64,000 bases of DNA, taken from assembly GCF_002305895.1 (NCBI RefSeq), contig NZ_CP022203.1, positions 2,892,501 to 2,956,500 on the forward strand, in the 5' to 3' direction. Under the pieces are notes generated by a model that did no database searches, was not told where the DNA came from, and was given only the letters and a program-made list of their open reading frames with translations. How positions within the stretch are numbered: position 1 is the stretch's first letter; every line of letters begins with the position of its first letter. The translations under genes were made by a program, and so were the position numbers. Source of the DNA: Corallococcus macrosporus DSM 14697. GTDB lineage: Bacteria; Myxococcota; Myxococcia; Myxococcales; Myxococcaceae. Below, in pieces: positions 1-64,000 of the stretch.

Positions 1-260
1 CACAGGTGAGAACGCCCCGCACCCCGAACGCGGCGCGCGACCCGCGCACTCCTCACGTTGGGGGTAGCAGAGGTATGTAACAGGGCGCCGGGACTACCAT
101 GCCACCCTGACATTGGGAACGAATTCGGGGGGTTGCGCACTCTCCAACAGTGCCTACCTATACGCCTGTCCAGTCCTGTTCGCCAGCAGAACCCCGCTCC
201 AACCCCGCGGAATTCCGAGGTTGGAGGCTCTTTGGCTGGGGGAGGGTGCGGGCGGACTCG

Positions 261-926
261 CTACGGCGTCGCGTCGCGGGCCTTTCCCCACGAGCCGTCC
301 TTGAAGATGCGCACGCCCTTGCCGCTCCCGCCGCCAATCATGCCGGGGATGGTGGCCTGGAGCGGCCTGGCGCCGGGCGGCTGGTAGACGACGCGGGCCC
401 TGCGGGCGGCGGGGAGCGAGGGGCTGGTGGCGTCCACCAGCAGGTAGAGGGTCTCCCCGTCCACGTGGAGGCGCTCGGGGTCCTGGCGGTGGTTGAGCTC
501 GGCCAGCAGCTCGCCGTCATCCAAGGTGGAGGCCTCGCTGCCCAGCAGGCGGACCTTCACCCGCAACCAGCTCGCCGGCGGGGCGCCTTGCTGACTCGCG
601 TGGTCGCGCACGCCCTGGATGATGACAGCGACGTCGGCGCCGTTGCCGGGCGCGTTCTTCGCCGCGAGGCGCAGGCCCGTCTGCTTGCTGTTGTCGGTGT
701 CGAGCAGCACCGTGGTGTTGGCGCAGCGGTTCTTGCACGCGTCGCCAAACGGCACCTTGTCGAAGCGCAGGCGCATGGCGAAGTCACTGCCCTGGGGGCC
801 GATGACGGCGTTGACGATGACGGGGCGCTCCCCCTCCGGAGGTGCGGTGTAGCGGAAGGTGGCGCGCTCCTTGGCGGCGAAGGCGGTGCCGGCGAGCAGG
901 GTGCAGAGGAGCAATGGGCGCTTCAC
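261..926 (-). CDS. Exported hypothetical protein, 221 aa
   Basis: I do not recognise the family. A GTG start at 926 is chosen because it gives a clean signal peptide (hydrophobic LLLCTLLAGTAFA ending in an A-x-A type cleavage site) and has GGGGAGG about 8 bases upstream. The frame stays open far beyond this point, but that part is antisense to the next gene. The mature part is a mixed-sequence soluble domain that looks like a periplasmic or secreted beta-rich protein. It has two closely spaced cysteines (ACKNRC), which could form a disulphide. It is divergent from the hydrolase gene at 1032, so the two share an intergenic promoter region of about 105 bases. Function unknown. Confidence 0.7.
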   Translation of the reverse strand: MKRPLLLCTLLAGTAFAAKERATFRYTAPPEGERPVIVNAVIGPQGSDFAMRLRFDKVPFGDACKNRCANTTVLLDTDNSKQTGLRLAAKNAPGNGADVAVIIQGVRDHASQQGAPPASWLRVKVRLLGSEASTLDDGELLAELNHRQDPERLHVDGETLYLLVDATSPSLPAARRARVVYQPPGARPLQATIPGMIGGGSGKGVRIFKDGSWGKARDATP

Positions 927-1031
927 GTGGAGACCTCCCCAGGGGCAAAAAGGGGCCCATTCAAGAGGGAAGGCGCCCGCCGCTTCAAGCCCCGGGCGTA
1001 GAGTGGGGCTTCCCACGAGGAGGATTTCGCG

Positions 1032-1688
1032 ATGCGTGAACCGTACGTGCGGCAGCTCAAGCTCGGGCCCATGGACAACTTCGTCTACCTGGTGGGCCCC
1101 CGGCACTCGGACGAGGTGGTGGTGGTGGACCCCGCGTGGGACGTGGAGGCCATCGAGCAGGCCGTCAAGCAGGACGGCAAGCGCGTGGTGGGCGCGTTCG
1201 TCTCGCACTGCCACTTCGACCACATCAACGGCTTGCCGGACCTGCTGTCGAAGTGGGACGTGCCGGTGTTCGCGCAGCGGGAGGAGGTCCAGTTCTCCCC
1301 GGAGCTGCGCGAGCTGGGCGGCGCGCTGCGGCCCCTGGGGCCGGGCGATGAGGTGCGCGTGGGGGCGGAGACGTTCCAGGCGCTGCACACGCCCGGGCAC
1401 ACGCCGGGCTCGCACTGCCTGCTGGCCGGTGACGCGCTCGTGTCCGGCGACACCGTGTTCATCAACGGCTGCGGCCGGTGTGACATGAGCGGGGGCGACC
1501 CGGAGCAGATGTACCGCTCCCTGTCCCAGGTGCTGGCGAAGGTGCCCGGCAGCGCGAAGCTGTATCCGGGCCATGACTACGCGGACGTGCCGGTGACGTC
1601 CATGGAGGCGGTGCGGGAGAAGAACCCGTACTTCGCCTTCGACAACGTGGACGCCTTCGTCGCGTTCCGCATGCGCCCGCGGAAGTAA
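1032..1688 (+). CDS. Metallo-beta-lactamase-fold hydrolase (glyoxalase II / persulfide dioxygenase-like)
   Basis: This 218-residue single-domain protein has the complete MBL metal site. H59, H61, D63 and H64 form the HxHxDH motif (read as HCHFDH), with H123 in a T-P-G-H-T-P-G loop, D140 in S-G-D and H181 in G-H-D-Y. The G-C-G-R-C-D segment after D140 and the following helix are typical of the glyoxalase II-like branch that includes hydroxyacylglutathione hydrolases and persulfide dioxygenases; C148 and C150 lie beside the site. It is probably a cytosolic thioester or persulfide hydrolase using two metals or one iron. No signal peptide is present. GAGGA lies about 8 bases before ATG. The exact substrate cannot be told from sequence. 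Confidence 0.85.
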   Translation: MREPYVRQLKLGPMDNFVYLVGPRHSDEVVVVDPAWDVEAIEQAVKQDGKRVVGAFVSHCHFDHINGLPDLLSKWDVPVFAQREEVQFSPELRELGGALRPLGPGDEVRVGAETFQALHTPGHTPGSHCLLAGDALVSGDTVFINGCGRCDMSGGDPEQMYRSLSQVLAKVPGSAKLYPGHDYADVPVTSMEAVREKNPYFAFDNVDAFVAFRMRPRK

Positions 1689-1783
1689 CCGTCCGCGGCG
1701 CGCCTTCCGTGTCTGGCGGCCAACGGGGCCTCACACCGTCGACACGTTTACCGTGAGTGCGCGCCTGTCTATTGAATCGCTCC

Positions 1784-1815
1784 CGGCAGGAGGCGGTCTT
1801 CGCCTGCCGTGTTTT
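1784..1815 (+). terminator. Terminator-like hairpin after the MBL hydrolase gene
   Basis: CGGCA pairs with TGCCG and an inner GGCG pairs with CGCC around a GTCTT loop, with a GGA bulge, followed by TGTTTTC. It lies about 100 bases after the hydrolase stop and 35 bases before the repeat-protein start. It could therefore end the upstream transcript or act as a leader hairpin of the downstream gene. Confidence 0.45.
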
Positions 1816-1849
1816 CTCGCAGTCCAGGCGTCGAGTCAGGAGCGTTCTC

Positions 1850-3133
1850 ATGTTTCAGGAGCAGCTTTCATCCCAGTCGCAGCAGATGTTCGGCGAGTCG
1901 CTGAAGGAGCGGGTCACCGAGGCCGTTCGCGAGCAGATTGTCTCCACGATTGAGGACCGGCTCGGCCGGGAGGTGCGGGAGCGCGTGGCCGAGGCCATCC
2001 GGCACTCGCTGTCCGAGCGCGGCGGCGGGTTCCCGCAGGGGTACGGCCAGGGGTACGGGATGATGCCCCAGGGGTACGGCATGCCGGAGCCGGAGCGCAT
2101 CGCGGACGCGCTGTGCTCCCGGCTCGCGGACACGCTGCGCGAGCGCATCGCCTCCGTGGTGCACGAGCGCATCCGTGACGGCATCCGGGAGCGGCTGGCC
2201 GAGTGCGTGCGCGCGGCGCTGGTCGAGCAGTGGCAGATGTCCTTCGGCGGCCCGGACGCCGAGCGCCTGGCCGAGGCGGTGCGCACCCGGCTGCTGGAGT
2301 CGCTGCGCGAGCGCATCAACACCGCCGCGCATGACGGCGTGCGCGAGGCCCTCCGCGAGCGGCTGGCGGACACGCTGCGCTCGGTGATGTCGGAGCGCAT
2401 GCCCGGCTTCAACCCGAGTGACGCGGAGCGGCTGGCGGACGCCATCCGCGGGCGCCTGGCCGAGGCCCTCCACGAGGGGCTGGTGTACAGCCTGCGTGAG
2501 CGCGTGCGCGAGGCCCTGCGCGAGCGCCTGTCCGAGGGGCTCCGCGGCGCGGTGTCTCGCCAGTGGGGCGGCATGGCGGCGGGCTCGTTCGACCCAGACC
2601 GCATCGCGAACTCCCTCCAGGACCGGCTGTCCGAGGGGCTCCGGGAGCGCATCAACGCGGCGGTGCGCGAGCGCGTCCGCGAGGTGCTGCGTGAGCGCAT
2701 GGGCGAGCTGCTGCGCGGCGCCATGGCCCGTTACCGGGGCATGATGCAGCAGGGCGGCATGCCGCAGGGCATGATGATGGGACAGGGGGGGCACGACGTG
2801 GAGCGCCTGGCGGATGCCATCCGTTCGCGGCTGGCGGACTCCCTGCGTGAGCGGCTCGTGAGCAACATGCGCTCGGAGCTGGACTCGGCGCTCCGCTCGC
2901 AGCTCCCCGAGGCCGTCCGCTCCGCGCTCGGCGAGGCGATGCGCGCGGGCCCGTCCATGTCCCAGACGCACCACTCCGGGGGCTCCGTCGACCCCGAGCG
3001 CATCGCGAGCGCGGTGCGTGAGAGCGTGAGCGCCGACGTGCGTGAGCGCGTGGGCGAGATGGTCCGCGAGCGCGTGTCCGAGGTCGTCCGCAACGAGCTG
3101 TCCAACGGCGTCCACCACACGCCGCAGGCCTGA
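1850..3133 (+). CDS. Arg/Glu-rich protein of eight-residue repeats, 427 aa
   Basis: I do not recognise this family. The ATG at 1850 is preceded by CAGGAG at 7 bases; the frame is open further upstream but without a good start. The protein consists of seven blocks of roughly 40-50 residues (about 15-53, 80-125, 137-180, 190-236, 249-292, 316-365, 381-420). Each block is a run of octads of the form R-L-A-D-x-L-R-E, most opening with D/P-x-E-R-[IL]-A. In block 2 every fourth residue from I84 to V120 (84, 88, 92 and so on) is I, L or V, ten in succession, with Arg and Glu on the other faces. Linkers are rich in Gly, Met and Gln (for example residues 57-78 and 296-314). No signal peptide or membrane segment is visible. 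Long, highly charged amphipathic helices, perhaps oligomeric or filament-forming or surface-binding, are likely; the role is unknown. The gene is monocistronic, with hairpins on both sides. Confidence 0.8.
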   Translation: MFQEQLSSQSQQMFGESLKERVTEAVREQIVSTIEDRLGREVRERVAEAIRHSLSERGGGFPQGYGQGYGMMPQGYGMPEPERIADALCSRLADTLRERIASVVHERIRDGIRERLAECVRAALVEQWQMSFGGPDAERLAEAVRTRLLESLRERINTAAHDGVREALRERLADTLRSVMSERMPGFNPSDAERLADAIRGRLAEALHEGLVYSLRERVREALRERLSEGLRGAVSRQWGGMAAGSFDPDRIANSLQDRLSEGLRERINAAVRERVREVLRERMGELLRGAMARYRGMMQQGGMPQGMMMGQGGHDVERLADAIRSRLADSLRERLVSNMRSELDSALRSQLPEAVRSALGEAMRAGPSMSQTHHSGGSVDPERIASAVRESVSADVRERVGEMVRERVSEVVRNELSNGVHHTPQA

Positions 3134-3141
3134 TGTTCCGT

Positions 3142-3179
3142 CTCCCTGGAGGCGTGGCTCGCCGCCCGCCTCCGGGGAG
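3142..3179 (+). terminator. Intrinsic terminator of the octad-repeat gene
   Basis: A 13-base stem (3142-3154 pairing with 3167-3179, one G-T wobble) with a 12-base loop begins 8 bases after the stop codon and is followed by a short CTGTTT run. Confidence 0.55.
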
Positions 3180-3320
3180 GCTGTTTCGCCTGGGCGGTGT
3201 GCGCCGGGCCCTGATGGGGTCCGCTCCTTCCTCAAGCTGCTCGCGCCTGTCCCTGGGCGCGGTGGTGTCACCGGACGCGGGTGTCCTGGCCGTGGGGGGC
3301 GTGCGCCCGCGCGAGGGGCG

Positions 3321-3626
3321 TCAGTCCGCCCGGGCGTTGGCGCTCCACCAGCGCTCGTAGACGGCGGCGACCTCCTCGGGAGCGGCGGAGATGTATCGGG
3401 GCCACGAGGCCCATTCCGCGTGCGGGTAATTGAGCAGGTTGTTCAGCGTACCGTTGACGGCGTCCCGCTGCGTCTCCACGTCGTGGAACGTGGGCCATGC
3501 CTCCAGGACGGCGGCGAGCTCCTCTCGGAAGAGCCCGAGCAGGGTGTGCAGCTCCCCGTCAGGAAAGAACGGCCCCTCCACCGCCGCGCGCAGGCACTCC
3601 CCGATGACCGTCTCGTCACGCGTCAT
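3321..3626 (-). CDS. Small hypothetical protein, 101 aa
   Basis: I do not recognise the family. The product is acidic and helical, with many aromatic residues in the C-terminal half (W and Y around P-H-A-E-W-A-S-W-P-R-Y and Y-E-R-W-W), no cysteines, no signal peptide and no membrane segment. It is therefore likely a compact cytosolic protein. The ATG at 3626 is the only reasonable start. Codon usage matches the neighbours. It stands alone on the minus strand, convergent with the octad-repeat gene. It might equally be a small regulatory or immunity-type protein; there is nothing in the context to decide. Confidence 0.6.
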   Translation of the reverse strand: MTRDETVIGECLRAAVEGPFFPDGELHTLLGLFREELAAVLEAWPTFHDVETQRDAVNGTLNNLLNYPHAEWASWPRYISAAPEEVAAVYERWWSANARAD

Positions 3627-3698
3627 GCCGCGCAGTGTAGGCCCGTGGCGGAGGTCCGGCCAGCAGGCCCGACCCGTGGACGAGGGGGACGGGCCGCC

Positions 3699-3890
3699 TC
3701 AGGGCGACCAGTACATGGGCCCGCCGTTCCAGGTGGTGGTGACCTCCATCTGCGGCATCGAGTTCCAGGGGGAGGGCGTGGTGAAGCCGAGCCCGACACC
3801 CGCGGGCTGTTCGGTGCAGCCGGACGTCAGCAGGGCGCCACCCAGCAGGACGGCCCAGGACAGCCAGCGAATGGAGGTGTGATGGCGCAT
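3699..3890 (-). CDS. Small lipoprotein, 63 aa
   Basis: A typical lipoprotein signal (R-H-H-T-S-I-R-W, a hydrophobic stretch, then L-T-S-G-C) places the lipidated cysteine at residue 25. The mature part of about 39 residues is rich in Gly, Pro, Trp and Thr and resembles a short disordered tail. GAGGAG lies 9 bases before the ATG. The start of the gene is only 26 bases from the stop of the VOC gene, so the two may be co-transcribed. Small lipoproteins of this kind are common in myxobacteria; no family assigned. Confidence 0.6.
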   Translation of the reverse strand: MRHHTSIRWLSWAVLLGGALLTSGCTEQPAGVGLGFTTPSPWNSMPQMEVTTTWNGGPMYWSP

Positions 3891-3916
3891 GAAGGTTGCT
3901 CCTCGAAAGTGGCGGG

Positions 3917-4849
3917 TCAGGGGGCCGCCGCGGACTTGGACGGCTCAAAAGGGAAGCGCTGGAGCGCGAGCACGGCGCCGCTCGGGTCGGCGATGAGCGC
4001 GAGCGAGCCGCCGCGGGCGTCCGGGCGCGGGGCCATCAACACGCGGCCCCCCAGGGCCTGGGCCCGGTTGGCGAGCGCCGCCGGGTCCTTCACGCGGACA
4101 TAGGTCAGCCAGTTGGGCCGGGCGCCCTTCACCGGGTTGGCCAGCACGCCGGCTCGGGGATGCGGGCCCTGCGCGAGGACGTAGTGCGGCCCGCCGCCGA
4201 GCGGGCGCTCGCGGACCGCGTAGCCGAGGAGCTCCTTGTAGAAGCCCGTCGCGGCGACGGGGTCCTGGGCCAGGTACTCCATCCACAGGAACTGATTCTC
4301 TTCGGGCACGCCGGTGTCGGCCGGGTCTCCTGGCAGGGAGCGCACGAAGCCCACCGCGGCGCCCTGCGGGTCGGCGACCACCGCGGCCCGGCCGATGTTC
4401 CGCACGTCGATGGGGCCGTCGAGCGTCTTGCCGCCGCGCGCGCTCACCTCGGTGACGGCGCGGTCCACATCGGGCACGGAGAGGTAGCCCAGCCACAGCG
4501 CGCCTTCGCGCTTCTCGGCCGCGCTCGCCGGATGGACGATGCCGCCAATCCAGCGTCCCTGGGCGCGGATGAGCGAGTAGGGGCGGCGACCGCCTCGGAC
4601 GTCCACGAACTCCCAGCCGAACAGGTCGCGGTAGAAGCGCTTGGCCGCCGCGGGATTGTCGGTGACGAGGTCATGCCAGACGAACTTGCCGTAGAGGGGC
4701 GTGGGCGACAGGGGCATGCCCGCGCGGGCCGCGGTGTCCGGCGAGGAGGCGCACCCGCCCTGGGTGGCGATTGTGCCGCCCACGGCGCCCACGGTGGTCA
4801 GCAGCAGTCCTCCGCGAAGCCACGCGCGCCACGTGCCAGGACGTTTCAT
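3917..4849 (-). CDS. Exported protein with two VOC (glyoxalase/dioxygenase fold) domains
   Basis: This 310-residue protein starts at 4849, where GAGGAG precedes the ATG by 6 bases. Residues 1-33 form a long signal sequence ending in T-Q-G-G-C, a weak lipobox, so it may be a lipoprotein. Two repeats of the vicinal-oxygen-chelate fold follow, at about 54-172 and 186-305. Both open with a W/L-x-x-L-x-x-x-D/Q-P-x-A-A strand-helix unit (F-V-W-H-D-L-V-T-D-N-P and L-W-M-E-Y-L-A-Q-D-P). Family members of this tandem type are often annotated as glyoxalase or antibiotic-binding proteins and usually act in the cytoplasm, so export is unusual. The ligand is unknown. Confidence 0.8.
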   Translation of the reverse strand: MKRPGTWRAWLRGGLLLTTVGAVGGTIATQGGCASSPDTAARAGMPLSPTPLYGKFVWHDLVTDNPAAAKRFYRDLFGWEFVDVRGGRRPYSLIRAQGRWIGGIVHPASAAEKREGALWLGYLSVPDVDRAVTEVSARGGKTLDGPIDVRNIGRAAVVADPQGAAVGFVRSLPGDPADTGVPEENQFLWMEYLAQDPVAATGFYKELLGYAVRERPLGGGPHYVLAQGPHPRAGVLANPVKGARPNWLTYVRVKDPAALANRAQALGGRVLMAPRPDARGGSLALIADPSGAVLALQRFPFEPSKSAAAP

Positions 4850-5041
4850 CGTTTCTCCTCGTGCCGAGTCCCAAAGCCACTCGCGGGCTGGATGGCCGGC
4901 GGGCTCGGAGGTGGACGGGACAGGACGGGCCGGGAGCTTCGATATGCGGCGGCTGTGCCCGGGCGACAACCCACGAGGCACGTCCGGGCGACTGCTGGTA
5001 GCGGCACTGTGCCTGGCGCGACGCCGACAGGCCCCTGGGGA

Positions 5042-5073
5042 CTACACCCGCCGCGCCCGCGTCGTGACGGAGG
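5042..5073. repeat. Displaced copy of the 3' end of the M50-like protease gene (left repeat)
   Basis: These 32 bases match 7594-7625 at 30 of 32 positions in the same orientation and include a TAG stop codon in the same frame, encoding S-V-T-T-R-A-R-R-V-stop against S-V-T-A-R-T-R-R-V-stop. The copy begins just after the stop of the immunity gene and has no gene attached. Together with the intact 3' end it brackets the 5.1-7.6 kb lower-GC island. Confidence 0.7.
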
Positions 5074-5091
5074 TGGCGGGCCCGAGCGTCA

Positions 5092-5808
5092 TCAGCGTGC
5101 GGGAAGTTCACGGAAGGCCATGCCTTCCAGTCCGAGGCGGTGCACCGTCTCCATGAACCGCTCCGTGCAGACGATGACGGTGGAGTAGTTTCCGACGCGG
5201 AAGACATCGCGGTCGGTGGGAAGCGATGCCGCGTCGAGAAAGGGCGCATCCGGCAGCCGAAGAGCGACTCGGCCGCAGGCGTCGCATGGAGGAGCGAGGT
5301 CCGAGGGAAGACAGTCCGGATGGAGCCGTCCGCGCGGTTCGATTTGGAGTTCCAGCAGCGCTGGTGGCTCCTTCTGGCGGAACCTCAACTCCGTTCTGCA
5401 GCCGAGCAGTCCCGTGACGCCTTCGGCTTGAAGGCGCTCAAGGGCGTCCCGCCGAACGACCCACATGATGTCGCCCTGTGACGTCAGTGGACCGAGTTTC
5501 CCAGTGGCAGTGCCTTCGAGCGGGCCCAGGTGGGTGCCCGGCGGAATGGCCACACCCGATGGAAGCAGGGGGCGGATCAACGCTCGCAGCGCCTCCAGCT
5601 CCGGAACGGGAATGGGCCAGGGCTTCACGAAACGGGACTGCTCGGGCAATGCGGACAGGTCTACCTCGGGGTACTGGTGTCCGGCTCCGCCCCAGGTCAC
5701 TCCACAGACGTGGCATTTCACGCCGGGCAGGCGCCACTTGTGCGTGGCATCGAAGCCGCCGTTGAAGGAGGTCGTCCTTTCCGCACGTACCCCGAAGAAC
5801 CGCGTCAT
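5092..5808 (-). CDS. SitI6-family double-CXXCG motif immunity protein
   Basis: This 238-residue protein has the hallmark of the Myxococcus paralogous family PF09535/TIGR02264: two C-x-x-C-G motifs, C32-H-V-C35-G and C175-D-A-C178-G, likely a zinc site. The family includes SitI6, which in M. xanthus protects cells against the lipoprotein toxin SitA6, delivered between siblings by outer-membrane exchange. That is family knowledge; here the role is inferred. It has no signal peptide, as expected for a cytoplasmic immunity protein. The start has only a weak GAGAG upstream. The toxin gene normally found directly upstream is missing: only a 31-codon open tail (5821-5916) sits there. It is thus an orphan or retained immunity gene. 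Confidence 0.85.
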   Translation of the reverse strand: MTRFFGVRAERTTSFNGGFDATHKWRLPGVKCHVCGVTWGGAGHQYPEVDLSALPEQSRFVKPWPIPVPELEALRALIRPLLPSGVAIPPGTHLGPLEGTATGKLGPLTSQGDIMWVVRRDALERLQAEGVTGLLGCRTELRFRQKEPPALLELQIEPRGRLHPDCLPSDLAPPCDACGRVALRLPDAPFLDAASLPTDRDVFRVGNYSTVIVCTERFMETVHRLGLEGMAFRELPAR

Positions 5809-5820
5809 GCGCTCAATCTC

Positions 5821-5916
5821 TCAAGTCCCTGCCTTGAAGTGGTAGGCGCCGATGGGGCCGACCATGTCCGCCACGCGCGCCGCGAGCGCTTCTACCGGGT
5901 TCAGTATTGAGTCGGC
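5821..5916 (-). pseudogene. Possible C-terminal remnant of a toxin gene upstream of the immunity gene
   Basis: An open frame of 31 codons ends 12 bases before the immunity-gene start and is closed upstream by an in-frame TGA. It encodes a plausible protein C-terminus (A-A-R-V-A-D-M-V-G-P-I-G-A-Y-H-F-K-A-G-T) with no start or ribosome-binding site. In sit-type cassettes the toxin gene ends at exactly this place. I cannot show homology from sequence alone. Confidence 0.35.
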
Positions 5917-5977
5917 TCACGGCGACCCGGAAGGCACCGCCGCCAGGCGGACGGAGGACCGTGACCTGAGGCCTCGC

Positions 5978-6466
5978 TTACCGAAAGGCGTCGACGATGT
6001 AGGCCGCTGCGACAGAACCGTCGAGCATGGCGGTCCCGGGCTTGGACTCGGGCCGCTTCTTCATCTGGTCGTAGCTGAGCCTTGCCACCGCACAGATGGG
6101 AAGCTTCGCGCTGTCGGGCCGGTGCGCTTCGTAATACCGGATGACGACCTGCGGGCCACCCGTCCAGACATGTCCGTACAATCGGGTCGTCGGCTCCAGT
6201 GTGCCGAAGTCATCCTTCAGGACGCTCTCGATGGGGCCGTCATAGAGCGTGATTCGTTTGCTCCTGAGCTGGTTCGCATCGAGTTCCACAAGGGCCGCAT
6301 CACCGACATGAAGCTTGAGCGCCTCCATGACGCGCTTCGCCTCGTCAGGGCAGTCCTGGGGACCCGGTGTCCCATCCGGGCGCAGGGCAACACCGCTGCT
6401 GGTGCAGCCGATGGACGCGGTGAGCAGGAGGGTCAGGCTGACCTGGAGTGGCTTGCTGGCGGGCAT
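5978..6466 (-). CDS. Lipoprotein, 162 aa, paired with a DUF2381 protein
   Basis: The signal peptide (M-P-A-S-K-P, hydrophobic L-T-L-L-L-T-A) ends in a lipobox S-I-G-C, with lipidation at about residue 21. The mature domain of about 140 residues carries two further cysteines (D-C-P and P-I-C-A-V) and looks globular. It starts 11 bases after the stop of the DUF2381 gene with almost no ribosome-binding site, so translation is probably coupled. Small lipoproteins next to DUF2381 genes, often with a Ser/Thr kinase, recur in myxobacteria as far as I recall; here no kinase is present. Function unknown. GC content is visibly lower than in the surrounding genes. Confidence 0.75.
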   Translation of the reverse strand: MPASKPLQVSLTLLLTASIGCTSSGVALRPDGTPGPQDCPDEAKRVMEALKLHVGDAALVELDANQLRSKRITLYDGPIESVLKDDFGTLEPTTRLYGHVWTGGPQVVIRYYEAHRPDSAKLPICAVARLSYDQMKKRPESKPGTAMLDGSVAAAYIVDAFR

Positions 6467-6477
6467 GAAGGCCGCTT

Positions 6478-7407
6478 CTACTTCCGAACGAGCGTGTGAT
6501 CCATCGCCACGGCGACCTGCAGTTGGCCGTCTCCTCTGAAGATCTGAAGGGCGAGATCGACGAGTTGGCCTTCCATTTCGAAGGCGGTCTTGTCCACCAC
6601 GACCGCGAGCTTGCCCGACTGCCCGGGAATGATGTGCGTCCGGTTCATCCGGAGCGCGAAAGGGCGAGCTGTGCGGTGGGTGAAGTCGCGGGTCAGGTAG
6701 GCACCATCAAAGGTCCATGGCCCACCGTAGTCGGTGTTGGTCAGGTGAATGAGGACCGCCGCCTTCCCAGGGCCCGAGAACACTTCGACGACCATATCCA
6801 TGTCTTCGTTCTTCGGTCGGTAGAACACCTCTCGGTGGAAGGGCGTCTGCTTGACCTGACCGTTCGCGAGCAGCGTCGCGTATGCATGGTCGATGGAGTT
6901 CTCCTCCACCTTGAATCGCTCGTTCTCGGCGCTCAGCTTGCGCTCGCGCTTGAGTGCGTCGTGGAGCGACGAGAGGACCGCGTCGTAGCTGTTGGGGTCC
7001 TTGAATACGTTGACCTGATAGTCGGTCCAGCCCCATTCCTCACGGCTCCTGGGCTTCACCAGGAACATGAACTCTGTTCCGTCAATGAGCGTCACGAGGA
7101 GGGGAAGTGCCTCGCCTGCATCAAGGTTTCGAAGCGGCTCCAGGACCACTTTCTGGCTGCCCACGAGCGGGGCTTTGAACCTGCCTTCCCAGGCCAGCAA
7201 CTTCGTCTTCGAGGGCTCAATCTCCTTCTCGAAGCGGAGCGCTGTCACGATCTGCCCGGAGACATAGATGGACGGCGCCTCCTGGCCTGGGTGGTCTGAA
7301 ATCTGGAGGGTGCGGATCGTCAGCGTATCGGTTGGTTCCCTGGCCTGTGCTGGAAAGGCAGCCAAGATGAGAACGATGCAGGACCTGAAGAACCGGGGAG
7401 CGCGCAT
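6478..7407 (-). CDS. DUF2381 (TIGR02268) family exported protein
   Basis: The product has 309 residues. The ATG at 7407 is chosen because it yields a signal peptide (F-F-R-S-C-I-V-L-I-L-A-A-F-P-A-Q-A) with cleavage after A-Q-A. The mature N-terminal half is a beta-rich domain with the L-x-x-L-R-N-L-D-A-G-E-A-L-P-L-L-V-T pattern I associate with the Myxococcus paralogous family DUF2381. A charged helical segment follows at about 145-185. In M. xanthus such genes often neighbour Ser/Thr protein kinases. The gene forms an operon with the lipoprotein at 5978 and probably with the immunity gene. Codon usage is less GC-biased than in the flanking genes, which suggests acquisition. The biochemical role is unknown. 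Confidence 0.75.
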   Translation of the reverse strand: MRAPRFFRSCIVLILAAFPAQAREPTDTLTIRTLQISDHPGQEAPSIYVSGQIVTALRFEKEIEPSKTKLLAWEGRFKAPLVGSQKVVLEPLRNLDAGEALPLLVTLIDGTEFMFLVKPRSREEWGWTDYQVNVFKDPNSYDAVLSSLHDALKRERKLSAENERFKVEENSIDHAYATLLANGQVKQTPFHREVFYRPKNEDMDMVVEVFSGPGKAAVLIHLTNTDYGGPWTFDGAYLTRDFTHRTARPFALRMNRTHIIPGQSGKLAVVVDKTAFEMEGQLVDLALQIFRGDGQLQVAVAMDHTLVRK

Positions 7408-7463
7408 GGGTTTCCAACCTATCCAGGCGGGTTCCAGGATGGCAACCTTGCTGCGCGCCACGC

Positions 7464-7559
7464 CGATGTCAAAGAACCAACGCGCCCAGAAGCCGGGCCC
7501 TCAAGTGGTCCCAGGTGAGTGACAGGGACAGGTGCCGGTCCCAGGCGGCGAGGGCCGTC
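7464..7559 (-). pseudogene. Fragment of a second SitI6-family immunity gene
   Basis: Translation of 7464-7523 on the minus strand gives 20 residues of which 14 are identical to residues 91-110 of the intact immunity protein (T-H-L-G-P-L-E-G, then A, G, G and L-T-S), while the DNA matches at only about 40 of 60 bases, mostly at non-synonymous positions. Weaker similarity runs on to about 7559. No start or CXXCG motif remains. It lies between the DUF2381 gene and the M50-like gene. Confidence 0.65.
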
Positions 7560-7593
7560 GCCGCGCCAATGGGGCCGGGCGCGGCGGGGCGCG

Positions 7594-7625
7594 CTACACC
7601 CGCCGCGTCCGCGCCGTGACGGAGG
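7594..7625. repeat. 3' end of the M50-like protease gene (right repeat)
   Basis: This is the intact partner of the 32-base direct repeat at 5042-5073 (30 of 32 identical). It contains the stop codon and last codons of the M50-like gene. It marks the right border of the lower-GC island. Confidence 0.7.
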
Positions 7626-8331
7626 GCATCTGGAGCCCCTTGGGCCGGGCGTGCAGGGACGTGTAGGCCGCCACCGCCAGCAAGCCCATGGCCAGCAAGG
7701 ACCACAGCGCCGCCCACACCACCGCGGGCACGTACGTGAGCTCCGCCAGGAGCGCCGCGTCACTCTGCGAGCGCACCGCGCTGTTCCACAAATCCGAGCG
7801 CAAATCGAACAGCGCATACAGCGCGGTGAAGGCCGCGATGAACAGGTTCAGCGCGTCCACCACGCCGTCCGGCAGGAACTTCGCGCCCAGGGCCAGCACC
7901 ACGGCCGTGCCCAGGCAGAAGAGCAGGGTGAAGCTGTCCCCCGCGTACAGCACGCCCATGACGGTGAGCCACACGCTCGCGGTGCCCAGCACCCAGCGGC
8001 GCAGCCGGAAGCGGAACGTGGCCAGGAGCAGCCCGGCCCCGGCCACCGCGCTGCCCAGGTAGCCCCCGGAGTAGACGGCCACCTTGGCGAGCAGCCCCGG
8101 CGGCAGGCGGGAGAGGCAGGAGCCCGACTCGTTGGCCGCCAGGTGGATGCGGTCCACCGAGCCCCCCACCAGCAGCGACGCCAGCGCGTGCCCGCTCTCA
8201 TGCATCATCACCACCAGCACCTTCATGGGCCAGAGCACCGGCGAGTCCCAGAAGTACCAGCCCACGCCCAGCATGAGGGCGAGCAGGGCCAACCGGCCGA
8301 AATCGAGCTGTGCACCGCTGGCGGTCCGCAT
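7594..8331 (-). CDS. M50B-like membrane metalloprotease, 245 aa
   Basis: The protein has a zinc-protease motif H44-E-S-G-H48 inside a hydrophobic segment (V-L-V-V-M-M-H-E-S-G-H-A-L-A-S-L-L) and roughly six further membrane spans. This fits the compact M50B-like family of intramembrane or membrane-embedded metalloproteases. In M50 proteins the HExxH and a later D/N bind zinc; a candidate is the N-x-F-x-x-A region near residue 180 but I cannot fix it. The start at 8331 has AGGAGGGG 8 bases upstream; the frame is open a little further without a better start. It is divergent from the S46 peptidase gene. Its 3' end exists in a second copy at 5042. Confidence 0.75.
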   Translation of the reverse strand: MRTASGAQLDFGRLALLALMLGVGWYFWDSPVLWPMKVLVVMMHESGHALASLLVGGSVDRIHLAANESGSCLSRLPPGLLAKVAVYSGGYLGSAVAGAGLLLATFRFRLRRWVLGTASVWLTVMGVLYAGDSFTLLFCLGTAVVLALGAKFLPDGVVDALNLFIAAFTALYALFDLRSDLWNSAVRSQSDAALLAELTYVPAVVWAALWSLLAMGLLAVAAYTSLHARPKGLQMPSVTARTRRV

Positions 8332-8468
8332 CGGTCGCTCCCCTCCTGGGACACCCCAACACTTAATCCGGGTTCGTCTTCCACGAAAAAGCCCGGCCTC
8401 CAGGCCGCGCGGCGTCACGGCGAAGGGAGTCGCTTGCGGGCGCCGGACGGAGTAGGGAGGAGGGCACC

Positions 8469-10646
8469 ATGAAGAAGACGCTCCTCCTCCTGTCGCTCGT
8501 GGCTGCCCCCGCTCTGGCCGGGGAAGGCAAGTGGACTCCCCAGCAGGTCCTGGAACTGGACCCGGCGTGGTTGCGCGCCCAGGGCCTCCAGGTCTCCCCC
8601 AAGAAGCTCTGGGACCCCAAGCGTGGCACCGGCCTGCTCGCGGGCGCGGTCAACGTCGGCGGGTGCTCGGGCGCGTTCATCGCCGCCTCCGGCCTGGTCA
8701 TCACCAATCACCACTGTGCCTTCGGCGTCATCCAGGAGCACAGCACGCCCCAGCGTGACCTCATCACCCAGGGCTTCCTCGCCGCCAGGCGCGAGGACGA
8801 GCTGCCCGGCAAGGGCTCTCGCGTCCAGGTCCCGCGCAGCTTCACCGACGTCACCAAGACGGTGCTCGACGCGGTCCCCGCGGGCGCGGACGACATCACC
8901 CGCCACAAGGCCATCGAGCGGAAGCAGAAGGAGCTGGTCGCCGAGTGCGAGAAGCGCCCCGCCACCCGCTGCCAGGTGGCCGCCTTCGACGGGGGTGTGA
9001 CCTACACGCTGGTGGACGCCGTCGAGCTGACCGACGTGCGGCTCGTCTACGCGCCCCCGCGCGCGGTGGGCGAGTACGGCGGCGAGGAGGACAACTGGAT
9101 GTGGCCCCGCCACACCGGTGACTTCGCCATCCTCCGCGCGTACACCGCGCCGGATGGCTCCTCCGCGCCGTACAGCGAGAAGAACGTCCCCTACAAGGCG
9201 GAGTTCTTCTTCCCGCTGTCCACCCAGGGCGTGAAGCCCGACGACTTCGTCATGGTGCTGGGCTACCCGGGCACGACGTACCGCGCGCTGCTCGCGGAGG
9301 AGATGGCCGAGCGCCAGTCCCGCCTCTACCCGCGCATGCGCGACGTGTTCGGCGAGGCCATCCGCATCCTCGAAGCGGAGAGCGAGAAGGACCCCGCGGG
9401 GAAGATCGCCGTCTCCTCCCAGCTCAAGGGCCTGCACAACGTCTACAAGAACGCGGGCGGCCAGCTCGCGGGGCTCAAGCGCGGCAACATCGTGGAGAAG
9501 CAGCGCGAGGCGGAGGCCGCCGTCGCGGTGTGGGCGAAGAAGGCGGGCGCGAAGTGGCAGCCGGCGCTGGACGCCCGGGCCGAGCTGCTGGTGGAGAAGA
9601 CCGCCATCGTGAAGGCCTTCGAGCGGGAGTTCCTCCTGGCCGCCTCGTCGCGCCTGGCGCGCGGCCCGGCCATGGCCGTGACGGTGGCGCGGCTGGCCGC
9701 GGAGCGCGCCAAGCCGGACCTGGAGCGCCGCCCGGAGTACATGGAGCGCGAGCACGTCCGCATCAAGGACCGCCTGGAGCGCGAGCAGAAGAACCTGTTC
9801 CTCCCCGCCGAGCGCCAGCTCCTGCTGGCCTTCGTGCGCCGCGCCCAGTCGCTGGGCGCCGAGGAGCGCATCGCCGCGGTGGACAAGCACTTCGGCAAGA
9901 CGTTCTCTGAGAAGGACGTCCTGGCGAAGATTGACGCCATGTACGCGGGCACCCAGGTGCTGAAGCAGGGCGAGCGCCTGAAGATGGCCACCGAGTCCGT
10001 GAGCCAGCTCGAGGCGCGCAAGGACCCGCTGCTCGCCTTCGGCCTGGACCTGGCGAAGGAGCAGGCCGCGCTGGACGTCGTGAAGGACAAGCGCAGCGGC
10101 GCCTCGTCGCGGCTGCGGCCGGCGTGGCGCAAGGCGGTGCTGGCGCACGCGGGCAAGCCGGTGGCGCCGGACGCCAACAGCACGCTGCGCGTCAGCTTCG
10201 CCAAGGTGCGGGGCTACTCGCCGCGGGACGGCGTCATCTACACGCCGCAGACGACGCTGTCCGGCATGCTGGCCAAGCACACCGGCGAGGAGCCCTTCGA
10301 CGTGCCGGCGAAGGTCTCCAAGGTGGCCGAGGCGAGGCGCTTCGGCGCGTGGCAGGACAAGAAGCTGAAGGACGTCCCGGTGGACTTCCTGTCGGACGCG
10401 GACACCACCGGCGGCAACTCCGGCAGCCCCACCGTCAACGGCAAGGGCCAGCTCGTGGGCGTCAACTTCGACCGCGTCTGGGAGAACGTGGCCAACGACT
10501 TCGGCTACAACCCGGACGTGGCCCGCAACGTCAACGTGGACGTGCGCTACATCCTCTGGATGCTGGACCAGGTGGAGGACGCGGACGCGCTGCTGCGCGA
10601 GCTGGGCGTGCGCAAGGGCGCGCCGGTGGCGGGGGAGAAGCGCTGA
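8469..10646 (+). CDS. S46 family dipeptidyl peptidase, DPP11-like
   Basis: This 725-residue exported serine peptidase (signal peptide ending in P-A-L-A) removes dipeptides from peptide N-termini in the periplasm. The chymotrypsin-fold catalytic elements are visible: N-H-H-C at 80-83, D218 in H-T-G-D-F, and S651 in G-G-N-S-G-S-P. In the family an Arg 18 residues after the catalytic Ser gives preference for Asp/Glu at P1 (DPP11), while Gly gives DPP7 specificity. Here residue 669 is Arg in the motif N-F-D-R, so Asp/Glu preference is predicted. Its length matches the family (about 700-720). GGAGGAGG precedes the ATG. The stop overlaps the start of the next gene (TGATG), indicating an operon. It probably helps digest prey or peptide substrates. 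Confidence 0.93.
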   Translation: MKKTLLLLSLVAAPALAGEGKWTPQQVLELDPAWLRAQGLQVSPKKLWDPKRGTGLLAGAVNVGGCSGAFIAASGLVITNHHCAFGVIQEHSTPQRDLITQGFLAARREDELPGKGSRVQVPRSFTDVTKTVLDAVPAGADDITRHKAIERKQKELVAECEKRPATRCQVAAFDGGVTYTLVDAVELTDVRLVYAPPRAVGEYGGEEDNWMWPRHTGDFAILRAYTAPDGSSAPYSEKNVPYKAEFFFPLSTQGVKPDDFVMVLGYPGTTYRALLAEEMAERQSRLYPRMRDVFGEAIRILEAESEKDPAGKIAVSSQLKGLHNVYKNAGGQLAGLKRGNIVEKQREAEAAVAVWAKKAGAKWQPALDARAELLVEKTAIVKAFEREFLLAASSRLARGPAMAVTVARLAAERAKPDLERRPEYMEREHVRIKDRLEREQKNLFLPAERQLLLAFVRRAQSLGAEERIAAVDKHFGKTFSEKDVLAKIDAMYAGTQVLKQGERLKMATESVSQLEARKDPLLAFGLDLAKEQAALDVVKDKRSGASSRLRPAWRKAVLAHAGKPVAPDANSTLRVSFAKVRGYSPRDGVIYTPQTTLSGMLAKHTGEEPFDVPAKVSKVAEARRFGAWQDKKLKDVPVDFLSDADTTGGNSGSPTVNGKGQLVGVNFDRVWENVANDFGYNPDVARNVNVDVRYILWMLDQVEDADALLRELGVRKGAPVAGEKR

Positions 10647-11302
10647 TGTCGGACGCGGGGGAGGGCTCGCTCCCTTTTCCGGTCTTCAAGCCGGAAGAGC
10701 GCGTGTGTGGCAACTGCAAGCTGTTCAGCCCGCAGTCGGTGGAGGAGCGCCGGGGCTGGGTGGGCGCATGCCGGCTGCACTCGTGGCGGGGCCACTTTCC
10801 CCCGTCCGCGCCCATCTGCGACAAGTACACGCCCCGGGGGAGCGCGGCCCCCGTGGCGCCCGCGCCCGCGCGCGAGCGGACCGCGCGCGGCGTGGCGCCG
10901 GTGGTGGTGCGGCGCCGCGCGGACCCCAACGACGTGGTGGACCTGGAAGGGCTGAGCATGACGCGTGAAGAGCTGATGGACATCTTCCGGGAGGCGTCCG
11001 GCTTGCTGGACGCGCCGCCCCTGGCCAACAAGTGGGAGGGCGGCACGATGCGGCTGGTGCCCGCCAACACCGAGCTGCAGCCCAAGGACCTGCCCATCGA
11101 CAGCCTGTTCCACAAGGTCGTCATGGTGCGAGACAGGCTCCGGGTGCTGGAGCAGAAGCTCAACGCGCACCCGAAGCTGTCGGACGCGGAGAAGGTGGAG
11201 CTGCAGAGCTACATCACCCGCGTCTACGGCTCGCTCACCAGCTTCAACGTCCTCTTCAAGGAGAAGGCGGACCAGTTCGTCGGCTCGAAGAGCGAGGACT
11301 GA
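10646..11302 (+). CDS. Hypothetical protein with N-terminal four-Cys site, 218 aa
   Basis: The N-terminal 60 residues carry C-G-N-C-K-L-F, then G-A-C-R-L-H and P-I-C-D-K-Y. Four cysteines in this spacing suggest a small zinc- or iron-binding knuckle. A Pro/Ala/Arg-rich linker at about 65-95 leads to a helical C-terminal domain with charged heptad-like segments (V-R-D-R-L-R-V-L-E-Q-K-L). There is no signal peptide. The ATG overlaps the peptidase stop, so it is co-translated with the S46 enzyme, but a cytosolic protein linked to an exported peptidase has no obvious reason. I do not recognise a named family. Confidence 0.75.
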   Translation: MSDAGEGSLPFPVFKPEERVCGNCKLFSPQSVEERRGWVGACRLHSWRGHFPPSAPICDKYTPRGSAAPVAPAPARERTARGVAPVVVRRRADPNDVVDLEGLSMTREELMDIFREASGLLDAPPLANKWEGGTMRLVPANTELQPKDLPIDSLFHKVVMVRDRLRVLEQKLNAHPKLSDAEKVELQSYITRVYGSLTSFNVLFKEKADQFVGSKSED

Positions 11303-11314
11303 GTCCTCCCCCGC

Positions 11315-11818
11315 TCAGGGCTGCTGGCCGCGCTCTTCCATGAGGGACAGCGTGCGCTGCCGGGCGCGGTGGAGCGTGCTCTTCACCGTGCCCTCGGGGA
11401 TGCGCAGCAGCCGGGCGATCTCCGGGTAGCTCAGGCCGCGCACCTCGCGCAGGTAGAGCACCTGACGCTGCTGCTCGTTGATGTCCTCCATGGCCTCGCC
11501 GAAGTGGCGCTCCATCTCCGCGCCCACGGCGAGCGCTTCGGGGGACAAGGGCTCCTCGGCCTCGTGGCTCAACCTGTCGCGGCGCTTGCGCGCGCGCAGC
11601 CAGTTGATGCTGCTGTTCACCATCACCCGGTGCAGCCAGGTGCTCCACGCCGCCCGGCCGCCGTAGCCAGGAGCGCGGCGGGCCAGCCGGGCGAAGACGT
11701 CCTGCACCACGTCTTCCGCGTCGGCGGTGTCACCGACGATGCGCCGGGCAATGGCCAGCGCGCGAGGGCGGTGCTCGGTATACAACTCGGATAGCGGCGG
11801 AAGCGCGCATGCGTGCAT
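11315..11818 (-). CDS. ECF-type RNA polymerase sigma factor
   Basis: This 167-residue protein contains sigma region 2 (R-A-L-A-I-A-R-R-I-V-G-D then D-A-E-D-V-V-Q-D-V-F) and region 4 (L-R-E-V-R-G-L-S-Y-P-E-I-A-R-L-L followed by I-P-E-G-T-V-K-S-T-L-H-R-A-R), with no region 1.1 or 3: the ECF architecture. AGGAGAG lies 9 bases before the ATG at 11818. No anti-sigma gene is next to it; the convergent neighbour is the four-Cys protein and the gene upstream is a sigma-54 activator. Regulation by an unlinked partner or by transcription is therefore likely. The stop is only 12 bases from the stop of the convergent gene. Confidence 0.93.
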   Translation of the reverse strand: MHACALPPLSELYTEHRPRALAIARRIVGDTADAEDVVQDVFARLARRAPGYGGRAAWSTWLHRVMVNSSINWLRARKRRDRLSHEAEEPLSPEALAVGAEMERHFGEAMEDINEQQRQVLYLREVRGLSYPEIARLLRIPEGTVKSTLHRARQRTLSLMEERGQQP

Positions 11819-11979
11819 GACGTTTGCTCTCCTGACACGCCAGGGTGGACGTACAGGACATGGAACGAATGAGCAGCCAGAAGGGTCTATCGCCCTTCGG
11901 GGCCATGCACCGTGGGACACAATTCTCCGGGGCGGGGGCGTCCATCCGCTGACACCCCCACCTCCCTGGAAGACAGCCC

Positions 11980-13620
<1,641 letters not shown>

Positions 13621-13681
13621 CCCAGCCCTCTGTGCAGTGAGACTCGCCTGCGCTTTACACGCCCTGGTGTTCAGCTTTCAA

Positions 13682-13708
13682 CCCCGCGCCCGGGTGGCGG
13701 GCGCGGGG
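13682..13708 (-). terminator. Hairpin at the end of the type II secretion operon
   Basis: A perfect 10-base GC stem (13682-13691 pairing with 13699-13708) with a 7-base loop sits 11 bases past the gspN stop. It has no long T run, as is common in such GC-rich genomes. Confidence 0.5.
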
Positions 13709-13718
13709 GCGCTGGCGC

Positions 13719-14690
13719 TCAGCGGCGCGGGAGGAACGTGGGCCGGTTGAGGAAGCCGCCGAGCCGGGCGGCGCGGAAGCTGGGGTCCTTCTTGTCGGGC
13801 GGAAGGATGGTGACGCCCGCGCCCATGATGCCCAGCCGCTTCTGGAACTCGGGGTCCAGCTTGATGTTCACATCCATGCCCGGCTCGCTGTACTCCAGCC
13901 GCTTGCCCAGCTTCAGCGTGCCGGTGGCCACGGCCTCCAGCTCGTTGCTCTTCAGGCGCAGCGACTCCACCGTGCCCAGCCCCTTCACGAACTGGATGCG
14001 CCCGGTGAGCGCGCCCAGGTCGATTTGCGGCAGGTCCATGGGCACCGCCTGGCCGCCGCCCATGGGAATGGCGACCTTGCCGCCCTTGATGACCAGGCCC
14101 TGGCTGTCCAGCGTCAGCTCGCCGTCGGACTGGGACAGGTCCGGCTGCGCGCCATTCTTCGGCATCGTCAGGGACAGGGCCGCGTTCAGCTCGCCGTCCA
14201 GGTCCATGCCGGTGAACGCCGGCAGGTTGCCGCCCGAGGCCTGGAGCCCGTCCGCCGTCACCTTGACGCGGGTGTCGCCCAGCAGGCCCACGGAGGCGCT
14301 CAGCGTGCCGCCCATGAGGCTGGCGCGCAGCGCGAGGCCCGGCGGGAAGAGGGCGGGGCGCAGCGCCACGCTGTCCAGCACCAGCGCCTCGCCCAGCTCG
14401 GCGGCGCCCAGCATGCCGCCCTCGCCGCGCGAGAGGGCCGCCACCGTGTCCGCGCTCAGCGGCTGGGGCGGCTTGCTCACGCGCACGTGGGTGGCGGTGA
14501 TGCCGGCCAGGCCGGGACGCAGCGAGCCGATGCGCACCGCGAAGCCGGCCTGGGCGGCCTCGCTCACCAGGCGGGTGCGGATGGCGTCATAGGGGAAGGT
14601 GATGAGCAGGCCCACGACGAAGGCCACCACCGCGAACGCGGCGTAGCCGAGGAGGACCTTCCAGCGGGCGGCTTTGGAGTCAGAGGACAT
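13719..14690 (-). CDS. gspN: Type II secretion system protein GspN
   Basis: This 323-residue protein has an N-terminal membrane anchor (residues about 12-32, V-L-L-G-Y-A-A-F-A-V-V-A-F-V-V-G) and a large periplasmic beta-rich domain. It matches the GspN form found in deltaproteobacterial and Leptospira-like secretion loci. GspN is an accessory inner-membrane protein, not required in all systems. Its exact contribution to the secretin-pseudopilus apparatus is poorly defined. It is the last gene of the operon, 3 bases after gspM, which supports the assignment despite weak sequence conservation. Confidence 0.8.
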   Translation of the reverse strand: MSSDSKAARWKVLLGYAAFAVVAFVVGLLITFPYDAIRTRLVSEAAQAGFAVRIGSLRPGLAGITATHVRVSKPPQPLSADTVAALSRGEGGMLGAAELGEALVLDSVALRPALFPPGLALRASLMGGTLSASVGLLGDTRVKVTADGLQASGGNLPAFTGMDLDGELNAALSLTMPKNGAQPDLSQSDGELTLDSQGLVIKGGKVAIPMGGGQAVPMDLPQIDLGALTGRIQFVKGLGTVESLRLKSNELEAVATGTLKLGKRLEYSEPGMDVNIKLDPEFQKRLGIMGAGVTILPPDKKDPSFRAARLGGFLNRPTFLPRR

Positions 14691-14693
14691 GGG

Positions 14694-15254
14694 TCAGGGC
14701 TTCATCCGGTAGGTGGCGACAGTGGTCCACGCCGTCAGCGTGTCCGACGCGGGCCTCGGCTCGATGCGCAGCAGCTTCACCTTCACCACGCCCGGGCCGC
14801 TCTCCACCGTCTGGAGGAAGTCGGTCAGCTTGCGCAGGTCCACGTCCGTGAAGGTCAGCTCCACGGAGCTCTCCACGATGTTGCCGTCCCCCAGGCCCAC
14901 CTCGCCCTTGGGCGTCATGTTGGGCACCTGGAGCCCGGCCAGCGTCGCCTTGTCCTCGATGTAGCTGATGAGCTGCACGTTGCTGGACGTGAGCTGCTGC
15001 TCCACCGACTGCCGGTTGGCCTGCGCCTCGCGGAAGCTGGCGGCCAGCGTGTTCACCTCCTGCAGCTTGGCCAGCTTGTCCTCGGTGCGCTTGCGGTACC
15101 CGGACGCGCTGTTGGTGAAGGTCATCACCACCGCGAACAGGATGAACACCAGCACCGCCGCGCCGGCGATGGACACCATGCGGCGCTCGCGGTCGCTGAG
15201 CCGCTCGAACCACGTCTGGAGGGGCGCGAAGACTTCCTGAAGCTTGTTGGCCAT
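14694..15254 (-). CDS. gspM: Type II secretion system protein GspM
   Basis: The 186-residue product has a short cytoplasmic N-terminus, a single membrane span (about 29-47) and a periplasmic part that begins with a coiled coil and ends in a ferredoxin-like domain. This is the GspM/PilO layout. GspM dimerises with GspL and links the cytoplasmic ATPase to the periplasmic pseudopilus. It begins 2 bases after gspL ends. Length is close to the usual 160-180. Confidence 0.85.
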   Translation of the reverse strand: MANKLQEVFAPLQTWFERLSDRERRMVSIAGAAVLVFILFAVVMTFTNSASGYRKRTEDKLAKLQEVNTLAASFREAQANRQSVEQQLTSSNVQLISYIEDKATLAGLQVPNMTPKGEVGLGDGNIVESSVELTFTDVDLRKLTDFLQTVESGPGVVKVKLLRIEPRPASDTLTAWTTVATYRMKP

Positions 15255-15256
15255 GG

Positions 15257-16858
15257 TCAGCTCTCTCCTCCCTGCTCACCAGGGCATTGCACCTGGACGT
15301 CCAGGCGGAAGGACATCTTGCTGCCGTCCCGCGTCTTCTCCACCTTGCCCTGCCGCACGTCCTTGAAGCAGTCGTGGTTCCGGATGGCGTTGGACAGCGT
15401 GTCTATCTGCTTCGAGGAGTCCGTCTCGCCCTCGAGGATGACGCGGCCCAGGTCAATCTGGATGCGGGTGAACTTCACCTCCATGTCCTCGGGCACGCGC
15501 CCCGTCACCTCCGCCAGGAGGTTGACCGCCGTCAGCTTGGGCAGCGCCGCCGCCGGGCTCTCCACGCCCGCGAGCATGTTGAGCGCGCGGTTGTAGTCCT
15601 TCTCACAGCGGCCGAGGATGCGCTGGGTGGTGTCGCACAGCACGGCGTCCACCTGCGCCTCGCGCCGCGCCAGCACCGAGTTGCGCACCACGCCGAACGC
15701 GATGAGCAGCAGGATGAGCGTGGCGGCGAAGGACGCCAGGAGGCCCAGCTTGTCCTTCACGTAGTCGAAGTCGCCCTTGAAGGCGAACTCGCCCCGGCGC
15801 AGGTTGAAGCGCGGCGCGCGCACGCCCGCCGCGTTGCCGCGCAGGGACAGCGCGTACGCCTGGGCCGCCACGGGCTGCTCCGCGGCGGGGATGGCCTTGG
15901 CGTCCGCGGGCAGCGCCAGCACCCGCACCGGCAGGTTCAAGTCACGGGAGAGCTGCTCGGCGATGCCCGGCAGCTTCGCCGTGCCGCCGCACAGCACCAC
16001 CGCGCCCACCTGCTGGCGGGTGCGCGCCGTGAAGGCCTTGAGGGTGGGGCGCAGCTCGCGCAGCATCGGCTGGAGGCCGCGCGCGAAGGCCGCCGCCGCG
16101 CGCTCCGCGTCCGGGCCCTGGGCCGCGCTGGCCACCGCGCCGTGCTGCTCCTTCCAGTGGTGCGCCTCCGCCAGCGAGGTCTGGAACTCCGTCGCCAGCG
16201 CCTTGCTCAGGTCCTTGCCGCCGCCGGAGAAGGTGCGCGCGAACTGGACGCCCTCACCGGGCCTGCCCACCGACACGGAGGTGCGCTCGTGGCCGATGTC
16301 CACCACCGCCACCGCGCCACCCTCGCCCGCGCCTTCAAAGAGGCCCGCTTGCTGCTGGAACAGGTTCTGGTAGGCCAGGCCCGGGTGCGTGATGACGCGC
16401 GGGTCCACCTTCAGCTCGGCCAGCAGGGCCAGCAGCGCCGCCAGCTCCTCCTTGCGCACCACGCCCACCAGCAGGTCGCTGGCCTTCTCCTTGCCCTCGC
16501 CGTCCTTCAGCCCCACCACCTGGTAGTCATAGACGACGTCGGAGATGTCGAAGGGGAGCTGGCTGCCGACCTCGAAGGGCAGCGTCGCCTCGATGCGCCT
16601 GGCGTCCGAGAAGGGCAGGCTCAGCGCGTGCGTGGTGAGCGCCGGGCCGGGCAGGGCGATGACAATCTGGTCCACGTTGCCGGGCGGAAGCTGCGCCAGC
16701 AGCTCCTGCACCGCGGCTCGCAGCGTGTCGGCGCGCTCGCCCTCCTGGGCGCGCCGGACCTCGGCGAACCCGTGGGTGGTGTGCGTCTTCGTCTTCGCCT
16801 CCAGCACCACGCCCTTCACGGCGTGACTGCCGAGGTCCAGGCCAAGGATACGGGCCAT
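15257..16858 (-). CDS. gspL: Type II secretion system protein GspL
   Basis: This 533-residue protein begins with an actin-like cytoplasmic domain (L-G-L-D-L-G-S-H-A-V-K-G at 5-16, a phosphate-binding motif like that of PilM). A membrane span follows at about 365-385 (L-G-L-L-A-S-F-A-A-T-L-I-L-L-L-I), then a periplasmic PilN/GspL-type domain. The cytoplasmic part recruits the GspE ATPase and the periplasmic part pairs with GspM. It is longer than the classical enterobacterial GspL (about 400) because the actin-like part is fuller, resembling a PilM-PilN fusion. It fits tightly in the operon between gspK and gspM. Confidence 0.9.
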   Translation of the reverse strand: MARILGLDLGSHAVKGVVLEAKTKTHTTHGFAEVRRAQEGERADTLRAAVQELLAQLPPGNVDQIVIALPGPALTTHALSLPFSDARRIEATLPFEVGSQLPFDISDVVYDYQVVGLKDGEGKEKASDLLVGVVRKEELAALLALLAELKVDPRVITHPGLAYQNLFQQQAGLFEGAGEGGAVAVVDIGHERTSVSVGRPGEGVQFARTFSGGGKDLSKALATEFQTSLAEAHHWKEQHGAVASAAQGPDAERAAAAFARGLQPMLRELRPTLKAFTARTRQQVGAVVLCGGTAKLPGIAEQLSRDLNLPVRVLALPADAKAIPAAEQPVAAQAYALSLRGNAAGVRAPRFNLRRGEFAFKGDFDYVKDKLGLLASFAATLILLLIAFGVVRNSVLARREAQVDAVLCDTTQRILGRCEKDYNRALNMLAGVESPAAALPKLTAVNLLAEVTGRVPEDMEVKFTRIQIDLGRVILEGETDSSKQIDTLSNAIRNHDCFKDVRQGKVEKTRDGSKMSFRLDVQVQCPGEQGGES

Positions 16859-16859
16859 G

Positions 16860-18230
16860 CTATTCCTCTCTCCAGTACAGGAGCCGGCCCAGGGTGTCGT
16901 CGAGCCGGATGACGGCGGTCAGCGTCTTCTGCACGCTGCCCGCTTCTCCCACAGATTTGATGGTGAAGGTCTGACTCTTGTCGCCCACGAGCCGGTTGCC
17001 CGCGACGTTGGCCTTCACGGCCGGGTCCACCAGGATGCCCGCCGCCTCCACCACCGCCACGAAGTCCTGCACGGACATGCCGAAGAAGCTGAACATGCGC
17101 GCGGCGCGCACGCGCTCGATGAGCTCGTTGAGGAACACCGGATCCCTCAGGCGCGGGTCCGGCCGCGTCTGGTCCGCCACCGACATGATGGCCAGCCCCA
17201 TCATCACCGGGTCGTCGGTGTTGATGTTGGGCCGCCGGTTCATGTCCGGGTAGACGGTGAGCCGGTCCTTGAACGCCGCCATGAACTGGTCATTGACGCC
17301 GTGGACCCGGTACAGCTCGTCCACGCTGTCGAAGCGCGCGTTCTTCGGCTGGTAGCCGGGTTCATAACGGCTGTAGGCCGCGCCTTCATCCGAGAACCCT
17401 CCCGGCAGCGGGTTCACCGGGTCCACCGGGTTGAAGGCCGAGCCTGTCTTGTCGTCGTCCGCCCAGTCCTTGAGGGCCAGCAGGACGTCCTGGGGCGTGC
17501 TGCGCACCTTGTTGGCGTCATCCCGCTCCCAGAGGAACTCGAAGCGCGGGTCCGACATCATGTCCATCAGCCGCAGCGCGGTGGGCCGCGCGTCGCCCGC
17601 GCCCGCGATGAGCCGGTGCACGTTGAGCTTCTCTTCCTCGTCGGTGATGGTGGCCAGGAAGCAGCCCTCGAAGCCGCCGAAGGAGCGCAGGGTCATCTGC
17701 GAGGCCACCTCGCGCGCGGCCGGGTCCGTCTCCTCGTCATCCAGCTTGAAGTTGTCGTCCTCGGCGGGCTCCAGCGCGGACAGCTCTCCGGCCCCCGCGC
17801 CGTCGTTCTTCACCAGGCCCCGGAGCATGTGGCAGTCCACGCGCGCCATCTTGAAGAGCTGGATGTTGAGCGAGGAGGGCTGCACCTGGCCGGCCTGCGG
17901 CGTGCCGCCGATGCCCAACTGCCCCAGGATGGCCGCCGGGTTGGGGATGGGCGTCTGGTCCACCTGCTTCTGGAAGCGCAGCAGCAGCCGTGACAGGGAG
18001 ATGCCCGAGCGCGCCAGGTAGTAGGCGCGCACCTCGTCCCGCTGGTTGGCCGCGAGCTGCAGGTCCACCCGGCTGTTGTAGGCGAAGTCGGTGGCGATCA
18101 CCGTCAGGATGGCGATGGAGACAATGGCGATGATGAGCGCCACGCCGCGCGAGCGCCGCTCCCGCCGCGCCGCGGGGGGCAGGGACTTGCGGGGCCGCCG
18201 GCGCGGCTGCTGGAAGAAGGACAGGGGCAT
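16860..18230 (-). CDS. gspK: Type II secretion minor pseudopilin GspK
   Basis: The 456-residue protein has an N-terminal pseudopilin segment (R-R-S-R-G-V-A-L-I-I-A-I-V-S-I-A-I-L), where the conserved prepilin cleavage lies after Gly and residue 5 of the mature chain is not Glu. That loss is typical of GspK, which caps the pseudopilus tip. A large alpha-helical and calcium-binding globular domain follows. It is longer than the usual 320 residues. With GspI and GspJ it forms the tip complex. Confidence 0.9.
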   Translation of the reverse strand: MPLSFFQQPRRRPRKSLPPAARRERRSRGVALIIAIVSIAILTVIATDFAYNSRVDLQLAANQRDEVRAYYLARSGISLSRLLLRFQKQVDQTPIPNPAAILGQLGIGGTPQAGQVQPSSLNIQLFKMARVDCHMLRGLVKNDGAGAGELSALEPAEDDNFKLDDEETDPAAREVASQMTLRSFGGFEGCFLATITDEEEKLNVHRLIAGAGDARPTALRLMDMMSDPRFEFLWERDDANKVRSTPQDVLLALKDWADDDKTGSAFNPVDPVNPLPGGFSDEGAAYSRYEPGYQPKNARFDSVDELYRVHGVNDQFMAAFKDRLTVYPDMNRRPNINTDDPVMMGLAIMSVADQTRPDPRLRDPVFLNELIERVRAARMFSFFGMSVQDFVAVVEAAGILVDPAVKANVAGNRLVGDKSQTFTIKSVGEAGSVQKTLTAVIRLDDTLGRLLYWREE

Positions 18231-18233
18231 GGC

Positions 18234-18908
18234 TCAGTACCTCGGCAGCTCCGTGTTGAGCATGATTCGGGCCTGGGTGACGTAACGGGCCTCCTTGCCG
18301 GTTTCGTCCACGGCCGTCACCGTGACGCGCACCCGGGTGGGCAGGATGGACTTGCGCTCCGTCCGCCGCGTGTCCCACTCGTCATCCCACTCCTTCTTCT
18401 CCGAATCCCAGTACTCGAACTCCAGCTCCTTCACGCCCTCGAAGAGCACGTCCACGTGCCCGCCCTGGTCCATGCGCTCGTCGATGTTCGGGTTGACGCG
18501 CCGCTTGAGGTCCTGCCGGCCGCGGGCCTCCCGGTCCTCCGACGACTCCACGAAGTACTCGACGATGGCCTGGTCGGACTCCTTCACGTCCGTGTACAGG
18601 CGCTGGTGGGAGAACGTGGTGAACAGCAGCTTGTCGCGCTCGCCCACGAAGTTGGTGGGCCTGTCATTCTGGTCCCGGAAGCGGGTGGCGTCGTAGCGGT
18701 CGCTGACGTAGGCGGAGCCAATCTCGCGCGCCATGCGGTTCATGGCCACGCGGACCTGCCGGTAGCGGTCCGCGTCCACCTCCACCGTCTCCTTGGCCGT
18801 CAGGCCCGTCTGGAAGGCCATGGCCACCACCGTGCCCATGAGCGCGGTGATGGCGACGGCCACCATCACCTCCATCAGCGTGAAGCCTCGCGTGCGGCGG
18901 CGCATCAT
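18234..18908 (-). CDS. gspJ: Type II secretion minor pseudopilin GspJ
   Basis: The product begins with the prepilin motif R-G-F-T-L-M-E-V-M-V-A-V-A, cleaved by the prepilin peptidase between G and F, with the Glu5 equivalent present. The mature domain has about 200 residues, normal for GspJ, a tip-complex pseudopilin. Two consecutive ATG codons overlap the stop of gspI; I use the first. A long read-through frame upstream belongs to gspI in another frame. Stops and starts overlap through this part of the operon. Confidence 0.92.
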   Translation of the reverse strand: MMRRRTRGFTLMEVMVAVAITALMGTVVAMAFQTGLTAKETVEVDADRYRQVRVAMNRMAREIGSAYVSDRYDATRFRDQNDRPTNFVGERDKLLFTTFSHQRLYTDVKESDQAIVEYFVESSEDREARGRQDLKRRVNPNIDERMDQGGHVDVLFEGVKELEFEYWDSEKKEWDDEWDTRRTERKSILPTRVRVTVTAVDETGKEARYVTQARIMLNTELPRY

Positions 18909-19759
18909 TGATTCCCCCGGAGTCCACGCAGCGGGTTGCCCAGCAGGCCGCCGCCCATGTTGCCCCGGCGCCCCAGGTCCTGCTGCGCGTCCCCCATCCG
19001 GCGCAGGGGCTGCCGCGTCGCCGGGTCCAGCATGGTGCCGTTGGGGCCGGGGATGGGGTTGGGCACCGGCCGCCCGTCCTGCGTCACCCACTGGTTGTCG
19101 GAGCCGATACCCTGCCCCCCGGCGGCGCCGCCGTTGCGGTCCGAGCCGGGCCCCAGCGACACGATGTGCGTCACCAGGTCGATGCTCTCCACCTGGGTGC
19201 CTTCCTGCCAGTAGACGGTGAGGTGCACCTCGCGGACCGTCTGGGTGATCTGCTCCACCATCTGCGTGAACATGGGCTGGGCCATGCCCATGGCCGCGCC
19301 GCCCATGCCGCCCAGGCCCGCGGCCTGGGGCCCGCCGGAGGACGCCCCGTCCTTGCCGCCGGCGCCGCCGCCGAAGAGGCCCGCCAGCCCGGACAGCGGG
19401 TCATCACCGCCGCTGTCGCCAATGGGCAGGTTGAAGATGGCGCCAATGAGCTGGTCCGGCGTCACGCCGTCCGTCTTGGGCGCGATGATGCGCGCGCGCC
19501 ACTTGAACTGCGTCCAGCCCTCGTCGGAGAAGTCCCCGGACTCCTCCTCGTCGTCCATGCTGAAGCCGTCATCGTAGAGGTCCTGCTCCAGGTCCGTCAT
19601 CTTCGAGCGGGCCAGCAGCGACGCCACGGTGAGGCGCTTGGTGTAGACGTGGTTGGCCACCGCGCCGGCGTTGAGGTCGAAGATGGCCATCAGCGCCATC
19701 CCGAGGATGGCGAGCGCCACCACCACCTCCAGCAGCGTGAACCCCTGGGCGCGCTTCAT
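18905..19759 (-). CDS. gspI: Type II secretion minor pseudopilin GspI, enlarged
   Basis: The N-terminus carries the prepilin motif A-Q-G-F-T-L-L-E-V-V-V-A-L-A, and the position between gspH and gspJ identifies it as GspI. At 284 residues it is about twice the usual 120-130. Extra material includes a Gly/Met-rich segment (about residues 120-155, with L-A-G-L-F-G-G-G-A-G-G and G-G-M-G-G-A-A-M-G-M) and a Pro/Asn/Gly-rich C-terminal tail of about 75 residues. These probably form disordered loops at the pseudopilus tip. Start and stop overlap the neighbouring genes by 4 bases. Confidence 0.9.
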   Translation of the reverse strand: MKRAQGFTLLEVVVALAILGMALMAIFDLNAGAVANHVYTKRLTVASLLARSKMTDLEQDLYDDGFSMDDEEESGDFSDEGWTQFKWRARIIAPKTDGVTPDQLIGAIFNLPIGDSGGDDPLSGLAGLFGGGAGGKDGASSGGPQAAGLGGMGGAAMGMAQPMFTQMVEQITQTVREVHLTVYWQEGTQVESIDLVTHIVSLGPGSDRNGGAAGGQGIGSDNQWVTQDGRPVPNPIPGPNGTMLDPATRQPLRRMGDAQQDLGRRGNMGGGLLGNPLRGLRGNQ

Positions 19760-20472
19760 CGCGGCACCTCCAGCGCCTCGGCGACAATCTGCACCTTGCC
19801 GGTGAGGGGAGAGACGTCCAGGGTCCACACGTTGTCTCCCTGCTGCACGTACACGTAGGCCTTCTCCGTGTAGCCCTGCGGGAAGAAGTAGAGGTACGCC
19901 ACGCCGCTCTCCACCGGCTGGCGCTGGTTGCGCGTCCAGACGGAGACCTTGACGTCCGCCGGCAGCTCGCGCGCGGGGACCTCCTCGGACGTGTACGAGG
20001 AGAACCTGGCCGCGTTCTCCACGCGCAGCTTCTCGCCCTCCAGCAGCTCCTGCGCGCTGGGGGCGTTGGTGCCGCTGCCGCCGCCCAGGTAGCTGCGCCG
20101 CTCGTCACGGCCGCTGCCCCGGTTGCGCGCGGCGCGCTCGCGCTCGCTGTTCTCCTCGCGCAGCGCCTCGTCGCGGTCCCTCGCGGTGGTGACGGCGCCC
20201 TCGGCGCACTCGGCGTGGTAGCGCGTGGCCTGCTCGCTCTTGGGGTCGGGAATCTCGAAGACGAGCCGGCACGTGTGCCCGCGCAGCGCCGCCGAGTCGT
20301 AGAGCGAGCGGATGAGGCCCGCCAGCTCGCCCGCGCTGCCCTTGGCCTTGGCGCCGGTGATGGAGCCAATGCCCATCACCGCCGCGGAGAACAGCATCGC
20401 GACGATGATGATGGCGATGGAGATTTCGATGAGCGTCAGGCCGCGCTGATGGCGGTGGCTCCGCTTCGTCAT
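19756..20472 (-). CDS. gspH: Type II secretion pseudopilin GspH
   Basis: The prepilin motif R-G-L-T-L-I-E-I-S-I-A-I-I-I is near the N-terminus and the remaining fold pattern fits GspH. The 238-residue length exceeds the usual 170-190 because of a highly charged insert at about 92-135 (many R, E and D, then R-R-S-Y-L-G-G-G-S-G). The ATG at 20472 overlaps the end of the preceding gene by 4 bases. It is a minor pseudopilin that bridges the GspG shaft and the tip complex. Confidence 0.88.
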   Translation of the reverse strand: MTKRSHRHQRGLTLIEISIAIIIVAMLFSAAVMGIGSITGAKAKGSAGELAGLIRSLYDSAALRGHTCRLVFEIPDPKSEQATRYHAECAEGAVTTARDRDEALREENSERERAARNRGSGRDERRSYLGGGSGTNAPSAQELLEGEKLRVENAARFSSYTSEEVPARELPADVKVSVWTRNQRQPVESGVAYLYFFPQGYTEKAYVYVQQGDNVWTLDVSPLTGKVQIVAEALEVPR

Positions 20473-20918
20473 GGCTCCCCCCAGCCGGCGGCCAGCACGC
20501 CGCCGCTGCTCAGGTCCGCGTCCAGCCCCGCGCCGCCCGGCTTGCCGTCCGCCCCGTAGGACACGACGGCGCCCGTGGACCCGTTCATCCAGTACACGTA
20601 CGGGTGGCCCCAGGGGTCCACCGGCACGCGCTCCAGCAGGCGGGCCTGGATGAGCGGCGTGAAGCCCTCCTCCTGGGTGGGGAAGCGGCCCATCAGCCGG
20701 TGGTGGGACTTGAACATGCCCTCCAGCTTGCGGATGTCCGTGCGCGCCCGGCGCTGGCTGGCGTCCAGCGTCCGGTCCTCCGTCACGTAGACGAGCGTGA
20801 AGGCGAGCCCCGTGGCGGCCACGAAGACGAAGCCGAGCAGCAGCCGCCCCAGGAGACGGCGGCGGTCCTGCCCCTCGTGCGAGGGCGTGGGGGATGGAAT
20901 GGCGTCGTGCTCGTTCAT
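20469..20918 (-). CDS. GspG-like protein without a prepilin cleavage motif
   Basis: This 149-residue protein has an uncleaved-looking N-terminus with a membrane span (about 26-46, L-L-L-G-F-V-F-V-A-A-T-G-L-A-F-T-L-V) but no G-F-T-L-x-E signal. Its C-terminal 100 residues align by eye with GspG in the same operon: D-I-R-K-L-E-G-M-F-K-S-H-H matches D-I-K-N-I-Q-G-A-M-K-L-Y-Y, both have V/T-D-P-W-G/N, and both end in S-Y-G-A-D-G-x-x-G-G-x-G-x-D-A-D-[IL]-S-S, the calcium-binding loop of GspG. It appears to be a paralogue anchored permanently in the inner membrane. It could be an assembly platform or initiator for the pseudopilus; this is inference. It starts 41 bases after gspG. Confidence 0.8.
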   Translation of the reverse strand: MNEHDAIPSPTPSHEGQDRRRLLGRLLLGFVFVAATGLAFTLVYVTEDRTLDASQRRARTDIRKLEGMFKSHHRLMGRFPTQEEGFTPLIQARLLERVPVDPWGHPYVYWMNGSTGAVVSYGADGKPGGAGLDADLSSGGVLAAGWGEP

Positions 20919-20958
20919 GCCCAAGCCCTGTCAACGCGTGGCGCGCGCGACTTCTTCG

Positions 20959-21381
20959 CTACTTGTTCGCGGTGGCCGCGTCCGCGGACGAGATGTCCGC
21001 GTCGTTGCCCTCGCCGCCGGAGGCGCCGTCCGCGCCGTAGGAGATGATGACGGGCTTGCCGCCCTCGTTGATGTAGACGTACTCGTTGTTCCAGGGGTCC
21101 GTGGGCATCTGCTCCAGCGCCTGCGCCTCCACCAGCGCCTGCAGGCCAGAGGCCGTGTCCGGGTACTTCCCCTTCTTCGTGTAGTAGAGCTTCATCGCGC
21201 CCTGGATGTTCTTGATGTCCAGCGCGGCGCGGTCTCTCCGGGCGGCCTCGAGCTGCGGGATGACGGCCACGCCCACCGCCGCGGCGATGAGGCCGAGGAT
21301 GGTGATGACCACCATGATTTCGATGAGCGTCATGCCGCGGTTGCGGCGCTGCTTCCTCTGCTGCTTCTGGCTCTGGCGCAT
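20959..21381 (-). CDS. gspG: Type II secretion major pseudopilin GspG
   Basis: The 140-residue precursor carries R-N-R-G-M-T-L-I-E-I-M-V-V-I-T, cleaved after Gly to give a mature chain that begins M-T-L-I-E with Glu5. The C-terminal half has the D-P-W-N-N-E-Y core and the calcium-binding loop with G-A-D-G-A-S-G-G-E-G. GspG polymerises into the pseudopilus shaft that pushes substrates through the secretin. The leader is strongly basic. It ends 41 bases before the GspG-like gene. Confidence 0.95.
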   Translation of the reverse strand: MRQSQKQQRKQRRNRGMTLIEIMVVITILGLIAAAVGVAVIPQLEAARRDRAALDIKNIQGAMKLYYTKKGKYPDTASGLQALVEAQALEQMPTDPWNNEYVYINEGGKPVIISYGADGASGGEGNDADISSADAATANK

Positions 21382-21442
21382 GTGTGCTCTCCATCCCGGG
21401 TGACTTTCTGGCAGGCCACCCGCTGATTCTCATGTCTTCTTG

Positions 21443-21598
21443 TCAGGGCGTCCGGACGCCGTCCGCGGCCCCGGCGGGCGGGCGCGGCTGCTGGGGGCCG
21501 TACAGCCGGGCCCCCACCGTCAACAGCGCCGCCGCCATGGCGACCATCGCCGCCAGGGTGACGCGTTGAATCCAACGGTCCGCGATGTCGTTCGTCAT
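21443..21598 (-). CDS. Small single-span membrane protein inside the gsp operon, 51 aa
   Basis: This gene lies between gspF and gspG. ATG at 21598 has GAGGTGGGCGG directly upstream and follows the gspF stop by 10 bases. The product has one membrane helix (about residues 13-31, V-T-L-A-A-M-V-A-M-A-A-A-L-L-T-V-G-A) and a short Pro-rich tail. Size, spacing and codon usage support a real gene. No known gsp component has this size at this position. It may help stabilise the GspF platform; this is inference from position only. Confidence 0.65.
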   Translation of the reverse strand: MTNDIADRWIQRVTLAAMVAMAAALLTVGARLYGPQQPRPPAGAADGVRTP

Positions 21599-21608
21599 TC
21601 CGCCCACC

Positions 21609-22865
21609 TCACCGGATGGCCGAGTTCACCTGCAGAATCGGCATCAGGATGGAGAGCGCGACGAATGCAATCACCGCGCCCATCACCACGATGAGGAGGG
21701 GCTCCAGGAGCGAGGTGAGGGCGCTGATGCGCACGTTCACCTGCGTCTCGTAGTTGTCCGCCACGCTGGTGAGCATCTCCTCCAGCTGGCCGGAGCGCTC
21801 ACCAATGGCGACCATGTGGTACACCAGCGGAGGGAACTCCCCTGAGCGCTTCAGCGGGTTGGCGATGCTCTCGCCCTCGCGGATGGAGTCCCGGGCCTTC
21901 TCGATGACCTCCGCCAGCACGGTGTTGGTCATGATGGCCTTGACGATGTCCATGGCGGCCAGCAGCGGGACGCCGCTCTTGAGCAGCGTGGACAGCGTGC
22001 GGGCGAAGCGGGAGATGGACAGGAGGCGCACCAGGTTGCCCACCACGGGGGCCTTGAGCGTGAAGCGGTCCCACTTGGGCTTGCCCGACGGGCTCTTCGT
22101 CCAGCGCACGAAGAGCACGCCCGCCAGCGCCATGGCCGGCAGCAGGATGAACCACCAGCTCTGGAAGAAGTTGCTGGAGGCGATGAGGAAGCGCGTGCTC
22201 AAGGGCAGCGTGGCCTTCATCGTCTCGAAAATCTTGGTCACCTTCGGCACCACGAAGACCATGAGGGCCACGAGGATGCCGCCGCCCACCACCATCATGA
22301 TGGCGGGGTAGAGCATGGTGCTGAGGATCTTCTGCTGCAGCCGGGCCTGGTTCTCCGTGAAGTCCGCCAGGCGCGTGAGCACCGCGTCCAGCGCGCCGGA
22401 GGCCTCGCCCGCGCGCACCATGTTCACGTAGATGCTGGGGAAGATCTTGGGGTGCTGGCCCATGGCGTCCGCCAGGGACGAGCCTTCATTGACGCGCTGC
22501 TTGATGTCGGAGAGGGCGCGCTTGAAGCGCTCCTTCTCCACCTGGTCCACCAGCGCGCTGAGCGACTCCACCAGCGTGACGCCCGCGCCCAGCAGCGTGG
22601 AGAGCTGCCGGGTGAAGATGGCCACGTCGTCGGTGTTGACGCGGCCCCGGCCCAGCTTGCGCAGGTCGATGTCGCGCGCCACCAGCGCCGCGTTGCTGCC
22701 CTTGGCCACGGCGGCGCGGCTGCCCTCGGCCTGGGCCAGCACGTCCGTGAGGAAGATGCCGTCGGCGCGCAGCTTGGACCGCAGCGTCTTGGGGGAGTCC
22801 GCCTCGAGCAGGCCCTTGATCTGCTTGCCCGCGGAATTGAGACCTCTGTACTCGAAGACCGGCAT
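21609..22865 (-). CDS. gspF: Type II secretion inner-membrane platform protein GspF
   Basis: The 418-residue product matches GspF/PilC in length and layout. Two helical cytoplasmic domains (about 70-195 and 270-395) alternate with three membrane spans (about 193-215, 240-260 and 395-418). Family signatures include F-T-R-Q-L-S-T-L-L-G-A-G-V and its second copy F-A-R-T-L-S-T-L-L-K-S-G-V. GspF is the inner-membrane platform turned by the GspE ATPase during pseudopilus assembly. It follows gspE by 41 bases. Confidence 0.96.
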   Translation of the reverse strand: MPVFEYRGLNSAGKQIKGLLEADSPKTLRSKLRADGIFLTDVLAQAEGSRAAVAKGSNAALVARDIDLRKLGRGRVNTDDVAIFTRQLSTLLGAGVTLVESLSALVDQVEKERFKRALSDIKQRVNEGSSLADAMGQHPKIFPSIYVNMVRAGEASGALDAVLTRLADFTENQARLQQKILSTMLYPAIMMVVGGGILVALMVFVVPKVTKIFETMKATLPLSTRFLIASSNFFQSWWFILLPAMALAGVLFVRWTKSPSGKPKWDRFTLKAPVVGNLVRLLSISRFARTLSTLLKSGVPLLAAMDIVKAIMTNTVLAEVIEKARDSIREGESIANPLKRSGEFPPLVYHMVAIGERSGQLEEMLTSVADNYETQVNVRISALTSLLEPLLIVVMGAVIAFVALSILMPILQVNSAIR

Positions 22866-22906
22866 GGTTCAGGAACCCCGGCCCCTCCCAGAGGAGGAGC
22901 GGTCGG

Positions 22907-24720
<1,814 letters not shown>

Positions 24721-24724
<4 letters not shown>

Positions 24725-27312
24725 GGCGTCTGTTCCCCCGCCTCCGGCTGGATGCGCAGGTGCTCGGCGTCTCCCGCCTCGGGGACCTGGATGGCCTCGG
24801 GCGGGGGCTGCTCGAAGTTCTGCGGGGCGGGCTCGGGCACTGATTCCTCCGAACCATCCGGAGGCGGCATGCCTTCCCGCACCGCCGGTTCCCCCTCATC
24901 CACCTCCGGCACGGGCGCCTGCCGCTGCGTGGAGGGCACGGCTCCCGGGCTGCCCCCCGGGGGAGGGGCCGGGGCGATGACGCGCTCGCCGGCCACGCCC
25001 GGGCCGCCGTTCTCCGCGCGCTGCTCCTCCTGCGTCACCTTCTGGCCCATGCGGGACAGCGGGCCGGGCTTGCGGCTGAAGTCCACCGCCACGTCGTAGC
25101 CGGGGACCTGGCCGTAGAACTGCTCCACGAACTGCTGCCGCTCCTTCATCTTGCGCTCGAAGATGACGCGGAAGTCCTCCGGCCCCCGGATGATGTAGGG
25201 CGTCAGGAAGAGCAGCAGGTTGGTCTTCGTCTTGCGGCGCGTGGTGTCGCGGAAGAAGTGGCCCACCAGCGGGATGTCACCCAGCAGGGGCACCTTGGAG
25301 ACGCTCTCCAGGGTGCGGTCCTGCATGATGCCGCCAATCACCAGCGTCTCCTGGTCCCGCGCGATGACCGTCGTCTTCGCGCTGCGGCGGGAGGTCGTGG
25401 GGCCGAGCACCGGGTCCGTGGAGGCGATCTCCTCCGTCTGCTGGTTGATGACCAGGCGGATGTAGTCGCTCTCGTTGATCTGCGGCTTCACCGTCAGCTT
25501 CAGCTCCACGTTCTGACGGGTGATGGGGGCGTAGAGCGAGCCCAGGCCACCCAGGCCGCCCAGCAGGCCACCGCCCAGGCCACCGACGCCGCCAACGCCG
25601 CCGCCGGCGCCCAGGCCGCCGGCGAGCGAGCCCAGCGAGGACGGGTTGAAGCCGGACTGGAAGGGCACGTTCTGGCCCACCGTGATCTCCGCCTCCTCGT
25701 TGTCGCTGGTGAGGATGTGCGGCGTGGAGAGCACGTTCACGTCCGAGCTCTGCTGCATGGCGTGCAGCACCACGCCGAAGGCCGGGATGCCCAGCTTCTC
25801 CAGGGCGGGGATGGCGGGGCCCTGGAGGCCGGCGAGGAAGCCGCCGTAGGAGGCCAGGCTGGTGAGCGACAGCGACGGCGGCAGGCCCTGGCCGGAGGTG
25901 TTGGTGCCGATGAGGCCGGGCACCGGGCCGTTCTCCGTGCTCAGGCTGAAGCCGCTGTGCAGGTTCATGCCGAACCGCGCGTTGCGGTCCAGGTTGACCT
26001 CCATGATGACGGCCTCCACGAACACCTGGCGGCGCGGCTTGTCGAGCTGCTGGATGACCTGGACGATGTTCTTGTAGTCCGCGGCGCTGGCGACGATGAC
26101 CAGCGAGTTGCTGCCCTTGTCTGCCGAAATCTTCACCTCGCCGCTGAACAGCTCCGCCGCCTGCGTCGAGGAGGTGGCGGCGGGCGCGCCCGGCGGCCGG
26201 GCCGGCATCGGGCGGCCGCGCGGCTGGTTTCCGGTGCCCTGGGCCAGCGACTGGAGCGTGCTGGCCAGCTCCTCCGCGTTGGCGTTCTCCAGGTAGTAGA
26301 CGTTGATGCGTCCGCCGCCGCTGGTGGGGATGTCAATCTGCCCGACGATGTCCTGGATGCGGTCGAAGGCCGCGGGGCTGGCGACGATGATGAGCTTGTT
26401 GGTGCGCTCGTCCGGGATGATCTGCGACAGCGTCACCGGACCGCCCGAGCTGCCCGGCTGGGCCGCGGCCTGCGGGGCGGGCTGGCCGGGGCGGACGGGG
26501 CGGCTGGGCGCGGCGGGCTGGCCGGGGCGGGCGCCCTTGGCCTCGAAGAGGCGCTGCACCGTGTTGGCCACGTCCTGCGCGGAGGCGTACTGCACCTGGA
26601 TGATGCGCATCTCATCGCTGGCGGCGCGCGTATCCAGTTGGTGGATGATGCGCTCCAGGCGGTGGATGTTGGAGCCCACGTCGTTGATGATGATGGTGTC
26701 CGGCGGGTACGGAATCGTGTCGCCGTCCTTGGACACGAGCTGCTGGAGCACGCCGCGCAGGGGCTCCACTTCCACGTTCTGCACGCGGAACAGCTTGGTC
26801 ACCATCTGCTCGTTGGTGGTGTACGGCTCACCGTCCTCGATGATGGTCGGGATGGGGTTCTGCTTCGCCGAGCGCTTGTCGACGATCTTCATGAACCGGC
26901 CGTACTGGTAGACGGCGAGCCCGTTGGCGTCGAGCGAGGCGAGGAAGGCGGAGTAGAAGGCGTCCGCGTTGACCTCCACGCGGCCGTTCTCCGGGCCGAT
27001 GATGGAGATCTTCCCGCGCACGTTCTCCGGCAGGATGAAGGTGCGGCAGGTGGCGTCCGCCACCGTCTGGACCAGCTTTTCGATCTCCACCTTGTCGAAG
27101 TAGATGCCGTAGCGGGCATTGCGGCGGGCCTCCTCGCACGTCGGCGTGCGGCGGGTCCCACCGTTGGCGTCACCGGCATTGGCGGCGCCGGTGGCCTGAG
27201 GGGAAATCGTCCGCTCTCCGGCGGAGCCAGGGGGCGGTGAGCGACGCTGGGCCTGCGCGGGAACGGCGAACGCGAGGCACAGGCAGAGCATCCAGGACGG
27301 GAGCGTCTTCAT
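24721..27312 (-). CDS. gspD: Type II secretion outer-membrane secretin GspD
   Basis: The 863-residue precursor begins with a signal peptide (W-M-L-C-L-C-L-A-F-A-V-P-A-Q-A); I use the ATG at 27312, because the frame upstream would bury that signal. An N0 domain, three KH-like N1-N3 domains and the secretin beta-barrel domain follow, with the V-P-L-L-G-D-I-P-L-V-G-x-F-F signature. Gly-rich loops lie around residues 580-620. The C-terminus extends about 110 residues beyond the barrel as a Pro/Glu-rich tail, perhaps a pilotin-binding or flexible region. It forms the channel for folded exoproteins. Confidence 0.96.
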
Positions 27313-27337
27313 GGAGGAGCGGGCGCTGCGGAGTTGA

Positions 27338-28255
27338 TTAACGGACGTTGTACGACTTGCGGATCGGCGCACCGTTGCGCTCGATCTCGATCTCGATTCG
27401 GGGGGCGTCCTTCATCTTCGAATAGACCTCCAGCGCCTTCTCCGGGCTGTTGAGGTCGAATCCGTTGATGCGACGGATGACGTCGCCATTCTGGACGCCA
27501 ATCTTGGAGTAGATGGAGTCCGGGCGGATGGAGAAGAGCTTGAAGCCCACCGCCTGACCGTCCTTGAACGCGGGCACGATGCGCGCCTGCATGGCGACCT
27601 GGTTGAGGTTGTTGAGCGTCTTGTCGATCTCCGCGCGCGGGACCTCGTACTCGTTCTCACTGGTGGCGCGGATGCCGCTGGTGTCGCCAGGCGGCGCGGT
27701 GTTGGCCTGGGCGACCGGGGGCGAGGGCGGCACGAAGGCGCCATCACCCGGGTTGCCGTCGATGAACTCGCGGCGCCCGGCGTTGATGATGATGACGCGC
27801 TCGCGCTCGATGGCCTCCACCGTGGCGCCCTGCACGGTGTTGCCCACCATGTAGGTCTGCGAACGCTGCGTCGCCATGTCCAGGATGGAGGCGAAGGACC
27901 AGTCGGGGTTGCTCGCCACCAGCGTGCCGAGCAGCTTCACCCGCAGGCTGCTCTTCACCGGCGCGGCGTTGGGGTCCACCTCCGCCATGGCGCCGCCGCC
28001 GGGCTCCTGCACCTCGGGCTCCGGCTCCGGCAGCTTGATGCCCGTCAGCCGGGACAGGCGCTCCAGGTCGAGCATCGCCAGCGCCGCTTCGGCGCGGCGC
28101 GGCTGCGAGGGCGCGCGGGCGGACGACCCCCCGGTGGGGACCGGAGAGATGGCGGACTCGACGAACAGGTTCACCGTGCTCGCCGCCAGCAGGCCGACGA
28201 GCAGGATGAACACCAGGTTCACCGTCCAAAAGTATTTTCGAAAGAAGAGTTCCAT
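27338..28255 (-). CDS. gspC: Type II secretion protein GspC
   Basis: The 305-residue protein has an inner-membrane span (about 12-33), a Pro-rich linker, a homology-region domain (about 105-165, V-K-L-L-G-T-L-V-A-S-N-P) that binds the secretin N0 domain, and a C-terminal PDZ domain (about 215-300, with G-V-Q-N-G-D-V-I-R-R-I-N-G). GspC couples the inner-membrane platform to GspD and helps select substrates. ATG 28255 has GGAAG upstream; a GTG one codon earlier is possible. It is the first gene of the operon, about 20 bases after the predicted transcription start. Confidence 0.93.
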   Translation of the reverse strand: MELFFRKYFWTVNLVFILLVGLLAASTVNLFVESAISPVPTGGSSARAPSQPRRAEAALAMLDLERLSRLTGIKLPEPEPEVQEPGGGAMAEVDPNAAPVKSSLRVKLLGTLVASNPDWSFASILDMATQRSQTYMVGNTVQGATVEAIERERVIIINAGRREFIDGNPGDGAFVPPSPPVAQANTAPPGDTSGIRATSENEYEVPRAEIDKTLNNLNQVAMQARIVPAFKDGQAVGFKLFSIRPDSIYSKIGVQNGDVIRRINGFDLNSPEKALEVYSKMKDAPRIEIEIERNGAPIRKSYNVR

Positions 28256-28287
28256 CACGCTTCCGGGAGAAAGCCGGGCCCATGTTG

Positions 28288-28303
28288 AGCAAGCCAGGTG
28301 CCA
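28288..28303 (-). promoter_or_regulatory. Sigma-54 (-24/-12) promoter of the gsp operon
   Basis: On the minus strand the bases read TGGCACCTGGCTTGCT: a perfect TGGCAC element, five bases, then TTGCT, with the invariant GG and GC at the right spacing. The start point would fall near 28278, leaving a leader of about 20 bases with a ribosome-binding site before gspC. Expression should therefore need a sigma-54 activator. Confidence 0.85.
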
Positions 28304-28351
28304 TCGCGGGCCAGGCGGGCAAGACAGGACCTACGGCCAACCACTTGGAAT

Positions 28352-28363
28352 TATTCCGGAATA
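28352..28363. promoter_or_regulatory. 12-bp palindrome, candidate activator site for the gsp promoter
   Basis: TATTCCGGAATA is a perfect inverted repeat centred about 80 bases upstream of the predicted gspC start point, the usual distance for a sigma-54 activator site. A second short inverted repeat (GACAA-A-TTGTC) lies at 28407-28417. It is inferred, not shown, that the neighbouring NtrC-type regulator binds here. Confidence 0.45.
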
Positions 28364-28398
28364 GCAGGCGCCCCTGACGCGTGGCGGGCCTGCCGAAA

Positions 28399-28431
28399 CC
28401 CCGCCGGACAAATTGTCAGAAGCAGGCGGGG
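28399..28431 (-). terminator. Hairpin after the NtrC-type regulator gene
   Basis: CCCCGCC (28399-28405) pairs with GGCGGGG (28425-28431), starting about 18 bases past the stop of the regulator gene. The loop contains a short inverted repeat. No T run follows, so it is a tentative terminator. Confidence 0.35.
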
Positions 28432-28448
28432 GGCCGTGTGACGCCCTG

Positions 28449-29855
<1,407 letters not shown>

Positions 29856-29886
29856 GTCGGGCGAGCCTCCTGCAATCCGTGTTCCC

Positions 29887-30894
29887 TCAAACGCTGTCCT
29901 CGTCCGGCTCCAGGGGCCCGCCGCCCATCCGGCCAAGGTCCTCGCGCCGCACCTTGTCCACGTTGAACTTGCGGGCGCTGGCCAGCAGCCGGTCCAGGGT
30001 GGCGTCGAAGTCCGGCTTCCCGCCGTCCTTGCGGAAGCGCAGGAAGTTGATGCGGGCGACGACGAGGTTCTTGAGGTAGGGGCTCTGCAGGCCGCGCTCC
30101 TTGAGGGCGTCCACCACGGCCACCACCGCGTCGTCCAGCTCCAGCAGCCGCTTCGCCCGGGCCTCGCGCAGGGGCAGGGCGTCCTCCAGGGGCGTGTCGA
30201 GGAAGTCCTCCACCACCTTCACGAAGGGGTGGTAGGCGCCCGCGGAGAAGCGGGGGCGCTGCTCGTAGGCGGCGCCCAGGGTGATGAAGGCGGGCTCCTC
30301 GAAGAGGTGGGCGAAGGCCGTCTCCGGCCCCTGCCGCCTCGCGCCCACCAGCCCGCGGTACATGCGGACGACCTCCAGCGAGCGCTCCTTGAGGTTGTGG
30401 GCCTTCTCCGTGTTGAGCGCGAGGATCTGGTACGCCACGTCCTCCTCGGGCAGCACCAGGGCGACGATGGCCTTGGCGCCCAGCATGCGGCTGGCGTGGA
30501 GGCGGTGGTTGCCGTTGGGCGTCCAGTACCGGCCGTCCTTGCGCACGGCGATGACGGGGTCCAGGAAGCGGTCCAACCGCTCCATGGCGCTGGCCAGCCG
30601 CTTCACGTGGGGCTCGGACACGTCGCGCTGGTAGGGCGTGGGCTCCACCTTGTCGATGGGCAGCACGGAGAACACCACCGGGTGTCCGCCCAGCGGGTCG
30701 CGGTACACGCCGAGCACCTCGCCGCCGTCCTCACGCACCGCCTCCAGCAGCTCCGTGGGGTACTCCACCGAGTCGCTGGCCACCTCCGCGGGGGACAGGC
30801 CCCGGGACTTCGCCTCCGCCTTCTTGCGGCGGGGCTTGCGCGGCGTGGCCGCCTTCTTCGCGGCGGGGGACTTGCGTGCGGACTTCGCTGCCAT
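29887..30894 (-). CDS. ParB N-terminal-domain protein, 335 aa
   Basis: A basic N-terminal tail of about 35 residues (K-S-A-R-K-S-P-A-A-K-K) resembles a nucleic-acid-binding tail. A ParB/sulfiredoxin-fold domain follows at about 80-160: P-T-P-Y-Q-R box, L-D-P-V-I-A-V-R strand, and P-N-G-N-H-R-L-H-A at the place of the CTP-binding G-E/H-R-R-x-x-A motif. The remaining helical part lacks an obvious ParB helix-turn-helix and dimerisation domain, and no parA or parS is nearby. It is therefore unlikely to be the chromosome segregation ParB. It could be a DNA-binding CTPase-like or nuclease-like protein. Its stop is 31 bases from the NtrC-type regulator, suggesting co-transcription. Confidence 0.8.
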   Translation of the reverse strand: MAAKSARKSPAAKKAATPRKPRRKKAEAKSRGLSPAEVASDSVEYPTELLEAVREDGGEVLGVYRDPLGGHPVVFSVLPIDKVEPTPYQRDVSEPHVKRLASAMERLDRFLDPVIAVRKDGRYWTPNGNHRLHASRMLGAKAIVALVLPEEDVAYQILALNTEKAHNLKERSLEVVRMYRGLVGARRQGPETAFAHLFEEPAFITLGAAYEQRPRFSAGAYHPFVKVVEDFLDTPLEDALPLREARAKRLLELDDAVVAVVDALKERGLQSPYLKNLVVARINFLRFRKDGGKPDFDATLDRLLASARKFNVDKVRREDLGRMGGGPLEPDEDSV

Positions 30895-30945
30895 GGGCCA
30901 AAACCCTCCTCGTCCTGCTTCACCCGTTCTACGAGGGGGCCCTGA

Positions 30946-30980
30946 CACGTCCCCCCGCCGCCGCACGGTAGGGGGACGTG
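30946..30980 (-). terminator. Terminator hairpin after the PmbA gene
   Basis: CACGTCCCCC (30946-30955) pairs perfectly with GGGGGACGTG (30971-30980) around a 15-base loop, starting 10 bases past the PmbA stop. It separates the TldD-PmbA operon from the ParB-like gene. Confidence 0.6.
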
Positions 30981-30990
30981 GCGGGGTGGG

Positions 30991-32337
30991 CTACTCGCCC
31001 GAGATGGTGAGCTGCCGGAAGCGGACAGTGGGCGCGCCCACCGCGCCGCCGCGGAACTGGAGGTCGCTGCCGATGCCGTCCAGGTCCTTCAGCATCTGCA
31101 GCAGGTTGCCCGCCACCGTCACCTCCTGCACGGGGTGCGTCAGCTCGCCCTTCTCAATCCACAGGCCGTTGGCGCCCGCGGACAGCTCGCCCGTCACGGG
31201 GTCGGTGCCGTGGCCGAGCAGGGCGGTGACGTAGAAGCCGCTGTCCACCTCGCGCAGCAGCTCCTGGGGCGACTTCGTGCCCGGCTCCAGGTACAGGTTG
31301 CTGGTGCCGATGGCGGGCAGCCCGTTGTAGCTGCGGGACGCGTTGCCGGTGGTGCGCGCCTTCGCCTTGCGGGCGGTGAAGGCGTCATAGAGGAAGGACT
31401 TGAGCACGCCCTGCTCGATGATGGGCGTGCGCCGCGTGGGCACGCCTTCCCCGTCGAAGGGCGCGGTGGCCAGGCCGCGCGGCATCAGGCCGTCATCCAC
31501 CAGCGTGACGTGCGCGCCCGCCAGGCGCTTGCCCATCAGCGGCGCCAGGAGGCTGGCCTGCTGGTACACCGCGTTGCCGTCCGCCGCGCCCGCCACGTCC
31601 GACACGAAGGACGCGGCCACCTGCGGGTCGAACAGCACCGGCACCTGCTGCGTCTTCACGCGCCGGGCGCCCAGCATCCGCACCGCGCGGCGCGTGGCCT
31701 CCCGGCCGATGGCCTCCGGCCCGTCCAGGTCGTCCAGGAAGCGGCGGTAGTCCATCCAGTAGCCCGTCTGCAGCCCGGCGCCGTCGGAGGCCACCGGCGC
31801 CGCGTACAGGTACACGTAGGTGCCGGCGTACGCGCCCGTGACGCCCTCGGTGGAGGCCATGTAGATCTCGGACACGTAGTCCCCGGCGCCCACGCCGTTG
31901 AAGGCGATGATGCGCGAGTCCTCCGCGCGGGCCGCCTTCTCCGCCTCCAGCGCCGTCTTTATCTTCCAGTCGCCGGGGAGCTCGGCCACCTTCGTGTCGA
32001 AGAGCGGGCCGGTGTCCCCGAAGCGGCCCAGGTCCTTGCCGGAGGGCAGGCCGTTGAGCTTGCTGGGGGCGGAGAACTCGGCCAGCTTCAGGGCCTGGTC
32101 CACGATGTGGTCCACGGCGGCGGGCTCGAAGTCGGACGTGTAGGCGAAGCCCAGGCGGTCCTTGAGCACCACGCGCACGCCCACGCCCTTGCTGGTGGAC
32201 TGGGTGAGGTCTTCAATCTGCCCCTGGTGGACGCGCACGCTGCTCTGGCGGCCCACCTCCAGGAAGGCCTCCGCCTGGCGGGCACCCTTGCGCTTGGCGC
32301 GCTGGACGATTCTCTTCGCGAGCTGCTGGTAGTCCAT
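30991..32337 (-). CDS. pmbA: PmbA/TldE-type metalloprotease subunit
   Basis: The 448-residue protein belongs to the TldD/PmbA (U62) family. It shows the family N-terminal pattern (R-Q-S-S-V-R-V-H-Q-G-Q-I-E-D-L, G-V-G-V-R-V-V) and the C-terminal strands (V-A-G-N-L-L-Q-M-L). It lacks the HExxxH zinc motif of TldD, as expected for the TldE partner. TldD and TldE form a heterodimer that degrades unfolded peptides, for example in antitoxin turnover and peptide maturation. It starts 17 bases after the tldD stop, with GAGGGAG upstream. Both subunits are encoded here. Confidence 0.92.
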   Translation of the reverse strand: MDYQQLAKRIVQRAKRKGARQAEAFLEVGRQSSVRVHQGQIEDLTQSTSKGVGVRVVLKDRLGFAYTSDFEPAAVDHIVDQALKLAEFSAPSKLNGLPSGKDLGRFGDTGPLFDTKVAELPGDWKIKTALEAEKAARAEDSRIIAFNGVGAGDYVSEIYMASTEGVTGAYAGTYVYLYAAPVASDGAGLQTGYWMDYRRFLDDLDGPEAIGREATRRAVRMLGARRVKTQQVPVLFDPQVAASFVSDVAGAADGNAVYQQASLLAPLMGKRLAGAHVTLVDDGLMPRGLATAPFDGEGVPTRRTPIIEQGVLKSFLYDAFTARKAKARTTGNASRSYNGLPAIGTSNLYLEPGTKSPQELLREVDSGFYVTALLGHGTDPVTGELSAGANGLWIEKGELTHPVQEVTVAGNLLQMLKDLDGIGSDLQFRGGAVGAPTVRFRQLTISGE

Positions 32338-32354
32338 GGTGTTGGCGCTCCCTC

Positions 32355-33836
32355 TCAGGCGACCTTGGTTCCGCCGACGGTGATGTTGTCGATGCGCACG
32401 GTGGGCAGGCCCACGCCCACCGGCATGGACTGGCCATTCTTCCCGCACACGCCCATGCCCGGGTCGGGCATCGGGTCGGTGCCGACGCGCGACACGTTCT
32501 TCAGCGCCTCCGGCCCCACGCCGATGAGCGTCGCGTTCTTCACCGGGCGGCCCAGCTTGCCGTCTTCAATCTGGTACGCCTCGCTGACCTCGAAGACGAA
32601 GTTGCCGTTGGTGATGTCCACCTGTCCGCCGCCGAAGGTGGCGCAGTACAGGCCGCGCTTCACCTCCTTGAGGATGTCCTCGGGGGCGTGGTCACCCGGG
32701 GCCAGGAAGGTGTTCGTCATGCGCGGCATGGGCAGGTGCTTGAAGGACTCGCGCCGCCCGCTGCCGGTGCTGCGCTGGCCCATGAGCTGCGCGTTGAGGC
32801 TGTCGTAGAGGTAGCCCTTGAGCACGCCGTTCTCGATGAGGACCTTGCGCTCGCCGGGGTTGCCCTCGTCGTCGATGTTGATGGAGCCGCGCCCGCTGGA
32901 CACGGTGCCGTCGTCGATGACGGTGACCAGGTCGGAGGCGACCTTCTCCCCCAGTTTGCCAGCGAACAGCGAGGTGCCCTTGCGGATGAAGTCCGCCTCC
33001 AGGCCGTGGCCCACCGCCTCGTGCAGGAGGATGCCGCTCCAGCCCGGGGCCAGCACCACCGTCTGCGGGCCGGCCACGCAGTCCACCGCGCCCAGCGTGG
33101 CCACCGCCTGCCGCGCCGCCTCACGGGCCACGTCCTCCGGGGAGAAGGTGTCCCAGTGCGTGAAGGGCACCCGGCCGCCGCCGCCGTACATGCCGGTGCG
33201 CCGCTCGCCGCCCTTGCCCTGGGCCACCACCATCACGGAGATGCGGCACAGGTCCTGGGTGTCCTCGGTGTAGCGGCCGTGGGTGTTGGCCACCGCGATG
33301 CGGCGCGTCTGGTCCACGTAGCCGCCGTTGACCTGCTTCACCCGCGCGTCGAAGGCGCGGGCGGCCTTGTCGGCGCGCATCAGCAGGCCCGTCTTCAGCG
33401 ACACCTCCACGTCCATCAGCGGGGTGGTGACGTGGTAGTGGCTGGGCACCGCGGCGCGGCGCACGGCGAAGCTGCGCTCGGCGCCGCCGCCCTGGGCGAT
33501 CATGGCCGCCGTGGAGGCCGCCCGCAGCAGGGCGGGCTCGTCCCAGTCGTCGGAGAAGGCGTAGCCCACCTTGCCACCGGCGATGACGCGCACGCCCACG
33601 CCCTGGACCAGGCCCGTCTGCGCGCTCTTGATGAGGGACTCCTCCAGCCGCACCGCGGTGGTGAGCGTGCGCTCGATGTACACCTCGGCGAAGTCGCCCC
33701 CGCGCTCCATGGCCACGGCGAGCAGGCGCTCGACCAGCGGCTGGGGCAGCAGGGCGGCGGCCGCGGGTCGCCGGGCCACCGGTGGGGCGAGCTGCGAGGA
33801 GGGGGCGCGCTTCGTGGGCGCTGACGCTCGGGGCAT
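32355..33836 (-). CDS. tldD: TldD metalloprotease subunit
   Basis: The 493-residue protein carries the zinc motif H272-E-A-V-G-H277 followed by G-L-E-A-D, the signature of TldD, and the family C-terminal region (G-M-G-V-C-G-K-N-G-Q). The real start is the ATG at 33836 (GGGAG upstream), although the frame is open for more than 2 kb antisense to the FHA gene. An N-terminal extension of about 30 residues rich in Ala, Pro and Arg precedes the usual start. It is the catalytic half of the TldD-TldE protease and the first gene of the pair. Confidence 0.95.
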   Translation of the reverse strand: MPRASAPTKRAPSSQLAPPVARRPAAAALLPQPLVERLLAVAMERGGDFAEVYIERTLTTAVRLEESLIKSAQTGLVQGVGVRVIAGGKVGYAFSDDWDEPALLRAASTAAMIAQGGGAERSFAVRRAAVPSHYHVTTPLMDVEVSLKTGLLMRADKAARAFDARVKQVNGGYVDQTRRIAVANTHGRYTEDTQDLCRISVMVVAQGKGGERRTGMYGGGGRVPFTHWDTFSPEDVAREAARQAVATLGAVDCVAGPQTVVLAPGWSGILLHEAVGHGLEADFIRKGTSLFAGKLGEKVASDLVTVIDDGTVSSGRGSINIDDEGNPGERKVLIENGVLKGYLYDSLNAQLMGQRSTGSGRRESFKHLPMPRMTNTFLAPGDHAPEDILKEVKRGLYCATFGGGQVDITNGNFVFEVSEAYQIEDGKLGRPVKNATLIGVGPEALKNVSRVGTDPMPDPGMGVCGKNGQSMPVGVGLPTVRIDNITVGGTKVA

Positions 33837-34013
33837 ATTTCGGAACTCCCGCGGTGAAGACGTTGGGGTATGTGGCAGCCTACATAGGAGGGGGCGCCGC
33901 CGGGAGCAACGCTCAAGGCCCCCCGTTCTTTCCCTGATCCGCGGCCTGTCCGCATTCCCACCATGGAGACGGCGCTCTAAGATGCACGGCGCTTCGAGAC
34001 TGGAACCCACCCC

Positions 34014-36128
34014 ATGCCTCCTCGTCCTCCTTCCTCTTCTCGCGCTGGTGCTGGCCGTTCCGGCGGCCGTGCGGGCGAGGACCCAGACTCCATGAAGGCC
34101 CCTGCCCGGCGCCGCCCCGCGTCCGAGGACGAGGACTTCGCCGCTCCCGCTTCCGGGGAGGACGGCTACCCGGATGACGGGCCGCCCAACCCGGACCTGT
34201 ATGGCGAGGAGGAGCCGGGCCGCTCCCGCACGGGCGAGACGCGCGTGGCCTCGGTGGAGGCCATCGAAGAGGAGCGGCGCGCCCGCGACGACGACGAGGA
34301 CGACAACGCGGACGCCACGCGCGCGGGCCCGCCGGTGCAGATGCTGGTGCTGGACGGCCCGGACAAGGGCCGCAAGAAGCGCTTCCAGAGCGTGCGGATG
34401 GTGGTGGGGCGCAACAAGGACTGCGACTTCGTGCTGGAGGACCAGTCCGTCTCCCGCCGCCACCTGGAGTTGGTGTACGGCCAGGCCGGCGTGGTGATGC
34501 GCGACCTGGGCAGCGTCAGCGGCACCCAGGTCAACGACCAGCGCGTGGACGAGTGCCTGCTCAAGCACGGAGACGAGATCTCCATGGGCAAGACGCGCCT
34601 GCGCTTCGTGGACGAGGCGGAGCAGATCAAGGAGCTGCGCGCCCAGGCGGAGGCCCGCGACGCGGAGGAGAAGCGCGCGCGCGAGGCGGCCGCGCGCGAG
34701 GCGGAGGAGAAGCGGAAGAACCAGTCGGCCGCGCGGGGCAGCGAGGTGGATCCGAACGACCCGCGCTTCAACGAGGCCACCAACGCCAACTACAGGCTGC
34801 CCGACAACCTCAAGGAGGGCTCGGGGAGCAAGGGCGCGGTGGCCGTGCCCCGGCCGCGTCCGCCCATCCGGAGCACGCCGACCCGCTCGAGCGGCGGCGC
34901 GCTGACGGGCAAGCAGAAGGCGCTCATCGGCGGCGGTGGCGCGCTGGTGGTGCTGCTGGTCATCGGGTTGATGCTGATTCCGTCCGCGCCGCCGCCGCCG
35001 CCCCCTCCGGACCCGAAGGTGGAGCGGGCGAAGGTCCTGATGCAGCAGGCGCGCGAGTCCGTGCGCGCGGACGACTACGCCAACGCCGTCCGCCTGGTGG
35101 AGGAGGCGGAGAAGCTGGTGCCGGGCATCGACGCGGACAACCTGGCCCGGGGGGCGCGCACCCAGTTGGAGGTGCTGACGTCGCTGGAGGCGGTGCGCAC
35201 CCTCATCGACGAGAAGCGCTTCGACGAGGCGCGCGAGAAGCTGGAGGAGACGCCGCAGGGCACCGCGAAGACGGACGACCTCCGCCGCAAGCTGTCGACG
35301 GAGCTGGAGGAGCAGGACATCGCCTGGCGGCTCCAGCAGGTGGAGGAGGCCTTCGCCTCGCGTGAGCCGGAGACGATTCGTCCGCTCATCGCGCGGCTCC
35401 CGCCGCTGAACCGCCCGGCCTACGAGGTGAAGCTGACGGACCTGGAGGCCGAGCTGGCGAAGGAGGCCCAGGACGAGTCGCGGCGCAACCGCAACGCCGC
35501 GGCGCGCGCGGCGGAGGTGGCCAGGGAGAAGCGCAAGGAGTTCATCGCCGAGGCCTTCATCGACGTGGAGCGCCGCTTCAACGGCGGCGACTACCAGCGC
35601 GCCGTGCTCGAGTGCGACCGGGTGATTGACAAGCACCGGGGGGACAAGGACGTGAAGGACCGGGCCCTGTCCCTCAAGCGGCTGATTCCCCAGTTCCGGC
35701 GCGCGCTGGAGGATGGCCAGAAGAAGCTGGCGGCCAACTCGCTGGAGGCCGCGGCCAGGCCCCTGCGCCGCGCGGCGGACCTGTACCGCCAGATTGGCTT
35801 CCGCGGCTCGCTGGGGAACACCATCGACGAGCACCTCGCGTCGTCGTCCCTGGCGGCGGGGCAGGGCGCGCTCAAGAAGGGTGACCTGGGCGCGGCCGGC
35901 TCGCACTTCCGCGAGGCGCTGCGGCTCAACCCGGGTGACGGGCGGGCGCGCGAGGGGCTGGAGAGCCTGCAGAAGAAGGCGGAGGAGCTCTTCCTGAGGG
36001 CCTACATCCAGCGGGACAGGGATCCGCAGGCCGCGGCGGAGATGTTCAAGGTCGTCATCGAGACGGCCTCGGAGGGCTCCGACGTGAAGCGCAAGGCGGA
36101 GATGTATCTGAGCGAGCTGCAGCCATGA
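34014..36128 (+). CDS. FHA-domain membrane protein with periplasmic TPR region
   Basis: The 704-residue protein starts with an acidic disordered region (1-105) and an FHA phosphothreonine-binding domain at about 108-198 (V-G-R-N, S-V-S-R-R-H, S-V-S-G-T). A charged coiled segment (200-240) and one membrane span (about 303-323) follow, then an extracytoplasmic C-terminal half made of TPR-like helices (from about 335). The layout suggests a kinase-controlled sensor or scaffold that links cytoplasmic phosphorylation to envelope events. The start could also be the ATG at 34092, which has a better GAGGA; I keep 34014 because of the low-GC N-terminal codons typical of gene starts. It is the first gene of a three-gene operon. 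Confidence 0.88.
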   Translation: MPPRPPSSSRAGAGRSGGRAGEDPDSMKAPARRRPASEDEDFAAPASGEDGYPDDGPPNPDLYGEEEPGRSRTGETRVASVEAIEEERRARDDDEDDNADATRAGPPVQMLVLDGPDKGRKKRFQSVRMVVGRNKDCDFVLEDQSVSRRHLELVYGQAGVVMRDLGSVSGTQVNDQRVDECLLKHGDEISMGKTRLRFVDEAEQIKELRAQAEARDAEEKRAREAAAREAEEKRKNQSAARGSEVDPNDPRFNEATNANYRLPDNLKEGSGSKGAVAVPRPRPPIRSTPTRSSGGALTGKQKALIGGGGALVVLLVIGLMLIPSAPPPPPPPDPKVERAKVLMQQARESVRADDYANAVRLVEEAEKLVPGIDADNLARGARTQLEVLTSLEAVRTLIDEKRFDEAREKLEETPQGTAKTDDLRRKLSTELEEQDIAWRLQQVEEAFASREPETIRPLIARLPPLNRPAYEVKLTDLEAELAKEAQDESRRNRNAAARAAEVAREKRKEFIAEAFIDVERRFNGGDYQRAVLECDRVIDKHRGDKDVKDRALSLKRLIPQFRRALEDGQKKLAANSLEAAARPLRRAADLYRQIGFRGSLGNTIDEHLASSSLAAGQGALKKGDLGAAGSHFREALRLNPGDGRAREGLESLQKKAEELFLRAYIQRDRDPQAAAEMFKVVIETASEGSDVKRKAEMYLSELQP

Positions 36129-36168
36129 GTGGCGGCGGGCCGACCATGACTTGCCGGGGAGAAAAGGG

Positions 36169-37500
36169 ATGAACGAGTCGTCGCTGCGTGAGCTCGGGAT
36201 GGACCTCATCGAGGAGCGCCAGTTCGAGCGAGCCCTGGCCGTGTTCGCCGAGGCGGTCCGCCGCGTCCCCGCGGACCACCGCTCGCGGATGCTGGCCGCG
36301 CGCTGCCTGGCGGAGCTGGGCGAGCGCGAGCGCGCCGTCACCGCGTACCACGCCTGCGCGGAGGGCCTGCTGCGCCGCGACTACCTGCTGTCCGCCATGG
36401 CGGCGTGCAAGCTGGCGCTGGACGTGGCCCCCAACGAGCGGCGGGTGAATGACACGCTCATCCGCATCCACTCGCGCGCGGTGCGCAACGCGCCGGGCCG
36501 CGCCGTGGTGCCGCCGCCGCTGCCGCCGGAGACGCTCTACGACGGCAAGGTGGACACGGACCTGATGGGGCTGCAGGGCGAGGAGCTGTCCAACCGCGCC
36601 ATTGAAGTGCTGGCCGCGCCGGACCCGGGCGGCTCGGCGGACCCGAACAGCCGTCCGCCGCTGCCCTTGTTCGCGGAGCTGGACCGGGACGCCTTCGTGG
36701 ACCTGGTGCGCCGGATGGCGTGGCGCCGCGTGCGCCCGGACGAGGCGGTGAGCCGCGAGGGCGAGACGGCGGAGTCGCTCTACGTGGTGGTGGCGGGCAA
36801 GGCGGAGGTGACGCGGCAGCAGGACGGCGAGGCGCGCACGCTGGGCTTCCTGGGCGGCGGCTCCATCTTCGGTGAAATCGCGCTGCTGACGGGCGCGCCG
36901 CCCACGGCGACGGTGTCCGCGGTGTCGGACACCGAGGTCTTCGAGATTCGCCGCGAGCACCTCAACGCGGTGGCCAAGAGCCACCCCGCGGTGCCGCAGG
37001 TGCTGGCGGACTTCGCGCAGCAGCGCATGGCGCGCAACCTGATGGCCACCTCGCCCATGTTCCAGACGATGCCGGAGTCGGAGCGGGGCGCGCTCCTGCG
37101 GCGCTTCACGTTCCGCGCGCTCCAGGCGCGCGAGAAGGTGCTGGTGGAAGGCGAGCACTCGCCGGGGCTGTACCTGGTGCTGGCCGGTGAGCTGGTGGTG
37201 CAGAAGGAGGACCCCGCGGGCGGCGTGGTGACGCTGGGCATGCTGCGCGAGGGCGAGGTGGCGGGGGAGATCTCCCTGCTGACGGGCCTGCGCGCCACGG
37301 CCACGGTGGCGGCGGCGCGCAAGACGGCGGCGGCCTTCCTGGAGCGCGCGGCCTTCCACGAGCTGGTGACGTCCGTCCCGGACATCCGCACCTACCTGGA
37401 GCAACTGTCGGATCGGCGCTTGAAGCAGATTGGCGAGGCGCTGCGGCCCGCGGAGATCATCGACGCGGACGAGCTGGTGCTCGAGCCCGAGGCGGCGTGA
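36169..37500 (+). CDS. TPR protein with two cyclic-nucleotide-binding domains
   Basis: The 443-residue protein has N-terminal TPR-like helices (about 5-110), a Pro-rich linker and two cNMP-binding domains (about 165-285 and 295-415). Each shows the beta-roll pattern (F-G-E-I-A-L-L-T-G in the first, A-G-E-I-S-L-L-T-G in the second). In CRP-like sites the E of F-G-E-x-A-L and an Arg contact the nucleotide. Here the corresponding position of that Arg reads A-P-P-T-A-T and L-R-A-T-A-T, so at least the second domain might bind a ligand. There is no DNA-binding domain. GGGGAG lies 6 bases before ATG. It is cytosolic and probably works with the FHA protein encoded just upstream. Confidence 0.9.
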   Translation: MNESSLRELGMDLIEERQFERALAVFAEAVRRVPADHRSRMLAARCLAELGERERAVTAYHACAEGLLRRDYLLSAMAACKLALDVAPNERRVNDTLIRIHSRAVRNAPGRAVVPPPLPPETLYDGKVDTDLMGLQGEELSNRAIEVLAAPDPGGSADPNSRPPLPLFAELDRDAFVDLVRRMAWRRVRPDEAVSREGETAESLYVVVAGKAEVTRQQDGEARTLGFLGGGSIFGEIALLTGAPPTATVSAVSDTEVFEIRREHLNAVAKSHPAVPQVLADFAQQRMARNLMATSPMFQTMPESERGALLRRFTFRALQAREKVLVEGEHSPGLYLVLAGELVVQKEDPAGGVVTLGMLREGEVAGEISLLTGLRATATVAAARKTAAAFLERAAFHELVTSVPDIRTYLEQLSDRRLKQIGEALRPAEIIDADELVLEPEAA

Positions 37501-37507
37501 GGCGGCC

Positions 37508-38008
37508 ATGGTGAACGTGACGCGCTCGCGGGTGGTGGGCGGGGTGCTGGCGCTGCTGGTGGCCGGCGCGGTGCTGTACTTCTGGCCCCGGCAGGAGCTC
37601 ACCGTGGAGGAGGCCATCCGCCGCCAGGTGGTGGTGATGACGCGGGCCGCGGAGGCGAAGGACGTGGGCGGGGTGATGGAGCACGTCTCCGAGCGCTTCC
37701 GCTCCAAGGGGCAGGGCGGCTGGTCGAAGAAGGAGGTGCGCGGCATCCTCACCGCGCAGGTGCTGCGCGGCCAGTGGGTGCGCGTCTTCGTGACGAACCT
37801 GGAGGTGCGCGAGGTGTCTCCCTCGGAAGGGGAGTTCCAGGCGCGCTTTATCTTCGGCCGCTCCCAGGCGGAGCGGGTGGAGGACCTGGCCGCTGGCAGC
37901 GTGCTGAGCGCCTACCTCATCGAAGGCGCCTTCGAGAAGGAAGAGGACGGCGAGTGGCGCGTGGTGCGCGCCCGCCCGGAGTCCATCGACCCCACCGACC
38001 TACTCTAG
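37508..38008 (+). CDS. Membrane-anchored NTF2-like hypothetical protein, 166 aa
   Basis: An N-terminal membrane anchor (about 9-25, V-V-G-G-V-L-A-L-L-V-A-G-A-V-L-Y) precedes a domain with the NTF2/SnoaL-like pattern: an initial helix (V-E-E-A-I-R-R-Q-V-V-V-M-T-R-A), a substrate-pocket strand and the W-R-V-V-R-A C-terminal strand. Such domains often serve as binding modules. It begins 7 bases after the double cNMP gene and is the last gene of the operon. Its last 9 bases overlap the tail of the convergent TPR gene. Confidence 0.75.
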   Translation: MVNVTRSRVVGGVLALLVAGAVLYFWPRQELTVEEAIRRQVVVMTRAAEAKDVGGVMEHVSERFRSKGQGGWSKKEVRGILTAQVLRGQWVRVFVTNLEVREVSPSEGEFQARFIFGRSQAERVEDLAAGSVLSAYLIEGAFEKEEDGEWRVVRARPESIDPTDLL

Positions 38009-39580
38009 GAGCGGGCCGGACTCCGCCTTCCAGGCCTTGGCCATGCGGGCCTGGCCGGCGGACTCCAGCCGCTCGCGGATGTCCTCCACGCGCGCGGCCA
38101 GCGCCTCGCGTGGGGTGCCCTGCGTCCGCGCCCGCGCGAGGCCGAAGAAGTAGTGCTGGCAGGCGGCGGCGTGCTCGCCCTGGGCGAAGAGCAGGTCGCC
38201 CATGGCGGTGTAGGCCTCCGCCAGCGTGCCCGCGCCGTTGTCGGGCGCCACGGCGGCCAGCAGCGGACGGGCGCCCTCGTAGTCCTTGCGCGCCAGCAGC
38301 AGCTCGCCCTTGGCGTACTGGGCCCGGGCCAGCTCCACGCCGCGCGCGGCCAGGGCCTTGTCGTAGGCGGCCAGGGCCTCGTCCTGGCGGGAGGCGGCCT
38401 CCAGCACGCCGCCGCGCGCCAGCCAGTAGCGGCTGTCCTTCTCCAGCAGGCCGGCCTGCTTCCCGTCCGCGGTGGTGGTCCGCACCGGGCCAAACGTCGC
38501 CTCGTACGCGTCCAGCAGCGCCAGGGCTCCAGCGCCATCTCCCGCCGCCTGGAGCGCCCGCGCGCCGTCCAGGTAGAGCAGCGGGGCGTTGCGGCGCCGG
38601 GCCACGGCCGCCTCGAAGGCCGCGCGCGCCTGGGCGTCCCGCTTCACCGCCAGGGCGCGCGCCCGGGCGAAGAGGGCGTAGTGCTCGTCGGGCAGGGCCT
38701 TCAGGGCCGCGTCCGCGGCGGCAATCGCGTCATCAGGGGCGCCAGCGGCCAGCGCCAGCTCCGCCTTCAGCGCGCCCGCGCGGGCCTTCAGCACGGGCGT
38801 CAGCTCCGCGCCACGGGCCTCCACGCGGGCGAGCACCCGCCGGGCCTCCTCCGTCTTGCGGCCCTGGTAGGTGTGCGCCAGCGCGGCGGACACGCGGGCC
38901 AGCAGGTGGTCCGGGTTGACGCTGGTGGCCCTGGCGAAGGCCTCCACCGCCTGCGGGTACTGCCCTTCGTCCAGCAGGGCCTCGCCGTACGCGGTGGTGA
39001 AGCGCGGGTCCCTCCAGGCCGTCTCCGCCGCGCGGGCGAAGGCCTGCCGCGCGCCCGGGAGGTCGCCGCGGGCCTGGAGCGCCAGGGCCCGGGCCAGCGT
39101 CAGCCGGGCGTTGTTGGCGCCCCGGGCCTCCAGCGCGGCCAGGTACTGCTCCGCCTCGGCGGCCTTGCCCGTGGCCAGCAGGTGGAGGGCGTGGGCGCCG
39201 TAGCGCTCGCCGGACTGGGACTCCAGTCGTTCGGCGCGGGAGAGGTGCTCGCGGGCCTTGGCGTCCGCGCCGGGCTGGCGGTGCTCCAGCCACAGCACCG
39301 TCTGGATGTCGGCGGCCAGGGCCTGCGCGTCGCGGGACTCGGCGTCGATTTGGAAGAGGGCCTCCAGCTCCGCCAGGGCGCGCGCGAAGTCCGCGGGGTT
39401 GCCACGCTGGGCGGCGGCGCGGGCCGCGCGCAGGTGCTCCTCCGCTTGTTTGCGGACGGTGCCTCGGTGGACGAAGAAGGCCACCGCGCCCGCGAGGAGT
39501 ACGGCGACAACACCCACCTGAACCAACGCGCTGGAGAGGCTTTCGCGCCGCTGCCAGTCCTTGCGCCCTTCGGTGCCCAT
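38000..39580 (-). CDS. Membrane-anchored TPR protein, 526 aa
   Basis: The N-terminus has a short cytoplasmic stretch, one membrane span (about 19-38, V-Q-V-G-V-V-A-V-L-L-A-G-A-V-A-F) and about 480 residues of tetratricopeptide-like helices outside the cytoplasm (repeated A-x-x-x-L-A-x-G-x-x-x-x-A patterns, such as G-A-P-D-D-A-I-A-A-A-D-A-A-L-K-A-L-P). The ATG at 39580 is preceded by about 130 bases of intergenic DNA. Its stop overlaps the convergent NTF2-like gene by 9 bases. Likely a scaffold for envelope protein complexes; partner unknown. Confidence 0.85.
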   Translation of the reverse strand: MGTEGRKDWQRRESLSSALVQVGVVAVLLAGAVAFFVHRGTVRKQAEEHLRAARAAAQRGNPADFARALAELEALFQIDAESRDAQALAADIQTVLWLEHRQPGADAKAREHLSRAERLESQSGERYGAHALHLLATGKAAEAEQYLAALEARGANNARLTLARALALQARGDLPGARQAFARAAETAWRDPRFTTAYGEALLDEGQYPQAVEAFARATSVNPDHLLARVSAALAHTYQGRKTEEARRVLARVEARGAELTPVLKARAGALKAELALAAGAPDDAIAAADAALKALPDEHYALFARARALAVKRDAQARAAFEAAVARRRNAPLLYLDGARALQAAGDGAGALALLDAYEATFGPVRTTTADGKQAGLLEKDSRYWLARGGVLEAASRQDEALAAYDKALAARGVELARAQYAKGELLLARKDYEGARPLLAAVAPDNGAGTLAEAYTAMGDLLFAQGEHAAACQHYFFGLARARTQGTPREALAARVEDIRERLESAGQARMAKAWKAESGPLLE

Positions 39581-39715
39581 GGACCTGTCCCCCGCGCTGG
39601 AGTTGGATGTGCGCCGGCCGTCGTGCCGGGTATAGAAGCCGCGCTCAGATAGGGACGCGCTCCCGGGCTGTCAACGGGGGCGGCGGCGTGAACACGGACG
39701 TGGGAGGTCAGAGGT

Positions 39716-40687
39716 ATGGCGGTACACACGGCGCTACCCCCCGAGGCATTCGAGCGGGTCGCGGAGGCATTCGGGCTGGGCGCGGTGCGCGAGGTGACGC
39801 CCATCCCCCAGGGCTCCATCAACACCAACCACCGCGTGGAGACGCAGACGGGGCGCTACTTCGTGCGCCACACGACGGCGCGCTCCGCGGAGGACCTGCG
39901 CTTTGAGTCCGCGCTGCTCGCGCACCTGGCCGCGTACCACTTCCCCGGGCCCGTGCAGTTGACGACGCGCGACGGGGCGACGTTCCTGGAGCTGGAGGGC
40001 GGCCGCGTCAGCGTCTTCCGCTGGCTGCCGGGGGAGGAGCTGCGCCACCCGGCCCTCACCGCGGACCACCTGGAGCGGCTGGGCGCGGAGCTGGGCAAGC
40101 TGCACCGGGACACGCAGTCCTTCTCCGGCACGCGGGAGAATCCCTACGGCCCGGAGACGGTGGGCGGCTGGCTGGTGGCGCTGGCGGCGCACCCGGACGC
40201 GGAGCTGGCGGCCGTGGCGCGTGAGCTGCAACGTGACCTGGAGACGTCGCGCGCGGCGCGGCAGGGGCTGGAGCCTCGCGGCGTCATCCACGCGGACCTC
40301 TTCATGGACAACGTGAAGTGGCTGGGGGACCGCGTGGGCGCCTTCTTCGACTTCGAGATGGCGTGCCGGGAAGAGTACGGCCTGGACGTGGCCATCACCC
40401 TCAACGCCTGGTGCTTCGACGGCGGGCACTACCTGCCGGAGCTGTGCCGGGCCTTCATCCGGGGCTACGTGGACGTCCGGCCGCTGTCCGCCGTGGAGCG
40501 CACGAACCTCTTCGGCCATGCGCTCTATGGGGCGGTGCGCTTCACGGCGAGCCGCATCCGGGACTACCACCTGTCGCCGCTGCCGGCGGACAAGCTGGTG
40601 CGCAAGGACTACCGCACCTACCTCAACCGGGCCCGGGCGTTGAACGCCATGGGCCCGGACGGCTTCGCCGGGCTGCTGGGCCTGTGA
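39716..40687 (+). CDS. Homoserine kinase-like phosphotransferase (APH fold)
   Basis: The 323-residue enzyme has the aminoglycoside-phosphotransferase/choline-kinase fold: an N-terminal I-P-Q-G-S-I-N-T-N-H glycine loop, a catalytic motif G-V-I-H-A-D-L-F-M-D-N (H-x-D-x-x-x-x-N) near 195 and D-F-E near 214 for metal. The N-x-N in the first loop and the overall length fit the second type of homoserine kinase (ThrB of pseudomonads), which phosphorylates L-homoserine for threonine synthesis. Other small-molecule kinases of this fold cannot be excluded. GGAGG lies upstream of ATG. It is convergent with the small lipoprotein gene, 12 bases apart. Confidence 0.85.
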   Translation: MAVHTALPPEAFERVAEAFGLGAVREVTPIPQGSINTNHRVETQTGRYFVRHTTARSAEDLRFESALLAHLAAYHFPGPVQLTTRDGATFLELEGGRVSVFRWLPGEELRHPALTADHLERLGAELGKLHRDTQSFSGTRENPYGPETVGGWLVALAAHPDAELAAVARELQRDLETSRAARQGLEPRGVIHADLFMDNVKWLGDRVGAFFDFEMACREEYGLDVAITLNAWCFDGGHYLPELCRAFIRGYVDVRPLSAVERTNLFGHALYGAVRFTASRIRDYHLSPLPADKLVRKDYRTYLNRARALNAMGPDGFAGLLGL

Positions 40688-40699
40688 CGGCCGCGGCCG

Positions 40700-41167
40700 T
40701 CAGATGCCGGTGACAATCTTCCAGGTGCCGTCTTCCTTGCGGAGCACCATCTGCTCCAGCTCGGACTCCTTCATGGGGCGCGAGTGGAGCGACGGCATCC
40801 GCCAGGAGGCGTTCCAGTAGTAGATGGCGGCGGCCACGCCCTCGCCCACCTGGATGCGGCGGATGCTCAGCTCGATGCGGGGGCCCTGGATGCGGGGGAA
40901 GACCTTCTCCAGGTACGGCACCAGGGTCTCCGCCGTCAGGTCATCGCTGGGGTCGCTCGGCGTGCCGCCGTCGTCCTGGAACGAAGGCGAGACGAGCTTC
41001 TGGATGGCCTGGGCGTCCCGGGCCTCCAGCGCGGTGCGGTACTGCTCCATGACCGCGAGGATGGCGCGCGTGTCGGAGTTGTCGACGATGTCCGTGCCGG
41101 GGATGCGCTTCGGGGCGCACGCGGCCAGCAGGGACAGGACGCTGAAGGCGAGGAAGCGTTTGAGCAT
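40700..41167 (-). CDS. NTF2-like lipoprotein, 155 aa
   Basis: A lipoprotein signal (L-K-R-F-L-A-F-S-V-L-S-L-L-A-A-C) puts the lipid on Cys17. The mature domain resembles the NTF2/SnoaL fold: D-T-R-A-I-L-A-V-M-E-Q-Y-R-T-A-L helix, a middle helix-strand section and the C-terminal strand L-R-K-E-D-G-T-W-K-I-V-T-G. No catalytic residues are recognised. It is likely a periplasmic or outer-membrane binding protein. It is separated by 71 bases from the DUF2505 gene on the same strand. Confidence 0.75.
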   Translation of the reverse strand: MLKRFLAFSVLSLLAACAPKRIPGTDIVDNSDTRAILAVMEQYRTALEARDAQAIQKLVSPSFQDDGGTPSDPSDDLTAETLVPYLEKVFPRIQGPRIELSIRRIQVGEGVAAAIYYWNASWRMPSLHSRPMKESELEQMVLRKEDGTWKIVTGI

Positions 41168-41238
41168 GGCGGGGCCTTATTGGGACAACCCAAGGGAAGT
41201 CAACCCATTCCCAGGCCCCGCCGGGGCCGGGCGGTGGA

Positions 41239-41766
41239 CTAGCCCGGGCGGATGACCTCGGCGATGAACCGGTTGAGCACCGGGACCTCGTTGTCGAGAA
41301 TCTTCAGGCCCTCCGCCTGGATGACCTTCTCCGCGATGAGGCCCAGGGGCTTGAGGAGGAAGGGCAGCTTGAGGGCGATTTCGCCGTCCATCACCCGCTC
41401 CGTCTGGCCGCCGCCCACGTCGCGGAAGCGCATGGTGCCGGTGTTCACCAGCATCTTGGAGATCTTGTTCGAGGTGGGGACGTTCTCGAACGTCAGCTCC
41501 TTGCGGCGCTTGTCATAGGTGGACGACTCGATGAAGGCGAACCACTCCGGGGGGACCGTCTTGGGGCCAATCTTCTCGATGACGGGCTTGGGGCGGTAGC
41601 GCACCCGGCGGCGCACGACGTCGCCGTCCGGCTTCACCTCCAGGGGCTGCAACTCCAGCAGCACGCCGTGGTGCTTGAGCAGGAACTCGAAGTACCGCTC
41701 GTCGAGGAGCGCGCGCTCCACCTCATCCACCGTCCCCTGAATCCGATGCCGCGACTCGAAACGCAT
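41239..41766 (-). CDS. DUF2505 (SRPBCC-like) family protein, 175 aa
   Basis: The 175-residue cytosolic protein shows the START/SRPBCC-like arrangement of DUF2505: a first strand and helix (R-I-Q-G-T-V-D-E-V-E-R-A-L-L-D-E-R-Y-F), a long antiparallel sheet (V-V-R-R-R-V-R-Y-R-P-K-P) and a C-terminal helix. Such folds bind hydrophobic ligands in a cavity, but no ligand is known. It has no signal peptide. It lies between two envelope protein genes on the same strand and may be expressed with them. Confidence 0.8.
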   Translation of the reverse strand: MRFESRHRIQGTVDEVERALLDERYFEFLLKHHGVLLELQPLEVKPDGDVVRRRVRYRPKPVIEKIGPKTVPPEWFAFIESSTYDKRRKELTFENVPTSNKISKMLVNTGTMRFRDVGGGQTERVMDGEIALKLPFLLKPLGLIAEKVIQAEGLKILDNEVPVLNRFIAEVIRPG

Positions 41767-41832
41767 CCACGTCCTCCTTGCCAGGCTGGCACGTCACCGC
41801 TGTCTGGTTGCCTGCCTAGCCGAAAAGCGTGG

Positions 41833-44193
41833 CTAGCGGAAAGCCTGTCGTGGCACCAGCAGTCCGCGGAAGGTCTTCTCCTCGAAGTCACAGCGCTCCC
41901 GCCACTCGTCGGCGGAGGCCCGGAAGGCGGCGCCAAAGTCCGGTAGTGCACCGAGCTCGTGTCGCACCGCGCCGCAGTCTCCCGCCAGGTAGGCGGACTC
42001 CACCCGCATCCGCAGGGCCTCGCGCCGCAGCGCCTCCGGCAGTCCCTCCGCCGCCAGGGCCTGTTGCAGGTACCCCGTGGCCAGCACGGGCGAGCCCACC
42101 TGCTGCAAGCGCCGCCCCATCAGGTAGTTGAGGTAGGGGTCCGTTGGGACCGCCGCCAGGGCGCGCGCGAGGAGCAGCAGGCGCACCTCGTCCTGGCCGG
42201 CGCGGAAGTACGCGTCGATGGGGCCCTGGCGCGCGGTGGACTCCATGGCGGCCAGCTTCACCTGGGCGGTGCGTGTCAGCTCCGGCCCGGCGTCCCTGGA
42301 CAGCACCTGGTCCAGGAAGCGGCGGGCCTCACCGGGCTGCCCCCTGCGCAGCGCGACGTCCGCCCGCGCCATGGCGACCTCCGCCTCCAGCACGGCCTGG
42401 CCCTTCATGCGGTCGCCCATCGCGGCGAGCACCGTGTCCGCGTCCGCGTAGCGCTCCAACTGGGACAGCGCGACGGCCTCGCCCAGGCGGAAGTAGGGCT
42501 CCTCGGGTTGGAGCTCGGCGGCGCGGCGGTAGCGCTCCAGCGCGTCCTCGGGGTCGCTCGCCAGGGCCTGCCGGGCGGCGTCGGACAGGCGCGCCACCTC
42601 GCGGGCGCAGGCGCGGGTGAAGAGGCTGCCGGTGCGGAAGCGCGCGAAGGCCCGCGCCACCAGGGACTCGTCCAGCGGGAGCGCGTCCACGTGCTGCTCC
42701 CACTCGGTGACGAGCTCTCCCAATGGCCGGCCATACGCGGCCTCGAAGTCGGCGTGGGCATACAGGGTCCGCAGCCGGTCCGCGCCGTAGGTGTCCGCCA
42801 GGTAGAGGAGGAAGGAGCCCGCCACGGTGTACGCCCGCGCGGGCGCGGACTGGTAGAAGCCCTCCGGCCCCATCAGCTTGCGCATGTCCGGCGCCAGCTT
42901 CTGCCGGCGCATGCCCGCCGCCCACTGGTGCAGCGTGAGGTCGCCCTGCACGGGGCCATCCGCGGCGACGGCGAGCCCCTCGATGACGCCCATGAGGGGC
43001 CAGACCCCCAGCCGCGTGGTGACGCGGAAGGGGCCGCTGCCCGCCGGGGCGGCCATGACGTGCGCCAGCTCGTGGTGGAGCACGGAGTGGGGGAAGGACC
43101 GGTCCTGGATGTGCAGCTCGTGGCGCCAGGGCTTGGCGAACTGCGTGCGGCCGGCGCCCACCAGGCGCTGCTTCTCGTGCTCGTCGCGGTAGAGCCAGAC
43201 GTGGATGGGCTCGGTGGGGGCCACGCCCAGGAAGTGCCGCGTCTGGGCCCAGCGGAACTCCAAATCCCGCGTGAAGCGGTCCACGTCCTCGCGGGGCTTG
43301 CCTCGCCAGTAGTGGAGGACGAAGTGCTCCGTCTCGCGCAGGCCGCCGAGCTCCTCCGTCAGCCAGGCATCCGTCATCCGCAGGCCCAGGGCGGGGCCGC
43401 GCGCCTCCATGAAGGCGATGGCGGCCAGTGGCAGCACCAGCGCGGCCAGGGTCCCCCGGCGCAGGCCGGCGCGGCGCAGGCGCCCGGTGCCCAGGTCCAG
43501 CAGCGCGCAGGTGAGCCCCGCGAGCACGGAGACCCACAGCAGCGTCTGCAGACGGAACCAGCCGAGCGCGGCGGAGACGCCCAGGGCCTCGTCGTAGAGG
43601 GGCCCGGGCATGTGGCCCAGGAAGTGGTTGAAGGCGAACACCTGGGGCCCGGCGACGATGGGCCACGCGGTGGGGATGGCCGAGACGAGGATGAGGAGGG
43701 CGTACAGCCCCACGGCCCGGCGGGGGCGCTCGGCCGCGAAGCCGCACAGCACGCCTGCCGTCGCCGCCAGGGCCGCCGAGGGGAGGGTGAGCATCGGATA
43801 GAAGCCCACCAGTGCGAACGGGTCGCACGCGGTGCGCAGCCAGGCGAACAGGGTGGCCGCCAGGAAGGGGGGCACCAGGACGCCGACGTTGAGGAGCAGG
43901 GCGGCGCCCAGGGCCCGGGCCACCGCGCCGCCGGGCGTCTGTGGCCGGAGGGCGCCCGGCGGGGTCGGCGTGGCGCCCAGCAGGATGCGGTGCTCCTGGG
44001 CGGCCGCGGCGATGCCCAGCCCCCCTCCGAGCAGGCCCACGGCGATGGAGAGGGCCAGGCTCAGCTCGAAGCCGGGGACGCCGAAGAGGGGGAGCAGGAC
44101 GAGCGCCGAGCCCCCGCCCGCGAGCAGGAGGACGGTGGCCAGGACGGCGGGGCGACGCAACAGGCCAGAGGCGCGGGTGAGGACTTGCCGCAT
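41833..44193 (-). CDS. Polytopic membrane protein with gluzincin peptidase and TPR domains
   Basis: The 786-residue protein has about six to seven membrane spans in the first 285 residues, then an extracytoplasmic region with a zinc-peptidase motif H-H-E-L-A-H-V (HExxH). A glutamate follows about 35 residues later in G-V-I-E-G-L-A-V-A, as in gluzincins (M1/M48/M4-like). TPR-like helices fill the C-terminal 250 residues. The start at 44193 has AGGAGAGG upstream. Fusion of a membrane domain, a peptidase of the M1-related collagenase-like kind and TPRs suggests a role in envelope or extracellular proteolysis. Its start lies only 25 bases from that of the divergent PilZ gene. Confidence 0.85.
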   Translation of the reverse strand: MRQVLTRASGLLRRPAVLATVLLLAGGGSALVLLPLFGVPGFELSLALSIAVGLLGGGLGIAAAAQEHRILLGATPTPPGALRPQTPGGAVARALGAALLLNVGVLVPPFLAATLFAWLRTACDPFALVGFYPMLTLPSAALAATAGVLCGFAAERPRRAVGLYALLILVSAIPTAWPIVAGPQVFAFNHFLGHMPGPLYDEALGVSAALGWFRLQTLLWVSVLAGLTCALLDLGTGRLRRAGLRRGTLAALVLPLAAIAFMEARGPALGLRMTDAWLTEELGGLRETEHFVLHYWRGKPREDVDRFTRDLEFRWAQTRHFLGVAPTEPIHVWLYRDEHEKQRLVGAGRTQFAKPWRHELHIQDRSFPHSVLHHELAHVMAAPAGSGPFRVTTRLGVWPLMGVIEGLAVAADGPVQGDLTLHQWAAGMRRQKLAPDMRKLMGPEGFYQSAPARAYTVAGSFLLYLADTYGADRLRTLYAHADFEAAYGRPLGELVTEWEQHVDALPLDESLVARAFARFRTGSLFTRACAREVARLSDAARQALASDPEDALERYRRAAELQPEEPYFRLGEAVALSQLERYADADTVLAAMGDRMKGQAVLEAEVAMARADVALRRGQPGEARRFLDQVLSRDAGPELTRTAQVKLAAMESTARQGPIDAYFRAGQDEVRLLLLARALAAVPTDPYLNYLMGRRLQQVGSPVLATGYLQQALAAEGLPEALRREALRMRVESAYLAGDCGAVRHELGALPDFGAAFRASADEWRERCDFEEKTFRGLLVPRQAFR

Positions 44194-44218
44194 GGCCTCT
44201 CCTATACTCCCGGCCAGC

Positions 44219-44617
44219 ATGTCCGAACAGAAGACAGGTCCAGAGCACCGCCAGAACGGGCGCGCGCCCATCGAGCTGAAGGTCGACTACAAGAAGCTCA
44301 ACTCGTTCTTCGCGGACTACACGAAGAACATCAGCAAGGGTGGCACCTTCATCAAGACGAAGAAGCCGCTGCCCATCGGCACGCGCTTCCTGTTCAAGCT
44401 GACGGTTCCGCACCGGGAGGCCCCCTTCGAGCTGCTCGGAGAGGTCGTCTGGTCCAAGGCGGACGCGGAGGAGCCCGGCATGGGCATCCGCTTCATCTAC
44501 AGCAGCGAAGCGCAGCGGGTGGAGTTCGAGACGGTGGTGGAGGGGCTGATGTCCGACAGCCTCGGCGGCGAGCTGACGGAGAAGCTGCTCAACAAGCCGC
44601 TGCACTCGCACTCATGA
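44219..44617 (+). CDS. PilZ-domain protein (TIGR02266-like)
   Basis: The 132-residue protein is a single PilZ domain with both c-di-GMP-binding motifs intact: R11-Q-N-G-R15 (RxxxR) and N37-I-S39-K-G-G42 ([D/N]xSxxG). The C-terminal extension of about 30 residues is helical. It is a likely c-di-GMP receptor that acts on motility or secretion proteins. It overlaps the DUF192 gene by 4 bases (ATGA), so the two are translationally coupled. An EAL phosphodiesterase gene lies 3 kb away. Confidence 0.92.
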   Translation: MSEQKTGPEHRQNGRAPIELKVDYKKLNSFFADYTKNISKGGTFIKTKKPLPIGTRFLFKLTVPHREAPFELLGEVVWSKADAEEPGMGIRFIYSSEAQRVEFETVVEGLMSDSLGGELTEKLLNKPLHSHS

Positions 44618-45177
44618 CGCGCGGCCTTCGGTGGATGGGGGTGGCCATGCCGCTGCTGCTGGCCACGGCCTGCCAGCAGGAGGCGCAGGGTAGCGCGCCC
44701 CGCGCCACGCCGAAGGCCGCGGAGGCGCCGCGTCCGCGCGTCACCGACGTCACCGCCGAGGACTACGTCATGCCGCCGCTTCCGCGTGGACATGTGCGGC
44801 TGGAGGACGCCTTCGGCGGTGCGCACCGGGTCGAGGTGGAGATCGCAGCGACGGCGGACTCGCGCCAGCGGGGCATGATGTGGCGCAAGGAGCTGGCGGC
44901 GGGGAAGGGCATGCTGTTCCTCTTCCCGCATGAGCAGGTCCAGGGCTTCTGGATGCGGAACACGCTCATCTCGCTGGACATGATCTTCATCACGTCGGAC
45001 CTGCGGGTGGCGGGCATCGTGTCGCGCGCGGTGCCTCGCTCCTTCGAGTCCCGCTCCGTGGGGGCGCCCAGCCAGTACGTGCTGGAGGTGCCCGGCGGCT
45101 GGACGGAGAAGGTCGGCATCCGCAAGGGCAGCGCCGTCCGCTTCGAGGGCGTCGCGGGTTTGGACATCGAGCCCTGA
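44614..45177 (+). CDS. DUF192-domain lipoprotein, 187 aa
   Basis: The lipoprotein signal ends in L-L-A-T-A-C with the lipidated Cys at 20, followed by a Pro/Ala-rich linker. The DUF192 domain (about 60-187) shows R-Q-R-G-M-M-W-R, G-M-L-F-L-F-P and F-W-M-R-N-T-L-I-S-L-D-M-I-F-I. DUF192 proteins are small beta-rich exported proteins of unknown activity. It is coupled to the PilZ gene by an ATGA overlap. Its last 138 bases are repeated at 45912, followed by another stretch of unrelated sequence. Confidence 0.88.
   Translation: MTRGLRWMGVAMPLLLATACQQEAQGSAPRATPKAAEAPRPRVTDVTAEDYVMPPLPRGHVRLEDAFGGAHRVEVEIAATADSRQRGMMWRKELAAGKGMLFLFPHEQVQGFWMRNTLISLDMIFITSDLRVAGIVSRAVPRSFESRSVGAPSQYVLEVPGGWTEKVGIRKGSAVRFEGVAGLDIEP
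45040..45177. repeat. 138-bp 3' end of the DUF192 gene, duplicated downstream
   Basis: These bases match 45912-46049 in direct orientation at about 128 of 138 positions. The repeat covers the last 45 codons and the stop. Between the two copies lies a 734-bp segment. Confidence 0.85.
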
Positions 45178-45189
45178 GGAACACGGTTC

Positions 45190-45549
45190 ATGGCCCACAC
45201 GCCTGTTGATGAGAGCGCCTGGCAGGACGACGACGCGCGCGACCTGTTGCAGGAAACGCTGCGGAAGGCATGGGAAGGTCCTGCCGAGCGCATGCCCGCG
45301 CAGTGTCCCCGCTGTGCGCATGAGGCGGTCCATGCCTATTTCCATGCGCGACCTGGTGGGCGTCTGGGTGGCTGCTGGGTGTGGTGCAGTTCCTGCCGGG
45401 CTTACACTCACGGGTCAAGCCGTGCTCCGGCGTGGTGGCGGAACCTTGAAGACGTCGAGGAATCGAGCCTGACGGCGGCGCCGGTCGCGCTGGATGCCAT
45501 GTCGGCGCGCATCGATGCGCACTGGAATGCGCTGCGGCGTGGTGGGTGA
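45190..45549 (+). CDS. Zinc-ribbon-like hypothetical protein, 119 aa
   Basis: Two Cys pairs, C-P-R-C at about 39-42 and C-S-S-C at about 66-69, form a likely zinc ribbon in the middle of the protein. The rest is helical, with no signal peptide. GAGGAAC precedes the ATG by about 7 bases, and the gene starts 12 bases after the DUF192 stop, inside the segment flanked by the 138-bp repeats. It may have entered with that segment. I do not recognise a named family. Confidence 0.65.
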   Translation: MAHTPVDESAWQDDDARDLLQETLRKAWEGPAERMPAQCPRCAHEAVHAYFHARPGGRLGGCWVWCSSCRAYTHGSSRAPAWWRNLEDVEESSLTAAPVALDAMSARIDAHWNALRRGG

Positions 45550-45660
45550 GCGCGGCTGCTGCTGCGTTTGTTCGGGTTGCGTAGCGCGGCCCCGGACCTT
45601 TTCTCCGGGACCGCGTGTCAGTCACAACGCCTGGGGTGCTGCCTCACTGCCTGGGCGGCG

Positions 45661-45903
45661 TCACGGCTCCTGGCAGGACTGTCCCGGTGGGCAGGGCCAG
45701 GGGGTGGGATTGGGATTGGGATTCGAGCCGCAGTAGGGGGCCACGTAGCCGTCGCAGTTGTTGTCGATGGTGTCCATGCACGACTCGGGCATGCCAGGGT
45801 TGATGCTGGCGTTGGAGTCGTGGCAGTCGGAGCCGTTGGACACATATCCGGACGGCCGGTTGCAGGCGTATTGCCAGTGTCCGCCATGGCCATAGCCATC
45901 CAC
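45661..45903 (-). pseudogene. Truncated gene for a metal-binding-repeat (MopE-like) surface protein
   Basis: The fragment encodes about 80 residues with the repeat D-C-H-D-S-N-A-S-I-N-P-G-M-P-E-S-C followed by D-N-N-C-D-G, the motif of myxobacterial and MopE-like calcium- or metal-binding surface proteins. A Pro/Asn-rich C-terminus follows, encoded by three GGGATT units on the plus strand. No signal peptide or upstream part exists: just beyond 45903 the DNA becomes antisense to the duplicated DUF192 end. It is therefore an N-terminally truncated remnant. Confidence 0.7.
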
Positions 45904-45911
45904 ACGGTGGG

Positions 45912-46049
45912 TCCTTCGAGTCCCGCTCCGTGAGCGCCCCCAGCCAGTACGTGCTGGAGATGCCCGGCGGCTGGACGGAGAAGATCGGCATCCGCAAGGG
46001 CAGCGCCGTCCGCTTCGAGGGTGTGGTGGGCTTGGACATCGCGCCCTGA
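45912..46049 (+). pseudogene. Partial copy of the DUF192 lipoprotein gene
   Basis: This is a copy of the last 45 codons and stop of the gene at 44614, with five amino-acid changes (for example V-G-A to V-S-A and L-D-I-E-P to L-D-I-A-P) and about 93 percent DNA identity. There is no start codon or ribosome-binding site. The frame is intact, so the duplication is not very old or comes from a functional paralogue. About 73 bases follow before the next gene. Confidence 0.85.
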
Positions 46050-46122
46050 GCCCTTGCGGGAGAACGCCGTAATCTCATTGCGAAGATGGCTCGTACCTTG
46101 TCTTCTTGGGACGGGGACGTCC

Positions 46123-47040
46123 ATGGGTACGACTTTTCTTCGAGGCTGGGTTTTGGTGCTGGCTCTGGTCGTGGTCCCGGGATGGACTCAGGCGGGCGCC
46201 GCGCAACGTGAGGTTGCCGGGGCACCGGCTTCCGCTTCACCCAGGCTCGTTGTCGGATCCAAAATCTCATCCTTGCCAAAGGGATGGCCGTTGGTCGTAA
46301 CGGTCGGTCTGGCGCATCCGAGTCTGTTCGAGGCGAATGCGCAGGCATCCGCCGCAGGCGATATCGTGATGGAAGCGCCCGAGGGCGGTTGGGACCGGCT
46401 TCTCACCGTCGAGGTCTTTCTCAGGAAGAATCGCGTGAGTAGCCTTGTGCACTGGCCCCTGCACAAGGTTGGGAGCAGTCCGAGCCCCGTGAAACTGACG
46501 GCTGCCGCGCCTTACGCACTTCTCTACTCCCTCGTCTTGTCGGCGGAGGAGACGGCGCAGCTTGCTTCCGGGATGTACTTCATCATTGCAAAGCTGGATG
46601 CGACGCCTGGTGCAGCCGACAAAAGTTGGAAGGGAGTGCAAGGCTCCGACCATGTGCTCCGGCTGACCGAGAAGTCAGACGGCCTTCCTGCCAACCAAGA
46701 CTGTGGTTTCGTGCTGAACTCCTACGATTATCTCTACGCCATGGGGAGGAACAAAGAAGCCCTCCGGATAATCGATGACGTCCTGCCGAAGGCGCCGGTC
46801 GGAACTGCTGCAGGGTGCTTTGCAAAGCGGGCGGCTCTTGCTGAAGAGGAAGGGGACCTGACATTGGCCCGAGACCTCTTCTGTAAGGCGGCGGATGACT
46901 CCTTTGTCGCCATCATCACGTTGGAGAAGGCACGGAAGGATGGAGAGCAGGCGCCGTTTTACTCCAGCTTCCCATTCTCTGAAGACTGCAGTCGACTGAC
47001 GGAGGTCGTCGGACCTCAGCCCAAGGACAAGCGCCCCTGA
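46123..47040 (+). CDS. Exported hypothetical protein, 305 aa, low GC
   Basis: The ATG at 46123 begins a signal peptide (F-L-R-G-W-V-L-V-L-A-L-V-V-V-P-G-W) with cleavage near T-Q-A-G-A-A. The N-terminal half is beta-rich. The C-terminal half contains a TPR-like pair of helices (N-S-Y-D-Y-L-Y-A-M-G-R-N-K-E-A-L-R-I-I-D-D-V-L, then A-G-C-F-A-K-R-A-A-L-A-E-E-E-G-D-L). GC content is visibly lower than in neighbours, and codons such as ATA and CAA appear. It adjoins the duplicated DUF192 end, so it may belong to the acquired material. Function unknown. Confidence 0.75.
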   Translation: MGTTFLRGWVLVLALVVVPGWTQAGAAQREVAGAPASASPRLVVGSKISSLPKGWPLVVTVGLAHPSLFEANAQASAAGDIVMEAPEGGWDRLLTVEVFLRKNRVSSLVHWPLHKVGSSPSPVKLTAAAPYALLYSLVLSAEETAQLASGMYFIIAKLDATPGAADKSWKGVQGSDHVLRLTEKSDGLPANQDCGFVLNSYDYLYAMGRNKEALRIIDDVLPKAPVGTAAGCFAKRAALAEEEGDLTLARDLFCKAADDSFVAIITLEKARKDGEQAPFYSSFPFSEDCSRLTEVVGPQPKDKRP

Positions 47041-47128
47041 GTGGTGTTGGCGGGTTGGAACTTGTTCGTGGACAGGTTTTGGGATGCGCCAAGTCCTGGA
47101 CGCTTCGTTTTCAACCCAGCACAGTCCC

Positions 47129-47140
47129 TTGTTGCAACAA
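47129..47140. promoter_or_regulatory. 12-bp palindrome upstream of a small lipoprotein gene
   Basis: TTGTTGCAACAA is a perfect inverted repeat 28 bases before the start of the gene at 47169. It could be an operator or part of a leader; chance is not excluded. Confidence 0.25.
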
Positions 47141-47168
47141 CAACAGGTGACTCAACTCAGGAGGCTGT

Positions 47169-47444
47169 ATGCAGATGAAGCGATGGGTCGGTCAGATGGC
47201 GCTGGTCGCGGGACTGCTGACGGGCTGTGGCGGCGTGGAGCAGGACGACGCCGAGCTGTCCCTGGACACGCAGGAGGAGGCGCTCGCCGCGTGCGCGCTT
47301 CAGTTCTGGTACGAGTTCTATTCGGACAGCGAGTACACGAACCTGGTCGGGCAGTCCGGCTGCACCTGCGGCGGTGGCCGCGTGAACTGGGGCAACAAGT
47401 CGGAGTACCGCCTCGTCCGCATCGCCCCGCAGCCGTGCCCTTGA
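47169..47444 (+). CDS. Small Cys-containing lipoprotein, DUF6289-like, 91 aa
   Basis: A lipoprotein signal (M-A-L-V-A-G-L-L-T-G-C) gives a lipidated Cys at about residue 20. The mature domain of about 50 structured residues carries F-Y-S-D-S-E-Y-T-N-L-V-G, then C-T-C-G-G-G and a final P-Q-P-C-P, the pattern I associate with DUF6289, a family of small secreted or lipidated proteins of unknown function found in myxobacteria and other secretors. AGGAGG lies just before the start; a second ATG two codons on is possible. Its TGA stop abuts the TGA of the convergent EAL gene. Confidence 0.78.
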   Translation: MQMKRWVGQMALVAGLLTGCGGVEQDDAELSLDTQEEALAACALQFWYEFYSDSEYTNLVGQSGCTCGGGRVNWGNKSEYRLVRIAPQPCP

Positions 47445-48632
47445 TCAGGCCGGCCTGTGCCGCTCCAGCAGCTCCGTGACGCGGCGGATGAGCGCCTGCA
47501 TCGTGACGGTGCCCAGGAAGCGCTGCTGGGCATCCGTGACGGCCACCGGGTCATAGAGCGCCTCGGGTGGGCGCTCCATGGCGAGCCGCGCCAGAGTGGT
47601 GATGGCCATCCGGTCCTCGACCACGAGCGGGGCCACCTGCGCCGGGCCCTTCGTGGCCGTCAACCGCCGCAGCACCAGCGCCTCCAGCCGTTCGCCATGC
47701 AGCAGCGCGATGTGGTCCACATCGGCCTTCTGCTGGAACAGCCGCTCCAACTCCTCGGCCGTCATGGCCCGCTCCACACAGACGCGGCGGATGACGATGC
47801 TGCCCACCGTGTCGTCGTCCTCGTCCTCGCGGAAGTCCAGCGCGCGCATGGCTTCATGGCGCCGCGCCTCGAACTCGACGCTGGGTTGCACCGGGACGGG
47901 GGAGGGGCGCGCCACGAGGTAGCCCTGCGCGTGGCGGATGCCCAGCCGCAGCAGCACGGCGAGCTCGTCCCAGGTCTCCACGCCTTCGGCAATCAGCGTC
48001 GCGTTGACGCTGGCCGCGAAGGCCACCAGCGACTTCACCAGGTGCTGTTGGTAGCTGTGCCGGTGGATGTCTCGCACCAGCGCCTGGTCCAGCTTGATGA
48101 ACTGCGGCGCGCTGTTCACCAGCGTCACCAATCCAGAGTGCCCTGCGCCGAAGTCATCCAGCGCGATGCCGAAGCCCAGCGCGGAACACTGCCGCGTCAG
48201 CCGCTGGAGCAGCGCGTTGTCCTCGAACGCCGCCTTCTCCGTGATTTCCAGCACCAGGTTCTTCGGGTTCAGTCCATACCGCGCGAGCAGCTCCTCCGTG
48301 GAGCCGTCGCCGAAGCGCGGGTCGCTCAGCACGTCCGGACTGACGTTGAAGAAGAAGGGCGCGCTGCGCTGCGCCTCCGGCAGCGTGGCGATGCAGCGCA
48401 GCGCGGACGTCCAGCACGCGCGCTCCAGCTCCCACGTGTAGCCTTCCAGGCGCGCCTGCGTGAAGAGCACGTGCGGCTCTCGGAACTCGCCCGGTCCGCG
48501 CGACAGCACCTCGTGCCCGATGACCTCGCCACGCAGCAAGTCCACGATGGGCTGAAACACCGAGGTGACGCTCGGCTCGTCACCTTTCCACAGCCAGGAG
48601 GGCGCTGGTGCGGACGAGAGGGGCAGGCTCAT
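47445..48632 (-). CDS. EAL-domain c-di-GMP phosphodiesterase with C-terminal CBS-like region
   Basis: The 395-residue protein has an EAL domain at about 20-260 and a C-terminal region that looks like CBS motifs (about 290-390). The catalytic set is complete at family spacing: E41 (in E-V-L, replacing E-A-L), N96, E129 and E132 (L-E-I-T-E), D159 and D160 (D-D-F-G-A-G), K180, E216 and E219 (A-E-G-V-E), and Q236. It is therefore predicted to hydrolyse c-di-GMP to pGpG. There is no GGDEF domain or membrane segment; CBS-like regions may sense adenine nucleotides. The start at 48632 lacks a clear ribosome-binding site. Confidence 0.93.
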   Translation of the reverse strand: MSLPLSSAPAPSWLWKGDEPSVTSVFQPIVDLLRGEVIGHEVLSRGPGEFREPHVLFTQARLEGYTWELERACWTSALRCIATLPEAQRSAPFFFNVSPDVLSDPRFGDGSTEELLARYGLNPKNLVLEITEKAAFEDNALLQRLTRQCSALGFGIALDDFGAGHSGLVTLVNSAPQFIKLDQALVRDIHRHSYQQHLVKSLVAFAASVNATLIAEGVETWDELAVLLRLGIRHAQGYLVARPSPVPVQPSVEFEARRHEAMRALDFREDEDDDTVGSIVIRRVCVERAMTAEELERLFQQKADVDHIALLHGERLEALVLRRLTATKGPAQVAPLVVEDRMAITTLARLAMERPPEALYDPVAVTDAQQRFLGTVTMQALIRRVTELLERHRPA

Positions 48633-48740
48633 GTGTGGAAAGTGTAGCCCAAGCCCACGCAGGCTCCATGCCCTCCCCGAAAGAAGGTGTCTAAGCGCCT
48701 GTCTCGGCATGGCACCTCGCGTCGGCCGGGAGCGCCGCCG

Positions 48741-49991
48741 TCACGTCTCACGGGCCCTTGGCTGCTCGGTCAGCGAGGTGCCCGCCGGGCCTCCGTCCGC
48801 CTCCGATGGGACGGCTTCGACAGGCATTGAGTGCCCAGAAGTTCCCTGAATCATTGGGGATGTTCCCACCGTGGCCTGGGCCGCCACTGCGTCCATGGCC
48901 TGGCCTTCCTCCCACTGGACGGAGGACAGGGCGCGGAAGCGGCGGGCCAGGGCGGACAGCTCCGCCGCCTTGAGCTGGGCCTGCCCGCTGCGCAGCGACA
49001 GCAGGGCCACGCGGGCCCGTTCCAGCAGGGCCACCTCCGTCCTTAGGCGGGCGAGGATGCGCTCGCGGCGTTGTTTCAGCTCGCCCAACCGCTCCACCTC
49101 CTCGCCCAGGGAGGCCGCGGCCAGCTCCAACTGGCGCCGCGCGACGGCATCCGTGCTGGCCCGGGCGCTGCGCTCCAAATCCTCGCGCTCGGCCTGAAGC
49201 TCCGCCTGCGCGCGCTCCTCCAACTGCGCCTCCACGCCGGCCCACTCCGAGGCGAGCTCCGCGGCGTCGCGCGTCATCCGGCCCAGCGTGCGCGCCAGCT
49301 CCTCGCGCGCCGGCTCGCGGGGGAGCAGCGCTAGCGACTGGCCACATTGCCGGTAGAGGTTCAGCGCCCGCTCCGTCAGCGCATGGAAGTCACCGGCGAG
49401 TTGGGGCAGCAGGGCCTCCACGCGCGCTTCCACGGGGTCCGCGGACAGCGCGAGGTGCGAGGCCACCGCGCTCAGCCCCACGAACAGGCCCAGGATGCCG
49501 CCCGTCACGCCCGCGCCCAGCAGCGCCGGGGTGGCCAGGTCCGCCAGCCGCGCGGAGAAGATGCGGGCCACCTCCACGCCGCCCAGCGTCAGGCCCGCGC
49601 ACAGCGCCGCGCCCAGCCCGAAGTGGAAGAGGGTGGGGCGCGCCTCCGCCACCTGGCCATTCTCGCCGCGGTCGCTGAGCCGTGAGCGCACCAGCAGCGC
49701 CCCCGCCGCACCCGCGCTGAACGCCACCGTCCAACCCGGGGCCATGCCCAGGGCATAGGGCAGCGCGGTGAGGAGCAGCCCCAGTCCGCCGAGCAGCACG
49801 CGGTCCCACTTGTCGCCTCGTGCACACCCGAGCACGACGGCGGCGGGGACCAGCCACGCCAGGGGCACGGGGAGGCCCAGTCGCGCGGTGGCCAGGTGGA
49901 GGATGCCGGCGCCGGCTCCCGCCGTGAGCGCGCGCGTCACGGTCTGCTCGAAGGCCTCGCGATGATGGAGTTGCAATAGAGTGGCGTTCAT
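48741..49991 (-). CDS. Polytopic membrane protein with long coiled coil, 416 aa
   Basis: About five membrane spans lie in the first 185 residues (for example L-L-L-T-A-L-P-Y-A-L-G-M-A-P-G and T-G-G-I-L-G-L-F-V-G-L-S-A-V-A). A long charged coiled coil follows from about 205 to 360 (R-E-E-L-A-R-T-L-G-R-M, E-R-A-Q-A-E-L-Q-A-E-R-E-D-L-E-R), and the protein ends in a disordered tail. No enzymatic motif is seen. The start at 49991 has GGGGAG upstream. It is divergent from the oxidoreductase gene (starts 70 bases apart). Possibly a mechanosensitive or septal-type membrane scaffold; not recognised. Confidence 0.75.
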   Translation of the reverse strand: MNATLLQLHHREAFEQTVTRALTAGAGAGILHLATARLGLPVPLAWLVPAAVVLGCARGDKWDRVLLGGLGLLLTALPYALGMAPGWTVAFSAGAAGALLVRSRLSDRGENGQVAEARPTLFHFGLGAALCAGLTLGGVEVARIFSARLADLATPALLGAGVTGGILGLFVGLSAVASHLALSADPVEARVEALLPQLAGDFHALTERALNLYRQCGQSLALLPREPAREELARTLGRMTRDAAELASEWAGVEAQLEERAQAELQAEREDLERSARASTDAVARRQLELAAASLGEEVERLGELKQRRERILARLRTEVALLERARVALLSLRSGQAQLKAAELSALARRFRALSSVQWEEGQAMDAVAAQATVGTSPMIQGTSGHSMPVEAVPSEADGGPAGTSLTEQPRARET

Positions 49992-50061
49992 CGACTCCCC
50001 ACGGATGTTGGCCGGGCAGGAACTGTCCCTTTCACGCATGGGTGGCGAAAAAGGTCTGCCG

Positions 50062-51102
50062 ATGAAGAGCCCCGTCGTTCCCGAGACGATGCGCGCGCTG
50101 GTCCTCACCGCCTATGACGGCCGGCCGGAGTCCCTGCGCGTGGAGTCCCGGCCGGTGCCCAGGCCCACCCCGGGGCAGGTCCTGGTTCGCGTGGCGGCGG
50201 CGCCCATCAACCCCGCGGACCTGATGTTCGTCCGCGGGCAGTACGGGCTCCGCAAGCCGCTGCCCGTGGTGCCGGGGCTGGAGGCCAGCGGGACGGTGGT
50301 GGCCGCGGGCGGGGTCGCCGGCCGGCTGCTGGTGGGGCGCCGCGTCGCGTGCGTGGCGCCCGGCGACGGGGACGGACTGTGGGCGGAGTACGCGGCGGTG
50401 CCCCTGGGGCAGTGTCTGCCCCTGCGCGCCCAGGTCTCCGATGAGCAGGGCGCCAGCCTGTTCATCAATCCCTTCACCGCGTGGGTGCTGATGGAGCGCG
50501 CCAAGGAGGGCGGCCACGCCGCGCTGGCGCAAACTGCCGCCGCGGGCACCATGGGGCGCATGCTGCTGGCGCTCGCGAAGCGCCGGGGCGTGCCCATCGT
50601 GAATGTGGTGCGGCGCCAGGAGCAGGTGGCCCTGCTGCGCGAGCTGGGCGCGGAGCACGTGCTGAGCACCCACGAGCCCGAGTTCGAGGAGCGCCTGCAC
50701 CGCGTGTGTCACGCGCTGAAGGTGTCGCTCGCCTTCGACCCGGTGGGCGGCCGGCTCACAGGCCAACTCCTGCACGCGCTCCCGGAGGGCGGCACCGTCA
50801 TCGTGTACGGCTCGCTCTCCGAGCAGGAGTGCCGCATCGCGCCCGCGGACCTCATCTTCGGGCGCAAGCGCGTGGAGGGCTTCTGGCTGTCGGAGTGGCA
50901 CCGCCAGGGCTTCGGCGCCGCGCAAATCAAGGCGCTGATGGGCGTGCCGTCGCTGGTGGGCCAGACGCTGGAGACGCCCGTGCGCGCCCGGCTCCCGCTG
51001 GAGTCCGCGGGCGAGGCGGTGCGCATCGCGTCCGCTGACATGACGTCCGGCAAGGTGCTCTTCGTTCCGGAGCAGGGGCAGGCCCCGGCCGCGTCACCGT
51101 GA
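50062..51102 (+). CDS. Zinc-independent quinone/enoyl oxidoreductase (MDR family)
   Basis: This 346-residue enzyme has the GroES-like N-terminal domain (P-T-P-G-Q-V-L-V-R-V-A-A-A-P-I-N-P-A-D) and a Rossmann domain with the A-A-A-G-T-M-G-R-M nucleotide loop near 170. The N-P-A-D-L-M motif marks NADPH-dependent quinone reductases and enoyl reductases. No structural zinc cysteines are seen. It reduces quinones or alpha,beta-unsaturated carbonyls using NADPH; the substrate is unknown. I use ATG 50062, which is best supported by an upstream AAGG; an earlier in-frame ATG at 50038 is possible. Confidence 0.87.
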   Translation: MKSPVVPETMRALVLTAYDGRPESLRVESRPVPRPTPGQVLVRVAAAPINPADLMFVRGQYGLRKPLPVVPGLEASGTVVAAGGVAGRLLVGRRVACVAPGDGDGLWAEYAAVPLGQCLPLRAQVSDEQGASLFINPFTAWVLMERAKEGGHAALAQTAAAGTMGRMLLALAKRRGVPIVNVVRRQEQVALLRELGAEHVLSTHEPEFEERLHRVCHALKVSLAFDPVGGRLTGQLLHALPEGGTVIVYGSLSEQECRIAPADLIFGRKRVEGFWLSEWHRQGFGAAQIKALMGVPSLVGQTLETPVRARLPLESAGEAVRIASADMTSGKVLFVPEQGQAPAASP

Positions 51103-51112
51103 GCGGCGAGGC

Positions 51113-51589
51113 TCAGGCCTTGTCGCGGGAGATGGGGCCCGTCTTCGCCTTCGTCACCCGCAGGTAGTCCGCGGGCGCGAGCACGAGCTGCGTGCCGCGC
51201 ACGCCCGCGGACACGGCGATGGCGTCGAACAGCTCCATCGTCTCGTCGACGTAGACGGGGTAGTCCTTCTTGCCGCCAATGGCCGTGCAGCCGCCCCGGA
51301 TGTAGCCGGTGAGCGGCTGCAGCTCCTTGAGCGGCACGGTGTCCACCTTGCGGTCCCCGCTGAGCCGGGCCAGGGCCTTCAAGTCCAGCTCCGCGTTGCC
51401 GGGCACCACCGCCATCAGCACGCCGGTGCGGTCGCCGCGCGCCACCAGCGTCTTGAAGACCTGCTCGGCGGGCATGCCCACCTTGGCCGCCACCGTCTCC
51501 GCGGACAAGTCCTCCGGGTCCACGTCGTAGTCGCGCAGCGCGTACTTCACGCCCAGCGAGTCCAGCAGCCGGGCGGCGTTCGTCTTCAC
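51113..51589 (-). CDS. ybaK: Cys-tRNA(Pro)/Cys-tRNA(Cys) deacylase YbaK
   Basis: The 158-residue single-domain protein matches YbaK in length and motifs: Q-V-F-K-T-L-V at the catalytic Lys (Lys46), V-P-G-N-A-E-L-D-L-K and the Y-I-R-G-G-C-T-A-I-G loop. It hydrolyses Cys mischarged on tRNA(Pro) in trans. It begins 4 bases after the purK stop and may be co-transcribed with the purine genes. Confidence 0.93.
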   Translation of the reverse strand: MKTNAARLLDSLGVKYALRDYDVDPEDLSAETVAAKVGMPAEQVFKTLVARGDRTGVLMAVVPGNAELDLKALARLSGDRKVDTVPLKELQPLTGYIRGGCTAIGGKKDYPVYVDETMELFDAIAVSAGVRGTQLVLAPADYLRVTKAKTGPISRDKA

Positions 51590-51593
51590 GGCC

Positions 51594-52736
51594 TCACATC
51601 CCCAGCGCGGTGGCGGCGGCCCGCACGCGGGCGAGCGCGTCCTCGGGCGAGCTGCCCACCGCGGACAGGTGGCCCATCTTCCGGCCCTTGCGCGCCTCCC
51701 GCTTGCCGTACAGGTGCAGGCGGACGCCGGGCATGGCCAGCACGTCTTGGAAGCGCGGGCCGCCGTCCTTCAGCCACAAGTCACCCAGCAGGTTGACGAT
51801 GGCCGCCGGACGCACCACCTCCACGGAGCCGAGCGGCAGGTTGCACACCGCGCGCACCGCCTGCTCGAACTGCGAGGTGAGGCACGCCACCTCGGTGGAG
51901 TGGAAGCTGTTGTGCGGGCGCGGCGCCAGCTCGTTGACGAGCACGCTGCCGTCCTTCAGCAGGAACAGCTCGATGACGAGCAGGCCTTCGACCTGGAGCT
52001 GCTCGGTGATGCCGCGCGCCAGCTCCGTGGCCCGCTCCAGCACCGGCTTCGGCAGCGGGCCTGGCAGCAGCGACCACGCGAGGATGCGCTCCTCGTGGTG
52101 GTTGAAGGCGGGCGGGTACACCGCCACCTCCCCGTTGGGGCTGCGGGCCACCAGCACGGACAGCTCGGACTGGAGCGCCAGCGCGGCCTCCACCACCACG
52201 GAGCGCTCACCCAGCTCGCGCCACGCCTGGGCGGCCTCGTCCGCGGACGTCACCTCCACCTGCCCGCGCCCGTCGTAGCCGCCCTCGCTGGACTTCACGA
52301 AGCAGCGCCCGCCCAGCGCCTGGATGGCCTCGGCCAGCTCCTCGGCGGAGTGCGCCTCGCGCCAGGGGCCCAGCGGGAAGCCGCCCTTGGCGAGCCAGCC
52401 CTTCTGCCGGCCGCGGTGCTGAATCACGCGGAGCACGTCCGCGCCCGGGCGCATGGGCGTGTGCCGCGCCACCGCCTCCAGCGTGGCGAGGGGAATCTTC
52501 TCGATTTCGAGCGTCACCGTGTCGCACGCGCGCGCCAGCGTCTCCGCGGCCGCCGCGTCGCCGAAGGGCGCGGTGTGGCAGCGGTCCACCACGGAGTGGG
52601 CGGGGCAGTCCGCGTCCGGATCCAGGGCCTGCACCTGGAAGCCGAGCGTGCGCGCGGCCAGGGCCATCATCCGCCCGAGCTGGCCGCCGCCGAGCATGCC
52701 AATCGTGCCGCCGGGCAGCACCACGCGCGGGCTCAT
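51594..52736 (-). CDS. purK: 5-(carboxyamino)imidazole ribonucleotide synthase PurK
   Basis: The 380-residue ATP-grasp enzyme starts with [11 protein letters not shown] and shows [11 protein letters not shown], the ATP-grasp loop, and [12 protein letters not shown], the family signature. It converts AIR, ATP and bicarbonate to N5-CAIR in purine synthesis, the substrate of PurE. Its ATG overlaps the purE stop (ATGA). Confidence 0.96.
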
Positions 52737-53230
52737 GACAGCTCCCGGTGCGCCAGCACCTCGTCGGTGCGCGCCTTGCGCCAGGCCGCGAGCCGCTCGC
52801 GCAGCTCCGGGTACTTCAGGCAGAGGATGGCCGCGGCGTGCAGGGCGGCGTTGGCGGCGCCCGGCTTGCCAATGGCCTGCGTCCCCACCGGCACGCCCTT
52901 GGGCATCTGGACGATGGACAGCAGCGCGTCCAGCCCGCTCAGCAGCGTGGTGGGCATGGGCACGCCGATGACGGGCAGCAGCGTCTTGCTGGACACCATG
53001 CCCGGCAGGTGGGCCGCGCCGCCCGCGGCGGCGATGATGACGGACAGCCCCCGCGACTCCGCGGTGGACGCGTACTCCATCATCCAGTCCGGGGTGCGGT
53101 GGGCGGACACCACGCGCACCTCGTGCGGGATGCCCAGCTCCTTGAGGATGTCGACCGCGGGCTGCAGGTGCTCCAGGTCGCTCTTACCGCCCATGATGAC
53201 CCCGACCCACGGGGTGACCTTGCTCGCCAT
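52733..53230 (-). CDS. purE: N5-CAIR mutase PurE
   Basis: The 165-residue protein is a class I Pur[10 protein letters not shown] near the N-terminus, S-A-H-R-T-P (the family reads S-A-H-R-T-P with the catalytic His) and [11 protein letters not shown] in the middle. It isomerises N5-CAIR to CAIR. It is encoded upstream of purK with a 4-base overlap. The G-V-G-T-P-A core expected here reads G-V-P-V-G-T-Q. About 190 bases separate it from the terminator region of the acyl-CoA ligase gene. Confidence 0.95.
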
Positions 53231-53383
53231 TGGTGTGCGCGCCTCCGTGCGCTGTCCCGCCGAAACCAGGAGGAACGCGGAGATAGGGCGGGGGGATTCC
53301 GCTGGTCAACACGGAAAGGCGCGGGTGACGAGGATGACACGCTGGCCTTCCCGCATTCCCGGTGCGCGCACGCACACAGGGTG

Positions 53384-53407
53384 GGGCAGGGGGATGCACC
53401 CCTGCCC
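53384..53407 (-). terminator. Hairpin after the acyl-CoA ligase gene
   Basis: GGGCAGGGG (53384-53392) pairs perfectly with CCCCTGCCC (53399-53407) around a 6-base loop, 14 bases past the ligase stop. It lacks a T run. Confidence 0.45.
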
Positions 53408-53420
53408 GGCACCCAGGGGG

Positions 53421-55235
53421 CTAGGCCGCGGAGACGGAGCGGTCCGCGCCCTCGCGATACAGCGCCTCGATGGCGTCGTTGTAGCGAGCCACCACGTTGC
53501 GGCGCTTCACGCTCATCTTGGGGGTGAGCATGTCGTTGGCGACGGTGAAGTCCTCGCTGGTGAGCAGGAAGCGCTGCGGGCGCTCGTAGCCCTTCACGTC
53601 GCGGGTGAACTCGTTCACCTGCTCACGGTAGAGCTGCAGCACCTCGGGACGCTTGAGCAGCTCCGGCATGGAGCTGGTGTCCAGGCCCTTCTCCGTGGCC
53701 CACTTCTTCAGCGCGTCCACGTCCACCACGATGATGGCCACGTTGTACGGCTTGTTCATGCCGTGGACCAACGCGTTGGCGATGAACGTGGAGAGCGCCA
53801 GCGACTGCTCGATGGGGCTGGGCACCACGTACTTGCCGTTCTCCAGCTTGTACTGCTCCTTGATGCGGCCGGTGATGTAGAGGTAGCCGTCCGGATCCAG
53901 GTAGCCCATGTCACCGGTGCGGAAGCCGCCGTTGCCGGTGAAGACCTTCTCGTTCTCCTCGGGCTTGTTGTAGTAGCCCATCATCACGTTGTGCCCGTGC
54001 ACGACGATTTCGCCCTGCTTCGCCTCGCCGGTGGCCGCCGTGTCGATTTCGATGCGCACGCCGGGCAGCGCCTTGCCCACCGAGCCGATCTTCCGGTTCT
54101 CCGGGAAGTTGGCCGTGGCGATGGGCGACGTCTCCGTGAGGCCGTAGCCCTCGTAGACGGTGATGCCGAGGTTGTCGATGAACTCCGCCACCTCCTTGGA
54201 GATGGCCGAGCCGCCGGAGAAGGCGTACTTGAGCCGCCCGCCGAAGCGCGCGCGGACCTTGGAGAAGACCACCTTGTCGAAGAAGGCGTGCTGCAGGTCC
54301 AGCAGGCCGCTGGACTTGCCCTGCTCGGCGAGCGCGCGCTTCTCGGCCGCGACGGCGAGGCCCCGGCGGAACATGAAGCGCGTCACCGGCTTCTCGCCGG
54401 CCATGCGCTTCTGCAGCCCGTCGTAGATGCGGTTGAAGATGCGCGGCACGCTGAACAGCAGCGTGGGCTTCACCTCGGAGAGGTTGTCGATGATCTTCTC
54501 CACCGCCTCCGCGATGGCCATGGACGCGCCCATGGAGAACAGCGCGTGCAGCTCCACCGTCTGTCCGAAGACGTGCGCCCAGGGGAGGAAGGCCAGGGAG
54601 CGGTCGTCCGTCCCCATGGGGAAGACCTCGTGCATCGCCGACACGTTGCGCGCGATGTTCGCGTGGCTGAGCATCACGCCCTTGGGCTGGCCGGTGGTGC
54701 CCGACGTGTAGATGAGGCCCGCCAGGTCCGTGGGCTTGGGGCTCACCATGGGCGTGGGCGTCTCGGCGCCCCGCCGCAGCAGCGTGGCGAAGCTGTCCGT
54801 GTCGCTGGTGGTCCCGCTGAAGCGGATGATGTGCTCCAGGTGCGGCAGCTCCGCGCGCACGGACTGGATGCGCTGCGCGATTTCATCCGTGGCGCAGAAG
54901 ACGACCTTGGAGCCGCTGTCGTTGATGATGAACTGCAGCTCTTTCGCCTGCTGCGACTCGTACATCGGCACGTAGGCGCCGCCGAGCGAGTACGTGGCGT
55001 ACGCGCCCACCGCCCACTCCAGGCGGTTGTTGGAGATGACGGCCACGCGGTCACCCGCGCCCACGCCGAGCTGCGCGAGCCCTCCTCGCAGGTCATCGAC
55101 CATCTCTCCGAAGCGGGAGTAGGTCGTCCAGACCCACTGACCGTTCTTCTTCTCTCCGAAGAGCTCGCGGCTGCCGAAGGTGGAGGTGCTGCGCTTGAGA
55201 ATGTCGATCAGGGTCTGGAACTGCGGGAGCTGCAT
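53421..55235 (-). CDS. Long-chain acyl-CoA synthetase (AMP-forming)
   Basis: The 604-residue enzyme carries the ANL motifs: Y-T-S-G-T-T-G-Q-P-K-G (P-loop, about 178-188), G-Y-G-L-T-E-T-S-P (A5) and Y-L-Y-I-T-G-R-I-K-E with a later K-Y-V-V-P-S (A8/hinge). Length and the closing V-E-A-L-Y-R region match the FadD15/LACS type that activates long-chain fatty acids with CoA and ATP. The start at 55235 has GGAG upstream; the frame is open further without support. It probably serves fatty-acid degradation or lipid remodelling, and lies just downstream (on the same strand) of a VWA protein gene. Confidence 0.95.
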   Translation of the reverse strand: MQLPQFQTLIDILKRSTSTFGSRELFGEKKNGQWVWTTYSRFGEMVDDLRGGLAQLGVGAGDRVAVISNNRLEWAVGAYATYSLGGAYVPMYESQQAKELQFIINDSGSKVVFCATDEIAQRIQSVRAELPHLEHIIRFSGTTSDTDSFATLLRRGAETPTPMVSPKPTDLAGLIYTSGTTGQPKGVMLSHANIARNVSAMHEVFPMGTDDRSLAFLPWAHVFGQTVELHALFSMGASMAIAEAVEKIIDNLSEVKPTLLFSVPRIFNRIYDGLQKRMAGEKPVTRFMFRRGLAVAAEKRALAEQGKSSGLLDLQHAFFDKVVFSKVRARFGGRLKYAFSGGSAISKEVAEFIDNLGITVYEGYGLTETSPIATANFPENRKIGSVGKALPGVRIEIDTAATGEAKQGEIVVHGHNVMMGYYNKPEENEKVFTGNGGFRTGDMGYLDPDGYLYITGRIKEQYKLENGKYVVPSPIEQSLALSTFIANALVHGMNKPYNVAIIVVDVDALKKWATEKGLDTSSMPELLKRPEVLQLYREQVNEFTRDVKGYERPQRFLLTSEDFTVANDMLTPKMSVKRRNVVARYNDAIEALYREGADRSVSAA

Positions 55236-55397
55236 GAGGGGGGCTCCACTCGGAAACAGGGTTGGTGAAGAGGTGCCGCAGCTTAAGGCTGAACGCCCCC
55301 TGTGTGGGCCCATTCCTGAAACTTCACGCCCCACCTGCACACGATCGTGAACACGACGCAGTGCGGCGGGGCGTCCAGTCGACGCGTATTGCGGCTC

Positions 55398-56831
55398 TCA
55401 GTACGTGGAGCCGAGCTTGCCGAAGCTCTTGAGCGCCTTCACCTTGCTCTGCTTCACGAGGGAGCGCCGAGCTTCCTCGCCTTCCGCGTTGTCATACGCG
55501 TCCAGCACGGCCTGCTGCTCGGCCTGGTCGGCGGCGACCGCCGCGCTGCCGGACACCGCGCTGGCCTCGTCGAAGAGGGCCTGGTTGCGTTGCAGATAGA
55601 GCTTCGCCTCGTCCTTGCGGCCCTCGCTCAGCGCCTCCGCCGCCTTCTGCATGTTGACGGCGCTGCGCGCGCGGGCGGCGTAGACGGTGGCCTCGCGGTC
55701 CTGGCGGGCCAGCACCTCCTCGCGGCGGTTGGTCACCACGGAGGTCAGCGAGGCCGCGTTGGCCACCTGGGCGTCGCGGATGAGGTCGGTATAGGCCAGC
55801 TTCAGGTCCACCACGCGAACCGTCTGGCCCACCGTGTCGCCGGTGACGTTGAGCCGCGCCACCACGCGCTCCAGCTGGCCGGCGGAGAAGTCAGGCAGCG
55901 CCACGTGGACCTGGTTGCCGGACTGGCTGGCGCGGTAGCCCAGCACCTCGCCCAGCGACGTGCCAGGGGGCAGGGTGAAGGTCAGCGTCACGCCGCGCGC
56001 CACCGTCGTCCCCGCCTGCTGCAGGTCCTTCTGGAAGAGGGTGGCGAGCTGGGCGGCGTCCTCGAGGAAGCCGTAGGCGCCCGCGCCGTACTCGGCGAAG
56101 GACTGCATCAGGTCCTCGTTGAAGTCCGTGCCCACGCCAATGGCGCTCAGGGTGATTCCGGCGGCGCGCAGCTCCCGCGCCATGCGCGTCAGCTCCTCGT
56201 CGGAGGTGAGGCCCTCGGTGGGCTGGCCGTCGCTCATGAGGATGAGGCGGTTGACGCCGTAGGCCTGCTGCGCGGCGGAGAGCTGGTAGCGCCCGGCGGA
56301 CAGGCCCGCGCCGATGTTGGTGCCGCCCTCGTCCCAGATGCCGTCCACGTACTGGAACATCCGCTCGCGGTTGGCGGCGGTGGCCTGCAGGGACGGCAGG
56401 CTCTTCACGTCCGAGCCGTAGTGGATGATGGCCAGCCGGTCCGCGTCACCCAGCAGCCCGATGAGGTGCCGCGCCGCCTGCTTCGCCTGAGCCAGCTTGT
56501 AGCCGCTCATGGAGCCCGAGCGGTCGATGACGAGCGCCAGGTTGACGGGGCTGCGCTGCGCCCCCGGCACCTCGGCGCCCGTCAGGTCGAAGGTGGCGAA
56601 CAGCTCGGAGGTGCCCGTGGGGACGTACGGATGGGACAGGCGGCTCGTCAGCGTCAGCGAGCCTGACGTGGCGGGCACCACGGGCGGAGCGGGAGGGGGC
56701 GTTGGCCGGATGGGGTCCGCGACGACGACCGGCTCCCGCGGGGGCGGGGTGCCCAGTTGGGGCAGCCCCAGCACCAGGGCGGTGAGCGCGAGACCGCCAG
56801 CCAGACTGAGGAAGAGGACCGTACGGTTCAT
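55398..56831 (-). CDS. VWA-domain exported protein (Ser/Thr/Asp metal site intact)
   Basis: The 477-residue protein has an N-terminal hydrophobic anchor or signal (L-F-L-S-L-A-G-G-L-A-L-T-A-L-V-L-G), a Pro-rich linker at 28-55 and a von Willebrand factor A domain at about 95-270 with the MIDAS motif D103-R-S105-G-S107, plus a later T-D and D-G-Q-P. A beta-rich domain (about 290-380) and a helical tail follow. VWA domains of this type bind ligands through Mg. The best-known relatives are YfbK-like proteins and the batA-type modules, but no such genes are adjacent. Confidence 0.88.
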   Translation of the reverse strand: MNRTVLFLSLAGGLALTALVLGLPQLGTPPPREPVVVADPIRPTPPPAPPVVPATSGSLTLTSRLSHPYVPTGTSELFATFDLTGAEVPGAQRSPVNLALVIDRSGSMSGYKLAQAKQAARHLIGLLGDADRLAIIHYGSDVKSLPSLQATAANRERMFQYVDGIWDEGGTNIGAGLSAGRYQLSAAQQAYGVNRLILMSDGQPTEGLTSDEELTRMARELRAAGITLSAIGVGTDFNEDLMQSFAEYGAGAYGFLEDAAQLATLFQKDLQQAGTTVARGVTLTFTLPPGTSLGEVLGYRASQSGNQVHVALPDFSAGQLERVVARLNVTGDTVGQTVRVVDLKLAYTDLIRDAQVANAASLTSVVTNRREEVLARQDREATVYAARARSAVNMQKAAEALSEGRKDEAKLYLQRNQALFDEASAVSGSAAVAADQAEQQAVLDAYDNAEGEEARRSLVKQSKVKALKSFGKLGSTY

Positions 56832-56926
56832 GAGGCAGGGCTCCTTGCGGAAACGGCGCGGGCCCTGCCTTTACGAACCAGCCGCGCGGAAAGGTCTACC
56901 CCGCCGCGCGAAAAGTGTCCGGTGAA

Positions 56927-57445
56927 TCAATCCGGGATGAGCGCGCCGGCGCAGAAGAAGGGCGAGTTGTTCTCGCCGAACGTCCGCCGGTAGAAGGCCT
57001 CGTCCGCGGAGCGGAGCGCATCCAGGGTGTCCTGATCCAGCAGCATCGGCCGGCACGACATCCGGCCGGGCAGGTCGGGGTTCACGTCGTCCGTGTCCGT
57101 CACGTCACAGGAGGAACCGCCCTCGATGCAGGGCTTGCTGCAGTAGCCCCGGGCCGGCTCCGTTTCGTTCAGCGAGCCGTCTTCATTGAGGGCGCGGGGA
57201 TAGTCCTGATCCCGCACGCAGATCAGGTCCTCGCACTCCACCGAGCCGAAGGAGATGAAGTCCTGCTTGGCGGCGATCTCCCCCTCCAGGATGGGCATGG
57301 TCCGGGTGTTGTTGTTGGCCGCCGACTCCTCGGGGGTCGCCTTGCGCACCAGCGTGCAGGGTTTGCCAATCTCGCTGGCCACCTCACAGCCACCGAGCAG
57401 CAGCGCGGTGGACATCATGAGGGCGGTTCGCACGAACATCTTCAT
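56927..57445 (-). CDS. gltK: Gliding-motility outer-membrane lipoprotein GltK/CglC
   Basis: The 172-residue lipoprotein has a signal ending in L-L-L-G-G-C (lipidated Cys at about residue 20) and five or more further cysteines in the mature part (K-P-C-T-L, V-E-C-E-D-L-I-C, Y-C-S-K-P-C, S-S-C-D), suggesting disulphides. The gene is divergent from gltB-gltA-gltH. In M. xanthus the lipoprotein GltK/CglC is encoded at that place and forms the outer-membrane part of the gliding machine with GltA, GltB and GltH; it can be transferred between cells. The name rests on this position and on the lipoprotein character. Confidence 0.72.
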   Translation of the reverse strand: MKMFVRTALMMSTALLLGGCEVASEIGKPCTLVRKATPEESAANNNTRTMPILEGEIAAKQDFISFGSVECEDLICVRDQDYPRALNEDGSLNETEPARGYCSKPCIEGGSSCDVTDTDDVNPDLPGRMSCRPMLLDQDTLDALRSADEAFYRRTFGENNSPFFCAGALIPD

Positions 57446-57617
57446 GGGACCTCTGACCTCTACAAAGGGGGGATGGGGCACGGGACCTCGGGCCCGCGAG
57501 CGGGGGGAAGGGTAGCACAGCCCCCTGGAACACCAACGCCCCCGTACGGCGGTACGGCGGGTGGAATTGTGAAGGAATACCGGAGGGATACGCGGTAACC
57601 AGGCTTGCTCAGCGCGG

Positions 57618-57646
57618 TTGATGGTTGGGAATACGACCGATAGGAT
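57618..57646 (+). promoter_or_regulatory. Candidate housekeeping promoter of the glt operon
   Basis: TTGATG (57618-57623), a 17-base spacer and TAGGAT (57641-57646) resemble -35 and -10 elements, with the start about 60 bases before the GltB start codon. The match is moderate (four of six in each box). Confidence 0.4.
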
Positions 57647-57715
57647 GCGGAAGCCGAGAGTCGCGCTGAACCCCCGGTGGCAGTTACGCCCCCCTCCCTC
57701 ACGGAGCCTCCGGAT

Positions 57716-58543
57716 TTGAACCGCCCCAAGTTGCTGCTCGCCCTGTGTCTGGTGCCCGCGCTGGCATCCGCCCAGAGCCAGGAAGGCATGGGACTCGACC
57801 TCACCGACGAGTCGCAGGCCGAGTCATCGCAGGATGCAGAATCACCCGCGCCTCCTCCGGTCGAGGAGGCCAGTCCGGCCGCGGCGTCCAGCCTCGCGGA
57901 CGAGCCCGTGGAAGAGGATCCGCAGTTGCCGTTGACGGACATCACCCAGGAGGACCGGGTGAAGAGCGTGCAGCGGAAGGTCTACCTCAAGAAGGGCCGC
58001 TTCGAGCTGACGCCGCTGTTGAGCTTCTCGGTCAATGACGCCTTCTATTCGAAGGTGGGCCTGTCGGTCCGGGGCGCCTACTACCTGGCGGACACGCTGG
58101 CCATCTCGGCGCGAGGCTCGCTGATGCAGGTGGTGCCGTCGGACGACGTGCGCACCGCGAAGCGGACCTTCAACAGCCAGATCTACTACTCCGTGCCGCA
58201 GTGGTCCGCGATGGGCGACGTGGAGTGGAGCCCCATCTACGGCAAGGTGGCCTTCCTCAACTCCATCCTCCACTTCGACGGCTACCTGCTGGCGGGCGCG
58301 GGCGTGGTGAGGACGGAGACCTCGGCGCTGCCGGGGCGCGGGCTCAACCCCGCCGCCGACCTGGGCCTGGGCATGCGCTTCGTCGCGCAGGACTACCTGG
58401 CCGTCAACGTGGCCCTCATCAACACCTCCTACGTGGATCAGCCCCTGGGCAGCAGCAAGGGGGCCATCCAGAACGTCATGACGCTCAACGCAGGCATCTC
58501 GCTGTTCCTGCCCTTCAAGTCCACGGGGAGGGACTCGGAATGA
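57716..58543 (+). CDS. gltB: Gliding-motility outer-membrane protein GltB
   Basis: A TTG at 57716, with GGAG 10 bases upstream, starts a good signal peptide (R-P-K-L-L-L-A-L-C-L-V-P-A-L-A-S-A); a GTG at 57677 without a ribosome-binding site would bury it. The 275-residue precursor has an acidic linker and a beta-barrel-like domain with alternating strands, W-S-P-I-Y-G-K-V and A-D-L-G-L-G-M-R-F. It is a paralogue of GltA, next to it. GltA, GltB and GltH form the outer-membrane complex of the Agl-Glt gliding machine. The stop overlaps the gltA start. Confidence 0.85.
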   Translation: MNRPKLLLALCLVPALASAQSQEGMGLDLTDESQAESSQDAESPAPPPVEEASPAAASSLADEPVEEDPQLPLTDITQEDRVKSVQRKVYLKKGRFELTPLLSFSVNDAFYSKVGLSVRGAYYLADTLAISARGSLMQVVPSDDVRTAKRTFNSQIYYSVPQWSAMGDVEWSPIYGKVAFLNSILHFDGYLLAGAGVVRTETSALPGRGLNPAADLGLGMRFVAQDYLAVNVALINTSYVDQPLGSSKGAIQNVMTLNAGISLFLPFKSTGRDSE

Positions 58544-59310
58544 AGCGCCTCTTCCGTGTGCTCCTCGCCCTGTGTCTCACCGGGCCCGCCCTGGGCTCCG
58601 CCCAGACCACCGAAGAGGTGGAGGCCGGCGACGTGTCCGAGGTGGACAAGGACCGGCTCGGGCCCCTGCGCGAGCGCGTCCGGCCGGTCTCCGGCCACGT
58701 CTTCCTCAAGAAGGGCCGCCTCGAGTTCAGCCCGTCCGCGACGCTGTCGCTGCGCGACGCGTTCTACAGCAAGTACATCTTCGGCGGCACGCTGACCTAC
58801 CACCCCATGGAGACGCTGGGCATCAGCCTGCGCGTGGGCTACGCCGTCAACACGGTGGCGGGCGCGGCGCAGAAGTGCACCTTCGGGGATGGCGGCGAGG
58901 GCTCCACGCGCGGCTGCGTGGCTCCCACGCTGAACGAGCTGGACGGCAACGCGCCGGGGCAGATCAAGCTGCTGGGTGGCGCGGACGTCCAGTGGGCGCC
59001 CATCTACGGCAAGGTGTCGCTGCTGGCGGAGACCTTCGTCCACTTCGACCTGTACGGCGTCGCGGGCGCCTCCCTGGTGCAGTACCGGGGCCCGGGCGAG
59101 ACGCCGGGGACGGTGGCGCAGAACTACCTGACGCCGGGCGCGAACCTGGGCGTGGGCGCGCGCTTCTTCCTCAACCGGTGGGTGACGCTCCGCACGGAGC
59201 TGCGTGACCTCATCTACGTGGAGAAGGGCACCGAGGTCTCCGGCAACTACCTGCGCAACCAGCTCCTGTTCGAGCTGGGTGTCTCCTTCTTCTTCGGGTC
59301 CGAGTCATGA
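58540..59310 (+). CDS. gltA: Gliding-motility outer-membrane protein GltA
   Basis: The 256-residue precursor has a signal peptide (F-R-V-L-L-A-L-C-L-T-G-P-A-L-G-S-A) and a beta-barrel-like domain. It is clearly paralogous to GltB: L-K-K-G-R-L-E-F-S-P against L-K-K-G-R-F-E-L-T-P, D-A-F-Y-S-K in both, and W-A-P-I-Y-G-K-V against W-S-P-I-Y-G-K-V. Two cysteines (K-C-T-F, G-C-V-A-P) could form a disulphide. Its ATG overlaps the gltB stop and its stop overlaps the gltH start, so the three are translationally coupled. Confidence 0.86.
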   Translation: MKRLFRVLLALCLTGPALGSAQTTEEVEAGDVSEVDKDRLGPLRERVRPVSGHVFLKKGRLEFSPSATLSLRDAFYSKYIFGGTLTYHPMETLGISLRVGYAVNTVAGAAQKCTFGDGGEGSTRGCVAPTLNELDGNAPGQIKLLGGADVQWAPIYGKVSLLAETFVHFDLYGVAGASLVQYRGPGETPGTVAQNYLTPGANLGVGARFFLNRWVTLRTELRDLIYVEKGTEVSGNYLRNQLLFELGVSFFFGSES

Positions 59311-61316
59311 TGCGCTCCTTCCGGCTCATCCGTGTCGCCGTCGTCGGGCTGTCGCTCGCGTGGACGGCTCCCACCTTCGCGCAGAGCTTCGAGGGCCTGG
59401 ACCTCTCCGGTCAGTCCAAGAAGAAGAAGCGCCCCACCAAGAAGAAGAAGCGGCCCACCCGCAAGGCCCGCACCGACAAGGCGAAGCCCGCGCCGGTGCA
59501 GGACGAGGCCGGTGATGATGACGCCGCCGCCAGCTCCATCGAGGCGCCCACGACGGTGGCCCCCGCGGAGGCGGCGCCCGCGCCCGCGCCCACCCCGGCT
59601 TCGCCGCCGGCGAACACCGGGAGCATGGGCATGGGCCTGGACCTGACGCAGGAGGCCCCCAAGCCGGCCGCGCCCACCATGTCCTTCGACGCGGTGGACG
59701 TCTCCGGCAAGACGGCGGACCGCCAGCGCCTGGACGTGGCCGTCAGCCTCTTCAAGAACGACGAATACGAGAAGGCCTCCATGGCGGCGCACGAGCTGCT
59801 GGAGGACCCGAAGCTGGCGGGCCTGCACACCGAGGCGCGCTACGTGCTGGCCAAGTCGCTCTACCGCATGGGCATGTACCACTCGTCCCTGGGGGAGTTC
59901 TCCAAGATCCTCTCCCTGGGCCCGTCCACGAAGTTCTTCAAGACGAGCCTGGAGTGGCTCTTCTTCATCAGCCGCAAGACGAAGAACGAGACGGTCATCC
60001 TCGACGAGATTGCCCGTCACGCGAACCAGGAGTTCCCGGAGAAGTACCGCAACGAGTTCCGCTACCTGCTGGCGCGCTACCACTTCGTGCGCGGCCGCGC
60101 GCTGGACCAGGTGGGGCAGCCCGAGGAGGCGGACAAGAGCTTCTCCGAGGTGAAGCGGCTGGCGCTGACCATCCCGCGCACCGACCCGTTCTTCCCCCGC
60201 GCCAAGTACCTGGAGGGCCTGTCCTCGTTCCGCAACGGCAGCCGGCAGAAGGACGCGGCGGCCAAGCGCGCCAACGGGGAGATGCTGGCGGCCATCGAGG
60301 CGATGAAGGAAGTGGTGCGCCTCACCCGTCCCGTGGCGGGCAAGACGCCCGAGCAGGCGAAGGCGGACAAGTCGCTGCGCGAGCTGGCGTTCATGCAGCT
60401 CGCCCGCACGCACTACGGCATGCAGCAGAACCGCTTCGCGCTCTTCTACCTGGGCAAGGTGGAGCGCGGGAACACGCAGTGGCTGGAGTCCCTCTTCGAG
60501 TCCGCGTGGGCCAACTACCGCGTGGGCCAGTACGAGCAGGCGCTGGGCAACCTCATCACCCTGTCGTCGCCCTTCTTCCGGGAGGAGTACTTCCCGGAGG
60601 CGCTCATCCTGAAGGCGGTCATCTATTACGAGAACTGCCGCTACCGGGAGTCCACCAGCATCCTCGGGGACTTCGAGCGCACCTACCTGCCGGTGCATGA
60701 CCAGCTCGAGGCGCTGGTGAAGAAGAACATGGAGGCCAGCGAGTACTACTCGGTGCTGGCGGACGTGCAGAAGAAGAACAAGGAGGGTCTGGAGAAGAAC
60801 GAGACGGACCTCATCCTGGAGCGCATCCTCCGGCTGGCCCTGACGGACCAGGACCTGCGCAAGACGAACGACTCCATCCTGGAGCTGGAGGCGGAGATGG
60901 ACGCCTTCGCGAACCGGGCGGACACCTTCAAGTACTCCGAGCTGAGCAAGTCCCTGCTGGACGGGCTCAAGGTGCAGCGCACGGCGCTCATCTCCAAGGC
61001 CGGCATCATGGCCAAGGGCAAGCTGGAGACGGAGCTGGTGGCGCTCAAGCAGCTCCTGGCCAACGGCCTGCGCATCAAGTTCGAGACGACCACCAAGGAG
61101 AAGGAGTTCCTGGAGGAGCAGCTCAAGGCGGGCGGCCGCACGGCCATCGTCAAGAAGTACAAGTACTCCGTCGCCGTCCAGGACGACCAGCTCTACTGGC
61201 CGTACGAGGGGGAGTACTGGCGCGACGAGCTGGGCACCTACCAGTACACGATGACCAAGGGCTGCATCGAGCGCGACACCGCGAACCGGAACGTCCAGTC
61301 CGCCGAGGCGATGTAA
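59307..61316 (+). CDS. gltH: Gliding-motility TPR outer-membrane-associated protein GltH
   Basis: The 669-residue exported protein has a signal peptide (V-V-G-L-S-L-A-W-T-A-P-T-F-A), a Lys/Pro/Ala-rich linker (about 35-110) that includes several K-K-K-R-P-T repeats, and TPR-like helices from about 130 to 420. A helical C-terminal region and a final domain (Y-W-P-Y-E-G-E-Y-W-R-D-E) follow. It is the last gene of the gltB-gltA-gltH operon, where M. xanthus encodes GltH. It is required for gliding in M. xanthus as I recall. A strong terminator follows. Confidence 0.82.
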   Translation: MMRSFRLIRVAVVGLSLAWTAPTFAQSFEGLDLSGQSKKKKRPTKKKKRPTRKARTDKAKPAPVQDEAGDDDAAASSIEAPTTVAPAEAAPAPAPTPASPPANTGSMGMGLDLTQEAPKPAAPTMSFDAVDVSGKTADRQRLDVAVSLFKNDEYEKASMAAHELLEDPKLAGLHTEARYVLAKSLYRMGMYHSSLGEFSKILSLGPSTKFFKTSLEWLFFISRKTKNETVILDEIARHANQEFPEKYRNEFRYLLARYHFVRGRALDQVGQPEEADKSFSEVKRLALTIPRTDPFFPRAKYLEGLSSFRNGSRQKDAAAKRANGEMLAAIEAMKEVVRLTRPVAGKTPEQAKADKSLRELAFMQLARTHYGMQQNRFALFYLGKVERGNTQWLESLFESAWANYRVGQYEQALGNLITLSSPFFREEYFPEALILKAVIYYENCRYRESTSILGDFERTYLPVHDQLEALVKKNMEASEYYSVLADVQKKNKEGLEKNETDLILERILRLALTDQDLRKTNDSILELEAEMDAFANRADTFKYSELSKSLLDGLKVQRTALISKAGIMAKGKLETELVALKQLLANGLRIKFETTTKEKEFLEEQLKAGGRTAIVKKYKYSVAVQDDQLYWPYEGEYWRDELGTYQYTMTKGCIERDTANRNVQSAEAM

Positions 61317-61350
61317 AGCCCGCCGGGCCGGGACTTCTCCCCCATTCCAG

Positions 61351-61391
61351 CCGCCGGAGCGCTATCTTCGCGCTCCGGCGGTTTTCTTTTT
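61351..61391 (+). terminator. Strong intrinsic terminator of the glt operon
   Basis: A perfect 12-base stem (61351-61362 pairing with 61370-61381) with a 7-base loop is followed by TTTTCTTTTT. It is the clearest terminator of the window. Confidence 0.9.
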
Positions 61392-61409
61392 CGCGCAAAG
61401 GGGCAACAG

Positions 61410-62696
61410 GTGGTGCGGCGGGCGGCGTCACTCCGTGTGGTGTTCGGAATCGTGGCGCTGGACCTCATCGGGTTCGGCATCCTGATTCCCCAACTGGGGG
61501 TCTACGGCGTGCGGTTCGGCGCCTCGCCCTTCACGGTGGGGCTGCTCATCTCCATCTATTCGCTGATGCAGTTGGTGTCGGCGCCGGTGCTGGGCCGGCT
61601 CAGTGACAGGTACGGGCGGCGGCCCGTGCTGCTGGTGAGCCAGGTGGGCTCGCTGCTGGCGTACCTACTGTTCGCCTTCGCGCAGTCGCTGCCGCTGCTC
61701 TTCCTGGCGCGTGTCATCGACGGCATCTCCGGTGGCAACATCTCCACCGCACAGGCCGTGGTGGCGGACATCACCCCACCCAAGGACAGGGCGCGGGGCA
61801 TGGGCGTCATCGGCGCGGCGTTCGGGCTGGGCTTCGTGCTGGGGCCGGCGCTGGGCGGCTTCCTGGGCGCCTGGGGTGGCAACCTCGCCATCGGTCTGTT
61901 CGCGGCGGGGCTGGTGGCGCTCAACCTCACCAGCACGTACTTCTTCCTGCCGGAGACGCGGGTGGAGGGGCGCCCGGGAGAGGGGCACGCGCGCACGCTG
62001 AAGGGCGCCACGCTGGCCATGAACCTGCCCGTGGTGGGGCGCTGCCTGGTGCTGATGCTGGTGTTCACCACCGCCTTCGCGCAGATGGAAGGCACCTTCT
62101 CCGTCTACCTGCTGACGCGCTTCCTGTCGTCCGGGCCGGTGCCGCTGCAGGACGGCGGGCTGTTCCTCCGGGCCGCGGTGACGGACCTGGACGTGCTGCG
62201 CGAGGCCAGCCTGCGCTCGGGGTGGCTCTTCGCGGCGGTGGGGGTGATTTCCGCGGCGGTGCAGGGCGGGCTGGTGCGGAGGCTGACGGGCGGGCCCGGG
62301 AGCAGGCCGGGGCGCGAGGCGCTGCTGGCCACGGCGGGCTTCGGCTTGACGGCCGCGGGGCTGGGGCTGTTGCCCGTGGCGCCGGACTATGCGTGGCTCT
62401 TCCCGGTGATGGGGCTGTTGGCGGTGGGCTCGGCGCTGGTGACGCCGTGTCTGTCCGCCCTGGTATCACTGCATGCCCCGCCGGAGCGGCTGGGGGCGGT
62501 GCTGGGGGCGTACCAGGCCTTCGGCTCGCTGGGGCGGATCCTGGGGCCGGCCCTGGGCGGCTGGCTCTTCACCCGGCTGGGGCCCGCGGCCCCGTACGGG
62601 ACGGCGGCGGGGATGGTGGCGTTGTCGGGTCTCCTGGGGCTGGCCCTGGTGGCCCAGGCGAGAATGGCAGGCGCGGGGGCCGAGCAAAGGTCCTAA
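61410..62696 (+). CDS. MFS transporter, drug/H+ antiporter-like
   Basis: The 428-residue protein has 12 predicted membrane spans. The loop between spans 2 and 3 reads G-R-L-S-D-R-Y-G-R-R-P, the family signature A motif, and the G-x-x-x-G-P-A-L-G-G repeat (V-L-G-P-A-L-G-G-F and I-L-G-P-A-L-G-G-W) marks spans 5 and 11, motif C of drug/proton antiporters of the TetA type. The start codon is GTG, with AAAGGGG upstream. The substrate is unknown. It begins 19 bases after the glt terminator and precedes plsX by 1 base. Confidence 0.9.
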   Translation: MVRRAASLRVVFGIVALDLIGFGILIPQLGVYGVRFGASPFTVGLLISIYSLMQLVSAPVLGRLSDRYGRRPVLLVSQVGSLLAYLLFAFAQSLPLLFLARVIDGISGGNISTAQAVVADITPPKDRARGMGVIGAAFGLGFVLGPALGGFLGAWGGNLAIGLFAAGLVALNLTSTYFFLPETRVEGRPGEGHARTLKGATLAMNLPVVGRCLVLMLVFTTAFAQMEGTFSVYLLTRFLSSGPVPLQDGGLFLRAAVTDLDVLREASLRSGWLFAAVGVISAAVQGGLVRRLTGGPGSRPGREALLATAGFGLTAAGLGLLPVAPDYAWLFPVMGLLAVGSALVTPCLSALVSLHAPPERLGAVLGAYQAFGSLGRILGPALGGWLFTRLGPAAPYGTAAGMVALSGLLGLALVAQARMAGAGAEQRS

Positions 62697-62697
62697 G

Positions 62698-63744
62698 ATG
62701 GAGGACATGGTGGGGACGCAGCCGCAGCCGGTGACGATTGCTTTCGATGTCATGGGGACGGACCACGGCCCGGCGGAGGTGGTCCGGGGAGCGGCGATGC
62801 TGTCGCTCGAGTCCCCCCACATCCACACGCTCCTGGTGGGGGACCGCACCCTCATCGACGACGCGCTGGCGGAGACGAAGCACAACGGCGAGCGCATCTC
62901 CGTGCAGCACGCCGCGGACTTCATCGGCATGGACGAGAAGCCCGGCGAGGCGCTGGCGCGCAAGCCGAACGCGTCCGTCGCCGTGGCCGCGCGGCTGGTG
63001 GCGGAGGGCGAGGCGCAGGCGCTGGTGTCCGCGGGCAACACGGGCGCGGGCGTGCTGGCGTGTGCCCGGCACTTCCAGCTCATCCCCGGGGTGCGGCGCG
63101 CGGCGCTGGCCACCGTGTACCCCACGCGCTCGGTGCGCGGCGCGAAGGGGGACCCCTTCTCCCTCATCCTGGACGTGGGCGCCACGGTGGAGGCCACCGC
63201 GGATGACCTGGTGACCTTCGCGGTGATGGGCTCCGCCTACGCGCGCATCATCTCCCAGAACGAGCGGCCCAAGGTGGCGCTCCTGTCCAACGGGATTGAG
63301 CCGCAGAAGGGGCCGCCCCGCGTGGTGGAGGCGCACGCCCGCCTGTCGGAGATGAAGGACATCCACTTCATCGGGAACGTGGAGGGCATCGACATCCCCA
63401 AGGGCACCGCGGACGTCATCGTCACCGACGGCTTCGTGGGCAACGTGTGTCTGAAGATGCTGGAGGGCGTCCACGACACGGTGGTGGAGCTGGCCCAGTA
63501 CGCCTACAAGGAGAGCCTGCGCTGGCGCGCGGGGCTGGCCATGCTGTCCAGCGGCATCCAGCGCATCAAGGACATCACCGACTGGAACCAGTACGGTGGG
63601 GCGCCCATCCTCGGGTTCGACAAAATCTTCATCAAGGCGCACGGGCGCTCGAAGTCACGGGCCATCGCCAACGCGGGCAAGGTGGCGGCGAAGGTGGTGT
63701 CCAACAACCTGGGCGCCGCCATCCGGGAAGGCCTGAAGACGTGA
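62698..63744 (+). CDS. plsX: Phosphate acyltransferase PlsX
   Basis: The 348-residue enzyme matches PlsX: I-A-F-D-V-M-G-T-D-H-G-P near the N-terminus, S-A-G-N-T-G-A (about 109-115) and D-G-F-V-G-N-V (about 242-248). It converts acyl-ACP to acyl phosphate, the acyl donor for PlsY in phospholipid synthesis. The ATG has AAGG upstream; an alternative lies three codons later. In many bacteria plsX sits beside fab genes, but here it follows an MFS gene and precedes a HAD-like phosphatase gene, with a GTGA overlap. Confidence 0.97.
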   Translation: MEDMVGTQPQPVTIAFDVMGTDHGPAEVVRGAAMLSLESPHIHTLLVGDRTLIDDALAETKHNGERISVQHAADFIGMDEKPGEALARKPNASVAVAARLVAEGEAQALVSAGNTGAGVLACARHFQLIPGVRRAALATVYPTRSVRGAKGDPFSLILDVGATVEATADDLVTFAVMGSAYARIISQNERPKVALLSNGIEPQKGPPRVVEAHARLSEMKDIHFIGNVEGIDIPKGTADVIVTDGFVGNVCLKMLEGVHDTVVELAQYAYKESLRWRAGLAMLSSGIQRIKDITDWNQYGGAPILGFDKIFIKAHGRSKSRAIANAGKVAAKVVSNNLGAAIREGLKT

Positions 63745-64000
63745 GTCTGCCGGACCGCATCGACCCGCGTCCGCCCCGGCGCATCTACCGCTGGGACCTG
63801 GACAAGACGTACCTCCAGACGGAGTTCGACTCGCTGCGTGACCTGGTGCGGACGGCGTTCCAGAAGGCCCACCAGAAGGTGGCCGTCCCGGGGGCCAGCG
63901 CGCTCATCCGCGAGCTGTCGGAGAACGGGGACTCGCGGCTGTGCATCGTCTCCGGCAGCCCCAAGCAGATGCGGGCCGTGCTGGAGGAGAAGCTCAAGCT
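63741..64000 (+). CDS. App1/HAD-like phosphatase domain protein, cut by the window end
   Basis: The first 86 residues are visible. They begin from a GTG that overlaps the plsX stop. I-Y-R-W-D-L-D-K-T-Y-L contains the D-x-D-x-T motif of HAD phosphatases, in the form seen in App1-type phosphatidate phosphatases, and I-V-S-G-S-P-K-Q is the second HAD motif with the S-G-S-P loop. A phosphatidate phosphatase beside plsX would fit phospholipid metabolism; this is inferred from position. The C-terminal part lies beyond 64000. Confidence 0.75.
   Translation, partial: MSLPDRIDPRPPRRIYRWDLDKTYLQTEFDSLRDLVRTAFQKAHQKVAVPGASALIRELSENGDSRLCIVSGSPKQMRAVLEEKLK

Follow-up and report, generated by a model that had tools for sequence, protein, structure and literature searches.

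A strict four-residue hydrophobic period in a seven-block helical protein of Myxococcota and its predicted four-helix bundle

The window analysed here, a stretch of 64,000 nucleotides from Corallococcus macrosporus DSM 14697 (contig NZ_CP022203.1, positions 2,892,501 to 2,956,500), encodes a 427-residue protein composed of seven blocks of about 45 residues. Its hydrophobic residues recur with a period of 4.00, this spacing is conserved among relatives and the charges are balanced; the protein family is undescribed in the libraries that we searched. In the explanation that we prefer, to which we assign a probability of roughly 45%, blocks 2-5 form a strongly right-handed, antiparallel four-helix bundle and, together with self-associating helices 1, 6 and 7 carried on flexible linkers, make up a structural scaffold in the cytoplasm. 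The helices and the bundle are predicted by AlphaFold2; the handedness, the assembly and the scaffold role are what we infer.

Results and Discussion

The octad-repeat gene

The gene is located at 1850-3133 on the plus strand of the window, from an ATG at 1850 to a stop codon at 3131-3133 (Table 1). Compared with its nearest named relative in the genome contigs searched, from Myxococcus xanthus AM003 (91% identity), codon positions 1, 2 and 3 carry 26, 15 and 59 base changes, respectively. This third-position excess, together with a start and an end shared with relatives, identifies 1850-3133 as the true coding frame: the methionine at 1850 is kept in relatives and the longer open reading frame starting at GTG 1757 is not, and the proteins have in common an N-terminal MxQEQ...QQMFGE and a C-terminal ...NG...PQA/PLA. 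All 110 ILVMF sites remain ILVMF in M. xanthus AM003 which, with the third-position excess, argues from sequence comparison that the four-spaced pattern is under selection. The protein contains 66 R+K for 67 D+E, and no signal peptide or membrane segment was apparent when it was read by eye.

Open frames of 467 and 289 aa that mirror the repeat are present on the minus strand (window 1855-3271). These long antisense frames look like by-products of GC-rich codons. Because they mirror the repeat, protein searches also match this strand, with E values as low as 1e-12, and in three relatives (L059, L063 and L066) the antisense frame was the one selected by a GC3-based gene picker.

The window shares with M. 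xanthus and two further relatives a hairpin, located about 40 nt 5' of the ATG, that is followed by a T-rich, terminator-like sequence and then by a near-invariant stretch. This element could terminate the upstream gene or serve as an attenuator. The fold z-score of the leader (1750-1849) is about 0, and an Rfam scan of the locus returned no match.

Table 1. Features of the octad-repeat gene and its leader (window coordinates).
Feature	Position	Strand	Basis
Conserved leader: hairpin CGGCAGG...CCTGCCG and near-invariant stretch before the ATG	1750..1849	+	Alignment with three relatives; terminator-like scan
Octad-repeat gene, 427 aa	1850..3133	+	Frame, codon-position changes, charge counts, start region kept in relatives
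Helix/block 1, residues 5-55, low-confidence packing	1862..2014	+	AlphaFold2 helix; block position
Gly/Gln/Met/Tyr-rich linker, residues 56-80	2015..2089	+	pLDDT <50 for residues 52-77
Predicted four-helix bundle domain, blocks 2-5, residues 76-305	2075..2764	+	AlphaFold2 on this stretch alone
Helix/block 2, residues 81-130	2090..2239	+	Fourier spectrum; AlphaFold2
Helix/block 3, residues 137-183	2258..2398	+	Fourier spectrum; AlphaFold2
Helix/block 4, residues 189-240	2414..2569	+	Fourier spectrum; AlphaFold2
Helix/block 5, residues 249-301	2594..2752	+	Fourier spectrum; AlphaFold2
Gly/Met/Gln-rich linker, residues 302-317	2753..2800	+	pLDDT <50 for residues 302-325
Helix/block 6, residues 318-365, low-confidence packing	2801..2944	+	Fourier spectrum; AlphaFold2
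Helix/block 7, residues 382-418, low-confidence packing	2993..3103	+	AlphaFold2; block comparison

Hydrophobic residues recur every four residues

The original prediction described seven blocks of octads with uninterrupted 4-4 spacing, and the Fourier spectrum of the ILVMF residues agrees, with a maximum at 3.95-4.05 in each of the seven blocks (power 2.15-2.87), the hydrophobicity peak being at 4.00. Spectral power at 3.5, 3.6 and 3.67 reaches just 0.01-0.24 per block and is, at 3.5 and 3.67, at least 9-fold below the peak near 4.0. The canonical heptad or hendecad spacing (3.5-3.67), which the prediction had named as the outcome that would speak against it, is thus not found. An ordinary coiled coil misread by eye is refuted at the sequence level by these values, and we give this explanation next to no weight.

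The exact spacing proposed for block 2 also holds, its run having 11 ILV members at residues 84-124 instead of the ten at 84-120 first counted. Blocks 4 and 5 each have a four-spaced ILVM(F) run of 11 members and block 6 one of 12; in blocks 1 and 7 the run has 10-11 members, and in block 3 a single alanine divides it into 5+6. Shuffling the protein 2000 times produced two runs of 10 and none that reached 11. No other protein resembles it among the 585 that we sampled from this genome, in the window and in 40 stretches of 20 kb: their longest 4-step run is 10, in an apparent membrane segment, and 44-residue windows with comparable power at 4.0 occur in one other protein (2 windows) versus 93 in the octad-repeat protein.

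We aligned 212 distinct blocks from 49 sequences (the window gene and its relatives, some genes being entered twice) and obtained the 45-residue consensus ERIAEALRERLADALRERVVSGVRERVREALRERLGEALRSALSE. ILVMF residues make up 90-100% at each of the 11 ridge positions (2, 6, ... 42), whatever the helix phase, proline is nearly absent, and positions 19-21, in the middle of the block, are occupied by small uncharged residues. Even positions opposite the ridge are acidic and odd positions are arginines; from one window to the next, the angle between acidic residues and ridge stays at about 160-190 degrees. Block 7 most resembles block 1 (40% identity). The period of 4.00 and a ridge that is hydrophobic at all phases bear out the drifting stripe of the original prediction. 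The stripe does wrap the helix within one block, slightly over once, along about 45 residues and not the 36 proposed; the Gly/Met/Gln linkers between blocks and the myxobacterial source were correctly seen.

The octad-repeat protein resembles ER/K single alpha-helix domains in being Glu/Arg-rich with long helices. In ER/K helices the residues paired at i+4 are oppositely charged. The octad-repeat protein differs in that its i+4 pairs are like-charged (5.9 per block, against 1.2 opposite pairs) and in that every fourth residue is hydrophobic.

Two other roles, surface coating and protection, are less likely than the packing arrangements discussed below. Long repeated helices with local amphipathicity and balanced charges would suit amphipathic helices coating a lipid, granule or other interface, as apolipoproteins or phasins do. 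A surface-binding helix presents the same face throughout, at a turn of about 100 degrees per residue, and the known coating families of the apolipoprotein/phasin type use 11-residue repeats. The hydrophobic moment of a whole block is 10.7 at 90 degrees but 1.4 at 100 degrees, so that at the alpha-helical angle no face stays constant; the surface-wrapping helix put forward in the original prediction is therefore not upheld, and we regard a coating role as quite unlikely. An LEA-type desiccation or stress protectant, disordered in the wet state and helical on drying, would account for the near-exact charge balance (charges cancel to within two units in the window protein and in each of the ten relatives examined) and for repeats and Gly-rich linkers in sporulating hosts. 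The 11-residue hydrophilic repeat of LEA proteins is not found, the repeat being of 8 residues with a hydrophobic residue every fourth, and a hydrophobic class fixed at 90-100% is a tighter constraint than a disordered hydrophilic protein would show; with a confident AlphaFold2 bundle also against it, this role appears very unlikely.

The only Pfam match above cut-off is a pattern artefact

The original prediction knew no named family with this pattern, and the library searches support that view. DUF445 (PF04286), a membrane protein family of unknown function that includes E. coli YjiN, is the sole Pfam family to match above cut-off (37.3 bits for a gathering score of 33.8), the one point in favour of membership. 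The reversed octad-repeat sequence scores 49.1 bits, more than the native one, and two shuffles that keep solely the pattern of hydrophobic, polar and Gly/Pro classes obtain no score, so that the match reflects pattern and not ancestry. In addition, several relatives score below the cut-off. YjiN itself reaches 399.8 bits and differs in having hydrophobic, membrane-spanning-like stretches near both ends, where the octad-repeat protein has no apparent membrane segment, and in its weak, broad period. With homology ruled out by the reversed-sequence and class-shuffle controls, we hold membership in DUF445 to be highly improbable.

The PF04286 profile accepts four-spaced helical repeats above its gathering score, even reversed. 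This is a trap, since a family with octad repeats is admitted on pattern alone, and DUF445 may have been wrongly assigned to other repeat proteins. At E 0.001, 7 Pfam families match an ideal octad repeat of period 4 made of E, R, L and A, against 108 for a similar ideal heptad repeat, which indicates that the octad pattern is sparsely represented in Pfam.

Other candidates were rejected as unconvincing: GvpQ and a T3SS translocon model in NCBIfam (both far under cut-off), LeoBC in PADLOC (15 bits) and 14 short PHROGs matches on the repeats. Sequence searches of the PDB were no more convincing, with no match at E 0.01 with the protein and a best score of 23 bits with the profile.

Relatives and genomic neighbourhood

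Myxococcus, Pyxidicoccus, Corallococcus and a small number of further Myxococcota have relatives of the gene, which occur in 34 of the 195 Myxococcota genomes and 8 of the 90 genera searched. Within the range of our searches the family does not extend beyond Myxococcota, and most members are from Myxococcaceae; no relative was found in the viral contigs searched. The gene is single-copy in the C. macrosporus DSM 14697 genome, and Myxococcus sp. RHSTA-1-4 has two diverged copies at separate sites (L058 and L066). Members from Myxococcaceae have seven blocks and distant members five or six, as expected of a modular scaffold. In one genome of genus g21, a copy at G103:C7:46330-46778 (minus strand) matches just model positions 1-84 and 353-422, in adjoining stretches, which gives the impression that the middle blocks have dropped out. 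The gene also occurs within a Myxococcus neighbourhood, at 65-93% protein identity, in a record titled Comamonas sp. KCTC 72670 (BNCN01000003.1), which is probably mislabelled.

An MBL-fold hydrolase gene upstream and glyoxalase-like and S46-peptidase-like genes downstream (the last two named by eye) are kept among close Myxococcus relatives only, and other lineages have different neighbours. The gene therefore seems to stand alone, and no conserved partner gene that would support a scaffold role emerged when neighbourhoods were compared across relatives.

A predicted four-helix bundle

In the AlphaFold2 model of the full protein each of the seven blocks is one uninterrupted helix. pLDDT is about 90-95 across most of the length of helices 2-5, 50-60 for helices 1, 6 and 7, and below 50 in the Gly/Met/Gln-rich linkers (Table 1). 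Blocks 2-5 modelled alone gave a mean pLDDT of 90.2 and a pTM of 0.84; the underlying alignment is thin, with 18 related sequences, and AlphaFold can yield spurious coiled-coil models. In the prediction, blocks 2-5 are continuous helices packed side by side in a four-helix bundle, and since loops of only 5-8 residues join helices of 47-53 residues, these would be arranged as antiparallel up-down hairpins. A mid-block helix break (N-cap or proline), raised by the presence of proline in a few relatives, was rejected: proline amounts to 2% there and AlphaFold2 gives a single helix.

Foldseek searches of the PDB and BFVD returned no match at E 0.001, and the VIA structural matches are generic four-helix bundles. 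The best of them, the designed four-helix bundle 4uos, has similar helix lengths and aligns over 188 of 188 residues with a Z of 12.1, below the level of about 13 above which a bundle match means more than a common arrangement; with an rmsd of 8.3 A and a TM of 0.32-0.36, it shares at most a topology and has a different shape. The stalks of dynamin/Mx proteins (MxA, MxB, Drp1 and SynDLP) match as a four-helix bundle over the whole domain, at Z 9-10.6 and rmsd mostly of 4.6-6 A, which is likewise under the bundle threshold and tied with generic matches (5-14% identity, TM at most 0.37). Furthermore, dynamin-like proteins have a GTPase domain, whereas the octad-repeat protein consists entirely of repeats and linkers and has no Pfam GTPase match.

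Proposed right-handed winding and its limits

Right-handed coiled coils and bundles (hendecad 11/3, pentadecad 15/4 and the YadA stalk 19/5) share with the octad-repeat protein a hydrophobic period above 3.63, for which right-handed winding is expected. Among the natural cases cited, YadA is the most extreme, with a periodicity that reaches 3.8 locally (PMC4786415), compared with 4.0 over about 40 residues in seven blocks here. An upper limit of about 3.9 is expected for accessible coiled coils, with 4.0 named as outside (PMC4786415), and the period of the octad-repeat protein falls outside the accessible range of about 3.33-3.9. In dimeric coiled coils a spacing of 4 is seen repeated at most once, and 4+4 repeats frequently kink the helix (PMC9369452). 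In the seven blocks of the octad-repeat protein this spacing recurs about ten times in succession, and some of the helices may kink.

In bundle geometry, a left-handed periodicity of 3.5 places 3 of the 11 ridge residues within 60 degrees of the core; at 3.8 the figure is 7 of 11 (11 of 11 within 100 degrees), and at 3.9 all 11 face the core. A strongly right-handed bundle is favoured because, by geometry, no other bundle points most of the stripe inwards. Toy docking of two straight helices, which recovered the textbook optimum of +22 degrees for the heptad, placed the 4.0 stripe at about -45 degrees with a closer approach (8 A). Small uncharged residues at block positions 19-21 fit such a close approach. 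The unusual superhelix of the original prediction is accordingly the reading that we favour; AlphaFold2 supplies uninterrupted helices and a confident bundle, and the geometry suggests the handedness.

The main rival is a packing in which near-straight helices present different faces along their length to several helices or copies, each helix being buried all round, in a criss-cross or lattice assembly or in a sticker-and-spacer condensate whose spacers would be the Gly/Met/Gln linkers. The ridge has no weak side, all phases being equally hydrophobic, and a 4.0 stripe on two straight helices makes roughly one third as many contacts as a heptad stripe (8.4 versus 27 in the toy score), so that more partners would be needed; the low-confidence linkers would also fit. 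Against this stand the confident single-chain fold of blocks 2-5 and the 5-8-residue loops, which hold neighbouring helices antiparallel with their ends close. We consider this packing rather unlikely; burial all round may apply above all to the terminal helices.

In the right-handed bundle, each block would be one continuous alpha-helix bearing a single i, i+4, i+8 hydrophobic ridge, with the acidic residues facing away from the ridge and arginines in between. The middle four would fold back on one another, and a right-handed supercoil, with a twist near or beyond that of the most extreme right-handed coiled coils known, would turn the ridge to the core: its centre would lie in the bundle core and its ends would turn to the flanks, the small uncharged mid-block positions forming a tight waist. 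Helices 1, 6 and 7, on their linkers, would probably find partners among themselves or in further copies of the protein, and this pairing could build a larger cytoplasmic scaffold. A stronger version, in which a natural family packs at a true period of 4.0 residues per turn, in a right-handed supercoil past the accepted limit and kept across Myxococcota, strikes us as possible but somewhat doubtful.

A period of 4.0 maintained over about 40 residues, seven times per chain and in dozens of species, makes the limit of about 3.9 directly testable. Either these helices are wound tighter than was thought possible or partners surround each of them, and both outcomes would be useful for protein design. 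The octad-repeat family would represent a new variant of the helical bundle and, if its period is truly 4.0 in space, a new class.
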